A DNA stretch of 64,000 nucleotides, taken from assembly GCA_944319915.1 (NCBI GenBank), contig CALUEY010000001.1, positions 124,001 to 188,000 on the forward strand. Reading direction: 5' to 3'. The notes under the pieces were generated by a model that worked only from the letters and a program-made list of their open reading frames with translations, did no database searches and had not been told where the DNA came from. Source of the DNA: an uncultured Prevotella sp. Its GTDB lineage: Bacteria; Bacteroidota; Bacteroidia; Bacteroidales; Bacteroidaceae. The position numbers and the translations under genes are program-made. Below are positions 1-64,000 of the stretch, piece by piece. Numbering within the stretch: position 1 is the first letter of the stretch; every line of letters begins with the position of its first letter.

Positions 1-167
1 CTCTTGGCATACAGGAGCAGATTATTTTCCCGGAGATTAACATCGACGCTGTAGACCGTCTTCAGGGTATGAATATCACTTTCGTCACCTCTGCACAGAC
101 TGACGAGGAGGGATACGCATTGCTCAAGGCTTTTGGCCTGCCGTTCAAAAACGCTAAAAACGATTAA
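1..167 (+). CDS. rplE: 50S ribosomal protein L5, C-terminal part
   Basis: Only the last 54 or so residues are inside the window, and the reading frame begins at base 3. The tail contains FPEINIDAV and [13 protein letters not shown], typical of the L5 C-terminus, which contacts 5S rRNA in the large subunit central protuberance. The stop is at 165-167 and the next gene, rpsN, starts six bases later, as expected for the spc operon. The 5' end is cut by the window edge. Confidence 0.93.
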
Positions 168-173
168 AGAGAT

Positions 174-476
174 ATGGCAAAAGAATCAATGAAGGCCCGC
201 GAGGTGAAGCGTGCCAAGCTTGTTGCCCGCTATGCCGAGAAGCGTGCCGCACTCAAGAAAATCATCGCTACTACCGATGACCCCGCTGAGGCTTATGAGG
301 CTGCCCGCAAGTTGCAGAGCATCCCCCGCAACGCCAACCCCATCCGCCTGCACAACCGTTGCAAGATTACAGGCCGTCCACGTGGCTATATGCGCCAGTT
401 CGGTCTCTCTCGCATACAGTTCCGCGAGATGGCTTCACAGGGGCTCATCCCTGGCGTTAAGAAGGCCAGCTGGTAA
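174..476 (+). CDS. rpsN: 30S ribosomal protein S14
   Basis: This 100-residue S14 belongs to the small-subunit head. The C-terminal half has the family core [12 protein letters not shown] followed by the ending [18 protein letters not shown]. It is the zinc-free long form, because the paired CxxC motifs of the short zinc-binding S14 are absent. It sits between rplE and rpsH in the standard spc order. Confidence 0.97.
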
Positions 477-544
477 TCAAAAGAAAGCATTACACAAGTT
501 TTTAATATTGTCGGGAAAGGCCCGATTAATTAAACAATCAATTT

Positions 545-940
545 ATGACAGATCCAATAGCAGATTATCTGACGAGGTTGAGAAACGCAATCATGGCTCA
601 TCACCGTGTTGTTGAAGTACCGGCTTCCAACTTGAAGAAGGAAATCACGAAGATCCTCTTCGAGAAAGGGTACATCCTGAACTACAAGTTCATTGAGGAT
701 GGCCCTCAGGGAACAATCAAGGTTGCCCTCAAGTACGACCCGGCCACAAAGGCCAGTGCCATCAAGTGCCTGAAGAGAGTGTCCACTCCCGGTTTGCGTA
801 AGTATACCGGCTACAAGGATATGCCGCGAGTAATTAACGGATTAGGTATTGCGATTTTATCTACATCCAAGGGTGTAATGACTGACAAGGAGGCTGCTGT
901 CGAGAAGATAGGTGGCGAAGTTCTTTGTTACGTATATTAA
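545..940 (+). CDS. rpsH: 30S ribosomal protein S8
   Basis: The 131-residue protein starts MTDPIADYLTRLRNA and ends with the S8 signature STSKGVMTDKEA and GGEVLCYVY. S8 binds 16S rRNA early in small-subunit assembly and in many bacteria represses spc operon translation. The 68-base gap from rpsN is larger than most gaps in this cluster. Confidence 0.97.
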   Translation: MTDPIADYLTRLRNAIMAHHRVVEVPASNLKKEITKILFEKGYILNYKFIEDGPQGTIKVALKYDPATKASAIKCLKRVSTPGLRKYTGYKDMPRVINGLGIAILSTSKGVMTDKEAAVEKIGGEVLCYVY

Positions 941-955
941 TTTGGAGGATTGAAT

Positions 956-1522
956 ATGTCAAGAATAGGTAAATTGCCAATCGCTATCCCTTCAGGTGTG
1001 ACTGTTACCCTCAATGACGGTGTAGTTAATGTCAAGGGGCCAAAGGGTGAGCTTTCTCAGAAAGTAGATTCTTCCATCATCGTTAAGATAGCCGACGGTC
1101 ACGTTACGTTCGAGGTTGACGAGAACAGCCCCGTCAACTACAAGCAGAAGCAGGCTTTCCATGGCCTTTACCGTGCGCTTGTCAACAACATGGTTGTTGG
1201 CGTGAGCGAGGGCTACAAGAAGGTGCTCGAGCTTGTCGGCGTAGGTTATCGTGTTTCCAACCAAGGTAATCTTTTGGAGTTCTCTCTCGGTTATACCCAT
1301 CCCATCTTCATCCAGCTCCCCAAGGAGGTGAAAGTTGAGACGAAGTCTGAGAGAAACCAGAATCCTCTCGTAATCCTTGAGTCTTGCGACAAAGCGTTGC
1401 TGGGTCTTATCTGTGCAAAAATTCGTTCTTTCCGTATGCCCGAACCTTACAAAGGAAAGGGTGTCTTGTTCCAGGGTGAAGTTATCCGCAGGAAGTCTGG
1501 CAAGACGGCCGCAGCTAAGTAA
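956..1522 (+). CDS. rplF: 50S ribosomal protein L6
   Basis: The ATG at 956 is preferred over the in-frame TTG at 950, because MSRIGKLPI is the conserved L6 N-terminus and a purine-rich GGAGG lies just upstream. The 188-residue protein shows the C-terminal signature PEPYKGKGV. L6 sits near the factor-binding site of the large subunit. Confidence 0.97.
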   Translation: MSRIGKLPIAIPSGVTVTLNDGVVNVKGPKGELSQKVDSSIIVKIADGHVTFEVDENSPVNYKQKQAFHGLYRALVNNMVVGVSEGYKKVLELVGVGYRVSNQGNLLEFSLGYTHPIFIQLPKEVKVETKSERNQNPLVILESCDKALLGLICAKIRSFRMPEPYKGKGVLFQGEVIRRKSGKTAAAK

Positions 1523-1540
1523 CTTTAATTTATTACGATT

Positions 1541-1885
1541 ATGACAACAAAGAAGATAGAAAGACGAATAAAGATAAAATACAGAATTCGCAAGAAGGTA
1601 TTTGGTACACCGGAGCGTCCCCGTCTGAGCGTTTTCCGCAGCAACAAGCAGATATACGCGCAGGTAATCAACGACGAGGAGGGCAAGACGATAGTTTCCG
1701 CATCTTCGCTTGGCCTTGAGGCCATGCCCAAGATTCAGCAGGCAGAGAAGGTTGGCGAGCTTATTGCAAAGAAGGCAGTTGAGGCAGGCGTAAGCGCTGT
1801 TGTTTTCGACCGCAACGGCTACCTCTATCACGGCCGTGTTAAGCAGCTTGCTGATGCAGCACGTAAAGGTGGACTTAATTTTTAA
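1541..1885 (+). CDS. rplR: 50S ribosomal protein L18
   Basis: This 114-residue 5S rRNA-binding protein has a very basic N-terminus and the L18 core [16 protein letters not shown], followed by [16 protein letters not shown]. It lies 18 bases after rplF and 6 bases before rpsE, consistent with one transcript. Confidence 0.97.
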
Positions 1886-1891
1886 ACGATT

Positions 1892-2404
1892 ATGGCAATG
1901 AACAGAGTTAAAGTAAATAGTGACGTTGAGTTGAAAGACAAGTTGGTTGCTATTAACCGTGTGACCAAGGTTACGAAAGGTGGCCGTACCTTTACTTTTG
2001 CTGCGATAGTTGTTGTTGGCGACGGCAATGGCGTCATTGGCTGTGGCCTGGGCAAGGCTGGCGAGGTTACCGCAGCTATCGCCAAGGGCGTTGAGGCAGC
2101 TAAGAAGAACCTTGTAAAGGTTACGCTGCTCAATGGTACCCTGCCTCACGAGACTGAGGCGCGCTTTGGCGGTGCAGACGTGTTTCTTCGTCCTGCTGCT
2201 GCCGGTACCGGCCTTGTGGCTGGTGGCGCTATGCGCGCTGTGCTCGAGAGTGTGGGCGTCAAGGACGTGCTTGCCAAGTCAAAGGGTTCTTCTAACCCCC
2301 ACAACCTTGTAAAGGCGACGATTCTTGCGCTTACCCAGTTGAGAGATGCATATACCATTGCTGGCACACGTGGCATCAGCATGGAGAAAGTGTTCAGAGG
2401 ATAA
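1892..2404 (+). CDS. rpsE: 30S ribosomal protein S5
   Basis: The 170-residue protein has the N-terminal double-stranded-RNA-binding fold ([20 protein letters not shown]) and the C-terminal S5 domain ([19 protein letters not shown]). S5 contributes to decoding accuracy at the small-subunit mRNA entry side. It is contiguous with rplR and rpmD. Confidence 0.97.
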
Positions 2405-2416
2405 AAGGAGATTATT

Positions 2417-2596
2417 ATGGCAACTATAAAGATCAAGCAGATTAAGAGTAAAATTGGTGCTCCAGCAGACCAGAAAAGGACACTTGAGGCTTTGGGCTTG
2501 CGCAAGATCTCTCATGTGGTAGAGAAGGAGGACAGCCCTTCGCTCCGTGGGATGATCCGCAAGGTTCACCACTTGGTTACCGTTATAGAAGACTAA
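2417..2596 (+). CDS. rpmD: 50S ribosomal protein L30
   Basis: This short gene encodes 59 residues starting MATIKIKQIKSKIGAP and containing TLEALGLRKI, the standard L30 pattern. An AAAAGGAG ribosome-binding site lies 6-13 bases before the ATG. It falls in the expected position between rpsE and rplO. Confidence 0.95.
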   Translation: MATIKIKQIKSKIGAPADQKRTLEALGLRKISHVVEKEDSPSLRGMIRKVHHLVTVIED

Positions 2597-2623
2597 TAAA
2601 TTCAAACTTTAAAACGATTCGAT

Positions 2624-3070
2624 ATGAAACTACATAATTTGAAGCCAGCAGCAGGCTCCACTCATTACCGCCGCAGGATTGGTCGTGGACCCGGTTCAGG
2701 GCTTGGTGGCACGTCAACCCGTGGCCACAAGGGTGCCAAGGCTCGTTCTGGCTATAAGAGGAAGATTGGTTTCGAAGGTGGCCAGATGCCTTTGCAGCGC
2801 CGTGTGCCTAAGTTCGGATTCAAGAACATCAACCACAAGGAGTACCAGGCTGTCAACCTCTCCACCCTTCAGGCTTTGGCTGAGGAGAAGCAGCTCACTA
2901 AGATTGGATTGGCCGAACTTCGTGAGGCAGGGGTGACCAATGGCAAGAAACTCGTCAAGATTCTTGGCAAGGGTGAGCTTTCCGCAAAAGTTGATGTTGA
3001 AGCAAACGCTTTCTCAAAGACAGCAGAAGAAGCAATCAAGGCAGTAGGAGGTAACACAACTATAATCTGA
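2624..3070 (+). CDS. rplO: 50S ribosomal protein L15
   Basis: The 148-residue protein has the glycine- and arginine-rich N-terminus of L15 (RRIGRGPGSGLGGTSTRGHK) and the conserved FEGGQMPLQRRVPKFGF. It is a late-assembling large-subunit protein. secY follows after four bases. Confidence 0.97.
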   Translation: MKLHNLKPAAGSTHYRRRIGRGPGSGLGGTSTRGHKGAKARSGYKRKIGFEGGQMPLQRRVPKFGFKNINHKEYQAVNLSTLQALAEEKQLTKIGLAELREAGVTNGKKLVKILGKGELSAKVDVEANAFSKTAEEAIKAVGGNTTII

Positions 3071-3074
3071 GACA

Positions 3075-4418
3075 ATGAAGAAGTTAATTGAGACACTACA
3101 GAACATCTGGAAGATAGAGGACTTGCGCCAGCGCATCCTCATCACTCTCCTTTTCACGGCAATATACCGTTTTGGGTCATTCGTTGTGCTTCCGGGTATC
3201 AATCCGGCAATGTTGGACAAGCTACAGTCGCAGACCCAGGGGGGATTGATGTCGCTTCTGGATATGTTCTCTGGTGGTGCATTTTCCAATGCTTCTATCT
3301 TTGCCTTGGGAATAATGCCTTATATCTCAGCTTCTATCGTCATGCAGCTTCTTGCAGTCGCTGTGCCTTATTTCCAGAAGATGCAGCGCGAGGGAGAAAG
3401 CGGCCGGAAGAAAATCAGCATGTATACTCGGTGGCTCACGGTGGCAATTTTGCTTTTCCAGGCCCCGAGTTACCTGATAAACCTTAAGATGCAGGCTGGA
3501 GGTGCCCTTGCCACGGGCATTTCCTGGTCTGTTTTCATGATTCCGGCCACGGTCATCCTTGCCGCTGGCAGTATGTTTATCCTTTGGCTTGGTGAGCGCA
3601 TAACCGACAAGGGTGTAGGCAACGGTGTTTCCCTCATCATCATGATAGGTATCATTGCCCGCCTGCCTCAGGCGTTCATCCAGGAGGTCACTTCGCGCTT
3701 CACCGCCATAACCGGTGGTGGACTCGTGATGTTCCTCATAGAGATTCTCATACTTTACGCTGTGGTATGTGCAGCCATCATCCTGGTGCAGGGAACTCGC
3801 AAGATACCTGTGCAGTATGCTAAGCGAATCGTGGGCAACAAGCAGTACGGCGGGGCGCGTCAGTACATCCCCCTCAAGCTGTTTGCAGCCAACGTGATGC
3901 CTATCATTTTTGCCCAGGCCATTATGTTCATCCCACTTGCCATAGTGCAATATTCCGCACCCGAGAATTCCAGCTGGTTTATGAGCTCGCTCATGGATCA
4001 CCGCAGCCTGCTGTACAATGTGGTATTTGCTGTGCTCATCATAGCCTTTACCTATTTCTACACGGCCATAACGCTGAACCCTACGCAGATGGCGGAGGAC
4101 ATGAAGCGTAACAACGGCTTTATCCCGGGTGTAAAGCCCGGCAAGGATACCGCCGAGTATATCGACACAGTGATGTCTCGCATCACTTTCCCTGGGTCGT
4201 TGTTCATAGCATTCATTGCAATCATGCCGGCATTGGCCGGGCTGCTCAATGTGCAGGATGCCTTCTCGCAGTTCTTTGGCGGAACGTCGCTCTTGATTCT
4301 CATAGGAGTGGTGCTCGACACCCTTCAGCAGATAGAGAGCCACTTGCTCATGCGCCATTATGACGGCCTCCTCAATTCTGGCCGCATCCATGGTCGTGGA
4401 GGTGTTTCTGCATATTGA
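3075..4418 (+). CDS. secY: Protein translocase channel subunit SecY
   Basis: The 447-residue polytopic inner-membrane protein forms the protein-conducting channel with SecE and SecG. About ten membrane segments are visible. Family landmarks include the N-terminal LRQRILITLLFTAIYRFGSF, the plug region GGLMSLLDMFSGGAFSNAS, and the C-terminal GRIHGRGGVSAY. It sits at the usual end of the spc operon, 12 bases before map. Confidence 0.97.
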   Translation: MKKLIETLQNIWKIEDLRQRILITLLFTAIYRFGSFVVLPGINPAMLDKLQSQTQGGLMSLLDMFSGGAFSNASIFALGIMPYISASIVMQLLAVAVPYFQKMQREGESGRKKISMYTRWLTVAILLFQAPSYLINLKMQAGGALATGISWSVFMIPATVILAAGSMFILWLGERITDKGVGNGVSLIIMIGIIARLPQAFIQEVTSRFTAITGGGLVMFLIEILILYAVVCAAIILVQGTRKIPVQYAKRIVGNKQYGGARQYIPLKLFAANVMPIIFAQAIMFIPLAIVQYSAPENSSWFMSSLMDHRSLLYNVVFAVLIIAFTYFYTAITLNPTQMAEDMKRNNGFIPGVKPGKDTAEYIDTVMSRITFPGSLFIAFIAIMPALAGLLNVQDAFSQFFGGTSLLILIGVVLDTLQQIESHLLMRHYDGLLNSGRIHGRGGVSAY

Positions 4419-4430
4419 TGAGCTTCGGCG

Positions 4431-5231
4431 ATGAACATATTTCTGAAGACAGAGGATGAGATTGAGCTAATGCGCCAAGCGAACCTGCTCGTGAGCAGGA
4501 CGCTTGGCGAATTGGCACACCACATAAAGCCAGGTGTAACTACCTTGCAGCTCGACCGCATAGCCGAGGAGTTTATCCGCGACAACGGTGCGGAGCCTAC
4601 TTTCAAGGGCTTCCCAAATCCCTATGGCGGCCCTTTCCCTGCGAGCATCTGTACGTCGGTCAACGACGTGGTGGTGCATGGCATTCCTGACGACGCCACA
4701 GTCTTGAAGGATGGCGACATCATTTCAGTGGATTGTGGGGTGCTGCTCAATGGCTTCAACGGTGATTCCTGCTACACTTTCTGTGTCGGAGAGGTCTTGC
4801 CAGAAGTAAGGCAGCTGCTCAAGGTCACAAAGGAGTCGTTATACCTCGGCATCGAGGCGGCCATGGCCGGCAATCACATTGGCGACATCGGCAGTGCCGT
4901 GCAGGATTACTGCCAAGGCTTTGGCTACGGAGTGGTAAGGGAGCTTACTGGCCATGGAATTGGCCGCGAGATGCACGAAGACCCAAAGGTGCCCAACTAT
5001 GGGCGGCGTGGCAACGGAGTGATGCTCAAGTCAGGTATGTGCATAGCCATAGAGCCAATGATAACCATGGGCGACAGGGCTATAGGGCTTATGCCCGACC
5101 GCTGGACTGTCAAGACCCGCGACGGAAAGCCGGCTGCCCACTTTGAGCACACCATTGCCATAAGGAAAGGCAAGGCAGACATATTATCCTCGTTTGACGA
5201 AATAGAAAAAATAGAAGGCAAATTATATTGA
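4431..5231 (+). CDS. map: Type I methionine aminopeptidase
   Basis: This 266-residue enzyme removes the initiator methionine from new proteins. The five metal ligands of the pita-bread fold are visible in order: two Asp in [16 protein letters not shown], His in [13 protein letters not shown], Glu in AIEPMIT and Glu in FEHTIAI. Its place between secY and infA is common in Bacteroidota. infA begins one base after its stop. Confidence 0.96.
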
Positions 5232-5232
5232 T

Positions 5233-5451
5233 ATGGCAAAACAATCCGCAATAGAGCAAGACGGAACGATACTTGAGTCGCTTTCGAATGCCATGTTCCG
5301 CGTGGAGCTTGAGAATGGCGTTCAGATCATCGCCCACATATCGGGCAAGATGCGTATGCACTACATCAAGATACTGCCCGGCGACAAGGTTAAGGTTGAG
5401 ATGAGTCCCTACGACCTTACCAAGGGTAGGATAGTGTTCAGATACAAATAA
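5233..5451 (+). CDS. infA: Translation initiation factor IF-1
   Basis: The 72-residue OB-fold protein contains the IF-1 core [31 protein letters not shown] and the ending RIVFRYK. IF-1 occupies the ribosomal A site during initiation. It is one base downstream of map, so the two are probably translationally linked. Confidence 0.97.
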
Positions 5452-5465
5452 TCATTAGGCATAAT

Positions 5466-5582
5466 ATGAAGACAAGAGCATCATTGAAGAAGCGCACCCC
5501 CGACTGCAAGATTGTGCGTCGCAAGGGCCGCCTGTTCGTTATCAACAAGAAGAACCCTAAGTACAAGATGCGTCAGGGTTGA
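5466..5582 (+). CDS. rpmJ: 50S ribosomal protein L36
   Basis: This 38-residue protein begins [14 protein letters not shown] and ends NPKYKMRQG, matching L36. Only one cysteine (Cys14) is present, so it lacks the zinc ribbon of the C+ form. The position infA-rpmJ-rpsM is canonical. Confidence 0.95.
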
Positions 5583-5627
5583 TCAAGACAATCAAACATT
5601 TATCTTTTTTATTTTATCAATTAACAA

Positions 5628-6008
5628 ATGGCAATAAGAATTGTTGGAGTAGATTTGCCCCAGGACAAGCGTGGCGAAATCGCATTGACCTATATCTACG
5701 GTATAGGTCGAAGTAGTTCAGCAAAGATATTGGATAAGGCAGGCGTTAGCCGCGACCTGAAGGTCAGCGAGTGGACTGACGACCAGGCAGCCAAGATCCG
5801 TGAAATCATCGGTGCTGAATACAAGGTAGAAGGTGACCTCCGTTCGGAGATCCAGTTGAACATCAAGCGCCTCATGGACATTGGTTGCTACAGGGGAATC
5901 CGTCACCGTCTCGGTCTTCCTGTCCGCGGTCAGAGCACAAAGAATAATGCTCGTACCCGCAAGGGAAAGAAGAAGACTGTTGCAAACAAGAAGAAGGCCA
6001 CTAAGTAA
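5628..6008 (+). CDS. rpsM: 30S ribosomal protein S13
   Basis: The 126-residue protein shows the S13 N-terminus [20 protein letters not shown] and the signature [13 protein letters not shown], followed by a lysine-rich tail that reaches the P site. It starts the alpha-operon part of the cluster. Confidence 0.97.
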
Positions 6009-6038
6009 TTAGGATTTTTGATTTAGGAATTTTGAATT

Positions 6039-6428
6039 ATGGCAAAGAAAACAGTCGCTTCAAAGAAAAGGAACGTAAAGGTTGACGCAATGGGTCAGCT
6101 TCACGTACATAGCTCGTTCAACAACATCATCGTGTCTTTGGCCAACAGCGAGGGCCAGGTCATCTCATGGTCTTCGGCCGGCAAGATGGGCTTCCGCGGC
6201 TCAAAGAAGAATACTCCCTATGCAGCCCAGATGGCCGCTGAGGATTGCGCAAAGGTGGCCTACGACCTTGGCCTGCGTAAGGTAAAGGCATACGTAAAGG
6301 GCCCGGGCAACGGCCGTGAGTCGGCCATTCGTGCCGTGCATGGTGCAGGTATCGAGGTTACGGAGATAGTGGATGTTACTCCGCTGCCGCACAATGGCTG
6401 CCGCCCCCCGAAGAGAAGAAGAGTATAG
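6039..6428 (+). CDS. rpsK: 30S ribosomal protein S11
   Basis: The 129-residue platform protein has the S11 core [18 protein letters not shown] and the ending [19 protein letters not shown]. It follows rpsM by 30 bases in the normal order. Confidence 0.97.
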
Positions 6429-6465
6429 TCAACGAGCAAATCAGAACATTTTAGCATAACATATT

Positions 6466-7071
6466 ATGGCAAGATACATAGGACCGAAATCAAGGATTGC
6501 GCGTCGTTTTGGAGAGCCCATCTTCGGCGCAGACAAAGTTTTGTCTAGGAGAAACTTCCCTCCTGGACAGCATGGCAACAACCGTCGCAGGAAGACTTCC
6601 GAGTACGGTGTCATGCTGGCAGAGAAGCAGAAAGCCAAGTATACCTACGGAGTGCTTGAGCGCCAGTTCCGCAATATGTTCGACAAGGCCGCCCGTGCTG
6701 AGGGCATCACCGGCGAGGTGTTGCTGCAGAACCTGGAGAGCCGCCTCGACAACATTGTGTTCCGCCTTGGCATCGCTCCCACCCGTGCCGCTGCCCGCCA
6801 GCTCGTGGGCCACAAGCACATCACCGTTGATGGTGAGGTGGTCAACATACCTTCGTATTCCGTGAAGCCCGGCCAGGTTGTGGCAGTGCGCGAGAAGTCG
6901 AAGTCGCTCGAGGTTATCGAGGCTGCCCTTGCCGGTTTCAATCACAGCAAGTACCCCTGGCTCGAGTGGGATGAGAACATCAAGGGGGGCAAGTATCTTC
7001 ACAAGCCCGACCGTGCTGACATCCCAGAGAACATTAAGGAGCAGTTAATCGTTGAGTTGTACTCTAAATAA
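6466..7071 (+). CDS. rpsD: 30S ribosomal protein S4
   Basis: The 201-residue protein starts [17 protein letters not shown] and carries an S4 RNA-binding domain ([31 protein letters not shown]). It lacks the N-terminal zinc-binding cysteines. S4 nucleates 30S assembly and in many bacteria controls alpha-operon translation. Confidence 0.97.
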
Positions 7072-7083
7072 ATCATTGAATTA

Positions 7084-8076
7084 ATGGCGATATTAGCATT
7101 TCAAAAACCCGATAAAGTCGTAATGCTGGAGGCCACGGACAAATTCGGCAAGTTCGAGTTCCGTCCGTTGGAGCCTGGCTTCGGCGTCACCATTGGCAAC
7201 GCCCTTCGCCGCATTCTTCTTTCATCGCTTGAGGGCTATGCTGTCAACACAGTCCGCATAGCGGGTGTGGAGCACGAGTTCTCGTCAGTGCCCGGTGTAA
7301 AGGAAGACGTGACCAACATTATCCTGAACCTCAAGCAAGTGAGGTTCAAGCAAGTAGTAGAAGAATTCGAGAACGAAAAAGTAAGCATCACGGTTGAGAA
7401 CGCCACCGAGTTCAAGGCTGGCGACATAGGCAAGTATCTTACTGGATTTGAAGTGTTAAACCCAGATTTGGTGATTTGTCATTTAGACTCAAAGGCTTCA
7501 ATGCAGATTGACCTTACCATTAACAAAGGCCGCGGATATGTGCCCGCCGACGAGAACCGGGAGTTCTGCACCGATGTGAACGTAATTCCAATCGATTCTA
7601 TTTACACTCCTATCCGCAACGTAAAGTATTCAGTAGAGCCGTACCGCGTCGAGCAGAAGACCGACTACGACAAGCTGGTGCTTGAAGTTTCGACGGATGG
7701 TTCCATTCACCCGAAGGATGCGCTCAAGGAGGCAGCCAAGATCCTCATCTATCACTTCATGCTCTTCTCCGACGAGAAGATAACGCTCGAGAACACCGAC
7801 GTTGACGGCAACCAGGAGTTTGATGAGGAAGTGCTGCACATGCGCCAGCTGCTCAAGACGCGCCTCGTTGACATGAACCTCAGCGTGCGCGCCCTCAACT
7901 GCCTCAAGGCAGCCGATGTAGAGACGCTTGGCGACCTCGTCCAGTACAACAAGACCGACCTCCTCAAGTTCCGCAACTTCGGCAAGAAATCGCTCACCGA
8001 GCTTGATGATTTGCTCGAGAGTCTGAATCTGTCGTTTGGAACCGATATTTCCAAGTATAAATTAGACAAGGAATGA
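7084..8076 (+). CDS. rpoA: RNA polymerase alpha subunit
   Basis: The 330-residue protein has an N-terminal dimerisation domain ([20 protein letters not shown]) and a C-terminal DNA- and activator-contacting domain at about residues 250-330, with [20 protein letters not shown] and [16 protein letters not shown]. Both halves are intact. It sits between rpsD and rplQ. Confidence 0.97.
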
Positions 8077-8140
8077 CGGGCTTTGCAGGTGCGTCCTCAG
8101 TGCGCGCCTGCGCCCCGCCTCTTGAAAAGTAAACAACAAA

Positions 8141-8689
8141 ATGAGACATAACAAGAAATTCAACCATCTGAGTCGTACTGCAGACCATCGCGCTGCCATG
8201 CTTGCCAACATGACAATATCGCTGATCATGCACAAAAGAATCACTACGACTCTCGCCAAGGCAAAGGCTCTCAAGAAGTATGCCGAGCCCCTCATCACCC
8301 GCTGCAAGGATGATTCAACCCACTCGCGCCGCGTGGTGTTCAGCTACCTGCAGAACAAGGAAGCCCTGAAGGAACTCTTCGGTACCGTGGCTGCCAAGGT
8401 GGGCGACCGCCCCGGTGGCTACACCCGCATCATCAAGCTGGGGTTCCGCAAGGGCGATGGAGCCGAGCTGTGCTTCATCGAGCTTGTAGACTTCGATGAG
8501 AACATGGCCAAGACCGGCGCCAAGAAGAAGGCCACCCGCCGCTCGCGCCGCTCAGCCAAGGCCGAGGCACCTGCCGCTGAGGCAGCTGCCGAGACCGCCG
8601 AGGCAACCGAGGCACCCGCAGCCGAGCCTGCACAGGCTGAGGCAGCCGCCGAGGCTCCTGCCAAGGAAGAGGCTCCCAAGGCTGAATGA
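8141..8689 (+). CDS. rplQ: 50S ribosomal protein L17 with Ala/Glu-rich tail
   Basis: The first 125 or so residues are ordinary L17 ([20 protein letters not shown]). The protein then runs on for about 55 residues of Ala, Glu and Pro with a short basic stretch, for 182 residues in total. Tails of this kind occur in Bacteroidota L17 proteins. A strong terminator follows 35 bases after the stop, ending the ribosomal cluster. Confidence 0.96.
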
Positions 8690-8723
8690 TGCTCTGAATA
8701 AACAGATTGTCAATACATTTATA

Positions 8724-8761
8724 AGCTCCGCCGGGCAGAGGTTGCCCGGCGGAGCTTTTTT
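8724..8761 (+). terminator. Rho-independent terminator of the ribosomal cluster
   Basis: A perfect 14-bp stem, AGCTCCGCCGGGCA at 8724-8737 pairing with 8743-8756, has a five-base loop and is followed directly by a T run. It lies after rplQ and before the convergent TPR gene. Confidence 0.9.
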
Positions 8762-8837
8762 AGTCAAAGGCTTCCGCTTTGGCTTGCAAACACCCGCCTT
8801 CCGCACTGCTGCCGCCTGCTTTTTGTTTTGCGGGGGT

Positions 8838-10505
8838 TTATGCTTTCTTCGTGTTTATCACCGAGCGCATCTTGCGTAGGTTGTCGTAGCTTATGTTCAT
8901 CATCGCCATTATTTCCTCTTGCGTCTTGCCCATGTGCTCCAGTATGAGGAATACTGTTTGCCTGTATGTAAGCCCCGTGTAGCCGGTTTCTACCACGAGC
9001 CCGAAGTCCTTGTTTATTGCCATGTAGTATTCGGCAAACCAGCGCATCTCCCTTTTCTTCCACTGTGCTATGCTTTCGCCGCGTGCCACCTGGCCGCTCA
9101 AGCGGTGGCCGTTGGCCATGGTCTCCTCCATGGCCTTGTTCAGCTCCTCCTCGGCTTTTTTGTGCCGAGCCTCCATCTTGCGCAATTCCTTTTGGTGTGC
9201 GTCGGCCTCTTTCTTGCCCATGGCCCTTAGTGCCGCGAGTTTCACCTTTAGTGCATTCAGCTTACTTTCGCTCTTCTCAACCTGTATCCTTGCCTGTCGC
9301 AGGTCATGCCTTGTGCGCTTAATGTATGCCACAGTTGCCAAGGCAGCCGCCCCAGCAACAATGACCAGTGCCGTCGCTATGACTATCCAGTTGCCGCGCT
9401 CTGCCTCGGCATCGCGCTCTGCTTGCAGCAGCTCGTGCGCCGCCATCACCCCTGCTATGCTGTCAGCCGTGTTCTTCCGCGTAAGGCTGTCGCGCATGGT
9501 TGTTGCCATTTTCAAGAGTCGTGCCGCTTCGCCGCTGTTGCCCTCCTTTTGCTCGTATTCGGCCAAGTCTTCCGTCATGCTTATGGTGCGCATGAGTTCT
9601 GCGCTCGCCTTTATGCCACGCTTCAGCAGCCCCATGGCCTCTTCTGTGCGCCCCTCCCTGTATGCGATGGCCCCGAGCAAGTGGTATGCGTTGGCATACG
9701 GCCTTATCTCCAACGCTTTCCTTGCATATTCCTTCGCCTTGGTAGGGTCGCGGAACTCGTAGGCGGCCCCGATATTGGTCAGTGCAAACATCTTGCTGCT
9801 GTCTGGTAAATATCTTATTAGTGGAATATATTTCTCAGTGTAGAATATGGCACTGTCTTGATTCCCGAATCTGGCATATATTGCTGCAAAGTTGCTATAG
9901 CAGTACGTGAGCAGTTCCTTGTTCCCCGATTTCTCGCCAAAGTATATGGCTTTCCTCCCGTTTTCAAGTGCGAGGTGCCGTTCCCCGCCATTTATGCAAG
10001 TAGAGGTGATCGTTATGTATATCCTGCATTTAAGCGTGTTGTCGTTTGTATTAGAGGCCGCGCTTTCTGCCATGGTCATGCACCTTACGCATTCTTTTAT
10101 GTTGCCGTTCAAGTCCGCAATTCGCCCTTTTACGTAATACGCCCTTGCGAGTTTGCTGTAATCTTTTGCCTTCCCATAAAATTCAATGCTTTGGTTTATG
10201 CCAGCGTATTCTGGCGGAGCTATGTTCTTCCTGAACATTATTTCTGCCTGAAGCAAGTTGTAATATGCCAGTTCGCTTTTACTTTGTATTTCCCATTTTC
10301 TCAGTTTTCTCAATGATTGATATGCCGAATCGGTCTTGCCGTGTGTTAATAAGGTGTCTATTAGGGCTGTGTCGGCATGGATTTGCTCATCCTGTCGGTA
10401 TATACTCAATGCAGTGCAAACGACAACAATGGTAGCAATTGCCGCCAAGAAATATTTTTTATGCCATAGGGTTGTGCCTTTGGTCTTTTTGTTCATATCT
10501 GTCAT
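8838..10505 (-). CDS. Membrane TPR protein with C-terminal helix-turn-helix-like end
   Basis: This 555-residue protein has a membrane anchor at about residues 15-35, degenerate tetratricopeptide repeats at about 40-330, a second membrane segment (WIVIATALVIVAGAAALATV), a charged coiled coil, and a C-terminal segment LTYRQTVFLILEHMGKTQEE followed by NISYDNLRKMRSVIN that resembles LuxR/sigma region 4 helices. This layout fits a Bacteroidota signal-responsive TPR regulator. ATG 10505 or ATG 10496 could be the start. It is divergent from the RiPP operon, so control of that operon is a reasonable inference. No ligand or target is known. Confidence 0.8.
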   Translation of the reverse strand: MTDMNKKTKGTTLWHKKYFLAAIATIVVVCTALSIYRQDEQIHADTALIDTLLTHGKTDSAYQSLRKLRKWEIQSKSELAYYNLLQAEIMFRKNIAPPEYAGINQSIEFYGKAKDYSKLARAYYVKGRIADLNGNIKECVRCMTMAESAASNTNDNTLKCRIYITITSTCINGGERHLALENGRKAIYFGEKSGNKELLTYCYSNFAAIYARFGNQDSAIFYTEKYIPLIRYLPDSSKMFALTNIGAAYEFRDPTKAKEYARKALEIRPYANAYHLLGAIAYREGRTEEAMGLLKRGIKASAELMRTISMTEDLAEYEQKEGNSGEAARLLKMATTMRDSLTRKNTADSIAGVMAAHELLQAERDAEAERGNWIVIATALVIVAGAAALATVAYIKRTRHDLRQARIQVEKSESKLNALKVKLAALRAMGKKEADAHQKELRKMEARHKKAEEELNKAMEETMANGHRLSGQVARGESIAQWKKREMRWFAEYYMAINKDFGLVVETGYTGLTYRQTVFLILEHMGKTQEEIMAMMNISYDNLRKMRSVINTKKA

Positions 10506-10524
10506 GACTTAGATTAACTTCTGC

Positions 10525-10556
10525 AAAAGTATGAAATTCATGCGGAATGGCCAAAT
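10525..10556 (-). promoter_or_regulatory. Bacteroidota-type promoter for the TPR regulator
   Basis: Read on the minus strand, the -7 element is TACTTTTG (10532-10525) and a TTTG lies at 10556-10553, separated by 20 nt. This matches TTTG-N19-21-TAnnTTTG. Transcription would begin about 10-15 bases before the start codon. Confidence 0.7.
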
Positions 10557-10681
10557 GCCTCTATGATGAGTGTGAAAATTTTAAGGGCGTTTTTGCCATG
10601 AAAACCATAGAAAACCCTTTGTTTATGGGGATTTCTACTTTTTTAAAAGTTCACAGTTGAATTTTATTTTCCATCAAAACT

Positions 10682-10713
10682 TTTGGAGCATTTGATTATA
10701 AACCATAAATTTG
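10682..10713 (+). promoter_or_regulatory. Bacteroidota-type promoter for the RiPP operon
   Basis: TTTG at 10682-10685 and TAAATTTG at 10706-10713 are separated by 20 nt, an exact fit to the Bacteroidota sigma consensus. It sits about 25 bases before the DUF3244-like gene and back to back with the TPR gene promoter in a 233-bp divergent region. Confidence 0.75.
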
Positions 10714-10738
10714 CCTGCAAGAATCAATTGAATATATT

Positions 10739-11113
10739 ATGACACGAAACGTAATTTTTATTATTGCAGCACTGCTATTGGTGCAATTCTTTTGCTCACC
10801 TATGCAGGCAAGTGATGAGGTGACAAAGACAAAGGATATTGGTTTCAAGCCAAATTGGAATGTTGGTTCTAACCCAGTGGAGGTGTTCCACGAAAGCGGC
10901 AGCCGCACCATTACCATTGCTTTCAACCATCAGTCCGACGATGTTCGCGTGAAGATATTCAAGGAGGGCAAGCTCGTTGTAGATGACAAGGAGACGGCAA
11001 ACAAGAACACTGTCATAGGATATACCTTTGCCGGGACTGATGCCGCCCAATGCACAGTTGTCGTAGAGACTGATGGAGTGCCGCGCTTGGCCGATTCTGT
11101 ACAGATAGAGTGA
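10739..11113 (+). CDS. Small secreted DUF3244-like protein
   Basis: The 124-residue protein has a signal peptide (MTRNVIFIIAALLLVQFFC) and one predicted beta-sandwich domain with the alternating pattern RTITIAFNHQSDDVRVKIFK and a later CTVVVETDG, resembling DUF3244 proteins of Bacteroidales. The family function is unknown. It is 45 bases upstream of the radical SAM gene, so it is probably in the same transcript. A similar protein lies beside the other TPR regulator at 27262-27618. Confidence 0.7.
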   Translation: MTRNVIFIIAALLLVQFFCSPMQASDEVTKTKDIGFKPNWNVGSNPVEVFHESGSRTITIAFNHQSDDVRVKIFKEGKLVVDDKETANKNTVIGYTFAGTDAAQCTVVVETDGVPRLADSVQIE

Positions 11114-11158
11114 GGGCAATATGCTCAGTGTAAGAACGGATAATAAAGCTTTTTAGTT

Positions 11159-12478
11159 ATGGATAAATTAAGCTACTATAATGTCGTTGTGCCGTATGGT
11201 GCATATAAGTTAGTGTATAACACATTGACAAACTCACTTGTTTGCTTGACGGCTGACGAACACTCTGTTATGTCAGGATACACAGACAACCTTGACGGCT
11301 TTAGTCATGATTATCCGTCTTTGTATGATAGCTTCAAGAAAGCAGGGTTCATTGTTGATGGCGATTTCGATGAACTTGCTTACATAAGGCTTCAGAACAA
11401 CAAGGTGGTTTATGAAGACCAACGCTATCATGTAACCATAAACCCAACGCTCGACTGTAACCTACGGTGCTGGTATTGCTCCACGGAATACGCCAAGGCA
11501 CAGCATAAAGGATGCATGACGGCAGAAACAATTGAGGCTGTAAAGGCTCATCTTGCATACCTTGTGGAAAAGAAACGCATAACGGCCTTGCACTTGGATT
11601 GGTTTGGTGGAGAGCCATTGATGTATTTCGACGGCATTGTAGACCCGGTTTCTTCCGTTGCCAACGAACTGGTAAGCAAACATGGCATTGCGTTCACTCA
11701 GCACGTGACCACAAACTCTGTTTTCATGACTGAAGAGATGATGCAAAGGATGGCCGAACTGCATTTCACGAGCTTCCAGATACCGCTTGACGGCAATGAG
11801 CGGCATCACAATGTCATAAAGCGGCAAGCTGACAAGAGCGGCACTTTCAAGGCAATAGTCTGTAACATCAACAAGTTGCCGGAGATGATACCTGATGCGC
11901 ATATAATCTTGCGGATAAACTTTGACAAGCAGACCTTGCGCGGCATAGAGGATGTGATACCTCTTTTTACGGAGAATGCCAAGCAGCACATTACGGTCGA
12001 TTTCCAAAAGGTTTGGCAGATTAAATGCAATGAGGATGACTTGGAGCGCTTGCGCATGGTGCGCAAGGCGTTTACGGACAATGGCTTTTGTGCGGACTTT
12101 TGGGTGTTTACTCCAAGAATGTTCCATCGGTGTTATGCAGACAGACTGCATCATTATATCATTAACTATGATGGGAGGGTGTTTAAGTGTACTGCGCAGG
12201 ATTATGGTAACGACAAGGTGTTAGGTCGCTTGGAGCAGGATGGGCATATAGAATGGAACGATAAGCTGCGGTCGAGTTTGTTTTCTCACCCTACTTTTGA
12301 TAACGAGCGGTGCTTGGCCTGCAAGCTGTTGCCCATCTGCATGGGGCCATGCATAGCAAAGTGCAAGGAGGCTCGCGACAAAGGCTTTCCAATGCCATGC
12401 GTGGTTGAAAACTCCCAGTCTACGGTTGAGGAGTTTGTGGTGAGCGAGGCTTGCAGGCGGAAATTGCTGAATGGCTGA
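11159..12478 (+). CDS. Radical SAM/SPASM peptide maturase
   Basis: The 439-residue enzyme has the iron-sulfur motif CNLRCWYC (Cys100, Cys104, Cys107), the LDWFGGEPLMYFDG motif of the SAM-binding barrel, and a C-terminal SPASM-type cysteine set (Cys344, then Cys385, 388, 394, 398, 402, 414) for auxiliary clusters. Residues 1-95 form a separate domain like those preceding peptide-modifying radical SAM enzymes and may bind the leader. The likely substrate is the 56-residue precursor at 14639, with cysteine- or backbone-directed crosslinking. The chemistry (thioether, C-C or other) cannot be read from the sequence. Base composition is more AT-rich than the genes after 14980. Confidence 0.9.
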   Translation: MDKLSYYNVVVPYGAYKLVYNTLTNSLVCLTADEHSVMSGYTDNLDGFSHDYPSLYDSFKKAGFIVDGDFDELAYIRLQNNKVVYEDQRYHVTINPTLDCNLRCWYCSTEYAKAQHKGCMTAETIEAVKAHLAYLVEKKRITALHLDWFGGEPLMYFDGIVDPVSSVANELVSKHGIAFTQHVTTNSVFMTEEMMQRMAELHFTSFQIPLDGNERHHNVIKRQADKSGTFKAIVCNINKLPEMIPDAHIILRINFDKQTLRGIEDVIPLFTENAKQHITVDFQKVWQIKCNEDDLERLRMVRKAFTDNGFCADFWVFTPRMFHRCYADRLHHYIINYDGRVFKCTAQDYGNDKVLGRLEQDGHIEWNDKLRSSLFSHPTFDNERCLACKLLPICMGPCIAKCKEARDKGFPMPCVVENSQSTVEEFVVSEACRRKLLNG

Positions 12479-12543
12479 CTCTCGTAGGTTGCCTGTGTTG
12501 TTGGCTTCCAGCGGGATATGTTAGGTTTTAATACAAGAAATCT

Positions 12544-14613
12544 ATGCTGAGAATTGCTACCGTTTTGCTACTGAGCTTTGTCAACATCCTTGGTCTGTTG
12601 GCAGAGAGAGCCGACAGCGTGACTCGTGATTCCGTTGATGCACACCTTTCAGTGCGCGAGGTCACGGTCACTGGCTCGAACATGCAGAGGCAGCATGACG
12701 GCAGCTTGTGGATTTTCCCCAATGCATCACAGCGCAAGCATGCCGCCAATGGCTTTGGTGTGCTGCGCAACCTTATGCTGCCTGGCTTGCAGGTGGACGA
12801 AAAAGGCGGAAAAGTAAGCATGATGAGTGTCGAGGCTACCTTATATGTCAACGGGCAGCCTTGCGACATCAACGAGGTGAGCATGATGCGGCCGCAGGAC
12901 ATCTTGCGCATAGAGTATATGGATATGCCCGACGGCAAGTATGCCAACGACAAGTTCGCCATTAACTTTGTGCTGCGCACGTACCGTTATGGCGGTTATG
13001 TTTCCGCATCCGCAGAACAGATTGTTGGTTTCAGCTCGGGCTATTATTCTGCGGCAGCCACGCTCAGCAGCGGAAACATGACATACTCGTTGTTTGCCGG
13101 AGCGTCTTACAAGAACGTTGGTAGCGGCGAGACTGTAGGCTCAGAGCTTTACAAGTTGCCGGCAGGCAATGTTTTTCGTGAACGCAATGCCGCGCAGTCA
13201 CTTCGCAAAAACGATGAGTATGTGCAGTTTAGGGCGCAGAACAAAAGGGATAAGTCATATTGGGTGGGCAAGCTTACGCTATACAACAAGAGCACACCGT
13301 CGGATGCGGAAGAAGGGTGGCTGCGCGATGGCAGCTCGCTTTCGGAGTTCGGGGCAGTGACTTCGCGGCAGGGGTTGTCGCCGAAGATCGACTTCTCCGG
13401 GCAGGTGAGCTTGGCGGAATTCCACACACTCAACTATGCCATAAACGGCTCATATTCGCGCAACAGCTACGACCGCAACTACACTGAGGCCACGTTTGCC
13501 TCCGCAACCCATGCGGAGGAAGACGCGTACCGTTTCATGGCCGATGTCACGTACTCATACGCCAAGGGCAAGAATGCCTTTACGGGCATGGCAATCCACT
13601 ATCACGATGTATGGATTTCTTCTTACACAGGCGACAACCCTTTGTGGCAGCACTTGTGGAAAGGTGAGTCGCTGGCTCTTGTATCGTATACGCGGAAATT
13701 TGGGCGCAATCTCTCCCTGCGCCTGCGCACGGGCCTCGACTGGATGCAGTTCAGGCTGCACGGTAGCAGCAAGTTCAGCCAGCTTACCCCGCGGCTCAAT
13801 GTGGCCATGCAGTTGCGCCTGCATGACGGTCTGCTGTCGTGGCAGGCGTTTTATGCCAACCCCACTTACGGCATGAATGTACTGAACAATGCGCAGGTGG
13901 AAATGTCTCCCTACATGACCATGAGGGGAACGGGCAGCCTGCGCCGTGCGAGCAACGTTAACTCTAACATATATTACAGCCAGAATTTCGGCAAGCTCAG
14001 CGTCATGGCTAACCCGCAATATTTCTATGGCCACAACCTCGTGCTCAACAGCTATGGGCTTGTGGAAGATGGCTCACGGGTGCTGAAAACGTTTGCCAAC
14101 GACATTGAGATGCATGAAGTTTCGTTCTGGGGGAGCGTGTCTTACCGCCTTATGGACAAACTGCAAGTGAAATGCAATGGTGCCGTGTCGTATACGTCGT
14201 TGCGTGGTTCCACGTCAATGTCTCACACCCACTATGTGGGCTATGCAGGTGTATTGTACTATCTTGGCGACTTTATGCTGGCGGCCAATGTCACCTCTCG
14301 ACGGAAATTCATTGATTTCCGGAATACAGCCATCGTGACAGAGCCTATTGATTACGACTTCAGCTGCTCCTACAGCCACAAGGGATTTTTCGCGCAGTTG
14401 TATTTGGGCTGCCCGTTTGCCAAGCGGCGTACCCATCGTGTCACCGACACCGATGTATATTGGGCAGGCACGAGCACATTCGACAGAAGCCAGAGCCGCT
14501 TTGTTTCCATCTCGCTGCGATACACGTTTGATTTTGGCCGCAAGACCGATAGGATAAACGAAGAAATAGACCGCAATATAAACAGTGCTATCCTTACGAG
14601 TGGCACTGACTAA
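12544..14613 (+). CDS. Outer-membrane beta-barrel protein, TonB-receptor-like (first copy)
   Basis: The 689-residue protein has a signal peptide, a short plug-like domain (VTVTGSNMQ to about residue 150, including RPQDILRIEYMDMPDGKYA) and a long barrel of aromatic-rich strands ending YTFDFGRK. This fits the OMP_b-brl_3 (PF14905) type. The N-terminal carboxypeptidase-regulatory-like domain common in that family is missing and no clear TonB box is seen. It lies between the maturase and the precursor gene, so it probably serves as the outer-membrane step for the peptide, either exit or uptake. It is paralogous to 14980-17076. Confidence 0.85.
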   Translation: MLRIATVLLLSFVNILGLLAERADSVTRDSVDAHLSVREVTVTGSNMQRQHDGSLWIFPNASQRKHAANGFGVLRNLMLPGLQVDEKGGKVSMMSVEATLYVNGQPCDINEVSMMRPQDILRIEYMDMPDGKYANDKFAINFVLRTYRYGGYVSASAEQIVGFSSGYYSAAATLSSGNMTYSLFAGASYKNVGSGETVGSELYKLPAGNVFRERNAAQSLRKNDEYVQFRAQNKRDKSYWVGKLTLYNKSTPSDAEEGWLRDGSSLSEFGAVTSRQGLSPKIDFSGQVSLAEFHTLNYAINGSYSRNSYDRNYTEATFASATHAEEDAYRFMADVTYSYAKGKNAFTGMAIHYHDVWISSYTGDNPLWQHLWKGESLALVSYTRKFGRNLSLRLRTGLDWMQFRLHGSSKFSQLTPRLNVAMQLRLHDGLLSWQAFYANPTYGMNVLNNAQVEMSPYMTMRGTGSLRRASNVNSNIYYSQNFGKLSVMANPQYFYGHNLVLNSYGLVEDGSRVLKTFANDIEMHEVSFWGSVSYRLMDKLQVKCNGAVSYTSLRGSTSMSHTHYVGYAGVLYYLGDFMLAANVTSRRKFIDFRNTAIVTEPIDYDFSCSYSHKGFFAQLYLGCPFAKRRTHRVTDTDVYWAGTSTFDRSQSRFVSISLRYTFDFGRKTDRINEEIDRNINSAILTSGTD

Positions 14614-14638
14614 TGTTTAATCTTTAAAAATAACAATT

Positions 14639-14809
14639 ATGGAAATTAAAAGAAGGTTGGACGAACTGAGCATCATTCAGCGTCTAAGCGATGGGGAATC
14701 CCTCGCAGTTCTTGGTGGTTTGGGGGCTAATGGCGGATGCCAAGTGTCTCAAGATGGATGTGGTGGAAACAAAGTTTGTAGTGGTTGCAGTGTTAACTAT
14801 GGCTGTTGA
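14639..14809 (+). CDS. RiPP precursor peptide with double-glycine leader
   Basis: The 56-residue product starts MEIKRRLDELSIIQRLSDGE. The segment LSDGESLAVLGG (residues 16-27) matches the C39-processed leader consensus LSxxELxxIxGG at nearly all positions, so cleavage is predicted after Gly27. The 29-residue core contains five cysteines (34, 41, 47, 50, 56) among Gly, Ser and Asn. The leader also resembles the GG-Bacteroidales precursor group. It lies 25 bases after the first barrel gene and is followed by a terminator hairpin. An odd number of cysteines is notable for a crosslinked peptide. A second Gly-Gly at 32-33 is an alternative cleavage site that would leave Cys34 first. Confidence 0.85.
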   Translation: MEIKRRLDELSIIQRLSDGESLAVLGGLGANGGCQVSQDGCGGNKVCSGCSVNYGC

Positions 14810-14837
14810 TGATTTGCCAATATTCTCTTTCAGAAAT

Positions 14838-14868
14838 GAAGAAGTGCTTTCAGTGCTTCTTCATTTTT
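14838..14868 (+). terminator. Probable terminator after the precursor gene
   Basis: GAAGAAGTGCT pairs with AGTGCTTCTTC across a TTC loop (11 bp with two G-T pairs) and is followed by ATTTTT. It would end the transcript 29 bases after the precursor stop and separate it from the exporter half of the cluster. Confidence 0.65.
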
Positions 14869-14923
14869 GAAAGATTTTAATTTAACAACGTTAGTAGCAT
14901 TTGCGAAAAAGTAGTACAAAAGG

Positions 14924-14954
14924 TTTGGTTGGTAATGTTTTTTTTCTATCTTTG
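14924..14954 (+). promoter_or_regulatory. Bacteroidota-type promoter for the second barrel and exporter
   Basis: TTTG at 14924-14927 and TATCTTTG at 14947-14954 are separated by 19 nt, a full consensus match. The start codon at 14980 is about 20 bases beyond the predicted transcription start. The exporter half of the cluster therefore has its own promoter. Confidence 0.8.
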
Positions 14955-14979
14955 CATCTAAACCGTAAAACTGTTGCTT

Positions 14980-17076
14980 ATGAGGGATTTTTGCTTAATA
15001 ATTGTTGCGTTGCTGGCGTTTGCGGGCATTGAGGCTCGCGCTGCGGCTGCGGACAGCACGGCGCAGGCGGCAGGGCAGGACAGCATCTTTCGTGAAGTAG
15101 ACCTCGGTGGCGTTACCGTGGAGGGGCGCATGGCCATACAGAAGGACGACCACACCAACTATATGCCCACCAAGCGGCAGGTGGATGCCTCGGCCTCGGG
15201 CATAAGCCTGCTGGCGCGCATGATGATACCAAAGCTGCTGGTAGACCACATAGGCAAGACCGTGAAGAACGCCGACGGCACCGCCCCCACCATCTATATA
15301 GACAACCGCATGGCCGACGCCACAGAGGCCGACCGCTTGAGGCCCAAGGACATAGTGCGGGTGGAGTACTACGACCGCCCGTCGCCCGACTTCCCCGGCT
15401 CCCAAACCGTGCTCAACTTCATCACGCGCAAGTACGACCGCGGCGGCTACGTGGACTTGCGCACAAGTGCCTATGCCTACCCGTGGCCCGACTACGGCGA
15501 CTGTTCACTGCAGGCGAGCTTCGACGTTAACAAATTCAACGTAACCCTCTACGCAGGCTCCGACTTCTCAAGGGAGGATACTCCCGGCCCCACCGGCACT
15601 GAATACGTTGGCCTTGCCAATCCGTTTACCAAGCAGGCGACTGCCCTCGGCATGGAAACAAAAACGCGAAACCACTACGGCCTGCTGCGCACCAAGTACC
15701 GCACGGAAAAGACCACCGCCATTCTCGACCTTGGCTTTAGCTGGAGCGAGATGCCTACAAACCACGAGCGTACCTTGGTGAGCTACTCGCCACAGGCCTA
15801 TCCCGCATCCGACGCCGTGACCGATACGCGGAGCCGCAACGCCACGCCCTCGGCGCGCTTCTTCCTTGCGACGGAAGTGGCCAAGGGGCATAAGCTGCGG
15901 GTGGAGGCCAACGGCTGGTACGGCGACAACACCTATAGCCGAACATACACCGAGGGGGCGTTGCCCGCTGTCGTTACCGACTCGAAGGAAAAACAATACT
16001 GGGCTGAAGCCATGCTCAACTATAACGCCGACCTGAAGCACGACAACTCGATAGGGGCAATGCTGTATGGAAATTTCAGCAGCAACCGCACCACATACAC
16101 GGGTACCATGGCTGCCGACCAAAGGATTGATGACGGTGTGGTGCTGTTTGAACCCGGCTACTCGCACACTTTTGCCAAGCGGCTCATGCTTTATTTGCGC
16201 ATGGGGCTGTACTGGGACATCTACCGCGTGAAAGGCATTGGCACCGTGAGCAAGCTGCTGCCACGCCCCGGGGCAACCATAAACTACAAGATAAACGAAC
16301 GCAATTCGGTATATGCATATTGGTACATGGCGAGCAACGTGCCGCAGATGGCCAACTACAACAACACGGAGCAGCGCGTAAACCAGTACACCGTGCAGCG
16401 GGGCAACCCCCACTTGGACATAACCAAGGTGCATTTCGTAAACGCCTCATACAACCTTTCGCTCAAGAACGCCAACATCTCGGTATATGGCAGTTCCACG
16501 ATATATACCGACTACACGAAGCCTTACTACATGGATGAGGGCGGAACGCTGGTGAGCACCTACATTACCGACGGCAAGTATGTCTCTTATGTCGCCGGCG
16601 TGTCGGCCTCGCTGTTCTTCTTTAAGCGCTCGCTGCAGCTCACGCCCACGCTACAGTACTCGTGGCAGCGCATCACGGGCCTAAACTCCACCGATTCCGG
16701 CCGCCCGCTCTTCGCCCTCACAGGCAACTACTACATAAAGAACTTCAGCATCATGGCGCAGTACGTTACCAAGCGGCGCAGCATCATGTGGGGAAGCTAC
16801 ATCCATGAGATGCCCCAATTCTACATGGTGGAGCTGTCGTGGCACCACAAGGGGCTGCACGTGGCAGTGGGCAGCCAGCTCTTCCTTGACGACAGCTTCG
16901 CCTTGCGCACCTGGGCCGACCACGGCGTTTATCGCTTCGACAATAGCACCACAACCTCTCTCAACGGCCGTAAGGCTTACGTCAGCCTGTCGTACAGCTT
17001 CGACTTCGGGCGCAAGAAAGTGGAGCGCGAGAAGCTCAACGTGGAGAAAGGCTCGTCGGGAATAATGCGACTGTGA
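14980..17076 (+). CDS. Outer-membrane beta-barrel protein, TonB-receptor-like (second copy)
   Basis: ATG 14980 is chosen over the TTG at 14974 because it gives a clean signal peptide (MRDFCLIIVALLAFAG). The 698-residue protein has a plug-like region (LGGVTVEGRMAIQ, RPKDIVRVEYYDRPSPDFPG, LNFITRKYDRGGYV) and a barrel ending SYSFDFGRKK, like the copy at 12544. It is far more GC-rich than that copy, so the two may have different histories. The C39 exporter gene follows after 62 bases, which suggests a joint role in moving the processed peptide across the envelope. Neither barrel is a recognisable TolC. Confidence 0.85.
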   Translation: MRDFCLIIVALLAFAGIEARAAAADSTAQAAGQDSIFREVDLGGVTVEGRMAIQKDDHTNYMPTKRQVDASASGISLLARMMIPKLLVDHIGKTVKNADGTAPTIYIDNRMADATEADRLRPKDIVRVEYYDRPSPDFPGSQTVLNFITRKYDRGGYVDLRTSAYAYPWPDYGDCSLQASFDVNKFNVTLYAGSDFSREDTPGPTGTEYVGLANPFTKQATALGMETKTRNHYGLLRTKYRTEKTTAILDLGFSWSEMPTNHERTLVSYSPQAYPASDAVTDTRSRNATPSARFFLATEVAKGHKLRVEANGWYGDNTYSRTYTEGALPAVVTDSKEKQYWAEAMLNYNADLKHDNSIGAMLYGNFSSNRTTYTGTMAADQRIDDGVVLFEPGYSHTFAKRLMLYLRMGLYWDIYRVKGIGTVSKLLPRPGATINYKINERNSVYAYWYMASNVPQMANYNNTEQRVNQYTVQRGNPHLDITKVHFVNASYNLSLKNANISVYGSSTIYTDYTKPYYMDEGGTLVSTYITDGKYVSYVAGVSASLFFFKRSLQLTPTLQYSWQRITGLNSTDSGRPLFALTGNYYIKNFSIMAQYVTKRRSIMWGSYIHEMPQFYMVELSWHHKGLHVAVGSQLFLDDSFALRTWADHGVYRFDNSTTTSLNGRKAYVSLSYSFDFGRKKVEREKLNVEKGSSGIMRL

Positions 17077-17095
17077 TGTCTTATACCCCTCATAA

Positions 17096-17132
17096 CTCCC
17101 AGCTCTCCCAAAGTTACCAAATCTCCCAGCTC
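17096..17132 (+). repeat. CTCCCA-rich tract before the exporter start
   Basis: Several CTCCCA/CTCCCAG units occur in a 37-base pyrimidine-rich stretch that ends six bases before the exporter ATG. Similar tracts precede the start codons at 31958 (minus) and 49051 (plus). Confidence 0.6.
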
Positions 17133-17138
17133 TGAATC

Positions 17139-19334
17139 ATGCCCCGCTTTCCGCTGTATCTCCAGCACGATGCCATGCAGTGCGGCGTGGCCTGCCTCCG
17201 CATGGTGCTCGAACACTATGGCCGCCATGTGTCCATGGCCGGGGTTGAGGCCCTTTGCCCGCCCACGGCCGAGGGAGCGTCGCTGCTGGGGCTGAGCCGG
17301 GCAGCCGAAACGATGGGGCTGCACACTGTGGCGGGCCGCCTTTCGCTCGACGCGCTTGGCAAGGTGCCGCTGCCCGCCATCCTCCATTGGCGGCAGCAGC
17401 ACTTCGTGGTGCTTTACCGCATAAAGGGCAACGGCTGCCGGGCGCGCTACTGCCTGGCCGACCCCGCCCGGGGCCTTGTGGCGTGCGGGCGCGGCGATAT
17501 GGAGGAGTGCTGGCTCAGCGCGCGCTCCGGTGGCGAGGACAGGGGCATAGCCTTGCTCTTGGAACCGTCGGCGGGCTTCATGCCCGACGGCGGCGCAGGG
17601 CGCGCCCCCGGGCCGCGCTCACTGCGCTTCCTGCTGGGCTACATGGGGCGCCACCGCCGCGCCCTGGCCCACGTGGCGGCGGGGCTGGCCGTGGGCAGTG
17701 CCATACAGTTGCTGCTGCCGCTGCTCACCCAAGCCATAGTGGACCGTGGCATCGCCCTGCGCGACATAGGCTTCGTTTGGCTCGTGCTCGCCGGGCAGCT
17801 CATGCTCACGCTCAGCTCCACGGCCATCGACTTCGTGCGCCGCTGGCTGCTGCTCCACGTGAGCATGAGGGTCAACCTGGCCATCGTCTCCGACTTCCTC
17901 TGTAAGCTCTTCACCCTGCCCATGGCTTTCTTCGACACCAAGCACACCGGCGACATCATGCAGCGCATGGGCGACCACGACCGCGTGGAGCAGTTTCTCA
18001 CCGGCGGCGCGCTCACGGTGCTGTTCTCCGCCGCCACGTTCTGCGTGTTCGGCTTCGTGCTGCTGGCCTACGATGCCGTGGTGTTCGGCGTGTTCATGGC
18101 CTTCAGCCTGCTTTACGGCCTGTGGATAAGGGCTTTCCTGGGGCGCCGCCGCGTGCTCGACCGCGAGCGCTTTGGCAAGGCCGCCGAGGCGCAGGACACC
18201 ACGTGGCAGCTCGTCACCACCATGCAGGAGGCCAAGCTGCAGGACTGCCGCCTGCGCCGCCGCCGCGAGTGGGAGGAGGCTGAGGCCGCCCTCTACGGCG
18301 TGCGCATGAAGGGCCTGAAGCTGCAGCAGGCCGAGGAGGCCGGCGGAGTGCTCATCAACGGCGTGAAGAACGTGGTGGTGACGGTGCTTGCAGCCATGGC
18401 CGTGGTCGACGGGCGGATGACCCTCGGGCAGATGCTGGCCGTGCAGTACATCATCGGCCAGTTGTCGGCCCCGGTGGAGAGCCTGCTTGGCTTCGTCTAT
18501 TCGCTGCAGGACGTAAGGCTGAGCCTTGAGCGCATAGGCGAGGTGCACCAGGCCAAGGGCGAGGTGCGCCAGGGCGCGCTCACGGCCTTCGCCACTGCTG
18601 AGCGCACGGTGAGCCTGCAAGGCGTAACCTTCCGCTACGACCCCAACGCCCCCGCCCCCACGCTCAGCGGCGTAAGCCTCGACATTGCCGAGGGCAAGAC
18701 CACGGCCATCGTCGGCGTGAGCGGCAGTGGCAAGACCACGCTGCTGAAGCTGCTGCTGGGCTACTATGCGCCCGAGGCCGGCACCATAACCGTGGGCGGG
18801 CGGCCGCTCTCAGACTACGACCCGCAGTGGTGGCGCAGCCGCCTTGGCGTGGTGATGCAGGACGGTGTGGTTTTCTCGGAGTCGATAGCCCGCAACATAG
18901 CCGTGGGCGACGGCGAGGTGGACATGGAGCGGCTGCTGCGCGCCGCACGTATGGCGCGCGTGGACGAGTTTGCAGAGCGCCTGCCCCTTAAGTACGACAC
19001 CCGCGTGGGGCGCAACGGCATGGGCCTTAGCGCCGGCCAGCGGCAGCGCATACTCATAGCGCGGGCCATTTACAAGGAGCCGGAGTTCATCTTCATGGAT
19101 GAGGCCACCAACTCGCTCGACGCCAGCAACGAGCGGGCCATAGTGGAGGGGCTTGGCGCATTCATGCGCGGGCGCACCGTGCTCGTGATAGCCCACAGGC
19201 TGAGCACCGTGCGCGGCGCCGACCGCATAGTGGTCATGGAGCGTGGGCGCATCGTGGAGCAAGGCAGTCACGAGGAGCTTGCGGCTCTGCGCGGGGCTTA
19301 TTACAGGTTGGTCAAGAATCAGTTGGAACTATGA
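17139..19334 (+). CDS. Peptidase-containing ABC exporter (C39 type)
   Basis: The 731-residue protein has three parts. Residues 1-150 are a C39 cysteine protease with Gln9, catalytic Cys15 (AMQCGVACLRMV), His88 (HFVVL) and Asp108 (ADPARG). Residues 160-470 are the membrane domain. The C-terminal part is an ATPase with Walker A at 526-534 (GVSGSGKTT), signature LSAGQ at 630-634 and Walker B FIFMDE at 650-655. Such proteins cut double-glycine leaders in the cytoplasm and export the core peptide. The precursor at 14639 is the obvious cargo. The stop overlaps the next start (ATGA). Confidence 0.95.
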   Translation: MPRFPLYLQHDAMQCGVACLRMVLEHYGRHVSMAGVEALCPPTAEGASLLGLSRAAETMGLHTVAGRLSLDALGKVPLPAILHWRQQHFVVLYRIKGNGCRARYCLADPARGLVACGRGDMEECWLSARSGGEDRGIALLLEPSAGFMPDGGAGRAPGPRSLRFLLGYMGRHRRALAHVAAGLAVGSAIQLLLPLLTQAIVDRGIALRDIGFVWLVLAGQLMLTLSSTAIDFVRRWLLLHVSMRVNLAIVSDFLCKLFTLPMAFFDTKHTGDIMQRMGDHDRVEQFLTGGALTVLFSAATFCVFGFVLLAYDAVVFGVFMAFSLLYGLWIRAFLGRRRVLDRERFGKAAEAQDTTWQLVTTMQEAKLQDCRLRRRREWEEAEAALYGVRMKGLKLQQAEEAGGVLINGVKNVVVTVLAAMAVVDGRMTLGQMLAVQYIIGQLSAPVESLLGFVYSLQDVRLSLERIGEVHQAKGEVRQGALTAFATAERTVSLQGVTFRYDPNAPAPTLSGVSLDIAEGKTTAIVGVSGSGKTTLLKLLLGYYAPEAGTITVGGRPLSDYDPQWWRSRLGVVMQDGVVFSESIARNIAVGDGEVDMERLLRAARMARVDEFAERLPLKYDTRVGRNGMGLSAGQRQRILIARAIYKEPEFIFMDEATNSLDASNERAIVEGLGAFMRGRTVLVIAHRLSTVRGADRIVVMERGRIVEQGSHEELAALRGAYYRLVKNQLEL

Positions 19335-19516
19335 GTGGAGGCAACAGGGCCATGTCCAAAAGGGAGGGCCGCACAAGCGGCAGCGCGCCGGAGCTGCGCG
19401 ACGAGGGCCTGCGCCACGTTGTGGGTGTCATGCCCCGGGCGCTGTTCGTGTGGAGCGCGGTGGCTTTGCTTGCCGGCATTGCCGTAATTGTTGCGGCTGT
19501 GCGCATATTGTTGTGA
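19331..19516 (+). CDS. Small membrane protein resembling the anchor of an HlyD adaptor
   Basis: The 61-residue protein begins inside the exporter stop codon (ATGA overlap), so it is translationally coupled. Residues 24-60 read ELRDEGLRHVVGVMPRALF and then a single membrane helix. This follows the N-terminal pattern of Bacteroidota HlyD-type adaptors (LRsEevqdimGxxP, then a helix). The coiled-coil, lipoyl and barrel domains are absent, and no continuation is found in any frame after the TGA. It is either a decayed adaptor or a purposely small exporter partner. Confidence 0.6.
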   Translation: MSGGNRAMSKREGRTSGSAPELRDEGLRHVVGVMPRALFVWSAVALLAGIAVIVAAVRILL

Positions 19517-19652
19517 CGCAGTCCGCTACGCATTTAGCAAGGACGGCAGCCTATTTGCATGGCAATGTAATGAAATCGTTCTGAACCCTAATGCGATTGT
19601 GGTAAATTGCTTTTTAATCCCGAATTGGTGTATGTCATGGATTTTCCACGTT

Positions 19653-19817
19653 CAGGCGGGTTTGCAACCCGCCTGCATCCTGTTGCGGGTTTGCAACCCG
19701 CGTCAGCCCATTTCTGGAGGGGGTGTGCCGCAAGGATGCGGACCTCCTAAGGTCGCGTAGCTTTTCCTTCCCCCGGGTAGCAGGCCTGGCCACAGATGGC
19801 GCGGGTTGCAAGCCCGC
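19653..19817. repeat. Three copies of a GCGGGTTTGCAACCCGC hairpin
   Basis: CAGGCGGGTTTGCAACCCGC with its CTG end occupies 19653-19675, the same core recurs at 19685-19701, and GCGGGTTGCAAGCCCGC lies at 19801-19817. Each is a near-perfect palindrome around TGCA. Confidence 0.75.
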
Positions 19818-20058
19818 GGCAACGTGTAAGCTCTTGTGTAACATCCATGCCACTTAAGCCATAATCGCTTAGGCCGGATTTCTTGCTGCTGCCGCCAGCT
19901 TGTCTCCGGTGCCGCCTGCTGAATGTTCGGAAAAGGCGGAAAGCAATCCGCATGTCATCAGCACGAAGTCTGAGTGATGTCTAACGATTTGTGTTTTTAA
20001 CGTTTTTGTGTTAAAAGCGCCGGCGATGTCTGATTCGGTTATGCGCTTGACTTTCAGC

Positions 20059-20155
20059 GTGTTGCAAAACCGACCGTTTGGGTTCTTGAAACGGCGCGTT
20101 TTGGCTTCCGAAACAGGCCATATTGCAACACAATATGGGCCGTTTCGCGCAGCGG
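20059..20155 (+). repeat. Intergenic AAACGG-family repeat, copy 1
   Basis: The copy contains TTGCAAAACCGACCGTTTGG, GAAACGGCGCGTTTTGG and GGGCCGTTTCGC. It is built from degenerate AAACGGnCnGTTT palindromes that recur in intergenic regions near 34860, 40720, 46140 and 50815. Confidence 0.65.
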
Positions 20156-20324
20156 TGTGCGGCATCAAGAAAGCCACGGTGCCGCGGGGCGTCTTTGCTT
20201 GCATATTCGCAATTATCCCTAATCGGTAGTTAGGCCGCCAAAACTACATTTTCACTTGATTGTTGTCTCTTCAGCCATCTTCCGCACCGCTGCCGGCATC
20301 TTGCCTTCCGCCTTTTCTCGCAGT

Positions 20325-20348
20325 AGAGACGCGGCGCGCCGCGTCTCT
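20325..20348. repeat. Perfect 24-base palindrome
   Basis: AGAGACGCGGCG is followed directly by its reverse complement CGCCGCGTCTCT. It is intergenic and GC-rich, and its role is unknown. Confidence 0.75.
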
Positions 20349-20488
20349 GCCATGGTATCTTCGGCAAAACCGGAAGTCAATCTGACTGGCAGCGCGAAAT
20401 CCGGCTGAAGTCTGATGCGATTTGGGGTTGAAGCGCAGCCATGCTTTGGCCAACGCAGGATGCGGCTTGCTGCGCGCGGCAACGTTTA

Positions 20489-20524
20489 GGCGGGCTTGCG
20501 GCCACAAATGGCCGCAAGCCCGCC
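20489..20524 (-). terminator. Stem-loop downstream of the membrane protein gene
   Basis: GGCGGGCTTGCGGCCA pairs perfectly (16 bp) with 20509-20524 across a four-base loop. It lies about 60 bases beyond the stop of the minus-strand gene at 20582. There is no strong T run, so a terminator role is tentative. Confidence 0.5.
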
Positions 20525-20581
20525 TTGGCGTGAGTGTTGTTGAGGCGTTGTGCTTAGCCAGGCGGATGCCAGGCCATGGGC

Positions 20582-21739
20582 TTATTTCTTTTTCCACTCG
20601 CCCGTGAGGCCGTCGCGCTTGTAGGTTGTGCCGCCGGTGGTGAACGAGCCGTCGGAGTGTTTCGTTCCCCAGTTGCCGTCGATGTTTGTCCACTGGTCGC
20701 CATTGTTGCTGTAGCCGCCACCGCCGCTGCTGCTGCCCGAGCTGCTCGACATGAAGGCGTAGGCCACTATAGCCGCTGCGGCCATAAGCAGGTAGGGCAG
20801 CACGATCATGAACATGTTCCATACAAGGATCAACAGCACAGCCACGGCGATTATAGCCCCGAGGGCATATACGAAGTTGAACAAGGTGTAGGCCAGGCCC
20901 GACGCCACGCCAAGCCCGCGGCCGTTCTTGTACCACGAATAGAGGGCGCACACTGCCATCGTGGCCAGGAACACTGTTCCTTGCACGAAGTCGCCGTAGT
21001 GCATTATGGCCACGATGAACGTAAGCACCAGTGCCAGCGGGATGCTCAGGAAGGCCGTCTTCAGCGACAGTGAGCTGCCCGTAAGCTCTTCCAGCTTTTT
21101 CTTTATGCCTATGCCTACGTACAGCTGCACGGCCAGGGCGAGCATGGCGGGCAGCAGTGAGAATAGTGAAGCCCAGAAGCTATCGGAGTCGCACCACCAG
21201 GTGATATCGTCGGTATATACAAGGAACATGGCCTCCACTATGCTTGCCACCAGCAGCGACCCCATCAGCGTGGCGAGCGATGGCAGGGCCTTGCCCATGG
21301 TGTCGGCTCGCCTCACCATCAGCATGGCTACCCCGGCCACCGCAAGGAGCACAAAGATGATGATAAGCGGCACCGGGCTGTAGAAGAAGTCGCCCATCGC
21401 CGAGTGGTAGCGCTCGTCGTACTCGTCCTGGGCCACGTTGCCGTCGCCCGCCTCATTGTCGCTCACGAAGCGCATGAAGCTGCCGTAGGTCTTGTATTGC
21501 TTGCCCTGGTATTCCACTATGGCGGCCTCGCCGTCCATGCCCGCCAGCCTCAGTGTGTCGCCGTTGGGCACCATGATGGTGGCGTTTCCCTTGGCTTCGG
21601 GGTTTTGTTCCACTGCCTCCAGCTTGATGGAGTCGCGCGTAAGGTGGTCGGCCACGTACAGTTGGCCGTACTTTTGCTCTTGGCCCGCCATTGTGGTGAT
21701 GCAGAGCAGGAGCGTGATGACTGATAGTACTCGCTTCAT
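20582..21739 (-). CDS. Multi-pass membrane protein of unknown function
   Basis: The 385-residue protein has a signal peptide (MKRVLSVITLLLCITTMAG), a periplasmic region of about 100 residues, then about seven membrane segments between residues 125 and 330. It ends in a Gly/Ser-rich linker and a polar repeat-like tail (GTKHSDGSFTTGGTTYKRDG). No enzyme motif is seen. It appears to be a single-gene transcript, with about 490 bases of gene-free DNA upstream. Confidence 0.75.
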   Translation of the reverse strand: MKRVLSVITLLLCITTMAGQEQKYGQLYVADHLTRDSIKLEAVEQNPEAKGNATIMVPNGDTLRLAGMDGEAAIVEYQGKQYKTYGSFMRFVSDNEAGDGNVAQDEYDERYHSAMGDFFYSPVPLIIIFVLLAVAGVAMLMVRRADTMGKALPSLATLMGSLLVASIVEAMFLVYTDDITWWCDSDSFWASLFSLLPAMLALAVQLYVGIGIKKKLEELTGSSLSLKTAFLSIPLALVLTFIVAIMHYGDFVQGTVFLATMAVCALYSWYKNGRGLGVASGLAYTLFNFVYALGAIIAVAVLLILVWNMFMIVLPYLLMAAAAIVAYAFMSSSSGSSSGGGGYSNNGDQWTNIDGNWGTKHSDGSFTTGGTTYKRDGLTGEWKKK

Positions 21740-22229
21740 GTTGTTTTGTGGTTAGGTGTGAACAGTAGGCGGCAAGCATGCCGTGCGTATGATATAGTCT
21801 CGTGGCGCAAATGCTGCGCTCCCCCTTGGGTGCAGGGGAAATTGTTCATTGCTTTCTCATTTTCTGGCGTTAAAGATAATAAAAAAATATTGTTGGCGTG
21901 TATGGAATGGTGAAAATGCGCCGCTGGCAGCGTGTTTTTATGTTTGTTTAACTAAAAAAGGTTGCGGGGCGGATTCCATAAGCAAGTGCTTTTCCACAAA
22001 CGGCTTTCAGCCCATATTGGCGGTGTGCAGTCACCCGCAGTGCTGCTCTTGCGTCTCTTTTGCCTGCTTCTCTGGGGGCATGGCCGCTGTTCTCCATTCC
22101 CGCAGTTGTGGCCTAAATGGCCGTTGCGCTTGGGCTTTGGGCAGGCATCGTGGCTCTTTTCACCTTTTTTATGATGCGCCATTGGATTATTATTTGTATC
22201 TTAGCACACTGATACAAACTTGTGATGAC
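21740..22229. other. Gene-free region between divergent genes
   Basis: No convincing gene is found; the frame open from 21849 is the in-frame upstream extension of the lipoprotein gene and lacks codon character. The only structure noted is an inverted repeat, TTTGTATC-N10-GATACAAA, at 22193-22218. Confidence 0.6.
22193..22218 (+). promoter_or_regulatory. Inverted repeat before the glycine-zipper lipoprotein
   Basis: TTTGTATC and GATACAAA form exact 8-base arms around a 10-base spacer, ending 11 bases before ATG 22230. It could be an operator or a 5' hairpin limiting translation. No family can be assigned. Confidence 0.4.
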
Positions 22230-23093
22230 ATGAAAAAGGGCATCTTAATCACATTGTGCGCCGCCCTGGCACTGGCCTCGTGCGGCTCATACGCAGGGCA
22301 GGGCGCGGCCACAGGGGCCACCTTCGGCACCATACTCGGCTCGGCCATAGGCGGCATCGCCGGCGGCCCGAGGGGCAGCGACATAGGCACCGTGGTAGGC
22401 ATGGCTGGCGGGGCAGTGGCTGGCGGGGCCATAGGCTCTGCGGCCGACAAGGCCCGCGAAGACCGCTACCAGAGCTACATGGACTACCGCGAAGCGCGCT
22501 ATGGCGATGCCTATGCCCATGGCGGCTATGGCAATGGCGGCCACAGCGCCTACGTTCCGCCGCGGCAGCAGGCCGACGAGAGCGGTTTCGACCCCACTCA
22601 CAGCGGCGACGACCGCATAGTGATGGAGCCGGAGGGCAGCGGGGCAGGCTCGGCAACCCACGCGGGGCGGCCAGTGGCGGCCCCGTCGGTGTCGGTAGAC
22701 GAGCTGCGGGCCACCATGCCGGGCTACACGCTGGCTCCCAACAAGGGCATAGAGGTGCGCCGCATCAGCTTTGCCGATGCCAGTGGCGACGGCGCGCTGA
22801 GCCGCCGCGAGAGCGCGAAACTGTCGTTTGAGGTGATGAACTACACCGGTGCCACCATCTACGACGTATGCCCGATGGTGATGGAGGCCACGGGCAATAA
22901 GCACATCCACGTGTCGCCGCCGCTCCGCGTGGAGAGCATTGCGCCGGGGCGCGGCGTTCGCTACACGGCCTCGGTGTTTGCCGACTCGCGTCTTAAGGAC
23001 GGCGAGGCCGTGCTGCGGGTGGCCGTGGAGCAGGGCAACAAGGAGATAACGTCGCAGGTTAGGGAACTGCGTGTGCCATTGCACAAGCGTTGA
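22230..23093 (+). CDS. Glycine-zipper outer-membrane lipoprotein
   Basis: ATG 22230 is chosen because it opens a lipoprotein signal (MKKGILITLCAALALASC, lipid-modified Cys18). Residues 24-75 are a glycine zipper (TFGTILGSAIGGIAGG and GMAGGAVAGGAIGSAADK), like Rcs/SlyB-type envelope proteins. Residues 150-287 look like a beta-sandwich (EVRRISFADASGDG, KLSFEVMNYTGATIYDV). The 287-residue protein probably sits in the outer membrane, and its exact role is unknown. It converges with the RlpA-like gene. Confidence 0.8.
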   Translation: MKKGILITLCAALALASCGSYAGQGAATGATFGTILGSAIGGIAGGPRGSDIGTVVGMAGGAVAGGAIGSAADKAREDRYQSYMDYREARYGDAYAHGGYGNGGHSAYVPPRQQADESGFDPTHSGDDRIVMEPEGSGAGSATHAGRPVAAPSVSVDELRATMPGYTLAPNKGIEVRRISFADASGDGALSRRESAKLSFEVMNYTGATIYDVCPMVMEATGNKHIHVSPPLRVESIAPGRGVRYTASVFADSRLKDGEAVLRVAVEQGNKEITSQVRELRVPLHKR

Positions 23094-23111
23094 GGCTTGC
23101 GGGCGAATGCT

Positions 23112-23157
23112 GAAGGCGGGCTGCCAACCCCATGCGTGGGGTTAGCGGCCCGCCTTC
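23112..23157. terminator. Bidirectional terminator hairpin
   Basis: GAAGGCGGGC near 23112 pairs with GCCCGCCTTC ending at 23157, with an inner CCAACCCC/GGGGTT stem. It lies between convergent genes and overlaps the last codons of the RlpA-like gene. Confidence 0.7.
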
Positions 23158-23744
23158 TTGTCGGTTGATGTGGTTTTGTGCGGCGCGGAGTGCTTGCCGT
23201 GTTTTGCCTCGGCCTTGGCCTTCTTGTGTGGGGGGCTTGCCTGTTGGGCGGCCTTGCGCGGCGGGCGGCGGTTCACCTCCTTCATCTCGTGCCACGACGG
23301 CCTCAGGTGGTCTTCGATGTCGGTGCTCTCAAAGTCGAACTCCACGAGCCGCTTGTCGTCGCTCGGCTTGAACGGCACCACAATCTCGTCGGCCCGCGCC
23401 ACCTCGACCATGGCCACGCCCTGCGAGAGCATGCCCAGCTCCTTGGCCGCCCGCCACGACAAGTCGATGATCCTGCCGCGGCCAAAGGGGCCGCGGTCGG
23501 TCACCCTCACCACCACCGAGCGGCCGTTGGCCGGGTTGGTCACCTTGAGCTTCGTGCCGAAGGGGTAGGTGCGGTGGGCGCAGGTAAGGCTGTCGTGGTG
23601 CAGGCGTTCGCCGCTGCTTGTGCGCGCCCCCGTGGCCCGTTTTGAGTAGTAGGTGGCCTTGCCTCGCTGCACGTTTTGTGCGGGCGTGGCGGCGGGCGCA
23701 AGCGCCATGAGCGCCAGTGTGAGTGCTATAGTCTTATGTGTCAC
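23142..23744 (-). CDS. RlpA-like double-psi beta-barrel protein
   Basis: The core [40 protein letters not shown] and [19 protein letters not shown] is the RlpA domain, which acts on glycan strands or binds them at septa. A GTG start at 23744 gives a good signal peptide ([18 protein letters not shown]) and about 200 residues. An ATG at 23816 would add 24 residues without signal character. A basic Lys/His-rich tail follows the domain. It lacks a SPOR domain, so it may be a reduced RlpA. Confidence 0.85.
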
Positions 23745-23870
23745 TGCCTTAGGTTTTAATATAAATAACGGGGTTAACCGCGGTTTTATTGCTTCCCGTG
23801 CGGTGCCGGGCGGCAATATGGCTGCGGTTAGCCCCGTTTTGGCGGCCCTTGCGGGCTTGTGGCGCAGGGG

Positions 23871-25208
23871 TCAGACTATGCCCTGGGCCATCATGGCGTT
23901 GGCCACCTTCATGAAGCCGGCGATGTTGGCGCCTTTCACGTAGTCTACGTAGCCGTCGGGCTGCTTGCCGTACTTCACGCATTGCCCGTGTATGCTGTGC
24001 ATGATGTAGTGCAGCTTGTCGTCAACCTCGGCCTCGCTCCAAACAAGGCGCATGGCGTTCTGCGTCATCTCCAGGCCCGAGGTGGCCACGCCACCGGCGT
24101 TGACGGCCTTGCCCGGGGCGAAGAGCTGCCTGGCGGCCACGAACTTCTCGGCTGCCTCGGCCGTGCATCCCATGTTCGACACCTCGGCTATGCAGAGCGG
24201 CTTGTTGGCCAGCAGCTGGTCGGCATCGTTGCCGTCAAGCTCGTTCTGCGTGGCGCAGGGCAGGGCGATGTCGCACTTCACCTCCCACGGCTTGCGGCCC
24301 GGGCGGAACTCCGATCCCTTGAACTCGTCGGCGTAGGGCTGGCACACGTCGTTGCCGCTGGCGCGAAGCTCAAGCATGTAGGCTATCTTCTCGTCGTCGA
24401 GCCCTGCCGGGTCGTATATGTAGCCGTCGGGCCCCGATATGGTGATTACCTTGGCTCCCAGCTCGGTGGCCTTCTTGGCGGCGCCCCAGGCCACGTTGCC
24501 AAAGCCGCTCAGGGCCACGGTCTTGCCCTTGATGTCGTGGCCGTGCTCCTGCAGCATCTGGTTTACAAAGTAGAGCGCGCCGTAGCCCGTGGCCTCGGGG
24601 CGTATGCGCGAGCCGCCCCACTCGAGGCCCTTGCCCGTCATCACGCCGTTCCAGCGGTGGGTGAGCTTCTTGTATGCGCCGAAGAGGTAGCCTATCTCCC
24701 TGGCGCCCACGCCTATGTCGCCAGCTGGGATGTCTTCCTCGGGGCCTATAACGCGGTAAAGCTCGGTCATGAAGGCCTGGCAGAAGCGCATCACCTCGTT
24801 GTCCGACCGCCCGCGGATGGAGAAGTCGGAGCCTCCCTTGCCGCCGCCCATGGGCAGCGTGGTGAGCGCGTTCTTGAACGTTTGCTCAAAGCCGAGGAAC
24901 TTAAGGATGGAGAGGTTGACCGACGAGTGGAACCTCAGTCCGCCCTTGTACGGGCCGATGGCACTGTTGAACTGCACCCTGTAGCCGAGGTTTACGTGCA
25001 CCTCGCCTTTGTCGTCTACCCACGGCACGCGGAACGTCACCACGCGCTCGGGCTCCACTATGCGTTCTATTATCTTGGCGCGCTCGAACTCCGGGTGCTG
25101 GTTGTAAACGTCCTTCACCGAAACGAGCACTTCCCTTACTGCCTGCAAGTACTCAAGCTCGCCCGGATGCTTTTGCTCCAGGGCTTGCATTATCTTCTCC
25201 ACTTCCAT
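23871..25208 (-). CDS. gdhA: NADP-type glutamate dehydrogenase
   Basis: The 445-residue enzyme interconverts 2-oxoglutarate plus ammonium and glutamate. It shows the catalytic lysine region PMGGGKGGSDF, the GDIGVGAREIGYLFGAYKK segment and the nucleotide-binding GFGNVAWGAAKKATELGAK. The length fits the hexameric small-type enzyme used for ammonium assimilation. It is a monocistronic minus-strand gene with a plausible promoter at 25268-25297. Confidence 0.96.
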   Translation of the reverse strand: MEVEKIMQALEQKHPGELEYLQAVREVLVSVKDVYNQHPEFERAKIIERIVEPERVVTFRVPWVDDKGEVHVNLGYRVQFNSAIGPYKGGLRFHSSVNLSILKFLGFEQTFKNALTTLPMGGGKGGSDFSIRGRSDNEVMRFCQAFMTELYRVIGPEEDIPAGDIGVGAREIGYLFGAYKKLTHRWNGVMTGKGLEWGGSRIRPEATGYGALYFVNQMLQEHGHDIKGKTVALSGFGNVAWGAAKKATELGAKVITISGPDGYIYDPAGLDDEKIAYMLELRASGNDVCQPYADEFKGSEFRPGRKPWEVKCDIALPCATQNELDGNDADQLLANKPLCIAEVSNMGCTAEAAEKFVAARQLFAPGKAVNAGGVATSGLEMTQNAMRLVWSEAEVDDKLHYIMHSIHGQCVKYGKQPDGYVDYVKGANIAGFMKVANAMMAQGIV

Positions 25209-25267
25209 AGTAATCCGATGTTTTAAAGGTTTAGTAATAGTCGTGTCATTGTGTCATTAAGACGAGG

Positions 25268-25297
25268 CAAATGTACTGAAAATATTGAAATGCGCAA
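25268..25297 (-). promoter_or_regulatory. Promoter for gdhA
   Basis: On the minus strand TACATTTG (25275-25268) is preceded by TTTG (25297-25294) with an 18-nt spacer, one short of the usual range. The predicted leader is about 50-60 bases. Confidence 0.6.
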
Positions 25298-25411
25298 AGT
25301 GAAAGAGCGAAAAATTTCGCGCTTTCACTTTCTTTTTGTTTGTTTCAGCTTGTTTTTGCATCTCTGCCCTGCTGCCTTTTGTCGTAGGCAACCCTCGGTT
25401 GTTGCTGTTGA

Positions 25412-26131
25412 TTAGGGCGTGGCGCACTTGCCAGGCTTTGATTGTTGAGGCTTAGTCCTATGCCTGTCTATCTCTATGACGGCGGCGCATGCAACAGCAA
25501 TCGCCAGGCATACGGCTTGGCTTGTTGCATTTCCGCTGTAAGCCAAGCCGTAAACGCAGGTGGCAATGGGGATGGATATGAGGCTGCGCGACAGCTTCCG
25601 CTCTTTTTGCAGCGCGCGCAACGGAGCGCACCCGCCCATTGTGCATATTGCGATTGCAAACAATAGCACAGCGACGGAGGCGCACACCAGCCTAAGCGCG
25701 TTCCAGTCGTCAACGCCAAATGCCAGTGCTAACGCAATGGCGATGCCGATAAGTACGGCCTCCAAGGCCAAGAGCGTATGCCTTTGTGCGGCAGGCAATT
25801 CGGCGTCTCGTTGCCTTTTGCGTAAATACATAAACGCATCTGTGGCTGGTATGAGCAGGAGCAACACCACCAGCCACTTATGCGACTGTGCAAAGCATGG
25901 CACAAGCATGGCACAACCTGCCAAGGCCGCGTCTGAAGAAAGCGTGAGGTTCCATGTCTCGGTGTCGTGGCGTGAGCGCAGGCTCATGGCAAACACCGCA
26001 CAAACGGATGATATTATCAGCACTCCGTCAACTAACACCCATGCGCCCGACGCGGGTGCCAGCGCCATGATTGCCGCGCACCCGCATATCGTGGCGATGT
26101 GGGCGGCTTGCTTGTCGTAAGGTAATGTCAT
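25412..26131 (-). CDS. Multi-pass membrane protein of unknown function
   Basis: The 239-residue protein has about seven hydrophobic segments, including LVVLLLLIPATDAFMYL and ALEAVLIGIAIALALAFGV, and short charged loops. No motif identifies it. It lies 63 bases downstream of the lipoprotein gene at 26195, in the same direction, with a hairpin in between. Confidence 0.65.
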   Translation of the reverse strand: MTLPYDKQAAHIATICGCAAIMALAPASGAWVLVDGVLIISSVCAVFAMSLRSRHDTETWNLTLSSDAALAGCAMLVPCFAQSHKWLVVLLLLIPATDAFMYLRKRQRDAELPAAQRHTLLALEAVLIGIAIALALAFGVDDWNALRLVCASVAVLLFAIAICTMGGCAPLRALQKERKLSRSLISIPIATCVYGLAYSGNATSQAVCLAIAVACAAVIEIDRHRTKPQQSKPGKCATP

Positions 26132-26149
26132 GGTTCTGTTATTTTGTTT

Positions 26150-26182
26150 CCTCTTGCCACCACGGGAAGTGGCGGCAAGAGG
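26150..26182 (-). terminator. Possible terminator hairpin
   Basis: A 14-bp stem with one mismatch, CCTCTTGCCACCAC against 26169-26182, lies just after the minus-strand lipoprotein stop. No T run follows, so termination is uncertain. Confidence 0.45.
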
Positions 26183-26194
26183 TGTGTGGGGTAT

Positions 26195-27151
26195 TTATTT
26201 GGATACTTCATTGACAGCATTCCAGTACAAGGCACTGTTTACGCTAATGTCGCATATCTGTTTTACGTCTGATTTCTGACTTGTGGTAAGTTTTGAGTCT
26301 TCTATTATTTTGTTTAATTTGGTTGCATAGTTATAAATGCTGTCATTATGCATAAGTGGCAAGATGGATAACTTTTTTTCCATGTCTTTGAGCATCTCAA
26401 AGTCAAAATTAGGAACATCGCCATATCGTTTGAGTATTTCTGATTTTAGAATTTCAAAACTTTCGTCAAATGAAATGCTTCCTTGCCCACATTCGCTAAA
26501 TGTCTTTATGCTAACGTCCAGTAGGCCTACTATGTTCTTTTTTTGTGTCTGGTCGGCGAGCAGGTCGCTACAATCAACATCGTATTTCTTCAGCGAATCA
26601 CAGCAATCCTCTAAAAGCTCGTTGTAAGCAACATTGCCGTTGATGTCAATATAACTTGCCGTTGAGTATGCCAAGTCTGTTAAAACATGGTTGTGTATGA
26701 CTCCTAATGAGGTTGTTCCCACATTGCCAACAAAGGCTGTTGTTGTTGGAGTGTCGAATTTCTTGGGAATCAAATCGTCGTTTACATTGATAATCGATGA
26801 TGAATTTAACTTCTTTTCGACGTAATCTCCATATCTGGCGTATGCTTCAGATGCCACGGACCCAATCAAGAAACCACCAAAGCCCGACGTACAAGCACCT
26901 CCAACAAATCCTAAAATGCCATCGACTGCATAGGTAAGTGCTCCCCATCCAGATGGCGCTCTGGTGCTTGCATCTAAGTTAAATTCGTTGTTTAAGCTGT
27001 CTACAGAATTGAAGAATGAGGCTGTGTTTTGATATTGAGGAGCCTTTGGCTTATGGGGAAAATCTTGTGGCAATTCATTTGTATTGCAGGCGGAGAAATT
27101 TGCCATTAAAAACAATACAGTACAAGAAGAAAGCGAAATAATTTTTTTCAT
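26195..27151 (-). CDS. AT-rich lipoprotein of unknown function
   Basis: ATG 27151 gives a lipoprotein signal (MKKIISLSSCTVLFLMANFSAC). The mature part of about 295 residues contains a short glycine-rich hydrophobic stretch (GILGFVGGACTSGFGGFLIG, about residue 85) and is otherwise polar and Asp/Asn/Ser-rich. No family is recognised. It is clearly more AT-rich than its neighbours, which suggests recent acquisition. Confidence 0.7.
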   Translation of the reverse strand: MKKIISLSSCTVLFLMANFSACNTNELPQDFPHKPKAPQYQNTASFFNSVDSLNNEFNLDASTRAPSGWGALTYAVDGILGFVGGACTSGFGGFLIGSVASEAYARYGDYVEKKLNSSSIINVNDDLIPKKFDTPTTTAFVGNVGTTSLGVIHNHVLTDLAYSTASYIDINGNVAYNELLEDCCDSLKKYDVDCSDLLADQTQKKNIVGLLDVSIKTFSECGQGSISFDESFEILKSEILKRYGDVPNFDFEMLKDMEKKLSILPLMHNDSIYNYATKLNKIIEDSKLTTSQKSDVKQICDISVNSALYWNAVNEVSK

Positions 27152-27261
27152 GCAGCTAAAAAGTTTCTTTGCCTCTCCTGAAGCGATGGAGGCGATGCTC
27201 CCATGCGTTCGTGTGCAGGGCATGGATGGCCTGCTGCGGTGTAAGTGCCGGTTGGCCGTGC

Positions 27262-27618
27262 TTACATGAAGTATCCGTAGAGCCGCCGCCTGTCGGTGGT
27301 TATCTCTATCATGTACTTCTCTTCGCCTGCGGCGTTTGGCGCGCTGATGGCCTGTACGCTTGGCGTGATGACGGTTGTGCCGCTGTACATCACCGTGCCG
27401 CTGGTGCCGGTGATGGTGACGTGGGCGGCCACCGCGCCCGAGTCGGTGCGCAGGTAAACGGAGTTGTCGTCGAACGGCACGACTGGGATTTGGCCTTCTG
27501 TTCTTTCTTTGTGGCCTTTGAAATCTTTGTCGTCAGTTTGCAGCGTCACAACGCCGCAATTTGCGAGGCTTGCCATACTTATTAAAGTGGCGAAGCAGGT
27601 TGCGCTTAGTTTCTTCAT
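27262..27618 (-). CDS. Small secreted DUF3244-like protein (second locus)
   Basis: ATG 27618 opens a signal peptide (MKKLSATCFATLISMASLA). The 118-residue protein has the DUF3244-type pattern SVYLRTDSGAVAAHVTITG, GTVMYSGTTV and KYMIEITTDRRRLYGYF. Function is unknown. It lies downstream of the TPR regulator at 27758 on the same strand, separated by two 26-base direct repeats. Confidence 0.75.
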   Translation of the reverse strand: MKKLSATCFATLISMASLANCGVVTLQTDDKDFKGHKERTEGQIPVVPFDDNSVYLRTDSGAVAAHVTITGTSGTVMYSGTTVITPSVQAISAPNAAGEEKYMIEITTDRRRLYGYFM

Positions 27619-27672
27619 TGCGTTGAGCTTTTTGTTCGTTGCAAAGGTGGAATTTTCAAGTTGGAAAGCCAA

Positions 27673-27740
27673 GAAATCAACTTCGCAAAAACTTCGCAAT
27701 TGCCTTTTATGACTGAAATCAACTTCGCAAAAACTTCGCA
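27673..27740. repeat. Two exact 26-base direct repeats
   Basis: The unit starting GAAATCAACTTCGCAAAAAC occurs at 27673-27698 and again, identically, at 27715-27740. It contains two ACTTCGCA sub-repeats, giving four in total. The pair lies between the TPR regulator stop and the DUF3244-like start, upstream of the latter. Confidence 0.85.
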
Positions 27741-27757
27741 TTAGTAGCGAAACGGCC

Positions 27758-29335
27758 TCACAGATTGTCAATTACGCTGTCCCAGTCGGTTGCGCTGCCC
27801 TTCTTCCCGAATGCACGGAAGTATAGGCGGCTTCTTGCCGAGGAGAGGCTCGACAGTGCGAGGTTGGTAAGCTGCGCGATGTCCTTTAGCTTCAGCTTTA
27901 TTTTTAGCAGCAGGCATATATGGTAGTCGTTTTTGCTCATGTTGCACATGGCGTACAGCTTTTCGCGGAATCCAGGGTATTGTTCGTTTACCAGTGCATC
28001 GAGCTGTCGCCAGTCATCGACTTTCAAGTTCCTGCCAATCCTCAAGAGTGCGTTTATGTGTTTGTAGATTTCTGACCCAACTATCATTTGGTGTGTTGGC
28101 TTTGCTATTTGTTCCTCACGCTGTTCTTCGTAATTCTTAATCTCTGTGGACAGTTTTCGGTTTCTCTTTAATGTCTTGGTAAGAAAGTATGCCAAGGCCG
28201 ATATGATGGCTAATCCGAGGAATGCCAGCCCTATAAGCCTATAACTGGCGATTGTGCTTTTGGCTTTTAGCCTCTCGTTCTCTTTCTCTCTCAATGAGTA
28301 GTCATAAAGAGCGCCAGTGTGTGCAATGGCTTCTGTGGCGTTGTTGTCATATATTGAGTCTCTGAGTTCATTGCTTTCATTATAATATTTTGTGGCCTCC
28401 TTGTATTTTCCTTTGTCGGAAAGATATTCTGCCATTTTCATGAATGCGTAACATTTTGCTTTGGTTGAATTTGTTTTGGATAGCAAGCAATAGTAAGTCA
28501 TTGCAGAGTCTGGATGTCCTGTGGCTTTATGCAGATGTGCCGCTATTGAGTATACGGCCTCGTGTTCGAGTGTGTCGCCATATTCCAGTGCTGGCCTCAG
28601 GTGCTTCCACGCCAGCTCGTACTTGCCTTGGTTGACAAAAAGGCCCGCCATTTGGGTGTGGATGCTGGCCTCCATCTCATGGATGCCGTTCTGTTCGGCA
28701 ATGCGCAAGCCCTTTGTGTAATACATCAGCGCGCTGTCGGGCAGGCCGAGGTCTTCGTAGGCCCGTGCCATGTCGCGCAGCACGTAGGCCATGCGGCGAG
28801 GCGATGCGAAGCCCTTGTGCAGGCGGTAAGATTGCCGGAAGGCTTCGAGGGCGCGGCTGTTGAGCCTCATGTCGGAGTAGAGGTAGCCCATCTGCGTGTA
28901 AGCCTTGCACAGTAGCAGGCGGTCGCGCAGGGTGTCGGCTGCGGCAATGGCTTCGAGGTAGCAGTTTATGGCCTGCGGCGCGTCGTTCATCTCGGAGTAC
29001 ACCCGCCCTGCAGCGTAGTAGGCGCGGGGCAGCAGGCGGTGGTCGCCATCGTGCTCGTAGTGGCTGAGCAGCGGGCGCACGGCGGAGTCGGAGCTTGGCG
29101 TAAGGTACAGTCGGTCGGCAGTTTCAAGGCACAGTAGGCGGTAGAACATCCGCGCGTCCTCGGCCCACGAGGCTGTGTCCTTTGCCATTTTTTCCAATAG
29201 CAGCTCCGCGCTGTCGGGCCGTTTGGCGACCATGCTGTCGGCCCGGAGCAGTGCTTGCGGGTATCTGTGGTGTCCGCAGGCGGCCAGTAGCAGCAGGGCG
29301 AGCATGGCGATTATTACGGTTTGTGCCTGCTTCAT
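27758..29335 (-). CDS. TPR lipoprotein regulator with C-terminal helix-turn-helix-like end
   Basis: The 525-residue protein has a lipoprotein-like signal (LALLLLAACG), several TPR units at about residues 90-330 (for example AYTQMGYLYSDMRLNSRALE), a membrane segment (LIGLAFLGLAIISALAYFL), a coiled coil, and a C-terminal segment MSKNDYHICLLLKIKLKLKD followed by LSSARSRLYFRAFG. That end resembles the DNA-binding end of Bacteroidota TPR regulators. The anchor and the HTH-like end lie on either side of a membrane helix, so a signal-transducing role is inferred. A TATATTTG -7 box ends only four bases before the ATG. Confidence 0.8.
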   Translation of the reverse strand: MKQAQTVIIAMLALLLLAACGHHRYPQALLRADSMVAKRPDSAELLLEKMAKDTASWAEDARMFYRLLCLETADRLYLTPSSDSAVRPLLSHYEHDGDHRLLPRAYYAAGRVYSEMNDAPQAINCYLEAIAAADTLRDRLLLCKAYTQMGYLYSDMRLNSRALEAFRQSYRLHKGFASPRRMAYVLRDMARAYEDLGLPDSALMYYTKGLRIAEQNGIHEMEASIHTQMAGLFVNQGKYELAWKHLRPALEYGDTLEHEAVYSIAAHLHKATGHPDSAMTYYCLLSKTNSTKAKCYAFMKMAEYLSDKGKYKEATKYYNESNELRDSIYDNNATEAIAHTGALYDYSLREKENERLKAKSTIASYRLIGLAFLGLAIISALAYFLTKTLKRNRKLSTEIKNYEEQREEQIAKPTHQMIVGSEIYKHINALLRIGRNLKVDDWRQLDALVNEQYPGFREKLYAMCNMSKNDYHICLLLKIKLKLKDIAQLTNLALSSLSSARSRLYFRAFGKKGSATDWDSVIDNL

Positions 29336-29406
29336 GGTGCAAATATAGCGAAATTTTGCCTACAAAAAGGCGGTATTATGGACTTTTTGTAGTAAAAAAG
29401 TAACAA

Positions 29407-29456
29407 AAGCCACCCGCTTAGGCGCTTTTTGTAAGGAGCGCCGGAACGGGTGGCTT
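29407..29456 (-). terminator. Terminator of the homocysteine synthase gene
   Basis: AAGCCACCCG (29407-29416) pairs with CGGGTGGCTT (29447-29456), enclosing a second stem GGCGCT/AGCGCC. On the minus strand the hairpin is followed by TTTTGTTAC. It lies just downstream of the stop at 29485. Confidence 0.75.
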
Positions 29457-29484
29457 AATGAGTTGAGGCTTGTGCTGGCGTCAT

Positions 29485-30768
29485 TCAGAGCCTGTCGAGA
29501 GCCTGCCGGATGTCGTCGAGGATGTCCTCCACGTCCTCAATGCCCACGGAGAGGCGGATGAGGTCGGGCGCTATGCCGGCCTCGCGCAGCTGCTCGTCGG
29601 AGAGCTGGCGGTGAGTGTGGCTGGCGGGGTGGAGCACGCAGGTGCGCGCATCGGCCACGTGGGTGACGATGCTCACCATGCGCAGCGAGTCCATGAACTT
29701 CACGGCCGTGTCGCGGTCGCCCTTAAGCCCGAAGGCAATCACGCCGCAGCTGCCCTGCGGCAGGTACTTCTCGGCCAGCTTGTGGTAGGGGTTGTCCTCC
29801 AGGCCGGGGTAGTTCACCCACGCCACGCGCGGGTCGCCGTGCAAGAACTCGGCCACCCTCTGCGCGTTATGGCAGTGCTGGCGCATCCTGAGGTGGAGCG
29901 TTTGCAAGCCAATGTTGAGCAGGTAGCAGTTCATGGGTGCCGGTATAGCCCCGAGGTCGCGCATGAGCTGGGCCACGAGCTTGGTGGTGTATGCCATGCG
30001 CCCGAACTTCTCGGCGTATACGATGCCGTGGTACGAGGCGTCGGGCGCGCACAGGCCTGGGTAGCGGTCGGCGTGTTCGGCCCAGGGGAAGTTGCCGCTG
30101 TCCACCACGCAGCCGCCCACCTGCATGGCGTGGCCGTCCATGTACTTGGTGGTGGAGTGCGTCACGATGTCGGCCCCCCACTCAAACGGGCGGCAGTTGA
30201 TGGGCGTGGCGAATGTGTTGTCCACTATGAGCGGCACGCCGTGGCTGTGGGCCAGGCGCGCGAACCGCTCGATGTCGAGCACCTTGCAGCCCGGGTTAGA
30301 GATTGTTTCGCCGAACATCACCTTGGTGTTAGGGCGGAAGGCGCGGCTTATTTCCTCGTCGCTGGCCTCGGGGTTTACGAAGGTGCAGTCGATGCCGAGC
30401 TTCTTGAGCGTAACGCCGAAGAGGTTGTACGTGCCGCCGTAAATCTCGTTGGAGGTCACGATGTGGTCGCCCGCCTCGCAGATGTTGAACACCGCGAAGA
30501 AGTTGGCGGCCTGGCCCGACGACGTGAGCACTGCGCCCACGCCGCCTTCGAGTGCGGCTATCTTGGCCGCCACGGCATCGTTGGTGGGGTTTTGCAGTCG
30601 GGTGTAGAAGTATCCCTCTTTCTTCAGGTCGAAGAGCATGGCCATCTCGTCGCTGTCGTCGTACTTGAACGTGGTGCTCTGGATGATGGGCGGCTCCACG
30701 GGCTCGCCGTTCTTTGGCGTCCACCCTGCGCGCACGCAGAGCGAGGCCGGTCTTAGTTTCTTTTCCAT
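29485..30768 (-). CDS. metY: O-acetylhomoserine sulfhydrylase (homocysteine synthase)
   Basis: This 427-residue PLP enzyme of the Cys/Met metabolism family shows the N-terminal pattern PPIIQSTTFKY, the substrate-region YTRLQNPTNDAVAAKIAALE, DNTFATPINCRPFEWGAD and the PLP lysine in HSTTKYMDGH. The length and the PTNDAVAAKIAALEGG segment favour O-acetylhomoserine sulfhydrylase over cystathionine enzymes. It makes homocysteine from O-acetylhomoserine and sulfide. It is a single gene with its own terminator. Confidence 0.9.
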   Translation of the reverse strand: MEKKLRPASLCVRAGWTPKNGEPVEPPIIQSTTFKYDDSDEMAMLFDLKKEGYFYTRLQNPTNDAVAAKIAALEGGVGAVLTSSGQAANFFAVFNICEAGDHIVTSNEIYGGTYNLFGVTLKKLGIDCTFVNPEASDEEISRAFRPNTKVMFGETISNPGCKVLDIERFARLAHSHGVPLIVDNTFATPINCRPFEWGADIVTHSTTKYMDGHAMQVGGCVVDSGNFPWAEHADRYPGLCAPDASYHGIVYAEKFGRMAYTTKLVAQLMRDLGAIPAPMNCYLLNIGLQTLHLRMRQHCHNAQRVAEFLHGDPRVAWVNYPGLEDNPYHKLAEKYLPQGSCGVIAFGLKGDRDTAVKFMDSLRMVSIVTHVADARTCVLHPASHTHRQLSDEQLREAGIAPDLIRLSVGIEDVEDILDDIRQALDRL

Positions 30769-30917
30769 TTTGTGCTGATTATGATGTTGTGCGCGCCCCG
30801 GCGGGGCGCGGGATGTAGTGGCTCTTGGCCATAGGGCCTATGGGGATGGTGGGGCTTGTAGGCATTATGGGAGCGGCTTGCGCGCAGCCCATGTTCCTGG
30901 CTCCCGATGCCAAGCTC

Positions 30918-31958
30918 CTATTTCTCCTTTCCCCATGCTTCCAGGCGGTCGTATTCCTCCTTGGTGAGGCGCATGAACGAACCGTGCTGCGGGGCCTCCA
31001 CGCCGGTGATGTCCTGCGGCGAGTGGAAGTTGCGCAGGTACTTGTCGGCCCGGCAGAGGCGGTAGCGCTTGGGTTTCGATGAGTATTCGATGTAGCCTAT
31101 CACCCACGTAGAGTCGCCAGCCAGCTGGAAGGCCGACACCCCCTCGCACTTCTTGTTGCCCTCAAAGTCAACGTAGTCGTCGTCCACGGGCTCGCTCCAC
31201 GGCCCTGTCAGCTTGGGCGCGGTGGCGGTGAAGAGCCCGCGCTGGCCCCCCTCCTTCTTTATCATCATGTGGAAGAGGCCGTCGGAGGCAAGGTAATTGA
31301 TGTCGGCGTCGATGGTGGCGTAGCCCCAGTCGAAGAGCAGGCGCGGCTTGGTGAGCGTGGTAAACGACTCGTCGGCGTAAGAGTAATACATACGGTCGTA
31401 GCCCTCCTCGGCGCGGTTGAGCATGGAGAAGTATATCAGGTAGCCGCCGCGCCGGCCGTCGGGCCAGGTGTAAGACGCATCCCAGAATATCTGCGGCGCC
31501 CATACGCGGTTTATCTTGGAGTAGTCGTTGTAAGGGTCGGGGCTGCTCTTGTCGGAGAAGATGGCCGGCCCCTTGCGGAAGTCGAACGTGACAGACTTCC
31601 AGTTTATTAGGTCGTCGCTCGTTAGGAGGTCTATTCCGTAGTTGTCCCACACCTTGCTCTTGCCCACGCACATATCCGTGGTCACCATGAGGTAGCCCGA
31701 GCAGTCGTGCTTGCGGCAGATGTAGGCGTCGCGTGTGCCGCCCTCTATGCGGGCGTGCTGCGCCGGGTCGAACACGGGGCCGCCCCCGCGCAGGTCGTGG
31801 TAGTTTAGGCCGTCGCGGCTCAGGGCGTAGGCAGTCCATTCGCCGCGCCCGCTCATGTGGCAGAACAGGTAGCCGTAGTCGCCCAGCTGCGGGTTCTGGG
31901 CCGTGGCGTTAGTGGCGGCAGCTATGGCCACCATGATGGAAATCAAGGTTTTTTTCAT
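30918..31958 (-). CDS. Secreted glycoside hydrolase family 43-like enzyme
   Basis: A signal peptide (MKKTLISIMVAIAAATNATA) precedes a five-bladed-propeller pattern with repeated motifs such as GYLFCHMSGRG, NRVWAPQIFWDASYTWPDG and YSYADESFTTLTKP, typical of GH43 beta-xylosidases or arabinosidases. The 346-residue length equals one GH43 domain. It lies downstream of the GH51 arabinofuranosidase in the same direction, so both probably trim arabinose side chains in the periplasm. Confidence 0.85.
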   Translation of the reverse strand: MKKTLISIMVAIAAATNATAQNPQLGDYGYLFCHMSGRGEWTAYALSRDGLNYHDLRGGGPVFDPAQHARIEGGTRDAYICRKHDCSGYLMVTTDMCVGKSKVWDNYGIDLLTSDDLINWKSVTFDFRKGPAIFSDKSSPDPYNDYSKINRVWAPQIFWDASYTWPDGRRGGYLIYFSMLNRAEEGYDRMYYSYADESFTTLTKPRLLFDWGYATIDADINYLASDGLFHMMIKKEGGQRGLFTATAPKLTGPWSEPVDDDYVDFEGNKKCEGVSAFQLAGDSTWVIGYIEYSSKPKRYRLCRADKYLRNFHSPQDITGVEAPQHGSFMRLTKEEYDRLEAWGKEK

Positions 31959-31987
31959 GTTGTTCTTTTTTGGTTGTTGTGCAATTT

Positions 31988-32066
31988 AGGGAGCCTTGGG
32001 AGGGCTGGGAGCTTTGGGAGGGCTGGGAGCTATGGGAAGGCTGGGAGCCTTGGGGTGGGAGGGCTG
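31988..32066 (-). repeat. CTCCCA-type tandem repeats before the GH43 gene
   Basis: Read on the minus strand, units of about 18 bases such as AGCCCTCCCAAAGCTCCC repeat about four times with small differences. The array ends 29 bases before the GH43 start codon and is of the same kind as the tracts at 17096 and 48986. Confidence 0.75.
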
Positions 32067-32070
32067 CCCG

Positions 32071-34533
32071 TCACTTTTTGCCCTTCGCCTTTATCCTTAT
32101 CACTGTAAAGGAGTAAGGCTCCACGCTTACGGCATCCGCTTTGCTTATCGTCACCTCGGTCGTTGCGGGCTTGGCGCGTGAGTCGGAGGGCGCTCCGGCT
32201 ATGCATTCCCGCAGCGCCGGCGTGCCGTCGGCCACCAGCGAGCCGAGGTTAAGCTTGTATTCCACGCGCACGGGCAGCAGGTTGGCCAGCTTCACGATGA
32301 TGTCGCCGGTTTCCTTGTCGCGCACTATCGACTGGCCTATGCGCAGGGCCACGTCCTCGCGGGCGTTGCCTACGGCCACGGTGGCGGGTATGTAGGTGTC
32401 GCCGGCGTTCTGTCCGAACATTCGCTGTATGTAGTAATCTGTGGTCAGGCGTATTGACGTGTTGTCGAAGTACATCATGTCGGGTGTCCACTGCGTGTCG
32501 CCCCGGCGCGCCATGAGCGGCGCGTAGCTGGCCATGCTCACCACGTCGGCGTTGCGCTCAAGGTCGGTCATGTAGATGGCCAGGGTGAGCGCGGTCTCCA
32601 TGTTGTTTGGCCTGCGCGGCGCGTGTGATGCATATTCGCCGAGGTACACCTTGGGCCCGCGGCGGTCGTAGCCGTCGTAGAAGTGGCGGTTGTGTATGAA
32701 CCATCCCGGCGGGCAGTAGTAGTGCTCGTCCACCAAGGGTACGCCCAGCTCCTTGGCGAATTGCCAGCCATACTCGTAGTCGGAGCCCTCGTAGAACGGC
32801 CCCGCCGTGCCTATTACGGTGATGTCGGGATACTTGGCCCTCACGGCGTTGAAGATGAGCTTGAAACGCTCCTTGAACACCTCCGAGATGAGGTCTTCGT
32901 TGCCTATGCCTATGTATTTGAGGCCGAACGGCTCGGGGTGGCCGGCCTCGGCGCGCAGGCGCCCCCACTTGGTTGACTTGTCGCCGTTGGCCCACTCGAT
33001 GAGGTCGAGCACGTCCTGTATGTACTCGTCCATCTCCGGGCCGAGGGGCAGTCCGCCCTGCTGCCCGTCGCCCCCTATCGACGAGTTCTGGCACGGCACT
33101 CCCGCAGCCACCACGGGCAGCGGCTCGGCCCCTATGTCCTCGCAGAACTGGAAGTACTCGTAGAAGCCCAGCCCCATCGACTGGCGGTAGTTCCAGATGT
33201 TGTACATGCCCTTCCGCCCGTGCAGCGGGCCTATGGTGTTCTTCCAGCGGTAGATGTTCTGCAGGCCGTTGCCGTGGGCCACGCAGCCGCCGGGGAAGCG
33301 CACGAAGCGCGGGTGGAGGTCGGCTATGGCCTGTGCGAGGTCGCGCCTGAGTCCGTTCTCGCGGCCCTTGAACGTGTCGTGGGGAAAGAGCGAGAGCATG
33401 TCGATGGCATAGCTGCCCGGCTCCTCGGGAATCACGGCCAGCTCGGCCTCGGGGTCTGTGGCCGTGGCCTTGATGGTGGCCTCCATGCGCTTCCATCCCT
33501 CGCGCGGCAGGCTTACGGCTGCCGAGCCTATGGTGCGGCCGTCTTTGCAGCGCAGGGCCAGGCGCACGCGGCGGTTGTCGCCGTTCACCATGCGGCCGAA
33601 TACGGACACCCGGTATTTCTTTCCGGCCTCCACGGCTATGCCTCCGTAGCCCGTGTTGGCCAGCGCGCCGCCCGCCTTGCCCACGGTGAGCAGGGCGTAG
33701 TGGGCGTTGTTCTCGTGTATGGGGTCGTCAGTCTTTATCTCCACTTGTGCGCCGCCCGTGGTGCGCCAGGCGTAGGTGGGACCCCAGTCCTTGTGGCGCT
33801 TCAGGCCCTCGGTGGTATATTCAAAGTCGCGGTTCTGCACCATCTCGCCATACAGTCCGCCGTCGGCGGCATAGTTGATGTCCTCGAAGAACGCTCCGAA
33901 GAGCAGCGGGCTGATGGCCTTCTCGGCCGAAGGCATCGCCGTTACGTCTACGCTCACGTTGCCAAGCCCCTTGAAGCGCGCCGCGTCGTCGCCCATCAGC
34001 TCGGCGTTCTTGGCCGCGCGGGCGGCTGCCAGCTCGCATCCGGCCATTGCCTGCTCCACAACTTGCTTCTCCACGCGGAGCACCCGGCCCACGGCCCGGC
34101 TGCCGTCGGCAAAGGTAACGGTGTCGCGCGGCACGCTGCGGTTGGGCCCCATCTTCACCCTCGCCGACACATAGTCCTGCGGTTTCCACAGCATCAGGTC
34201 GCGGCTCTCGGTGAGCGCCATGGTGCTGCCGTCTTTCTTGACGAGCCACGAGCACGCCCACGTGCCGCCGGGCATGCGCTCCAGCACGGGGTCGTACATC
34301 CGCTTGCCGCTGCCCCAGGGGCCGTAGTCGCTCTTTACGAAGGCAAACTCGCCCCCTATCTTGTTCCACTGTTGCCCGTCGCGGCTCCATGCGAGGTGGA
34401 GCCCGGTGGTGTTGTTGGCCTTCGAGGTGGTGTAGGAGAAGAGCAGCAGCGAGTCTTGCGCTGGCTCTGACGCCGCTGCGCCGACGGCGCCTGCCGCCAA
34501 GAGGGCGGCGCAAAGCATGGTTTTCTTTATCAT
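32071..34533 (-). CDS. Alpha-L-arabinofuranosidase GH51 with GH43-like N-terminal piece
   Basis: The 820-residue secreted protein starts with a signal peptide. Residues 27-120 look like the first blades of a GH43 propeller (LHLAWSRDGQQWNKIGGEF, MYDPVLERMPGGTWACSW). From about residue 200 it is GH51: SPLLFGAFFEDINYAADGGL, acid/base Glu546 in GIGNEDLISEVF and nucleophile Glu633 in YLGEYASHAP, then a C-terminal beta domain. It releases arabinofuranose from arabinan or arabinoxylan. The fusion to a partial GH43 is unusual. A -7 box (TACCTTTG, 34645-34638) lies about 105 bases upstream. Confidence 0.92.
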   Translation of the reverse strand: MIKKTMLCAALLAAGAVGAAASEPAQDSLLLFSYTTSKANNTTGLHLAWSRDGQQWNKIGGEFAFVKSDYGPWGSGKRMYDPVLERMPGGTWACSWLVKKDGSTMALTESRDLMLWKPQDYVSARVKMGPNRSVPRDTVTFADGSRAVGRVLRVEKQVVEQAMAGCELAAARAAKNAELMGDDAARFKGLGNVSVDVTAMPSAEKAISPLLFGAFFEDINYAADGGLYGEMVQNRDFEYTTEGLKRHKDWGPTYAWRTTGGAQVEIKTDDPIHENNAHYALLTVGKAGGALANTGYGGIAVEAGKKYRVSVFGRMVNGDNRRVRLALRCKDGRTIGSAAVSLPREGWKRMEATIKATATDPEAELAVIPEEPGSYAIDMLSLFPHDTFKGRENGLRRDLAQAIADLHPRFVRFPGGCVAHGNGLQNIYRWKNTIGPLHGRKGMYNIWNYRQSMGLGFYEYFQFCEDIGAEPLPVVAAGVPCQNSSIGGDGQQGGLPLGPEMDEYIQDVLDLIEWANGDKSTKWGRLRAEAGHPEPFGLKYIGIGNEDLISEVFKERFKLIFNAVRAKYPDITVIGTAGPFYEGSDYEYGWQFAKELGVPLVDEHYYCPPGWFIHNRHFYDGYDRRGPKVYLGEYASHAPRRPNNMETALTLAIYMTDLERNADVVSMASYAPLMARRGDTQWTPDMMYFDNTSIRLTTDYYIQRMFGQNAGDTYIPATVAVGNAREDVALRIGQSIVRDKETGDIIVKLANLLPVRVEYKLNLGSLVADGTPALRECIAGAPSDSRAKPATTEVTISKADAVSVEPYSFTVIRIKAKGKK

Positions 34534-34686
34534 TGCAGGTGGTGTTGTGTCAGTGATATGGCATGGTTAGTTTTGCCGCATGGCGGCGCGGCGCGGGCCT
34601 CTGGGCGGCTTGGCCCCGTGGGCGCGCCTATATGGTGCAAAGGTAGCTGTTTTCTTGCTGTTTGGCGGGGTGGGGCTTGCTTTCTT

Positions 34687-34742
34687 AATTATATTTAACC
34701 CAAATACGCATCAGAATTATATTTGACCCAAATCCGCATCAG
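34687..34742 (+). repeat. Tandem 28-base repeat with CCCAAATCGCATCAG-like core
   Basis: The two units run 34687-34714 and 34715-34742, both of the form AATTATATTTRACCCAAATM followed by CGCATCAG, with two differences. Related single copies are at 46011-46034 and, inverted, at 20412-20427. Confidence 0.8.
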
Positions 34743-34857
34743 GCCGCCTTGCGCTTGCTTTGCGCCCATGCTTGGCAGGCGGGGGTGGGGCGGTTTGCCA
34801 TGGCGGTAAGAAAAGCTTACAAACGCACTGCCGCATCCCGCCCCGTGGCGTTTGCCC

Positions 34858-34955
34858 GCGCGAAACAGCCCGTTTGGCCGTGCGAAATGGGCCGTTTCAG
34901 GGCATCAAACGGCCCGTTTCGGAGCCTAAAACGGCCGCTTTTGCAATGCGTTGAG
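34858..34955 (+). repeat. Intergenic AAACGG-family repeat, copy 2
   Basis: It contains GAAACAGCCCGTTTGG, AATGGGCCGTTTCAGG, CAAACGGCCCGTTTCGG and AAAACGGCCGCTTTTGC in tandem, the clearest copy of the family. Confidence 0.7.
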
Positions 34956-35119
34956 GCCCAGGCGGTTACGCTATGCGCCGCGCTTGGTAACGAAGTTTTA
35001 CAAAACTTGCGCCTTGTGGAGCGGCCTGCGCCGTGCCGGGCAGTAGTGCGCTGAAAAGCATCCGCAACATTTGTTTCGCTTTTCGCGGCGTTTTTCAGGT
35101 TCGTTTCAGAATCGCCCCT

Positions 35120-35127
35120 TATCTTTG
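35120..35127 (+). promoter_or_regulatory. -7 promoter element for the PepSY-like gene
   Basis: TATCTTTG is an exact -7 match about 53 bases before the ATG at 35180. No good -33 TTTG is found at the usual spacing. Confidence 0.5.
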
Positions 35128-35179
35128 CCCGTGAAAAGACAAGCATTAGTAACAAACCAAAGAAAGAGGAGACACCATC

Positions 35180-36049
35180 ATGAAGTACTGGAAATGGATG
35201 AGAGTGACGGCGCTCTGCGCCGTGGGCGCGCTGCTGATGACGGCGTGCGACGATGATGAGGACGAGGGTTTCACCCGCGTTCCGGCGGCAGTTGAGGCGG
35301 CCTTCAACAGTCAGTATGGCGCCCAGCGGGGCGTGGAGTGGGACACTGAGCGCGGCGGGTACATCGTGGCCGAGTTCCGCAAGGACGGGCGCGAGTGCGA
35401 GGCGTGGTATTCGGCAGACGGCACGTGGGTGATGACCGAGGCCGACTACGGGCGCAACCTGCAAGGGCTGCCGCAGGCGGTGCAGGACGGGTATGCCGCC
35501 ACGACATACGCGCAGGGCGGCTGGACGGTGGACGACATCGACGAGATTCAGCGCCCGGGATATGAAACGGTTTACAAGATTGAGATAGAAAAGCAGGGGC
35601 AGCCCGACCGCGACCTCTACTTCGACCTTGGCGGCGCGCTCTTCCGCGACGTGCAGGACGACGGGCGGGGCCACGATAACAGCGGCATGATTCACGGCAC
35701 ACTCCCCGGCGGCATCGAGGCTTACATCGAGGCTAACTTCCCCGGGGCCGCCATCGTTGACTTCGACCGCGAGGACGGCGGCTACTACGAGGTGGACCTG
35801 CGCCACGAGGGCGCGAGCGTGGAGGTGGCGTTCGACAGCGACGGCAACTGGCTGAGGACCAAGACCGACTGCAGCCGCAACGTGCCGGCTGTGGTGCGCG
35901 AGGCCGTTGAGCGCCTGCTGCCCGGGGCGCTCATCGACGACTGCGACCTCATTGAGGAACCCACGGGCAGCTACTGGCTCGTGGAGACCGAGAGGCCCGA
36001 GCGCCACCTGCGCGTAACGGCCGACGGGCAGGCGGAGTTCCTGCCGTAA
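35180..36049 (+). CDS. PepSY-like lipoprotein
   Basis: The 289-residue protein has a lipoprotein signal (ALCAVGALLMTAC). It then has three to four repeated units of about 60-70 residues with the pattern helix, V/I-x-W/F-D, and a Y/W-x-V strand (for example GVEWDTERGGYIVAEFRKDG and IVDFDREDGGYYEVDLRHEG), as in the PepSY-like (DUF2874-type) periplasmic proteins of Bacteroidales. The molecular role of the family is not established; binding or inhibition of a partner is often supposed. Confidence 0.75.
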   Translation: MKYWKWMRVTALCAVGALLMTACDDDEDEGFTRVPAAVEAAFNSQYGAQRGVEWDTERGGYIVAEFRKDGRECEAWYSADGTWVMTEADYGRNLQGLPQAVQDGYAATTYAQGGWTVDDIDEIQRPGYETVYKIEIEKQGQPDRDLYFDLGGALFRDVQDDGRGHDNSGMIHGTLPGGIEAYIEANFPGAAIVDFDREDGGYYEVDLRHEGASVEVAFDSDGNWLRTKTDCSRNVPAVVREAVERLLPGALIDDCDLIEEPTGSYWLVETERPERHLRVTADGQAEFLP

Positions 36050-36154
36050 AGGCCCCGTGGATTGATGGACGGATTGACCGGCGGCGGAATGTGCTCAGGC
36101 GCGTTCCGCCGCCTTGTTTTCTTGGCGCGCCGCTGCGCAAAATAGTGCGGCAGG

Positions 36155-36186
36155 CTTGCGTATGTCGGATTTTATGCCTACATTTG
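36155..36186 (+). promoter_or_regulatory. Promoter for the PPDK-N protein
   Basis: CTTG (36155-36158) and TACATTTG (36179-36186) are separated by 20 nt, one mismatch from consensus. The predicted leader is about 100 bases. Confidence 0.6.
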
Positions 36187-36291
36187 CATTGCGCCAATCC
36201 TTTGGCAGGATGATGCCGTGTGGCCATGCCGTGGCTACGCTGGTGCAAGGCAGCCGGCCGCAGGCGCAATGACACTGAAAACCAAACGCTT

Positions 36292-39252
36292 ATGAGAGCA
36301 AAGATACCGCCAGAGTGGAACAAGTTCTACCTTAAGGACGTGTCGTTCGTCAATCTGATGACGCGCCGCATATTCAATGTGCTGATAGTGGCCAACCCCT
36401 ACGACGCCTTCATGCTCGAGGACGACGGGCGCGTGGACGAGAAAATCTTCGACGAGTACATGGACCTGGGGCTGCGCTACCCGCCTACGTTCACGCAGGT
36501 GACCACCATCGAGGAGGCCGACAAGGTGCTCAAGACCACCGACATCGACCTCGTGATATGCATGCCGGGCAACGCCGACAACGATGCCTTCGACGTGGCG
36601 CGCTCCGTGAAGGCCGCCTCGCCTGCCACGCCTTGCGTGGTGCTCACGCCTTTCTCGCACGGCATAACCAAGCGCATGGAGAACGAGGACCTGTCGGTAT
36701 TCGACTATGTTTTCTGCTGGCTGGGCAACACCAACCTCATACTCTCCATCATAAAGCTCATCGAGGACAAGATGAACATTGAGCACGACATGGCTGAGGC
36801 GGGCGTGCAGATGATTCTGCTCGTGGAGGACGGCATACGATTCTACTCCTCTATATTGCCCAACCTCTACAACTACATACTGCTGCAGTCGCGCAATTTC
36901 TCCACCGAGGCGCTCAACCCACACGCCGCGGCGCAGCGCAAGCGCGGCAGGCCAAAGGTGCTCCTGGCACGCACTTACGAGGAAGCCATGGAGCTGTATG
37001 GCAAGTATGGCGACAATGCGCTCGGCGTAATAAGCGACGCACGCTTCCCCCGCGAGGGAAAGAAGGACCCCGAGGCGGGGCTGAAGCTGCTCCGCGAGAT
37101 AAGGAAGCGCGACGAGTACGTGCCGCTGATACTGCAGAGCGCCGAGTCGGAAAACCGAGCCAAGGCAGAGGCCGAGGGCTTCCGCTTCGTAGACAAGAAC
37201 TCGAAGAAGATGGACATCGACCTGCGCAAGCTCATGGAGGAGCACATGGGCTTCGGCGACTTCGTGTTCCACGACCCCAAGACAGGCCGCGAGATACTGC
37301 GCATACGCACGCTGAAGGAGCTGCAGGACAACATCTTCACCATACCTAACGACTCCATGCTCTACCACGTGAGCCGCAACCACATGAGCCGCTGGCTTTC
37401 CGCCAGGGCCATCTTCCCCGTGTCGGCCTTCCTCAAGCACGTCACCTGGCACAAGCTGCAGGACGTGGACGCCCACCGGCAGATTATCTTCGACGCCATC
37501 GTGCAGTACCGCCGGATGAAGAACATCGGCGTGGTGGCGGTGTTCGACCGGGGCAAGTTCGACGCATACGGCCACTTCGCCCGCATCGGCGACGGCTCGC
37601 TGGGGGGCAAGGGGCGCGGACTGGCTTTCCTCGACAACATCATCAAGCGCCACCCGGAGCTTAACCAGTATCCCGGGGCGGCCGTGTGCATACCCAAGAC
37701 GCTCGTGCTATGCACCGATGTATTCGATGATTTCATGGACAAGAACAACCTTTACCAGGTTGCGCTGAGCGATGCCAGCGACGAGGAGATACTTGACCAC
37801 TTCCTCAGGGCGCAGCTGCCCGACTCGCTCATAGCCGACTTCTTCACGTTCTTCGATGCCGTGAAGGCTCCCATAGCCATCCGCTCGTCATCCCTGCTGG
37901 AGGATAGCCACTACCAGCCCTTTGCCGGAATATACTCCACTTACATGATTCCGTATCTCGACGACAAGTATGAGATGCTGCGGATGCTGGCTTCCGCCAT
38001 CAAGGCGGTGTATGCTTCGGTTTACTACCGCGACTCGAAGGCTTACATGACCGCCACGCGCAACATCATAGACCAGGAGAAGATGGCCGTCATCTTGCAG
38101 GAGGTGGTGGGCCGCCGCTACGGCGACCGCTTCTACCCGAGCTTCAGCGGCGTGCTCCGCTCGCTCAACTACTACCCCATAGGGGAGGAGAAGGCCGAGG
38201 AGGGGATAGTGAACCTCGCGCTGGGCTTGGGCAAGTACATCGTAGACGGGGGGCTGACGCTGCGCGTAAGCCCCTACCATCCGCGGCAGGTGCTGCAGAC
38301 CAGCGAGATGGAAATGGCCCTGAGGGAAACCCAGACGCGCTTCTACGCGCTCGACATGACGCACGTGGGCGGCGGATTCAAGGTGGACGACGGCTTCAAC
38401 ATACTCAACCTGCGCGTGAAGGAGGCCGACAAGGACGGCTCGCTCCAGTACATCGCCTCTACTTTCGACCCCTACGACCAGGTTATCCGCGACGGCATCT
38501 ACGAGGGAGGGCGCAAGGTAATCACCTTCTGCGGGGTGCTCCAGCACGGCGTGTTCCCGCTGCCTGAGCTGCTGCAGATGGTGCAGCGGCTCGGAACTGA
38601 GGAGATGCGCCGCCCCGTGGAGATTGAGTTTGCCTGCAACCTCGGCGCCGACAGGACTGGCGAGCTGAACCTCTTGCAGATTCGCCCGATAGTGGACAGC
38701 AAGCAGGTGCTCGACGAAGACCTTTCCGCCCTGCCCGACGAGCGGTGCCTCTTGCGCTCGCACAACTCGCTGGGCCATGGCATCAGCGACGACGTGGCCG
38801 ACGTTGTGTATGTAAAGACGGGCGATGACTTCACGGCGGCCAACAATCCTGCCATTGCGAGCGAGATAGAGCGGCTGAACCGCAAGTTCGTTGCCGAGGG
38901 CCGGGGCTATGTGCTCGTTGGCCCGGGCAGGTGGGGGTCGAGCGACCCTTGGCTGGGCATCCCGGTGAAATGGCCTCACATCAGCGGGGCTAAGGTAATC
39001 GTTGAGGCCGGTCTGAAGAACTATCGCGTTGACCCGAGCCAAGGCACCCACTTCTTCCAAAACCTCACTTCGTTTGGCGTGGGCTACTTCACCATCAACA
39101 CTTACCGTGGCGACGGCCTCTTCCGCCGCGACGTGCTCGACGCCATGCCGGCCGTTGAGGAAACGCAGTTTGTGCGCCACGTGCGCTTCGACCGCCCCTT
39201 GAAGATAATGATGGACGGCAAGAAGCAGGAGGGCGTGGTGCTGTTCGGGTGA
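36292..39252 (+). CDS. Large PEP/pyruvate-binding (PPDK N-domain) protein with receiver-like N-terminus
   Basis: ATG 36292 is preferred; the upstream frame lacks coding character. Of 986 residues, about 20-140 and 160-330 resemble response-regulator receiver folds (FNVLIVANPYDAFMLEDDG, MILLVEDGIRFYSSIL). Residues 430-860 match the ATP-grasp N-domain of PEP synthase/PPDK (GDGSLGGKGRGLAFLDNIIK, IRSSSLLEDSHYQPFAGIYS). The swivelling histidine domain and PEP-binding barrel of true PEP synthase are absent. The C-terminus has VLVGPGRWGSSDPWLG and SQGTHFFQNLTSFG. It is probably a signalling or phosphotransfer protein known mainly from Bacteroidota; the substrate is unknown. Confidence 0.8.
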   Translation: MRAKIPPEWNKFYLKDVSFVNLMTRRIFNVLIVANPYDAFMLEDDGRVDEKIFDEYMDLGLRYPPTFTQVTTIEEADKVLKTTDIDLVICMPGNADNDAFDVARSVKAASPATPCVVLTPFSHGITKRMENEDLSVFDYVFCWLGNTNLILSIIKLIEDKMNIEHDMAEAGVQMILLVEDGIRFYSSILPNLYNYILLQSRNFSTEALNPHAAAQRKRGRPKVLLARTYEEAMELYGKYGDNALGVISDARFPREGKKDPEAGLKLLREIRKRDEYVPLILQSAESENRAKAEAEGFRFVDKNSKKMDIDLRKLMEEHMGFGDFVFHDPKTGREILRIRTLKELQDNIFTIPNDSMLYHVSRNHMSRWLSARAIFPVSAFLKHVTWHKLQDVDAHRQIIFDAIVQYRRMKNIGVVAVFDRGKFDAYGHFARIGDGSLGGKGRGLAFLDNIIKRHPELNQYPGAAVCIPKTLVLCTDVFDDFMDKNNLYQVALSDASDEEILDHFLRAQLPDSLIADFFTFFDAVKAPIAIRSSSLLEDSHYQPFAGIYSTYMIPYLDDKYEMLRMLASAIKAVYASVYYRDSKAYMTATRNIIDQEKMAVILQEVVGRRYGDRFYPSFSGVLRSLNYYPIGEEKAEEGIVNLALGLGKYIVDGGLTLRVSPYHPRQVLQTSEMEMALRETQTRFYALDMTHVGGGFKVDDGFNILNLRVKEADKDGSLQYIASTFDPYDQVIRDGIYEGGRKVITFCGVLQHGVFPLPELLQMVQRLGTEEMRRPVEIEFACNLGADRTGELNLLQIRPIVDSKQVLDEDLSALPDERCLLRSHNSLGHGISDDVADVVYVKTGDDFTAANNPAIASEIERLNRKFVAEGRGYVLVGPGRWGSSDPWLGIPVKWPHISGAKVIVEAGLKNYRVDPSQGTHFFQNLTSFGVGYFTINTYRGDGLFRRDVLDAMPAVEETQFVRHVRFDRPLKIMMDGKKQEGVVLFG

Positions 39253-39349
39253 CTCCGCGGGAGTTCGGGGAAACTTATGGAGGGCGCCCCTGGGCTTCTG
39301 CACCCCTTACAGTTTGCTGCATGATTGCGGATGTGGATGCCTTGCAGCC

Positions 39350-39397
39350 AAAAGCGCGCCGGGGCCTCACAGATGAGTGAGGCCCCGGCGCGCTTTT
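39350..39397. terminator. Strong bidirectional terminator
   Basis: A perfect 21-bp stem, AAAAGCGCGCCGGGGCCTCA plus C against 39377-39397, with a six-base loop. It starts with A4 and ends with T4, and lies between convergent genes ending at 39252 and 39411. Confidence 0.9.
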
Positions 39398-39410
39398 GGT
39401 GGGTATGCGG

Positions 39411-40349
39411 TTACTTGTATTTCAGTATCTGCCCGGGCATCAGCCGCGACGTCTTGCTTATGTGGTTGAGGCGGCAGAGTGCGTTTACGGTGGTGTGACG
39501 CTTGCGCGCGATGTGGCCCAGCGTCTCGCCTTTGCGCACCTTGTGGTAGCGTATGGTCTCCTGCACCTTCACTGCCGGGGCCGTGGCGGCCAGCTCCTCG
39601 TCGTCGCCATCGTCGCCGCTCACTTTCTGTGCGCCCACCCCGCGCAGGCGGTTGGCAGCGTGCCCCTCGGCCTGATACGTGTCGCTGCGGAACATATAGA
39701 AGTCGCTAACAACGTCTTGGTTTACGAAATCAAACATGAGCGTGGGGTTGAGGGCCACCCCGCAGAGCCTTGTCTCGAAGTGCAGGTGCGAGCCTGTGCT
39801 CCTGCCGGTGTTCCCGCCGAGGCCTATCGGATCCCCGGCGCGCACCTCCTGGTTCTCCTTTACGAGCTGCTTCGACATGTGGCCGTAGATGGTCTCGAGG
39901 CCGTTGTAGTGGCGTATCACCACGTACTTGCCGTAGCCGCGGGCTTCGTAGCGCACTATGCGCACCTTGCCGCTGAATGCGGCGCGTATGGTGTCGCCTA
40001 TGTACACCTTGATGTCGAGGCCCTTGTGCTGCCTTCCCCAGCGCGCCCCGAAGTTCGACGTGAGCACGCGGCTCGTGGTAGGCATGCAGAAGCCGCGCAG
40101 GTCGATGCGGAACGAGTCGGGAAGCTCGGTGGCGCGGTGTGCGTATTTGTTGTCCCAGTCGTCATAGAGGTCGGCTGCGGGCGAGCCTGTCTGCTCTATC
40201 TGGATAAGTCTGTTCAGTGCGACGGAGTCCACTGCTTTCATCTTTCTGTCTATCGGTGCCTGGCGCGCCAGCAGGTCTTGGCCCATCGTGGGGAGCGTGC
40301 TAACTGACAATAATGCTGCTATGACGGCTGTCTTGAATTTTCTGATCAT
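39411..40349 (-). CDS. M23 peptidase with C-terminal LysM domain
   Basis: ATG 40349 opens a signal peptide (MIRKFKTAVIAALLSVSTLP). The 312-residue protein carries the LytM zinc ligands in WGRQHKGLDIKV (His, Asp) and SHLHFE (His-x-His), followed at residues 265-312 by a LysM peptidoglycan-binding domain (YHKVRKGETLGHIARKRHTT). It is probably an active periplasmic or surface endopeptidase cutting peptide crosslinks. A TACCTTTG -7 box lies at 40467-40460. Confidence 0.92.
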   Translation of the reverse strand: MIRKFKTAVIAALLSVSTLPTMGQDLLARQAPIDRKMKAVDSVALNRLIQIEQTGSPAADLYDDWDNKYAHRATELPDSFRIDLRGFCMPTTSRVLTSNFGARWGRQHKGLDIKVYIGDTIRAAFSGKVRIVRYEARGYGKYVVIRHYNGLETIYGHMSKQLVKENQEVRAGDPIGLGGNTGRSTGSHLHFETRLCGVALNPTLMFDFVNQDVVSDFYMFRSDTYQAEGHAANRLRGVGAQKVSGDDGDDEELAATAPAVKVQETIRYHKVRKGETLGHIARKRHTTVNALCRLNHISKTSRLMPGQILKYK

Positions 40350-40718
40350 TGATATCGTTATTGGTTCCGGTGAGAAAAGCGTCCAACACGGGGAGAAAGG
40401 CATAATAATTATAACCCAATTATAGCCATGCCATTTTCTCCTTTTCAGCATGAACGTTGCAAAGGTAGCAAATATTTCGTGAAAATCCATCATGGTTAAC
40501 ACTATTTGTTTGTTATTTAACACTTTCGGCCTCGCTGATAGCCAGGATGTTAACGAAACGTAAAGTCGTGTGGCTGCTGGTTTGCGGCCGGCTCGGTGAT
40601 GGTGGGCGGTGCGGCCCCGGTGCGGTGGCTGTGCGGCGGCCATGTGCTCATGGGCTTGCCGCCAGATGAGGGATAAATGTTTACAAAGTTGCGCCCGCCG
40701 ACCCACCCCTGCCGTTTG

Positions 40719-40802
40719 GCGTTGCGATATGGCCTGTTTGGCGCGCCGAAACGGGCTGTTTCAGGGTCTGAAACGGCCTCTTTCGCAATGCAAGACGGCA
40801 CG
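40719..40802 (+). repeat. Intergenic AAACGG-family repeat, copy 3
   Basis: It includes GATATGGCCTGTTTGG, GAAACGGGCTGTTTCAGG, GAAACGGCCTCTTTCGC and then GCAAGACGGCACG, in the same order as copy 2. Confidence 0.7.
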
Positions 40803-40940
40803 TAGGGCTAAACGGCTGGGCATCAGGTGGTTGGCCGGACAGAGCCGTTTGGTGAAAAATCACGACATTGTAGAGGCATCCCGCGCGCCCTCGCAGGCTG
40901 GCGCAGCGGCTGCCCTGGAGCAAAACTTGGCGGCGCGGGG

Positions 40941-40972
40941 CTTGGCGGAACGGAGGATTTTGCATATCTTTG
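40941..40972 (+). promoter_or_regulatory. Promoter for the plus-strand GH43 gene
   Basis: CTTG (40941-40944), 20 nt, then TATCTTTG (40965-40972). One mismatch in the -33 box. The predicted leader is about 70 bases. Confidence 0.65.
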
Positions 40973-41049
40973 CAAGGCGGTGGCGGGGCATCTTGCATGC
41001 CTGCCGCTTGAGCCAAGCGCAACATCGACAAACAAGCATTACATATCTT

Positions 41050-42129
41050 ATGAAAAAGACTTTGGCCATCATCGCGCTGGCGGCACTCTGCGCCGCCGCG
41101 CCCGCGTCGGCACGGAAGGCCGGCGCCCCCAAGGAGAAGGACATGGGAGCCTACCTCATGGTTTACCACAAGGACGACACGCACAGCCTGCACATGGCCG
41201 TGAGCTACGACGGGCGCACGTTTACTGCAGTAAACAACAACGAGCCGGTGATTGCCGGCGACACCATCGCCCTGCAGCGCGGCATACGCGACCCGCACAT
41301 CTTCCGCGGGCCCGACGGGGCTTTCTACCTCGCCATGACCGACCTCCACATCTATGGCAAGCAGGCGGGCTTCCGCCTCGGCCAGTGGGAGCGCGATGGC
41401 AAGCAGTACGGGTGGGGCAACAACCGCGCCCTCGTGCTCATGAAGTCGACCGACCTCATCAACTGGACCCGCGCCAACATACGCGTTGACCAGCTCGACC
41501 CCTCGCTTGCCGACATAGGGTGTGCCTGGGCGCCCGAGACTTGCTATGACCCCGACAAGAGGAAGCTCATGGTGCACTTCACCATGCGCCACCGCAACGG
41601 CAAGACCAAGCTCTATTACTTCTACGTGAACGACGACTTCAACCGCCCCGAGGGCAAGCCCGAGGTACTCTTCACCTACCCCAAGGAGGGCAAGGAGGCC
41701 ATCGACGGCAACATTATTTGCAAGGACGGGGTGTTCCACTTGTTCTATTGCTCGCACGACGGCAAGACCGGGATAAAGCAGGCCACGTCGGAGAGCATCA
41801 CCGGCCCGTGGGAGTTCCGCGACCAACTTGTTGACCCTGAGAAGATAGGGTGCGAGGCCCCAAGCGTGTTCAAGCTCATTGGCGAGGACCGCTGGGTGCT
41901 GATGTACGACGTTTACCGCGCCAACCCGATGAACTTCGGTTTCTCCGAGACCACCGACCTGGAGCACTTCACGCCGATAGGCCGCTTTGATGAGGGCGTG
42001 ATGCGCCGCACCAACTTCGACGGCCAGAAGCACGGAGCCGTGACGTGGCTCACCCGCGACGAGGCAAAGAGGCTCGAGGAGCACTGGAAGAAGAACCCGC
42101 GCAGCTTCCCCGGCAAGCTGAAGCTCTGA
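41050..42129 (+). CDS. Secreted glycoside hydrolase family 43-like enzyme
   Basis: ATG 41050 opens a signal peptide (MKKTLAIIALAALCAAAPA). The 359-residue protein has the GH43 propeller landmarks RGIRDPHIFRGPDGAFYLAM (general base Asp region), IGCAWAPETCYD and CEAPSVFKLIGEDRWVLMYD (acid Glu region). It is related to the enzyme at 30918 but on the other strand, about 9 kb away. It probably acts on arabinan or xylan side chains. Confidence 0.88.
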   Translation: MKKTLAIIALAALCAAAPASARKAGAPKEKDMGAYLMVYHKDDTHSLHMAVSYDGRTFTAVNNNEPVIAGDTIALQRGIRDPHIFRGPDGAFYLAMTDLHIYGKQAGFRLGQWERDGKQYGWGNNRALVLMKSTDLINWTRANIRVDQLDPSLADIGCAWAPETCYDPDKRKLMVHFTMRHRNGKTKLYYFYVNDDFNRPEGKPEVLFTYPKEGKEAIDGNIICKDGVFHLFYCSHDGKTGIKQATSESITGPWEFRDQLVDPEKIGCEAPSVFKLIGEDRWVLMYDVYRANPMNFGFSETTDLEHFTPIGRFDEGVMRRTNFDGQKHGAVTWLTRDEAKRLEEHWKKNPRSFPGKLKL

Positions 42130-42165
42130 GCCTTATGGCGTGAGCCGTGGTTTTATATTGCGTTT

Positions 42166-42198
42166 GCGGCCCCGGGCAGTGCCTCTGCCCGGGGCCGC
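42166..42198. terminator. Terminator between convergent genes
   Basis: GCGGCCCCGGGCAG pairs perfectly (14 bp) with 42185-42198 across TGCCT. It lies between the GH43 stop and the stop of the minus-strand gene at 42209. The flanking T runs are weak. Confidence 0.7.
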
Positions 42199-42208
42199 AA
42201 CGCCTTTC

Positions 42209-42997
42209 TCACCCTGCCGTCCGCTCGAACTCGTCCATGATTGCTGCCAGTTCGGGCGTGAGCCGCGCGCGGCATTCGCGCTCCATCCACTCCGGCACGG
42301 GCCACCGCGCGGCTGCTATCCCTGCGGCGATGGCGGCCTGCGTGTCGGCGTCGCCGCCCAGCGAGATGGCCAGCCGCACGGTTTGCTCAACGCCGTCGGC
42401 GCAGAGGAAGGCCGTGATGGCCTCAGGCACGGAGCCTCGGCACGACACATCCCACCTGTAGCCCGGCCTTATCTCCTCTATCGTGCGGCTGAGGTCGTAG
42501 CCGGCCAGGTTCTCCACGAACGCCCGTATGGCATCGTTGCCCTCGCCATGGCGCGCCATGTAAACCGCCGCGGCCACGGCCCGGGCTGCAGCAAGGGCCT
42601 CGGGGTGGTCGTGTGACACTGCCGCCGACACCTCGGCCAGCCGCAATGCCTCGTCCATCGACCCGGCGTAAAGCCCCACGGGGCTTACCCTCATTGCCGC
42701 GCCGTTGCCCCAGCTGCCGTAAGGGCGTGGCTCCCTGGAGGCCAGCCAGCGCGCAAAGGCAGGGCCGTAGCCCGCCCGCGGGTACTTGCGCCCCAGCTCC
42801 TGCATCGCCCTCGTGAGGTCTGCTGCGCCCTTGTCCTTGCTCTCCGTCAGCCAGCGGGCCACGGCGAGGGTCATCACCGTGTCGTCGGTGAAGCGGCTCA
42901 TCGCCATGAACAGGTTTATCTTCTCGGGTTCGTAACTTTTCAGTCCGCACGACTCGTAGAACGAGCCGGCAATGTCTCCTACTATCGCTCCTAACAT
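42209..42997 (-). CDS. ADP-ribosylglycohydrolase family protein
   Basis: The 262-residue protein has the DraG/ARH metal-site motifs GAIVGDIAGSFYE, RFTDDTVMTLAVARWL and GGDADTQAAIAAGIA, in the right order and near full length. Such enzymes remove ADP-ribose from proteins, nucleic acids or small molecules. The target here is not evident. No ADP-ribosyltransferase is seen nearby. Confidence 0.9.
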   Translation of the reverse strand: MLGAIVGDIAGSFYESCGLKSYEPEKINLFMAMSRFTDDTVMTLAVARWLTESKDKGAADLTRAMQELGRKYPRAGYGPAFARWLASREPRPYGSWGNGAAMRVSPVGLYAGSMDEALRLAEVSAAVSHDHPEALAAARAVAAAVYMARHGEGNDAIRAFVENLAGYDLSRTIEEIRPGYRWDVSCRGSVPEAITAFLCADGVEQTVRLAISLGGDADTQAAIAAGIAAARWPVPEWMERECRARLTPELAAIMDEFERTAG

Positions 42998-43117
42998 ATC
43001 GTTTGGTCAAAATGGTTGAAAAGAAGTGTCAGAAAGCTGTTGCACCATCCTTGGCATGGCCAGCAAGGGGGCTCGGTTGTGCGCCGCGTGGTGGCGGCAA
43101 GGCCTTGCGGCCTCGCC

Positions 43118-45217
43118 TCATGATATCGCTCCCCAGTTCACCTGGCCCTTGCGCAGTTGCCTCAGCCGCTCCCACAGCAGGGCATGGCGCGGGTCATGGC
43201 AGTCAGGGTCGGCCTCGATGATGCGCTGCGCCTCGTCGCGTGCCATCTGCACGAGCTGCCCGTCGCGCGCAATGTCGGCTATCTTGAGGTCGAAGGCCAT
43301 GCCGCTCTGCTGCGTTCCCTCAAGGTCGCCCGGGCCGCGCAGCTTCAAGTCGGCCTCCGCTATGCGGAACCCGTCGTTCGTCTCGCACAGTATGTCGATG
43401 CGCTTGCGGGTGTCGTCGCTCAGCTTGAAGGGGGTTACGAGGATGCAGTACGACTGCTCCGCGCCCCTGCCCACGCGCCCGCGGAGCTGGTGGAGCTGCG
43501 AGAGGCCGAACCGCTGCGCGTCGAGTATCACCATCACCGAGGCGTTAGGCACGTTCACTCCCACCTCTATCACCGTCGTTGCCACGAGTATCTGGGTCTC
43601 GCCGCTCACGAACAGCTGCATCTCGGCATCCTTCTCGGCCGGTTTCATGCGCCCGTGCACCTTGCCGAGGCGCATTTCCGGGAAAACCTCGCGCAGCTGT
43701 TCGTAGCCCGCCTCGAGGTTCTTAAGGTCGCTCTTCTCGCTCTCCTCTATCAGCGGGAACACTATGTAAGCCTGCCGCCCGAGCCTCACCTGCCGCCTGA
43801 TGCTGTCGTAGAGGCGCGGCAGCTGGCTGTCGTAAACGTGCTGCGTGGCCACGGGCTTGCGCCCGGGGGGCAGCTCGTCGATCACGCTCACGTCGAGGTC
43901 GCCGTACAGGGTCATGGCCAGCGTGCGCGGTATGGGCGTGGCCGTCATCACGAGGATGTGGGGCGGGCGGTCGCTCTTGGCCCAGAGCTTGGCCCGCTGG
44001 GCCACCCCGAAGCGGTGCTGCTCGTCTACCACGACGAAGCCCAGGCGCGCAAAGCGCACCGAGTCCTCTATCACGGCGTGGGTGCCAACGAGTATCTGCA
44101 CACTGCCCGAGGCAAGTCCGTCGAGCACCTCGCGCCTGCGCTTGCCCTTTACGATGCCCGTGAGCAGCTCCACGCGCACCGCCATGGGGCCAAGGAAAGC
44201 GCGTATGGTGGCCAGGTGCTGTTCGGCCAGTATCTCGGTGGGGGCCATTATGCAGGCTTGGTAGCCGTTGTCGATGGCCAGCAGCATCGACATGAGGGCC
44301 ACGAGCGTCTTGCCCGAGCCTACGTCGCCCTGCAGCAGGCGGTTCATCTGGCGGCCCGAGCCTACGTCGCGGCGTATCTCGCGCATGACGCGCTTCTGCG
44401 CCTCGGTGAGCGCAAAGGGCAGCCGCTCGCTGTAGAACGTGTTGAAGCAGCCGCCCACGCGGGCGAACACGTAGCCCCGGTACTTGCGCCTTTGGTCGCT
44501 GGCGTAGCGCACTATGCCCAGCTGCACGTAGAAAAGCTCCTCGAACTTGAGCCGGGCGCGGGCGCGCTCCAGCTGCCGCGCGTCCTTGGGATAGTGTATG
44601 GCGCGCAGCGCCTCGTCGCGCCCCATGAGGTGGAGCCGCGCCAGCTGCCCCTCGGTGAGCGTCTCGGCGAGGGGCGTCTTGAGCCTTTCCACGAGCCCCT
44701 TCGTAAGCCGCTCGATGGAGCGCGAGGTCAGTCCGGCCTTCTTCATCTTCTCCGTCGTGGGGTAATAAGGCTGCAGGCCCATGGACGAAAGCTCCAGCGT
44801 GGAGGCCTCGTCGATGTCGGGGTGCACCACGTTGATGCGCCCGCCAAACACCGTAGGCTTGCCGAAGACTATGTAGGGTGTACCCGGGCGGTAGGTTTTC
44901 TTGGCATACTTGCCCCCGTTGAACCACGTGAGGTCCATCACGGCGGTGCCGTCGGAGAAGTGGGCTACCACGCGCTCCTTGCGCGGCCCCATCACGAAGG
45001 TTTCGTAGCTCAGTATCTTCCCGCGCACCTGCACGTAAGGCATGTCGCCCGTAAGCTCGCGTATGGAGTACAGGCGGCTGCGGTCCACGTACTTGTAAGG
45101 GTAGTACGTGAGCAGGTCGCCGTAGGTGTTGATGCCTGCCTCCTCGGCCAGCAGCTTCTTGCGGGCCGGCCCCACGCCCGGCAGGAACTGTATGTCTTGG
45201 CTCAGTATGTCGGTCAC
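43118..45217 (-). CDS. recG: ATP-dependent DNA helicase RecG
   Basis: The 699-residue protein has the N-terminal wedge/OB domain (YVQVRGKILSYETFVMG), Walker A GDVGSGKTLVAL, the DEQH box (VVVDEQHRFGVAQR), motif III VMTATPIPRTLAM and QLRGRVGRG. It remodels stalled replication forks and recombination intermediates. It follows ispD by nine bases, so the two are probably cotranscribed. Confidence 0.96.
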   Translation of the reverse strand: MTDILSQDIQFLPGVGPARKKLLAEEAGINTYGDLLTYYPYKYVDRSRLYSIRELTGDMPYVQVRGKILSYETFVMGPRKERVVAHFSDGTAVMDLTWFNGGKYAKKTYRPGTPYIVFGKPTVFGGRINVVHPDIDEASTLELSSMGLQPYYPTTEKMKKAGLTSRSIERLTKGLVERLKTPLAETLTEGQLARLHLMGRDEALRAIHYPKDARQLERARARLKFEELFYVQLGIVRYASDQRRKYRGYVFARVGGCFNTFYSERLPFALTEAQKRVMREIRRDVGSGRQMNRLLQGDVGSGKTLVALMSMLLAIDNGYQACIMAPTEILAEQHLATIRAFLGPMAVRVELLTGIVKGKRRREVLDGLASGSVQILVGTHAVIEDSVRFARLGFVVVDEQHRFGVAQRAKLWAKSDRPPHILVMTATPIPRTLAMTLYGDLDVSVIDELPPGRKPVATQHVYDSQLPRLYDSIRRQVRLGRQAYIVFPLIEESEKSDLKNLEAGYEQLREVFPEMRLGKVHGRMKPAEKDAEMQLFVSGETQILVATTVIEVGVNVPNASVMVILDAQRFGLSQLHQLRGRVGRGAEQSYCILVTPFKLSDDTRKRIDILCETNDGFRIAEADLKLRGPGDLEGTQQSGMAFDLKIADIARDGQLVQMARDEAQRIIEADPDCHDPRHALLWERLRQLRKGQVNWGAIS

Positions 45218-45226
45218 GGCTGCTTG

Positions 45227-45958
45227 CTATGTGGTTTGCCGTTGCGCTCCGGCCGCCACTCGGCCCTGCAGGCTGAGCACTGCCTCGGCCACGGCAAGGT
45301 CGAACGGAGTGGTTATCTTTATGTTCTCGCGGTTGCCCTCCACGAGCGTCACCTCGGCACCGGCGGCCTCCACCACCGAGGCATCGTCGGTAAAGGCATC
45401 GCGGTAGGGCTGGGCGTAGGCCCGGCGGAGCACGTCGAGGCTGAACGCCTGGGGCGTCTGCACGAGCCGGTAGTCTGAGCGCGGCACGGTGTGGCCGCCC
45501 GCATGGCGCAACGTCTCGACCACGGGGGTCACCGGTATGGCCGCCCCGCTGAGCCGCGCCGCCTCATAGCAGGCGCGGATGGTGGCCACCGAGGCAAACG
45601 GGCGCACCCCGTCGTGAACGCCCACCACGCCCTGCGCCCCCTCGGGTATGAGCTTGAGGCCGTTCTGCACGGAGTGGAACCGCGTGGGCCCGCCGTCGGC
45701 CACGGGGCAGCCTGCGCTGAAGCCGTGCTCGCGGCACAGCTCACTCCACAGTTCCTGCTGCTCCCTCGGCAGCACGAGCACTATGCCCACGCCTGGCAGT
45801 GCCTCGCGGAAGCGGTCGATGGTGCGCATGAGTATGGGCCTGCCGCCCACGCACATGAACTGCTTGGGCAGCGGCCCGCCCATGCGCAGGCCCTTGCCTC
45901 CCGCCACGATGATGGCGTAGCAGCGGGGCAGGGCGGTGTTGTTGGTGTTGTTGTCCAT
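45227..45958 (-). CDS. ispD: 2-C-methyl-D-erythritol 4-phosphate cytidylyltransferase
   Basis: The enzyme makes CDP-methylerythritol in the non-mevalonate isoprenoid pathway. Landmarks are [30 protein letters not shown] and [18 protein letters not shown] 45958 is chosen over ATG 45967 because a TAACTTTG -7 box occupies 45972-45965; this start would give an almost leaderless transcript. Length is 243 residues. Confidence 0.93.
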
Positions 45959-46137
45959 ATAGTGCAAAGTTACTAAATTAATTTAACTTTGGCTCCAAAG
46001 CAGCTTCTTTTATTTTGGCCCAAATCGCATTAGGGCGCCAATCACACCTACTTGACACCGTAGGTTGGCTCTCCACCACTTTCTGCACTGTTGCTGCCAG
46101 CTTGCGCCCCACGGCGTGTCAAAAATCAGGGTAGCCC

Positions 46138-46222
46138 ACGTTGCGTTGCCAAACCTGCCGTTTCGCATTGCCTGATAGGCCGTTCCAGCCTCTAAAACGG
46201 CAGGTTTTGGAGCGCAAAATGG
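46138..46222 (+). repeat. Intergenic AAACGG-family repeat, copy 4
   Basis: It includes CCAAACCTGCCGTTTCGC, GATAGGCCGTTCCAGCC and AAAACGGCAGGTTTTGG, the last forming a palindrome with the first. Confidence 0.6.
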
Positions 46223-46358
46223 TATATATTGATAACAGTCTGAGGCTCAATGGGTTGGCTCGATGGCTGAAACGGGTCAAAAATTAGGGGTGGGCGTTGG
46301 CTGCCAGTGCAAATCAGTGGAGCGACACGACTCTGGGCCATGCCGCATTACATGCACA

Positions 46359-46403
46359 GCGCCGCCCCTTGCAGGCCATGGTGAGGCCTGCAAGGGGCGG
46401 CGC
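46359..46403 (-). terminator. 19-bp stem-loop after the DJ-1 family gene
   Basis: GCGCCGCCCCTTGCAGGCC pairs perfectly with 46385-46403 across a seven-base loop. It is 28 bases downstream of the stop at 46432. It lacks a clear T run on the minus strand. Confidence 0.6.
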
Positions 46404-46431
46404 AAATGGTCGGGCTGAGGCCGGTGGCGGC

Positions 46432-46992
46432 TTACTTGCCCTCCATCAGCTGGGTGTAAATCATGCCGTCGCGCACCTGCTTGGTGGCCTCGGCGCCCAC
46501 AAACTGCTCCAGCAGGGCGTAGCTGTAAGGCAGCACGGCAGCCGGGCCGCGCCCTGTGGTGATGTTGCCGTCAACGGTGCAGAGGTCGGCGGTATAGGTG
46601 GCACCCGTCATGTACTTCTCGAAGCCGGGGTAGCACGTGGCTTTCTTGCCCTCAAGCAGGCCCAGGCCGCCCAGCACCAGCGGGGCGGCGCAGATGGCGG
46701 CTATGCGCCCTCCGCGCTCGTTTTGCGCCATGAGGGCGCGGCGCAGGCCCTCGTGCTCGTTGAGGTTGGTGGCCCCGGGCAGTCCGCCGGGCAGCATCAG
46801 CAGGTCGGCCGAGGTGGGGTCGATGTCCTCAAAGAGCACGTCGGCCCTGATGCCCACGCCGTGGGCCGACTCCACTATGAGCTGGCCCGTGATGCTTACA
46901 GTCTTTATCTCCACTCCGCCTCGGCGCAGTATGTCTACCGGGGCGAGGGCTTCCACTTCCTCGAAGCCCGTTGCAAGAAATTCGTAAACCAT
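46432..46992 (-). CDS. DJ-1/PfpI family protein
   Basis: The 186-residue protein has the YajL/DJ-1 core: FLATGFEEVEALAPVDILRR, LLMLPGGLPGATNL and the nucleophile elbow IAAICAAPLVL with the reactive cysteine. Members act as glyoxalase-like, chaperone or peroxide-sensing proteins; the actual role is uncertain. A lone gene between pdxJ and ispD. Confidence 0.92.
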   Translation of the reverse strand: MVYEFLATGFEEVEALAPVDILRRGGVEIKTVSITGQLIVESAHGVGIRADVLFEDIDPTSADLLMLPGGLPGATNLNEHEGLRRALMAQNERGGRIAAICAAPLVLGGLGLLEGKKATCYPGFEKYMTGATYTADLCTVDGNITTGRGPAAVLPYSYALLEQFVGAEATKQVRDGMIYTQLMEGK

Positions 46993-47148
46993 GCTTTTAG
47001 AATTAAAAAATAAGAGTTAAAAAAATTAAGAAAATATGTAGGCAGGCCTTTGTGCTGCCCGTCGTGGGCTGCGGGTGGGCCGTTGGCTGGCGGTTGCCGC
47101 TCGGATCGTAGTGTATCAATCCTCTCCGCTTGCCCTCGTGGCCTTTGC

Positions 47149-47877
47149 CTATTGAGCCTCTGGAACGTGCGCCGCCGCCTTGTACATGGCTATGGCCTGG
47201 CGCAGCCCGAGGTAGAGGGCGTCGCATATAAGGGCGTGGCCAATGCTCACTTCGTCAACCCAGGGGATGCGGCTGAGGAAATAGTGGAGGTTCTTGAGGC
47301 TCAGGTCGTGGCCCGCGTTGAGGCCCAGGCCTATGGCGCGGGCCTGCTCGGCGGCGGCCACGAAGGGGGCGATGGCCTGCTCGCGGCAGGCGGCGTAGCC
47401 CGAGGCGTAAGGCTCGGTGTACAGTTCCACGCGGTCGGCACCGCAGTCCTTGGCTCCGTCAACCATGGCCGGGTCGGCATCAACGAATATCGACGTGCGT
47501 ATGCCGGCCTCGCGGAAGCGGCCCACCACGTCGGTGAGCAGCGTGCGGTTGGCCCTGGTGTCCCATCCGTGGTTCGACGTTATCTGGTCGGCGGCATCGG
47601 GGACGAGCGTCACCTGCGTGGGCTTCACCTCAAGCACGAGGTTCGTGAAGCGGTCTATGGGGTTGCCCTCTATGTTAAGCTCGGTTGCCATGAGGGGCTT
47701 CAAGGCCCTCACGTCGGCGTAGCGTATGTGGCGTTCGTCGGGGCGCGGGTGTACGGTTATGCCCTCGGCGCCGAACAGCTCGCAGTCTTGCGCCACGCGG
47801 AGCACGTCGGGGTTGTTGCCGCCCCGGGCGTTGCGTATGGTTGCCACCTTGTTGATGTTAACGCTTAATTTGGTCAT
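47149..47877 (-). CDS. pdxJ: Pyridoxine 5'-phosphate synthase
   Basis: The 242-residue TIM-barrel enzyme makes pyridoxine 5'-phosphate in the DXP-dependent vitamin B6 pathway. It shows [37 protein letters not shown] and [15 protein letters not shown]. It is divergent from the NAD kinase gene. Confidence 0.95.
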
Positions 47878-48033
47878 CTTTGTGCAATTATGTGTCTTGT
47901 CTTAATGCCATATTCGCGATAATTATGTATTTTTGCATACGTTTTGCGTGGCATTGCATGGCGCAAAAGTACTAAATGTTTGCCAAACGACGGCATTTGG
48001 CATGGCTAAAGATATATAAAAATACTGTTTTGC

Positions 48034-48930
48034 ATGACAACGGACATACTTAAGTTCGCCATCTTCGGCAATGTGTTCCAGCCAAGGAAGTCGGCCTCCA
48101 TCAGGCGGCTGCTGGCTTGCCTGCGCAGCTACGGCGACGAGGTGGCAATGGACAGGGCCTTCTACGACTTCCTCTGCCGCTGCTGCGGCGAGGCCATAGG
48201 CGTGGCGCGGGTGTTCGACGGCGGCGACTTCGAGGCCGACTTCGTAATCTCCATGGGGGGTGACGGCACTTTCCTCAAGGCTGCCTCGCGCGTAGGCCCC
48301 AAGCAGATTCCCATCGTTGGGGTGAACATGGGGCGGCTGGGATTCCTTGCCGACGTAAGCCCAGGCGACATAGAGGCGTGCATAGAGGCGCTGCACCGGG
48401 GCGACTATGCCATCGAAGACCGGGGCGCGCTGCTCGTGGAGCCCGTGGGCGGCAGTCTCGCCGGGCCGGCTTGCGCGCTCAACGACGTGGCCATACTGAA
48501 GCGCGACGATGCCTCGATGATTACCATCCATGCCTCGATAGACGGCGAGAGCCTTGCCACTTACCAGGCCGACGGACTCATTGTGTGTACGCCCACCGGC
48601 TCTACGGCCTACTCCCTGAGCAACGGCGGACCTATAATAGTGCCAGGCACGCCTGTGTTTGCCATCACGGCGGTGGCTCCACACAGCCTCAACACGCGCC
48701 CTATAGTGGTTTCCGACCGCTCGGAAATCACGCTGAGGGTGGAGAGCCGCAGCCACAACTTCCTCATTGCCGTTGACGGCCGGTCGGAGAAATGCGCCGA
48801 CGGTGTGGCCCTGAAGCTGCGCAAGGCTCCGTACAACGTAAGGGTGGTGAAGCGGCGCGGAGCCAGCTATTACGACACCCTGCGAGAGAAGATGATGTGG
48901 GGAGCCGACGGGAGAGAGGAAGGAAGTTGA
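48034..48930 (+). CDS. nadK: NAD kinase
   Basis: The 298-residue enzyme phosphorylates NAD to NADP. It has the GGDGT motif (ISMGGDGTFLKAA), NMGRLGFLADV, LNDVAI and DGLIVCTPTGSTAYSLSNGG. Its start is 156 bases from the divergent pdxJ. A small AAAAGTT triplication follows the stop. Confidence 0.96.
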   Translation: MTTDILKFAIFGNVFQPRKSASIRRLLACLRSYGDEVAMDRAFYDFLCRCCGEAIGVARVFDGGDFEADFVISMGGDGTFLKAASRVGPKQIPIVGVNMGRLGFLADVSPGDIEACIEALHRGDYAIEDRGALLVEPVGGSLAGPACALNDVAILKRDDASMITIHASIDGESLATYQADGLIVCTPTGSTAYSLSNGGPIIVPGTPVFAITAVAPHSLNTRPIVVSDRSEITLRVESRSHNFLIAVDGRSEKCADGVALKLRKAPYNVRVVKRRGASYYDTLREKMMWGADGREEGS

Positions 48931-48985
48931 AAATTAAAAGTTAAAAGTTAAAAGTTGGGGCTGCGCCGTTCAACTGGGCAGAGGC

Positions 48986-49029
48986 TTCCCAGTGCTCCCA
49001 TTACTCCCAGCACTCCCATTACTCCCATT
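48986..49029 (+). repeat. CTCCCA tandem tract before the ABC transporter
   Basis: Five CTCCCA-type units (CCCAGTGCTCCCATTACTCC and so on) lie 21 bases before ATG 49051, as at 17096 and 31988. Confidence 0.7.
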
Positions 49030-49050
49030 TACCTTAAGAAAACCAAGCCA

Positions 49051-50718
49051 ATGGTACGAATACGCAAAATACTCCGATTGCAGAAGTCGCGCTACGGCGT
49101 GGCCGAAATCATGCGGTGGCTGTGGATTGCCCTCAGGGGCAACCGCCTGCAGGCATTGCTCAATGCGGGCGTGGGCCTGGCCGGGGTGGGCGTAACGTTG
49201 GCTTCGGTGTGGGCTGTGCAGCGGGCCGTCGACATAGCGGCCGGGGCGCGCCACGGCTCGCTCTACGGGGCCGTGGGGCTTATGGCGCTCTTCATTGCCT
49301 GCGATTTTGGCCTTGGCGTGAGCCGCGTGTGGATAAGGAACATTCTCGGGATAAAGGCCCAGAACCTGATGCAGCAGCGCATGCTCGACCGCCTGCTGCG
49401 CTCAGAGTGGCGCGGCAAGGAGCGCTATCACAGTGGAGACGTGATTAACAGGCTGGAGCAAGATGTGGCAGTTGTGGTGGGCTTCGTCACCGAGACGCTG
49501 CCGGGCGCGCTCTCCGTGGCGGCCATGTTCGTGGGGGCGTTCTGCTATCTGCTGGGCATGGATGCCGTGCTCGCCCTTGTCACCGTGGGCATGCTGCCGC
49601 TCTTCATGGCCGGAAGCCGATTCTACGTGGCGCGTATGCGCAAGTTCACCCGCAGGGTGCGCAGCAGCGACAGCCGGGTGCAGAGCCTGCTGCAGGAAAC
49701 CGTGCAGCACCGCATGGTGATAAAGACGCTGGAGTGCGACAGCCTGATGGTGCGCCGCCTCGGCTCCACCCAGGGGGCGCTGCGCCGCCATGTGCGCCGC
49801 CGCACGGTGTTCTCGGTGATGTCGAAGCTGCTGCTCGACTCGGGCTTCTCCGTGGGCTACCTCGTGGCTTTCCTCTGGAGCGCGCTGCGATTGCAGCAAG
49901 GCACGCTTACCTTTGGCGGCATGACGGCCTTCCTGCAGCTCGTGTACCGCATACAGTCGCCCGCCCGCGACCTCACGCGCCTGGCCCCGGCGTTCGTGGC
50001 CGTGTTCACCGCAGCCGAGCGGCTGATGGAGCTTGAGGACATACCGCAGGAGGAAACCGGGGGCGGCGAGACTATGGCCGCCCCGTGCGGGGTGCGCCTG
50101 AGCGGCGTGAGCTATGCCTACGACGATGGTCGCGGGAACGTGATCGACCGTTTGTCGTTCGACTTCCGCCCCGGCACTTGCACCGCCATACTCGGCGAGA
50201 CGGGCGCGGGCAAGACCACCCTCGTGCGCCTCATCCTCGCCCTCGTGCGCCCCTCTGAGGGCAGCATTGAGCTATACAATGCCGGCGGCAGCCTGCCCGT
50301 TTCGCCGTCTGTGCGATGCAACTTCGTATACGTGCCGCAGGGCAACACGCTGCTGAGCGGAACCATACGCCAGAACCTGATGCTGGCGGACCCCGGGGCC
50401 ACCGAGCAGGCCATGGCCGACGCGCTGCGCACTGCCTGCGCCGACTTTGTGGGCGAGCTGCCCCATGGGCTCGACACCAAGATTGCCGAGGGCGGCGGAG
50501 GCCTTAGCGAGGGCCAGGCGCAGCGCATAGCCATAGCCCGAGCGCTGCTGCGGGGGCGCAGCGTGATGCTCTTCGACGAGGCTACGAGTGCCCTCGACCC
50601 CGACACCGAGCGCAGGCTGCTGCAAAACATACTCGGCAGGCGCGACAAGACGGTGATATTCATTACCCACCGCCCTGCCGTCATCGACTACTGCGACCAA
50701 GTGCTGCGCCTTGGCTGA
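49051..50718 (+). CDS. ABC exporter, fused membrane and ATPase domains
   Basis: ATG 49051 is chosen; the in-frame upstream extension is made of the CTCCCA tract. The 555-residue protein has six predicted membrane helices in the first 300 residues and an ATPase with Walker A GETGAGKTTLVRL, signature LSEGQAQRIAIARAL and Walker B MLFDEATSALD. It has no C39 peptidase. It resembles lipid or drug half-transporters; the substrate is unknown. Confidence 0.9.
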   Translation: MVRIRKILRLQKSRYGVAEIMRWLWIALRGNRLQALLNAGVGLAGVGVTLASVWAVQRAVDIAAGARHGSLYGAVGLMALFIACDFGLGVSRVWIRNILGIKAQNLMQQRMLDRLLRSEWRGKERYHSGDVINRLEQDVAVVVGFVTETLPGALSVAAMFVGAFCYLLGMDAVLALVTVGMLPLFMAGSRFYVARMRKFTRRVRSSDSRVQSLLQETVQHRMVIKTLECDSLMVRRLGSTQGALRRHVRRRTVFSVMSKLLLDSGFSVGYLVAFLWSALRLQQGTLTFGGMTAFLQLVYRIQSPARDLTRLAPAFVAVFTAAERLMELEDIPQEETGGGETMAAPCGVRLSGVSYAYDDGRGNVIDRLSFDFRPGTCTAILGETGAGKTTLVRLILALVRPSEGSIELYNAGGSLPVSPSVRCNFVYVPQGNTLLSGTIRQNLMLADPGATEQAMADALRTACADFVGELPHGLDTKIAEGGGGLSEGQAQRIAIARALLRGRSVMLFDEATSALDPDTERRLLQNILGRRDKTVIFITHRPAVIDYCDQVLRLG

Positions 50719-50770
50719 CGGCGGCGCGGCCTATGGCATTGTTTTGCAAGGCCAGTTGCGGAAAACGACG

Positions 50771-50803
50771 CAGGCCGCCCGGCTGTCCCGGGCGGCCTGT
50801 TTT
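50771..50803 (+). terminator. Rho-independent terminator of the ABC exporter gene
   Basis: CAGGCCGCCCGG pairs with CCGGGCGGCCTG (12 bp) around CTGTC and is followed by TTTT. It lies 52 bases after the stop. Confidence 0.85.
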
Positions 50804-50812
50804 GGATGATGG

Positions 50813-50865
50813 AGCGTGCCGTTCGGCAGTGCAGAACGGCACGTTTCGCAACCTAAAATGTTGTG
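50813..50865 (+). repeat. Intergenic AAACGG-family repeat, copy 5 (short)
   Basis: GCGTGCCGTTCGGCAGTGCA, then GAACGGCACGTTTCGCAACC and AAAATG, resemble the ends of copies 3 and 4. Confidence 0.5.
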
Positions 50866-50939
50866 TGCGCGAAATTGGTTGGCTGTCAGGTGGTTTTGCT
50901 GCATGGCTCGTGGCAGCGGCATTGGTGGTGCGCCGGGCC

Positions 50940-52112
50940 TCATTTGCCCTTTGCCATGTAGTTCTTTTCGGCCTTTATGGATATGCTGCGCCCGCGCTTG
51001 GTGAACGTGAGCTGCTCCATCTTCACCGACTGGTTGGCGTGGTCGAAGATCTTGGCCGGGTCGAAGGTCTGGCCGTTCACGCGGCACTCGAAGTGCAGGT
51101 GCTCCGTGGAGGCGCGCCCGGTCCGCCCGGTGAGGGCTATCACCTGCCCGGCCTTTACCACGTCGCCTTTCTTCACGAGGTTCTTTGAGTTGTGGCTGTA
51201 GCAGGTCTCCAGTCCGTTTGCGTGGCGTATCTTGATGTAGTTGCCGTAGGCGTAGTAGCGTTGCGACATGGTTACCACGCCGTCGAAGGCGGCCAGTATC
51301 TTGTCGTTGGGCTTGGTCTTCAGGTCCACGCCGCTGTGCATCCGCCCGCCGCGGCGTCCGTAGCGGCTTATTACCTTTGCCCCTGGCAGCGGGTAGCACC
51401 ACTCGCGCGGGGTGAGTCCGGCCAGGTTGATGCTGAACTTGCCGTCAGTGCCGAAAGGGTCGGCGGTGAACTGGCGGGCCTGCCGTTCGCGCTCCTTGGC
51501 TTCGGCCAGGGCCTGCTGCTCCCTGTCGGGGTGGGTCACGGTAAGGCTCACGTGGCTCCCCTCCTTCTTGCAGAGTATGGTTTGGCGCAGCAGCCGGTGG
51601 CTCTCGGGGCTGAGTATGGTGGATGGGTTTATTCGCCCGCCGTTCACCATGATGGCCAGCGAGCAGAAGGTGCGGCCGTCGCGGCCTCCCACTATGGCTA
51701 TGGTCTGCCCCGCCTTCACGCGCTGGCCCACCTTGGCGAGGTTCTGTGCGTTGCGGGCGTAGACGGTTTCAAGGCCGTTGTCGTGGCGCACCACGATGAC
51801 GTTGCCGTGGGCCTGCGTGTGGCGGGCCAGGCGCACGATGCCGTTGAACATGGCTTTCACGGCGTCGCCCTTGGTGGTGGATATCTCGAGGGTGTTGTCC
51901 TTAAGTTGCCTGGCCTTGCCAACGGGCAAGGGGAAGCAGTATTCTGCCTGGCCGAGGGCGGCGAAGTCTACCGTGAACGCGTTGGAACGGGCAAACAGTC
52001 CGGGGGTCTCGATGCTTATCTGCTGCTGCTCGGGCAGCGTGAAGCTGTCTTTCTTGGCCGATGTCAGCGTGATGGTGGCCATCGCGCCGAGCAGCAGCAG
52101 CTTTATCTTCAT
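50940..52112 (-). CDS. Secreted double-LytM (M23) protein, first domain degenerate
   Basis: ATG 52112 opens a signal peptide (MKIKLLLLGAMATITLTSA). The 390-residue protein has two LytM-like units. The C-terminal one keeps the zinc ligands (GGRMHSGVDLKTKP and STEHLHFECRV). The N-terminal one (NGIVRLARHTQAHGNVIVV, then CSLAIMVNGGRINP) lacks the paired histidines. The second unit is probably the active murein endopeptidase and the first a binding or regulatory copy. It is last in the hpt-adk-obg-pgeF gene string, 20 bases after pgeF. Confidence 0.88.
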   Translation of the reverse strand: MKIKLLLLGAMATITLTSAKKDSFTLPEQQQISIETPGLFARSNAFTVDFAALGQAEYCFPLPVGKARQLKDNTLEISTTKGDAVKAMFNGIVRLARHTQAHGNVIVVRHDNGLETVYARNAQNLAKVGQRVKAGQTIAIVGGRDGRTFCSLAIMVNGGRINPSTILSPESHRLLRQTILCKKEGSHVSLTVTHPDREQQALAEAKERERQARQFTADPFGTDGKFSINLAGLTPREWCYPLPGAKVISRYGRRGGRMHSGVDLKTKPNDKILAAFDGVVTMSQRYYAYGNYIKIRHANGLETCYSHNSKNLVKKGDVVKAGQVIALTGRTGRASTEHLHFECRVNGQTFDPAKIFDHANQSVKMEQLTFTKRGRSISIKAEKNYMAKGK

Positions 52113-52132
52113 TGTCAGTTGGGGATTTCTTG

Positions 52133-52921
52133 TCATGGGCTTTGTCTGATGATTATGCCGGTGAAGATGCGGCCCGAGGCCGCGCCAAGGCGCCGGGCGG
52201 AAAAGTAGTCGCCGGCGTTGTTGTATGTGCAGATGCCCGCCACAGCCACGGAATCGGGCAGAAGGCCCGCCTCCAGGAGTTGCAGTCGGTTGCATTCCCA
52301 CAGGTCTATGTGCCATTTGTCTGTGCGGTGGCTTATTCGCCCCATGTCGAACCCGGCGGCGGCAAACTGCCCGTACACTTCGTCGCCCACCTCGAAGGCA
52401 TCTGCCGATATGCCCGGGCCTATGACGGCCCGGAGCTGCCTGGGCAGGGTGGAGTAGGCATGGCACATGGCCGCCACGGCCTTTTGGGCTATGCGGCCTG
52501 CCGTGCCGCGCCATCCGGCGTGGACGGCGCAGCAGGCGCGGTGGGCAGTGTCGTAGAGGATGATGGGGATGCAGTCGGCAGTGGACACCCCGACGCACGC
52601 TTCGGGCACGTCGGTCATGACGGCGTCCACGCCTTCGAGCAGCATCCGGCGTGTGGATTGCGGCAGGCCGAAGAACTCTTCGGCTATCTGCCTTGTTTCA
52701 GTGCCGTGCGTTTGGTGGGGCATCACCACCCGCCCGGGGCTGATGTTCAGTGTGCTGCATAGCAGCGAGAGGTTCTTTTCGGTGGCTTCGGTGGCGTCGC
52801 CGCAATGTTGGTTAATGTTTAGCTCGGCGTAGTTGCCACGGCTGAAGCCTCCGTGGCGCGTGGTGCTGAAGGCCGTCACGCCGGGGGCTATGTCGTGGAA
52901 CAGCAGCTGAGGCTCAACCAT
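52133..52921 (-). CDS. pgeF: Peptidoglycan editing factor / YfiH family protein
   Basis: ATG 52921 is chosen; it overlaps the obg stop by eight bases. The 262-residue protein has the zinc-site residues of the family: His in [13 protein letters not shown], Cys in [12 protein letters not shown] and His in [12 protein letters not shown]. Related proteins remove misincorporated serine from peptidoglycan precursors, or act on purine nucleosides in other lineages. Confidence 0.9.
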
Positions 52922-54107
52922 TGGCGTCCTCCTCGTCTTCGTATTCAAAGTCGTCGAAGTCCTCAAGCTCGTCGACGTCAACCTCGGCGGCATCGTCGTC
53001 AAAGCCTTCGTCGAGGTCTTCGCCCTCGGCGGCCAGCTCGGCGGCGAAGGCGTTCATGTCCTTGTCGCGGTGCACGAGCGTGTCTTCGGCCGTTATTTCC
53101 TTCAGCTTGTTGCTCTCGCTGTTGAGCTCTCGCCAGAGTATGTCCTTCAGCTCGTCGAGCCCTGAGTGCGCCACGGCGGAGATGAACACCACCGGTATGT
53201 CTGTCGGCACGGTCTCGCGGAGCATCTCTATAAGCTCGTCGTCGAGCAGGTCGGCCTTTGTCACGGCCAGCACACGGTGCTTGTCGAGCATCTCGGGGTT
53301 GAAGTTGCGCAGCTCGCCGAGCAGGATCTCGTATTCGCGCTTTATGTCGTCGGTGTCGCCCGGCACCATGAAGAGCAGCAGCGAGTTGCGCTCTATGTGC
53401 CGCAGGAAGCGCAGGCCAAGCCCGCGGCCCTCGCTTGCGCCCTCGATGATGCCCGGGATGTCGGCCATTACGAACGACTTGTGGTCGCGGTATTCCACAA
53501 TGCCGAGCGAGGGTTCGAGCGTGGTGAAGGGGTAGTTGGCTATTTTGGGCCGCGCGCTCGACAAGGCCGAGAGGAGCGTGGACTTGCCGGCGTTGGGGAA
53601 TCCTACGAGGCCTACGTCGGCAAGCAGCTTCAGCTCGAGGATGACGGTCATCTCCTGCATTGGCTCGCCGGGCTGGGCGAAGCGTGGTGCCTGGTTGGTG
53701 GCGGTGCGGAACTGGTAGTTGCCCAGTCCGCCGCGCCCTCCCTTGAGCAGCATCACCACCTGCCCGTCGCGCGAGACGTCGCAGATGTACTTGCCGTTCT
53801 CGGCGTTGTAGGCCACCGTGCCGCACGGCACGTCGATGTATACGTCCTTGCCGTCGGTGCCGTGGCACTTGTCGCGCCCTCCGTTGCCGCCGTGCCCGGC
53901 GCGTATGTGGCGCTCGTAGCGCAGGTGGAGCAGCGTCCAGTAGTTATGGTTGCCGCGCAGGTACACGTTGCCGCCGCGCCCTCCGTCGCCGCCGTCGGGG
54001 CCTCCGTTGGGGTTGTATTTGGCTCGGCGCAGGTGCATCGACCCCCTGCCGCCCTTGCCGGAGCGGCAGTATATCTTCACGTAATCAACGAAATTGGATG
54101 CTGCCAT
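52914..54107 (-). CDS. obg: Obg family GTPase (CgtA)
   Basis: The 397-residue GTPase has the glycine-rich Obg fold ([19 protein letters not shown]), G1 [10 protein letters not shown]3 DIPGII and G4 VTKAD, and a strongly acidic C-terminal tail of Asp and Glu. It acts in large-subunit assembly and stress control. It starts eight bases after adk. Confidence 0.96.
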
Positions 54108-54115
54108 TGGCTGTG

Positions 54116-54688
54116 TTATAAGTTGTCAATGACCTTGCAGATGTCGCCGAAGATGCGGTCCAGCTCCCCGAGGCCGTTGATGTGGTTGCGTATCCCTTCC
54201 TTTTCGTACCACTCGATGAGCGGCGATGTCTGGTTGTGGTAAACGTCCAGGCGCTTCTTTATCGTCTCCTCGTTGTCGTCCGAGCGTCCGCTCTCCTGTC
54301 CGCGCTTTATGAGGCGAGCCATAAGCTCGTCCTCAGGCACGTCAAGCTCAACCATGGCTGCCACGCTGTGTCCGCGCTCGGCGAGCATGGCCTTAAGTGC
54401 CTCGGCCTGGGCTATCGTGCGTGGGAATCCGTCGAATATCACTCCAGCGTGGTCGGCGCCGAAGCTGTCGTAAACGCTTGCGAGTATGCTTACCATCAGC
54501 TCGTCGGGTATCAGCTGCCCGTTGTCGATGTAGCCTTTGGCCGTCTTGCCAAGTTCGGTGCCGTTCTTTATCTCGGCTCGCAGCACGTCGCCGGTGGAGA
54601 TGTGGCCGAAACCGTATTTCTTTATGAGCAGGTCGCTTTGTGTTCCCTTGCCGGATCCCGGCGCGCCGAATATCACAATATTCTTCAT
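54116..54688 (-). CDS. adk: Adenylate kinase
   Basis: ATG 54688 gives [17 protein letters not shown], with the P-loop near the N-terminus. [13 protein letters not shown] and the arginine-rich [20 protein letters not shown] follow. At 190 residues it is the short-lid form without zinc cysteines. It is cotranscribed with obg. Confidence 0.96.
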
Positions 54689-54782
54689 CGTAAGTCTTTT
54701 ATGTTTGTTTTTGTATATGTTAGTGTCGTTGGTTGCTGGCTTCCCCATGGTGGCTTGCGTGGCAGTGGCAGCCGCGCGGCCA

Positions 54783-55319
54783 TTAGCCTACCAGTGTGTA
54801 GATGTCGCGGAGCTGCCTTCCTTGCTGGTCGTAGTCAAGGCCGTAGCCGAGTATGAAGTCGTTCGGAATCTTGAAGGCCACGTACTCGATGTCGAGCGGC
54901 ACTTGCAGGCGGTCGGGCTTGAGCAGCAGTGTGCAGATGTGTACTGACGCGGGATTGCGCGTCCCGATGCTTTCTATCATCCTTTTCATCGTCAGCCCGC
55001 TTTCCACTATGTCCTCGACGATTATCACGGTGCGCCCAGCCAGGTTCTCGTTGATGCCGATTACCTCTTTCACCGTGCCGCTCGAGGTCACTCCTTGGTA
55101 CGATGCCAGCTTTACGAACGATATCTCGCAGGGGATGGTCATCTCGCGCATGAGGTCTGCCGCGAAGACGAACGCCCCGTTGAGCACTGCCAGCAGCAGT
55201 GGGTTCTTGCCTTCCATGTCGCGGCTTATCTGGCTGGCCACGGCCTTTACTCGCTGCTTTATCTCGCTTTCATGTATCGAAGTCTCAAACGACTTGTCGT
55301 GGATTTTGACTACACTCAT
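54783..55319 (-). CDS. hpt: Hypoxanthine phosphoribosyltransferase
   Basis: The 178-residue purine-salvage enzyme has the PRPP-binding motif VIIVEDIVESGLTM and the flexible-loop region VKLASYQG. A TAATTTTG -7 box at 55351-55344 lies about 25 bases upstream. adk follows after 94 bases. Confidence 0.95.
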   Translation of the reverse strand: MSVVKIHDKSFETSIHESEIKQRVKAVASQISRDMEGKNPLLLAVLNGAFVFAADLMREMTIPCEISFVKLASYQGVTSSGTVKEVIGINENLAGRTVIIVEDIVESGLTMKRMIESIGTRNPASVHICTLLLKPDRLQVPLDIEYVAFKIPNDFILGYGLDYDQQGRQLRDIYTLVG

Positions 55320-55343
55320 GCTCTGTTTTTAGATAATTTGTGG

Positions 55344-55351
55344 CAAAATTA
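55344..55351 (-). promoter_or_regulatory. -7 promoter element for hpt
   Basis: TAATTTTG on the minus strand matches TAnnTTTG. Transcription would start about 18 bases before the ATG and serve the hpt-adk-obg-pgeF-M23 string. Confidence 0.5.
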
Positions 55352-55395
55352 CTAAAAATCATCCGAAGAATAACCAGCGGTTAGCATTAATTTTG

Positions 55396-55403
55396 TATTT
55401 TTG
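55396..55403 (+). promoter_or_regulatory. -7 promoter element immediately before the NAD(P)HX repair gene
   Basis: TATTTTTG ends six bases before ATG 55410, so transcription would start at or next to the start codon. No good -33 TTTG is seen. Confidence 0.45.
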
Positions 55404-55409
55404 CACGGT

Positions 55410-56924
55410 ATGAAGATTTTCACGAGCGCTCAGATACATGAGCTAGACAAGTATACTATAGAGCACGAGCCGATAGCGTCGATCGACCTCATGGAGCGTG
55501 CCGCCAGTGCCATGGTGCGCTCCATAACAGCCAGGTGGGGCGCAGAAACGCCCGTGGTGGTGTTTGCCGGCCCGGGCAACAACGGCGGCGATGCGCTGGC
55601 CGTGGCGCGGCAGCTGGCCGAGCGCGGCTATGCCGTGTCTGTTTTCCTGTTCAACATCGGCGGCCATTTGTCTGCCGACTGTGCCGCCAACAAGGATCGG
55701 ATTGCCGCAGTGGAGCGCGTGCGGCAGTTTGTGGAGGTGAGGCAGGAGTTCGACCCGCCTCGGCTTGATGCCTCCACGCTCGTCATCGACGGACTGTTTG
55801 GCTCCGGGCTCAACAAGCCGCTTGCCGGAGGTTTCGCCACGCTGGTGAAGTACATCAATGCTTCGCCGGCCACTGTGGTAAGCATCGACGTGCCTTCGGG
55901 CTTGATGGGCGAGGACAATGCGCACTGTGTACGTGCCAATACCATACGTGCCGATGTCACCTTGACCCTCCAGCAGCCCAAGCTCTCGTTCCTCTTCGCC
56001 GAGAACCAGCAGTACATAGGCCGCCTGGAGGTGCTCGACATAGGCATAAGCAAGGAGGGGATGGCCGCTGCCCAAGCTCGTTACCGCATAGTGGAAGAGA
56101 GCGAGGTGCGCCCGCTTGTCAAGGGCCGCGGCGACTTTGCCCACAAGGGCAGCATGGGCCACGCCTTGCTCGTGGCCGGGAGCTATGGAATGGCGGGCGC
56201 GGCGGTGCTTGCTTCGCGGGCTTGCCTGCGTTCCGGCGTTGGCAAGGTTACTGTGCATACGCCTCGGTGCAACGGGCCGGTGCTGCAGATTGCCGTGCCA
56301 GAGGCCGTCGTGCAGTTCGACCAGGAAGAGTCCGTTTTCTCCGAGGCCGTGGATTCCGGGCCTTTCACCGCGCTGGCCATTGGCCCCGGCCTGGGGCATG
56401 ACGAGGCCACAGCCATAGCCCTCATAGCCCAGCTCAGGCGCACGCAATGCCCCATCGTGGCCGATGCCGACGCCCTCAACCTGCTTGCCAATCACCGCGC
56501 GTGGCTCCAGCAGTTGCCCGGGGGCATAGTGATGACCCCGCACCCCAAGGAGTTCGACCGCATGGCCGGAAGCTCTGACGACAGTTACGAGCGCCTTTGC
56601 AAGGCCAGCGACATGGCAGCCCGCCTCGGCGCTTACATCATACTCAAGGGCCATTATTCGGCTCTCTGCATGCCCGACGGCAGCGTGGCGTTCAATCCCA
56701 CGGGCAATGCCGGCATGGCCACGGCCGGCAGCGGCGACGTGCTCACTGGCATAATAACGGCCCTGCTGGCGCGTGGCTACCGCCAGGCCGACGCTTGCGT
56801 GGCCGGGATGTACATCCACGGGCTGGCCGGCGACCTTGCAGCGCGCGAGATGGGGCAGGAGAGTCTCGTGGCCGGCGACATCATAAAGTATTTGCCCCGG
56901 GCGTTCATGAGCCTCCAGGGCTGA
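55410..56924 (+). CDS. nnrD: Bifunctional NAD(P)HX epimerase/dehydratase
   Basis: ATG 55410 is preferred over the upstream TTG. Residues 1-215 are the YjeF N-type epimerase (VFAGPGNNGGDALAVARQLA). Residues 225-504 are the ADP-dependent dehydratase (HALLVAGSYGMAGAAVLASR, DADALNLLA, NPTGNAGMATAGSGDVLTG). Together they repair hydrated NADH and NADPH. The 504-residue fusion is the common bacterial form. It is followed 34 bases later by the DUF4831-like gene. Confidence 0.94.
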   Translation: MKIFTSAQIHELDKYTIEHEPIASIDLMERAASAMVRSITARWGAETPVVVFAGPGNNGGDALAVARQLAERGYAVSVFLFNIGGHLSADCAANKDRIAAVERVRQFVEVRQEFDPPRLDASTLVIDGLFGSGLNKPLAGGFATLVKYINASPATVVSIDVPSGLMGEDNAHCVRANTIRADVTLTLQQPKLSFLFAENQQYIGRLEVLDIGISKEGMAAAQARYRIVEESEVRPLVKGRGDFAHKGSMGHALLVAGSYGMAGAAVLASRACLRSGVGKVTVHTPRCNGPVLQIAVPEAVVQFDQEESVFSEAVDSGPFTALAIGPGLGHDEATAIALIAQLRRTQCPIVADADALNLLANHRAWLQQLPGGIVMTPHPKEFDRMAGSSDDSYERLCKASDMAARLGAYIILKGHYSALCMPDGSVAFNPTGNAGMATAGSGDVLTGIITALLARGYRQADACVAGMYIHGLAGDLAAREMGQESLVAGDIIKYLPRAFMSLQG

Positions 56925-56958
56925 CGCATACACACACAAACGAAACACATACCGAGAT

Positions 56959-58032
56959 ATGAGAAAGTTATTGATGGCGGGTCTGCTCATGATATGCAGC
57001 GTGGCTTTCGCCCAGACCGAGACAAGCATCTATAGGCCGGGCGTTACGCCCGAGGGTGCCGTGTATTTCCTGCCGAAGACAGTGCTGCGCTTCGTCGTGC
57101 GGGTGGAGAAGACCACTTACGAGCCGGGCGACTTCTGCCGTTATGCCCAGCGTTACCTTAGGCTGGCAGGTGTGAGCGACCAACCGTCCGTGAACTACAA
57201 GCTCGTGGGCCTCGACATGACCACATTCGGCGAGGCCGACAAGTCGAAAGGTTACGCCGTGAAGTTCAATGCCAAGACTTCTGCCTGCAACATCGCGCTG
57301 GCCGACGACGGCACGCTGCTGGCCGTCAACGCCGCGCCGCGCCGCCCTGAGGCTCCTGAGCCATTCAAGCCCGCGTCGAAGCCCGCGCCGGTGAACCCGC
57401 GCCAGTTCCTCAGCGAGGAGGTGCTTGCCGCCGGCAGCACGGCCAAGATGGCCGAACTCACAGCGCAAGATATCTACGACATACGCGACAGCAAGAACTA
57501 CCTCAACCGCGGCGAGGCCGACTATATGCCAAAGGACGGCGAGCAGCTGCGCATAATGCTGGCCAACCTCGACCGCCAGGACCGCGCCCTGACGGGGCTC
57601 TTCGCAGGAACCGTGACGAAGGACACCGCCGAGTACGTGCTCACCGTGTGCCCGCAGCCGGGCATGGAGCGCCAGGTGCTCTTCCGCCTGTCGCAGAAGC
57701 TGGGCCTCGTGGATGCCGACGACCTTTCCGGCGAGCCTTACTACATCACCGTCACCGACGAGCGCAGCCTGCCCGACCCGGCTCCCGAGGCTGATGGTGG
57801 CAAGAAAAAGAAAGACAAGGAGGACGGCATCTACGTCAACATACCCGGCAAGATAAGTGTCGCCATATACAAAGGTGCAGAGGAACTCGACACCTTCAGC
57901 GCCTCGGCCGCCCAGTACGGCTACACCGAACTGCTCAGTGGCGAACTCTTCAACAAGCGTTACACCACCCACCTCACGCTTAATCCCGCCACCGGCGCCA
58001 TCGACAAGCTCGACGCCGAGCAGCCCAAGTGA
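56959..58032 (+). CDS. Secreted DUF4831-like protein
   Basis: The 357-residue protein has a signal peptide (MRKLLMAGLLMICSVAFA) and the pattern GAVYFLPKTVLRFVVRVEKT, FCRYAQRYL and TAQDIYDIRDSKNYLNRGEA, typical of the Bacteroidales DUF4831 family, of unknown function. It probably sits in the periplasm. Confidence 0.82.
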   Translation: MRKLLMAGLLMICSVAFAQTETSIYRPGVTPEGAVYFLPKTVLRFVVRVEKTTYEPGDFCRYAQRYLRLAGVSDQPSVNYKLVGLDMTTFGEADKSKGYAVKFNAKTSACNIALADDGTLLAVNAAPRRPEAPEPFKPASKPAPVNPRQFLSEEVLAAGSTAKMAELTAQDIYDIRDSKNYLNRGEADYMPKDGEQLRIMLANLDRQDRALTGLFAGTVTKDTAEYVLTVCPQPGMERQVLFRLSQKLGLVDADDLSGEPYYITVTDERSLPDPAPEADGGKKKKDKEDGIYVNIPGKISVAIYKGAEELDTFSASAAQYGYTELLSGELFNKRYTTHLTLNPATGAIDKLDAEQPK

Positions 58033-58271
58033 CAACTGCGGCAATGCCGCTTGTGCTTATATGGATGCAAAGATAATGTTTTGGGAAAGCTGTTGCAAGT
58101 CTTTAGGGTGTACAATTTATTGAAGAATGTAAAGGATGCGGGCTGCCATGGCGGGCAGCCCGCGTTATTTTGCCATGGTTTCGCACACTTATATGCCTGT
58201 CCTGCAGCGCATCATGTTGCAAATGCGCAAACACTGGAACTGCCAGATGGTTGCCGTGCTCCATGGTCTTG

Positions 58272-58757
58272 CTACACATCGCAGCCAAGGCTCACGAAGA
58301 ACTCCCGCAGGTCGTTCACGAACAGCTCGCGGTCGAACGTCTTGCGAATCTTTACTGGCAGTGGCACGGTAGAAAGGTATTCCAGTGTCGTGCGGGCAAT
58401 GATGTTGTAGCTCCCCATCTTGTCGGCCTCGAAGAACTCCTTGCAATGTGCATTCAAGTCAATGTCTATTTGGAGTTCGCGTGAAATGTACATATCAAGG
58501 TCTCTGTCGCGCAAATTCTTTACAACCTTGCCCTCTATATATCTCGGCCTAAGGTGTGCCTTGGAGTAATGCCCGCAGAAAAAAACAATCTCAATGGTCG
58601 TAACATCCTTTGAATAACGATGGCTTTTGTCATCCAAAAAACGCACCAGGCTTTCGCATAAAGGTTCTGTTTGCCTTTGCTTGTCTTGGGTGTCCAAGTT
58701 ATCAATGAAGTAGGAATTTACTCTATAATTTTCCACTTCTGTCTGTACAAATGTCAT
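58272..58757 (-). CDS. Candidate immunity protein, copy 1
   Basis: The 161-residue cytoplasmic-type protein is about 80 percent identical by eye to the copy at 58874. It lies just downstream of an Rhs toxin gene, which is the usual place for an immunity gene. The conserved C-terminal half contains HCKEFFEADKMGSYNIIART and FDRELFVNDLREFFVSLGCD. No enzyme motif is seen. A decayed toxin tail precedes it by 25 bases, so it was probably the partner of a displaced toxin variant. Confidence 0.7.
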   Translation of the reverse strand: MTFVQTEVENYRVNSYFIDNLDTQDKQRQTEPLCESLVRFLDDKSHRYSKDVTTIEIVFFCGHYSKAHLRPRYIEGKVVKNLRDRDLDMYISRELQIDIDLNAHCKEFFEADKMGSYNIIARTTLEYLSTVPLPVKIRKTFDRELFVNDLREFFVSLGCDV

Positions 58758-58782
58758 AAGCTGTAAATACTTTTAAATGATT

Positions 58783-58821
58783 TTATCTTAATATTCTGTT
58801 GTCTGGGGGCAAAACACCATT
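58783..58821 (-). pseudogene. Remnant of a second Rhs toxin C-terminus
   Basis: In one minus-strand frame this reads NGVLPPDNRILR then stop, against NGVLPPGNRIFR then stop at the end of the intact toxin (59385). Its distance to the following immunity start equals that in the intact pair (25 bases). The frame is blocked by TGA directly upstream and similarity fades beyond, so it is a relic. Confidence 0.75.
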
Positions 58822-58873
58822 TCACTTGATATCTATCAGTATGATTGCGTGGTCAAAATGATAATAATTCAAT

Positions 58874-59359
58874 TTACACATCGCAGCCAAGGCTCACGAA
58901 GAACTCCCGCAGGTCGTTCACGAACAGCTCCCTGTCGAACGTCTTGCGAATCTTTACTGGCAGCGGCATGGTTGAAATGTATTCCAGCGTTGTGCGGGCA
59001 ATGATGTTGTAGCTCCCCATCTTGTCGGCCTCGAAGAACTCCTTGCAATGTGCATTCAAGTCGATGTCTATTTGGAGTTCGCGTGAAAAGTACATGTCAA
59101 CATCCCGATTGCTCCAGTTTTTGACAACCTTGCCCTCTATATATCTCGGCCTAAGGTGTGCCTTGAAGAACCGCCCGCAGAAAAAAACAATTTCTATGGT
59201 CGCAACATCCTTTGAATAACGATGGCCTTTGGCTTTCAAGAATTGTTCCAGTTTCCAACATAAAGGCCCTGTTTGCCTTTGTTTGTTATGGGGATCCAAG
59301 CTGTCGATGAAATAGGAATTAATCCTATATCGTTCGACTTGTGTCTGTACAAATGTCAT
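58874..59359 (-). CDS. Candidate immunity protein, copy 2
   Basis: This 161-residue paralogue of 58272 starts 25 bases after the intact Rhs toxin stop, so it is the likely cognate immunity protein. It differs from copy 1 mainly at about residues 8-45 and 68-92, which may set specificity, while the last 70 residues are almost identical. Confidence 0.75.
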   Translation of the reverse strand: MTFVQTQVERYRINSYFIDSLDPHNKQRQTGPLCWKLEQFLKAKGHRYSKDVATIEIVFFCGRFFKAHLRPRYIEGKVVKNWSNRDVDMYFSRELQIDIDLNAHCKEFFEADKMGSYNIIARTTLEYISTMPLPVKIRKTFDRELFVNDLREFFVSLGCDV

Positions 59360-59384
59360 AAGCTGTAAATGTTTTTAAGTGATT

Positions 59385-62300
59385 TTATCTGAATATTCTA
59401 TTGCCTGGCGGCAAAACTCCATTTTTCAACACATAGTCATAAATGTAAATTTTTTCCATGACCTTGATTTCTGTGGTGGTCGTTCCAAAATAGACCTTTT
59501 CCATTTTGAAGTTGCTGTACTCATAAGACGATTTCCTGTATCTTTGGTCAACAGTAGATTCCCCAATCTTCCATATATCTTTGGTTGTAAGATAAACTTG
59601 GTCATTAGTCCTGTAATTTCTGTAAAGTCCATTCTTCTTTGGTTTCAAGAAATACACATATCCAGGCTTTTTATTTCTCTTCCCCTTTTTCAACTTAACA
59701 ATCTCTTTTACCTTTTTGTATGTAAGTTCTTGCTCAGTCCACGGGAGTGTTGTTGATGGGTCAGAATATGGATAAGGAATAATTTGTTCCTCATAGCTCC
59801 CAAAGTCGAAAGCATCGCCAGGAACTAACGAAATCTCATTCTCGAAGTAGTGGGTCAATGAGTACTCATATACAAAATCTTCAATGGCATCATTAACATT
59901 TTTCTCCACGTCTTTGTCATAGGTTACAGCCACACCACCTGCAATTGTTCCCATGCCCCCAATGAACCTTAAGCCGTTGCTGCCTTGCCATACCTCAATC
60001 CCAATGGTGGCGTATGGAGTTGATAAGTTCGCTGCAAGCGAAAGGCCTCCGGATGCGATATTCTGTGCAATGAATAGTGCTCCGGCCCCTCCTACAGCGA
60101 TTCCAACATAAGTGGACAACGAGCTGTAATCCCATTTCAATGGGTTGAAATTAAAGTCGTTTGCAGCAACGCCGCCAAGGTATGCTCCGGCGATTATCCC
60201 CAATATGGCGATAGGGTTTTCCCCGTCCCTGTCCACAAACGTAAGCGGATTGTTGAGTGTGTAGGAATAGCGGTTGTATGCCTGCGATGCATAGGGATTG
60301 GCGACGTATGGGTCTGGCGAGAGGAACCGCCCCATGGACGGGTCGTATAGGCGCGCGTTCATGTTTATGACATCCATGTCGAGCAAGTGCTCATGCCCGC
60401 AATACCCTCGGTTCAAGAAATGATATACAGGTTTCAGCGTAGGGCTATTCTCTATTCCGCGCGGCTTTCCCCATGCGTCATAATCTTGCTTGTAATGCAC
60501 GCTTCCGTCGGACGACACTATGTCGGTTATGCTCCCGAGGTTGTCGCGCATGATGTAATATATGCTGTCTGTGCCGTTCTTCCTTACGAGCACGGCCACG
60601 GCATCGTAATACCCACCACCACCGAGGTACAGTCTCTCGGTGGCATCCGATGACAACTGTCGCACGTCTGCCTCATAGCAGCCGCCGAAATAATACCGCC
60701 ATGCTCCTGGTATGGGCGACAGAGTGCTTAATGTTGTCATGCATACGTGTTCATAGTCTGCATTGTAAGTGAAAGTGTACTTTTTAACGCCATTGCTTAT
60801 TGACTTTGGCCTTTCGAACGCGGTTACGGCAACGTCCTGCGCAAAGGCGTGTGGTGTTGCTTCCGGTGTGAGTCTCAATCTTTCTGGTGAATAAAGATTG
60901 TAGCCTCCGTATATGTATTCTCCGTAGTCATCTTTCTTTAGGATGTTTCCGTTCGCCTGGTATGTAATGTCGGTGTCTCCAGCTTTGACCAACCTTCCGA
61001 TGGGGTCATAGCCAAAGGCTTCATTCCTGTTTTCCTTAACTGTGTAGTTTGTGCGGCTTAGCATGAAGCCGGTTTTTGCGTCATACGAATAAGCCAAATT
61101 TTGTAAAACCCTGTTGAAGCCAGTTGCCTTGCGCGATGATGGCAAGCCTGCTTCAGTATAGCCGTAACTGCGCGTAACGGGGCCGGTCGTTATTTCTGTG
61201 GTTTGCCCATGGTTGTTTTCGGCATTTAAGGTGAATATGGGAACATTTCCATTTAGGTTTGACTCCACAAGAGTGCCGTTAGAGTAATAGAAGTATTCTG
61301 TGCCGAGGGAACCTTTGTCTGAAAGGTAACTTATTGAGCTTACGTTTCCGTCGGAATAGGCAAAACGCTTTTGCAGGAATTTGCCATTCAATGATTCCCT
61401 TATTGTTTCGACACGACCCAACTTGTCGTATGAGAGTAGCTTTGACGTTCCATTGGTCGATGAAACTGAGGATGTGCGGTTGAAATCGTCATAGGTATAA
61501 GTGGCATTGAACTCAGGCGTGGTTTTTGCAACCAACCTGTTGAGGTTGTCATATCTGTACGTGACGGTCTCTCCCCTTGAATTTGTTTCGCTGGCAATCT
61601 CGCCATTGTCCGCATATTTTGTAGTGTTGTCTCCAATCGTCAATACGTTGACGTTCGTGCGCCTGCCGTATCCGTCGTAAGCAATTTCGGTAACGCCATC
61701 TACAGCCTCAATCCTTGTCGGTTTGCCGTCTGGCCTTAGCGCGAACTTCACGGTGCCGCCTCCATCCCTGACTTCTTCCACATTGCCGAAAGGGTCGAAT
61801 ATGCGCGTTACAGGCGAACGCCCGTCGTCAGCCACAACCATGAGGGGAGAGTAGCTGTATCTTACTGTCCTGCCACGGTAGTCAGTGTATGACGCAACTC
61901 TGTCAAACTTGTCGTATTCATATTGTGTCCATTGCAGAGCCGCATCATCCTTTAGCGGGCGCGACACAGCTTTCATGCGCCCAAAGTCGTCATACTCTTT
62001 TTTTGTATACAGCCATTTGCCATCGGCTTGCAGCCTGCCGCTGCGCACTTCTCGCCCGAGGGCATCGTATTCTGTCAATGCAGCAGAGCTGCCTGTCATG
62101 CTGTCGGTTACGGAATATAAGGCATCCCCGCCGTTTTTCACCCATGCATATTCAGTGGAAGCCACCGTCCCGTCTGGGTAGCTTGTTTTGCATAGCCTTC
62201 CCATGGCATCGTATTCGTATGTGGTCAAGTTTCCAAGCGGGTCTAAGTAGCCGGCAAGCCTACCGTAACCATCATAGGTATACGTGGAAGAAAGTCCGTA

Positions 62301-64000
62301 AGGGTCTGTGCTTTTCAGCAGTCTGCCCATGCTGTCGTATTCATGTCTCGACACCATTGCGTTTGAAGAGCTGTATGGAGTCGTTGCTTCTTTTACAACA
62401 TTCCCCATACCGTCATATTCAAATGTCGTGGTTTGTGCCAAGTTCCCGTTTACAAACCGCTTTACGGATGTTGGCAATAGCTTTTCAGTCAAGCTTGTGG
62501 CGATGTTTTTTTCCGCATACGTACCATTGCCGTTGGTTTTCTCCACACTCTCTTCAATGAGTGTTCCTATATGATATGTAGTGGCGATGTCATCGTTATT
62601 GGCATAGGCAAGGCGGGTAGTCACGGAGCAATTGCCGCCCAACGTGACTTCTTCTTTCGTCAGGTTCCCATATTCGTCATATTCATAAATAGTTGAGGTT
62701 GTACGTTGGGCGGCATTGTCTTTTTCCGACTTGTACGCCAATCGCATTCTAAGCAACTTGTTGCTGGTCATCTCCTTGTCATAGGAATACTGGCGTGTGT
62801 ACCTGTCGCAGCTTTCATATACGAGTTCGCCATAGCTATATATGTCATATCGCAGGTTTAATGCTTCGCCTCTCTCATCAATGCTGCCAATTTGCTCAAA
62901 TCCCCTAAAGCCGAGCCCTTGCCTGTGTAGTACGGCGTTCTTGTAATTGTATTTCCTTGAACTTACGACTTTATCTCCCAACAATGTCTGGGTGGAAGCA
63001 AGCACATGTATTGGCTCATAACTGTTGGCATAGGGGAAAGATGCTCCGTCACCGGCCACAAAAACATTTTCGTCGGGAGTTGACACATAGCTTTCTTGCC
63101 CTATGGTATGGTATTCATTGCGCTCCATGACTCCATTGCTATTCGTCATCATGGTTATGAGCCACTCTTCGCGGTCTCCAAGTGAGAAAGAGTACCTGGT
63201 TGCGTGTTCGCCATGAAAAGCAATCAGTTGGCTGTTGCCTTCGAGTGTGTTTATGCTTGTTGGCAGAAGTATTGCGTCTGAAGTCGGCAATTTTGTCTCT
63301 ACAGTCCGCTTGACCTCCAAATTCTTTATCAAATGGGTGTAAAACACTCCGCCATTTCTATAAATTATGTCCGACACGCCATCTCCATCCACGTCTTGAA
63401 GCAAATAGTCGTCATCTGCATCCACGACATAGTTGAATTTTAGTTCTTTCTTTTCAAAGTCTCCATTGCCTTTAGAGATGCAAAGAAAGGCGCTGTTGTC
63501 CTGCAGTCCTTCGAATGGCTGGCTTATGAAGATGTCGGAAAGGCCGTCGCCGTTGAAGTCGCCAAGCTGCAACTTGCGGTATCGTATAAGCCCTTTGCTA
63601 ATTTCAGGATAACTTGCAATGTGATTAAGACTGACGCTTGCTCCTGTACTTTCGAAAGAATAAAAATGTGCGCCATTCTCATCAATCAGGCATACATCCA
63701 TCTTGCCATCCCCGTCAAAATCCAAGACTTGCAATCGGTCGGAATCTTCAGTCGGACTTTCGGAGTTGTTGCTATAGTCAAGAGAGTAGTCAAAGGCCGT
63801 ACATTTGCATATTAGCCTGTCGTTCTCTATGTCAAACAAATAATATTCAGACTGTGCTGCAGGGTCTAAGGAAAACTTTCCTGAAATGACTAGCATTTCC
63901 TCGCGCCCATCGCCGTCAAAATCGCCCGCGAAAAAAGACTTGGGTTGCAACTTCCTCCCGGATTTGACTTCAAATGTGTGGCTGCCAATGTTGACCACGG
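59385..64000 (-). CDS. Rhs-repeat polymorphic toxin with GIY-YIG-like tip, N-terminus outside the window
   Basis: At least 1537 residues are visible and the start is beyond base 64000. The N-terminal part has FG-GAP/VCBS-type calcium motifs (GDFDGDGREEMLVISG, LDFDGDGKMDVCLID, GDFNGDGLSDIFISQ). The middle holds many YD repeats (YDGYGRLAGYLDPLGNLTTY). The Rhs core ends YDPSMGRFLSPDPY and LNNPLTFVDRDG (about 60220-60360). After a hydrophobic linker the last 95 residues carry GYVYFLKP, DIWKIGESTVDQRYR and IKVMEKIYIYDY, a pattern like GIY-YIG/URI nuclease toxins. It is AT-rich relative to the housekeeping genes. Contact-dependent delivery as a DNase is an inference. Confidence 0.88.
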   Translation of the reverse strand, partial: VVNIGSHTFEVKSGRKLQPKSFFAGDFDGDGREEMLVISGKFSLDPAAQSEYYLFDIENDRLICKCTAFDYSLDYSNNSESPTEDSDRLQVLDFDGDGKMDVCLIDENGAHFYSFESTGASVSLNHIASYPEISKGLIRYRKLQLGDFNGDGLSDIFISQPFEGLQDNSAFLCISKGNGDFEKKELKFNYVVDADDDYLLQDVDGDGVSDIIYRNGGVFYTHLIKNLEVKRTVETKLPTSDAILLPTSINTLEGNSQLIAFHGEHATRYSFSLGDREEWLITMMTNSNGVMERNEYHTIGQESYVSTPDENVFVAGDGASFPYANSYEPIHVLASTQTLLGDKVVSSRKYNYKNAVLHRQGLGFRGFEQIGSIDERGEALNLRYDIYSYGELVYESCDRYTRQYSYDKEMTSNKLLRMRLAYKSEKDNAAQRTTSTIYEYDEYGNLTKEEVTLGGNCSVTTRLAYANNDDIATTYHIGTLIEESVEKTNGNGTYAEKNIATSLTEKLLPTSVKRFVNGNLAQTTTFEYDGMGNVVKEATTPYSSSNAMVSRHEYDSMGRLLKSTDPYGLSSTYTYDGYGRLAGYLDPLGNLTTYEYDAMGRLCKTSYPDGTVASTEYAWVKNGGDALYSVTDSMTGSSAALTEYDALGREVRSGRLQADGKWLYTKKEYDDFGRMKAVSRPLKDDAALQWTQYEYDKFDRVASYTDYRGRTVRYSYSPLMVVADDGRSPVTRIFDPFGNVEEVRDGGGTVKFALRPDGKPTRIEAVDGVTEIAYDGYGRRTNVNVLTIGDNTTKYADNGEIASETNSRGETVTYRYDNLNRLVAKTTPEFNATYTYDDFNRTSSVSSTNGTSKLLSYDKLGRVETIRESLNGKFLQKRFAYSDGNVSSISYLSDKGSLGTEYFYYSNGTLVESNLNGNVPIFTLNAENNHGQTTEITTGPVTRSYGYTEAGLPSSRKATGFNRVLQNLAYSYDAKTGFMLSRTNYTVKENRNEAFGYDPIGRLVKAGDTDITYQANGNILKKDDYGEYIYGGYNLYSPERLRLTPEATPHAFAQDVAVTAFERPKSISNGVKKYTFTYNADYEHVCMTTLSTLSPIPGAWRYYFGGCYEADVRQLSSDATERLYLGGGGYYDAVAVLVRKNGTDSIYYIMRDNLGSITDIVSSDGSVHYKQDYDAWGKPRGIENSPTLKPVYHFLNRGYCGHEHLLDMDVINMNARLYDPSMGRFLSPDPYVANPYASQAYNRYSYTLNNPLTFVDRDGENPIAILGIIAGAYLGGVAANDFNFNPLKWDYSSLSTYVGIAVGGAGALFIAQNIASGGLSLAANLSTPYATIGIEVWQGSNGLRFIGGMGTIAGGVAVTYDKDVEKNVNDAIEDFVYEYSLTHYFENEISLVPGDAFDFGSYEEQIIPYPYSDPSTTLPWTEQELTYKKVKEIVKLKKGKRNKKPGYVYFLKPKKNGLYRNYRTNDQVYLTTKDIWKIGESTVDQRYRKSSYEYSNFKMEKVYFGTTTTEIKVMEKIYIYDYVLKNGVLPPGNRIFR

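Follow-up and report, generated by a model that had tools for sequence, protein, structure and literature searches.

By what route RiPPs of Bacteroidales pass the outer membrane has been posed as an open question for clusters that have a C39 exporter and an outer-membrane protein but lack a recognized membrane fusion protein (MFP) (PMC10352776). Most precursors in the nine clusters of that report have GG motifs; BGC6-9 encode a C39 exporter (PCAT) together with an outer-membrane protein, with no MFP identified. In Bacteroidetes graspetide loci, the neighbors include a C39 exporter, a SPASM enzyme, HlyD, TPR proteins, and OMP_b-brl_3/TonB-linked proteins, and an export role for proteins related to TonB-dependent receptors has already been proposed (PMC8939145). 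In Myxococcus xanthus, PopC secretion depends on Oar, a TonB-dependent transporter (PMC6434023). An earlier note on the DNA studied here called its combination of genes little characterized in Bacteroidota, but C39 exporters with outer-membrane proteins have already been noted (PMC10352776, PMC8939145), the latter source predicting export, so that both the proximity of barrels to RiPP exporters and a possible part in export are already published. What is new here is the identification of a 61-aa ORF as a reduced MFP and the tie between adaptor reduction and nearby barrels; no earlier report of graded MFP loss with barrels was found among the listed titles, abstract openings, and passages of the mostly open-access literature searched.

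The window (the whole stretch of DNA analyzed, 64,000 nucleotides) appears to hold a gene set for making, trimming, and exporting a small Cys-rich modified peptide (Table 1). Every part named in the earlier note was found in it: the radical SAM/SPASM maturase, the Cys-rich precursor of 56 aa with its double-glycine leader, the pair of barrels, and the C39 exporter. The exporter and outer-membrane protein are shared with BGC6-9, and BGC6-8 also have a radical SAM enzyme; however, BGC6-8 use YcaO and BGC9 uses LanM, neither of which was recognized in the window cassette. Whereas the MFP question is left open for BGC6-9 in the cited sections, here a reduced MFP is identified and tied to barrel presence, a comparison made by description (PMC10352776). 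Graspetide loci differ in their ATP-grasp modification, and no adaptor reduction is described for them in the sections cited (PMC8939145). Oar, like barrel 2 as modelled, is a plugged TonB-dependent transporter, and it is needed to secrete its cargo, but that cargo is a protein and Oar carries a CarboxypepD_reg extension (PMC6434023). Colicin V type secretion likewise uses a C39 exporter with an adaptor; there an MFP works with TolC, whereas the window has a TM-only MFP and none of the genome's 15 OEP matches (PMC10352776).

Table 1. Features of the cassette and its surroundings, in window coordinates.
Feature	Coordinates	Strand	Basis
Divergent regulator	8838..10505	-	TPR_12 match, hydropathy, neighborhood counts
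Bacteroides-type -33/-7 promoter pattern, ahead of regulator	10524..10555	-	pattern search
Bacteroides-type promoter pattern, unit 1	10682..10713	+	pattern search
Small secreted protein, 124 aa, signal-like N-terminus	10739..11113	+	hydropathy, homologue search
Radical SAM/SPASM peptide maturase P0002, 439 aa	11159..12478	+	motifs, domain profiles, structure match
Outer-membrane barrel 1, paralogue of barrel 2	12544..14613	+	loci clusters, barrel-barrel comparison
RiPP precursor P0004, 56 aa; predicted C39 cut after Gly27	14639..14809	+	leader rule
Terminator-like hairpin, 3' of precursor	14827..14873	+	
Bacteroides-type promoter pattern, unit 2	14924..14954	+	pattern search
Outer-membrane barrel 2: modelled N-terminal plug and large barrel	14980..17076	+	
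C39 peptidase-containing ABC exporter P0006, 731 aa	17139..19334	+	domain profiles, alignment, structure match
Mini-MFP P0007, 61 aa: cytoplasmic motif ELRDEGLRHVVGVMP and one TM helix	19331..19516	+	trained-profile match, homologue in L152

The two forward promoter patterns and the terminator-like hairpin split the gene set into two units. The pattern TTTG-N19-21-TAnnTTTG, which we take to be the Bacteroides-type promoter consensus, has four matches in the window (0.33 expected). Gene content is conserved across related genomes, as the earlier note had proposed to check: with neighborhood classes defined as single-linkage BLAST clusters, the barrel class was present in 39 and the exporter class in 29 of 40 maturase loci. 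A survey of named loci took the best 80 of 502 confirmed places. Several named Bacteroidales (e.g., L154, L177, L201, L206) repeat one arrangement, with the TPR gene first, then maturase, barrel, and exporter, and the reduced MFP last. Cultured commensals with a maturase, barrel, exporter, and reduced MFP include Phocaeicola sartorii (L165, a 56-aa form) and Bacteroides muris (L176, a 157-aa form). Because synteny is conserved, the proposal that all of these genes serve one peptide is well supported, and we regard it as very probable that the cassette genes form one system. That the whole set is a RiPP secretion cassette whose peptide crosses the outer membrane through the barrels is a proposal that could equally prove right or wrong.

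The assignments of maturase, precursor, and exporter were all borne out. P0002 has the CxxxCxxC motif (C100/104/107) and SPASM cysteines (C325, C344, C385, C388, C394, C398, C414) of a radical SAM/SPASM RiPP maturase, each conserved in 96-100% of 113 aligned maturases, close relatives included. It matches Pfam Radical_SAM (E 1.9e-14) and the NCBIfam SPASM domain TIGR04085 (42.2 bits vs a cut-off of 27); the Pfam SPASM match is below cut-off (16.4 of 21.5 bits). The top NCBIfam match is the Cys-every-fifth maturase CefB (NF038107; residues 3-400), but at 155.7 bits vs a cut-off of 600 P0002 fails as an equivalog, and the precursor cysteines are spaced 7, 6, 3, and 6 rather than every fifth. A literature search on Cys-every-fifth/CefB gave no relevant report among the matches listed. 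The best match among sequences of solved structures is the distant CteB (PDB 5wgg; E 4.4e-13, residues 95-400), a ranthipeptide maturase (PMC10352776).

The precursor leader ends in LSDGESLAVLGG, with L(-12), E(-8), V(-4), and GG as in a C39 site, though with S at -7, where a hydrophobic residue is expected; the 29-aa core has five Cys. When a simple leader rule was applied to short ORFs of the 80 named loci, 63 of 757 passed on the sense strand vs 5 of 857 on the other strand. Core sequences and their Cys counts differ greatly among precursors. The exporter has the composition of a complete PCAT: a C39 domain (Peptidase_C39, E 1e-26) with Cys15, His88, and Asp108, invariant across nine aligned exporters, plus ABC membrane and ATPase domains. 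Its residues 7-726 match the bacteriocin-transporter structure 4ry2 (E 2e-98).

Overlapping the exporter stop by 4 nt is the start of P0007, an ORF that lies within the region covered by the earlier note and is absent from its reasoning. Judged by homology, this 61-aa ORF is a reduced MFP that keeps the cytoplasmic motif and TM helix alone. It scored E 1.3e-5 among 24,755 ORFs with a wider profile trained without P0007, and none of 20,000 region-wise shuffles reached its profile score; with a profile restricted to full and half forms it gave E 0.0016. In the closest relative (L152), a homologue of 59 aa shows the identical 4-nt overlap. P0007 has the N-terminal cytoplasmic motif and TM helix of the HlyD/MFP family and ends with that predicted helix, having no periplasmic beta domain, lipoyl domain, or hairpin; it is thus related to MFPs in reduced form and does not amount to a complete one. 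Forms of 48-88 aa stand downstream of 35 of 65 named exporters (those with enough flank among 79 in named loci, close relatives included). The mini-MFPs look to be under selection, with dN/dS < 0.5 in all 63 usable pairs (median 0.17) of 237; in the other 174, which were set aside, dS or dN was saturated or unusable. No significant MFP remnant appeared downstream of the window exporter among the tBLASTn matches listed (best E 0.2). Three small ORFs compared with PHROGs had weak matches only. Among the mini-MFPs scanned nothing exceeded a Pfam or NCBIfam cut-off; a mini-MFP profile would thus mark such clusters in genomes.

Larger reduced forms also occur. From their sequence matches, the half-size forms are MFPs without the hairpin: residues 70-158 of L046 match HlyD positions 317-414 (E 3.9e-8), and residues 65-156 of L184 match positions 306-405 (E 2.7e-6); a search for an HlyD match in the half-size L158 found none. 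The predicted L184 model combines two helices with a beta domain (mean pLDDT 85, but 54-58 over the first 20 residues). In a fold search, its beta part matched three MFPs, Spr0693, MacA, and BesA (E 9e-5 to 1e-3), with a weak match to HlyD of HlyB/D (E 4e-3); unrelated helicases were listed as well (E 3e-4). BesA of Borrelia has no hairpin at all and is still counted as a periplasmic adaptor in the cited text (PMC8277102), so an adaptor that has merely lost its hairpin may still work with an outer-membrane channel; this objection touches the half-size forms more than the TM-only ones.

Both paralogous barrels claimed earlier are present, at 24% identity to each other. Barrel 2 (most likely start, the ATG in Table 1) is modelled as a plugged TonB-dependent-transporter fold, with the plug at about residues 52-152 of the modelled chain inside a large barrel. 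Its sequence found no match among solved structures, but the fold search did, and the solved structures listed there are uptake receptors. TonB-dependent transporters are known mostly for import. A Pfam scan gave no match for barrel 2 itself, and among 40 aligned members it gave 24 OMP_b-brl_3, 5 TonB_dep_Rec, and 2 Plug; some of these relatives carry a CarboxypepD_reg extension, which the scan detected in neither window barrel. Barrel 1 has a TonB-box-like strand, EVTVTG, found by eye. Matches of barrel 1 to DUF2712 and of barrel 2 to CofD were below cut-off and taken as chance.

The barrels bear on export through their distribution. After 25 of 146 exporters with enough flank were dropped (>90% identical to another), 121 distinct exporters remained, and a barrel was nearby (within 6 kb, same strand) for 96 of the 101 whose adaptor was <300 aa or not found. 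By class, a barrel accompanied 44/45 exporters with mini (<100 aa), 31/33 with half-size (100-199 aa), and 5/5 with mid-size adaptors (200-299 aa), 16/18 without an adaptor found, and 5/20 with full-length adaptors (at least 300 aa); the contrast between reduced (80/83) and full adaptors gives a Fisher p of 2.6e-11. An artefact of maturase-based locus choice was considered, but the link persists in the loci chosen by exporter similarity alone (L092-L151; 25/28 reduced or none vs 4/15 full, p 5.9e-5). Two maturase loci (L032, L074) have no barrel and full adaptors of 432 and 439 aa, and of the four maturase-linked full-length adaptors two (L061, L139) have a barrel nearby. Reduction follows the maturase too, which is present with 63/101 reduced-or-none but 4/20 full-length cases. 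Maturase loci supplied the sequences for the barrel profile, which could therefore score a neighboring generic transporter as a barrel. Exporter sampling leans to the window exporter's own clade, and weaker exporters are under-sampled with at most two candidates scored per genome and 60 places examined besides those in maturase loci. The exporter tree has about five changes of adaptor state, and its supported branches yield three independent pairs, for which a sign test fell short of significance; with so few independent events, the link is not a tested rule. In most relatives examined, the adaptor is shrunken or missing where a barrel is near, which suggests that the barrel may do the tunnel's job. 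The earlier idea of barrels taking charge of the outer-membrane step thus gains indirect support from adaptors mostly shrunken or not found beside barrels; it stays a hypothesis, given the modelled fold of barrel 2, from a class known mostly for import, and the few independent changes behind the association.

The divergent TPR gene, although outside the region of the earlier note, probably belongs to the cassette. Its product has an N-terminal hydrophobic segment, a predicted periplasmic TPR domain (TPR_12, E 1.8e-7), a TM helix at about 374-392, a cytoplasmic coiled coil, and a C-terminus that looks HTH-like by eye. Within 9 kb of the exporter, a similar gene (at least 400 aa) was present upstream in 21/48 cases vs downstream in 1/35, and the own genome has four regulator matches, counting the regulator itself.

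By analogy with these families, the maturase would act in the cytosol and crosslink the five-Cys precursor, with thioether bonds as the likeliest linkage; the C39 domain would cleave after the double glycine, and the ABC part would carry the core into the periplasm. The mini-MFP may remain attached to the exporter as a subunit, by way of the cytoplasmic motif and TM helix. With no periplasmic part able to reach TolC, it cannot itself form a closed tunnel outward. The plugged barrels would then pass the peptide across the outer membrane, as reported for Oar and PopC, and the TPR/TM/HTH protein would probably tune expression through periplasmic sensing, perhaps of the peptide itself. We give barrel-mediated export an even chance. 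Tentatively, and at slightly below even, we propose a distinct route of Gram-negative peptide secretion, widespread among Bacteroidales, in which a stub-adaptor C39 exporter delivers to a dedicated, plugged, outward TonB-dependent transporter instead of MFP-TolC, with feedback by a periplasmic TPR/HTH regulator.

The same genes could be read otherwise. The barrels may be receptors that re-import the secreted peptide, alone or metal-bound, via TonB, with export by an adaptor and TolC encoded elsewhere. In favor of this, the modelled fold is of the plugged TonB-dependent-transporter kind, metal binding by a Cys-rich core is conceivable, and imported peptide could be sensed by a periplasmic TPR regulator. 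The seven HlyD_3 and 15 OEP (TolC) domain matches in the own genome, none of them within the window, allow for an adaptor in trans. However, re-import leaves both the shrinkage or absence of adaptors near barrels and the selection on the shrunken adaptor unexplained, and we consider it unlikely. Adaptor reduction and barrel partnership would fit equally well if the peptide were kept in the periplasm, or if the barrel retained it at the surface, perhaps as the ligand that opens or closes the barrel; no free release would be needed and hence no tunnel kept, and the TPR domain is predicted to be periplasmic. The variety of core sequences and Cys numbers would be more usual for released peptides, and retention seems distinctly improbable.

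Least probable, and in our view very unlikely, is that the small downstream ORF is a chance or decayed gene, the adaptor simply absent, and the barrel link functionless shared ancestry. The few changes on the exporter tree and the low score of P0007 against full and half forms alone would fit this, but the recurrence of 48-88 aa forms, their low dN/dS, the wider-profile match, and the lack of a significant MFP remnant among the matches listed speak against it.

The adaptor/barrel pattern fits replacement of the outer-membrane step by barrels and bears on the missing-MFP gap, as described in the cited sections (PMC10352776). Should the barrel indeed replace the tunnel, export from these clusters would follow a route of two steps, testable gene by gene in cultured commensals, and the barrels would be a second kind of outward-working TonB-dependent transporter besides Oar, as far as the sources cited here describe.

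The 124-aa secreted protein at the head of unit 1 has no DUF3244 match, and a CopK match of P0001 was below cut-off and taken as chance. In relatives, some small secreted proteins at the equivalent place are DUF3244, and the 124-aa protein has one clear homologue among the examined loci (L095, E 3.7e-7).

The maturase, precursor, C39 exporter and two barrels described in the earlier note were all found within the window, and the barrels, which it took to be paralogous, are 24% identical. Based on a pattern scan of the 64-kb window with a consensus that we take to be the Bacteroides-type promoter, there are four matches against 0.33 expected: 5' of the small secreted gene, of barrel 2 and of the divergent gene, with the fourth elsewhere. 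Because these sites are accompanied by a terminator-like hairpin 3' of the precursor, the cassette probably forms two transcription units, one of maturase, barrel 1 and precursor and one of barrel 2, exporter and 61-aa ORF.

Features of the cassette and other elements located in the window
Feature	Coordinates	Strand
TPR regulator (divergent)	8838-10505	
Small secreted protein	10739-11113	+
Radical SAM/SPASM maturase	11159-12478	+
Barrel 1	12544-14613	+
Precursor, 56 aa	14639-14809	+
Barrel 2	14980-17076	+
C39 exporter	17139-19334	+
61-aa ORF (mini-MFP)	19331-19516	+
GCGGGTTTGCAACCCGC copies	19656-19672, 19685-19701, 19801-19817	
Fourth promoter-pattern match	25268-25298	
Second TPR-regulator homologue	27758-29335	-

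The HlyD-type membrane fusion proteins (MFPs, or adaptors) encoded 3' of the counted exporters come in graded sizes: full (323-445 aa), mid-size (219-244 aa), half-size (154-181 aa) and mini (47-88 aa). Most start with a cytoplasmic segment resembling IELRSEKVRxIIGxxPP, nine positions of which are invariant across 17 half-size forms, followed by one TM helix. In the half-size forms of loci L046 and L184, a match to the C-terminal part of HlyD begins directly after this helix, while a scan of the L158 form found no HlyD match. For the L184 form, the predicted model shows a pair of helices plus a beta domain and lacks a hairpin; the beta part matches MFPs, with unrelated helicases also among the listed matches. 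The 61-aa protein of the window stops at the end of the TM helix. A profile of 10 full and half-size forms recovers it at E 0.0016 among 5,493 ORFs (0/10,000 shuffles reach the score). A second profile, of 96 short and half-size forms, built without this protein and without the 59-aa protein of the related locus L152, recovers the two at E 1.3e-5 and 7.1e-7, respectively, among 24,755 ORFs (0/20,000 shuffles reach either score). Scanned mini forms gave no above-cut-off match in Pfam or NCBIfam. They look to be under selection: all 63 usable of 237 pairs, which have members in common, fall below a dN/dS of 0.5 (median 0.17). A 126-145-aa protein 3' of the exporters in L039 (10618-11013), L062 and L069, with an N-terminal hydrophobic segment and no ELRSEK motif, may be a reduced adaptor of another type.

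Adaptor size goes with whether a same-strand barrel lies no further than 6 kb from the exporter. Among 121 exporters (146 with enough flank, reduced at 90% identity), a barrel lies near 44/45 mini, 31/33 half-size, 5/5 mid-size and 5/20 full forms, as well as 16 of the 18 exporters without a found adaptor; two of these 18 (L076, L152) yield a mini form with the second, wider profile. Reduced versus full adaptors thus differ at 80/83 versus 5/20 (Fisher p 2.6e-11, kinship among relatives ignored), and where exporter similarity was the only criterion for choosing loci, the counts are 25/28 for reduced or no adaptor versus 4/15 for full (p 5.9e-5). The adaptor state changed about five times on the exporter tree, which offers only three supported independent pairs, so a pair test cannot be significant; random pairings gave 2.0 in the expected direction, 0.0 opposite and 0.9 without difference for the 121 exporters, and 1.9, 0.1 and 1.0 in the analysis that included the exporter-chosen loci. 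Maturase presence tracks reduction too (63/101 with reduced or no adaptor versus 4/20 with full). Of four full adaptors linked to a maturase, two have a barrel no more than 6 kb away. We regard the association as a strong but thinly replicated pattern.

In the simplest account, the maturase would crosslink the precursor in the cytosol, the C39 domain would cleave the leader as the peptide is exported to the periplasm, the mini-MFP would serve as an exporter subunit, and the peptide would pass outward through a barrel. PMC6434023 offers a precedent in Oar, a TonB-dependent transporter that is required for secretion. Counting against barrel export are the leaning of this fold towards uptake, the adaptor BesA, described as hairpin-less in PMC8277102, and the HlyD-like and OEP proteins encoded elsewhere in the same genome. 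The predicted model of barrel 2 comprises a plug and a large barrel (mean pLDDT 87), and its best solved-structure matches are TonB-dependent receptors. The receptor-like fold and the HlyD-like and OEP proteins would suit barrels that re-import the secreted peptide via TonB, with export by an adaptor and TolC encoded elsewhere, a reading that we consider less likely and that would leave the link between reduced adaptors and barrels unexplained. That the peptide is instead kept in the periplasm, or held at the surface by a barrel, seems to us quite improbable.

The maturase, in which the earlier note had seen CxxxCxxC and SPASM cysteines, retains three cysteines of the radical SAM motif and seven of SPASM, and an alignment of 113 relatives conserves every one of them at 96-100%. 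Among NCBIfam models CefB matches it best, far under cut-off, and among solved structures its sequence comes closest to 5wgg, CteB. C39, ABC membrane and ATPase domains make up the exporter, and the Cys15, His88 and Asp108 noted earlier are invariant in nine aligned sequences. The proposed C39-type leader agrees with the double-glycine rule at -12, -8, -4, -2 and -1 but not at -7. In named loci (the best 80 of 502), 63/757 sense versus 5/857 antisense ORFs pass this rule, 35 of 42 maturase-bearing loci hold a passing candidate, and the median number of Cys after GG is 4 over 45 candidates from maturase loci versus 1.5 over 18 from loci without one. In L055 (7205-9631) and relatives such as L033, L037, L038, L056, L058, L062, L066 and L069, an ~800-aa protein of glycosyltransferase class c3 adjoins the maturase; that of L055, the sole one scanned, has family-2 glycosyltransferase domains and a below-cut-off LanC-like match in its C-terminal half. 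The system may have a glycosylation branch here.

Maturase relatives (E <= 1e-40, own genome counted) occur in 44/399 genomes of the family and 19/393 drawn from the order. In the synteny search proposed in the earlier note, 39 of 40 maturase neighbourhoods fetched from the family hold the barrel class and 29 the exporter class, the classes being single-linkage BLAST clusters and several neighbourhoods ending at contig ends. The sole one without a barrel, L032, carries a 432-aa full-length adaptor. The best 80 of 502 confirmed exporter places in named genomes include Prevotella, Segatella, Bacteroides, Phocaeicola, Tannerella, Dysgonomonas, Proteiniphilum, Muribaculaceae and others, plus one MAG labelled Eubacteriaceae. 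The closest of these 80, L152 (uncultured Prevotella), encodes an exporter 76% identical, a pair of barrels whose identity to barrel 2 is about 52 and 51%, and a protein of 59 aa that overlaps the exporter stop by 4 nt, as the 61-aa ORF does in the window; its contig starts just 5' of the first barrel and for that reason shows no maturase or precursor.

The cassette resembles published clusters. PMC10352776 describes Bacteroidales clusters with a C39 exporter and an outer-membrane protein, without an MFP, and asks whether transport differs; PMC8939145 places barrels linked to TonB, TPR proteins and HlyD among the neighbours of graspetide genes and suggests an export role. Since these sources report such neighbours, the parts list is already known in kind. 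Graded adaptor loss linked with barrels appears to be the new element: we found no earlier report in the literature searched on C39/PCAT, MFP, TonB, Bacteroidales RiPPs and TolC-independent export.

The divergent gene, probably a cassette member, encodes a TPR domain (predicted periplasmic), a TM helix and an HTH-like cytoplasmic end; comparable genes are found up to 9 kb upstream of 21/48 exporters versus downstream of 1/35. The genome has four matches to it, itself counted, and the second homologue in the window (E 4.7e-12) lies ~17 kb from the first. Between the regulator and the precursor or maturase, small secreted proteins turn up repeatedly (in the window, L163 and L177), and those of L163 and L177 exceed the DUF3244 cut-off. 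Shortly 3' of the cassette, the near-palindrome GCGGGTTTGCAACCCGC occurs three times; it has 79 matches in its own genome at <=1 mismatch (37 forward, 42 reverse) versus 0 for the reversed control. Copies are often clustered with neighbours oppositely oriented and form a REP-like family.
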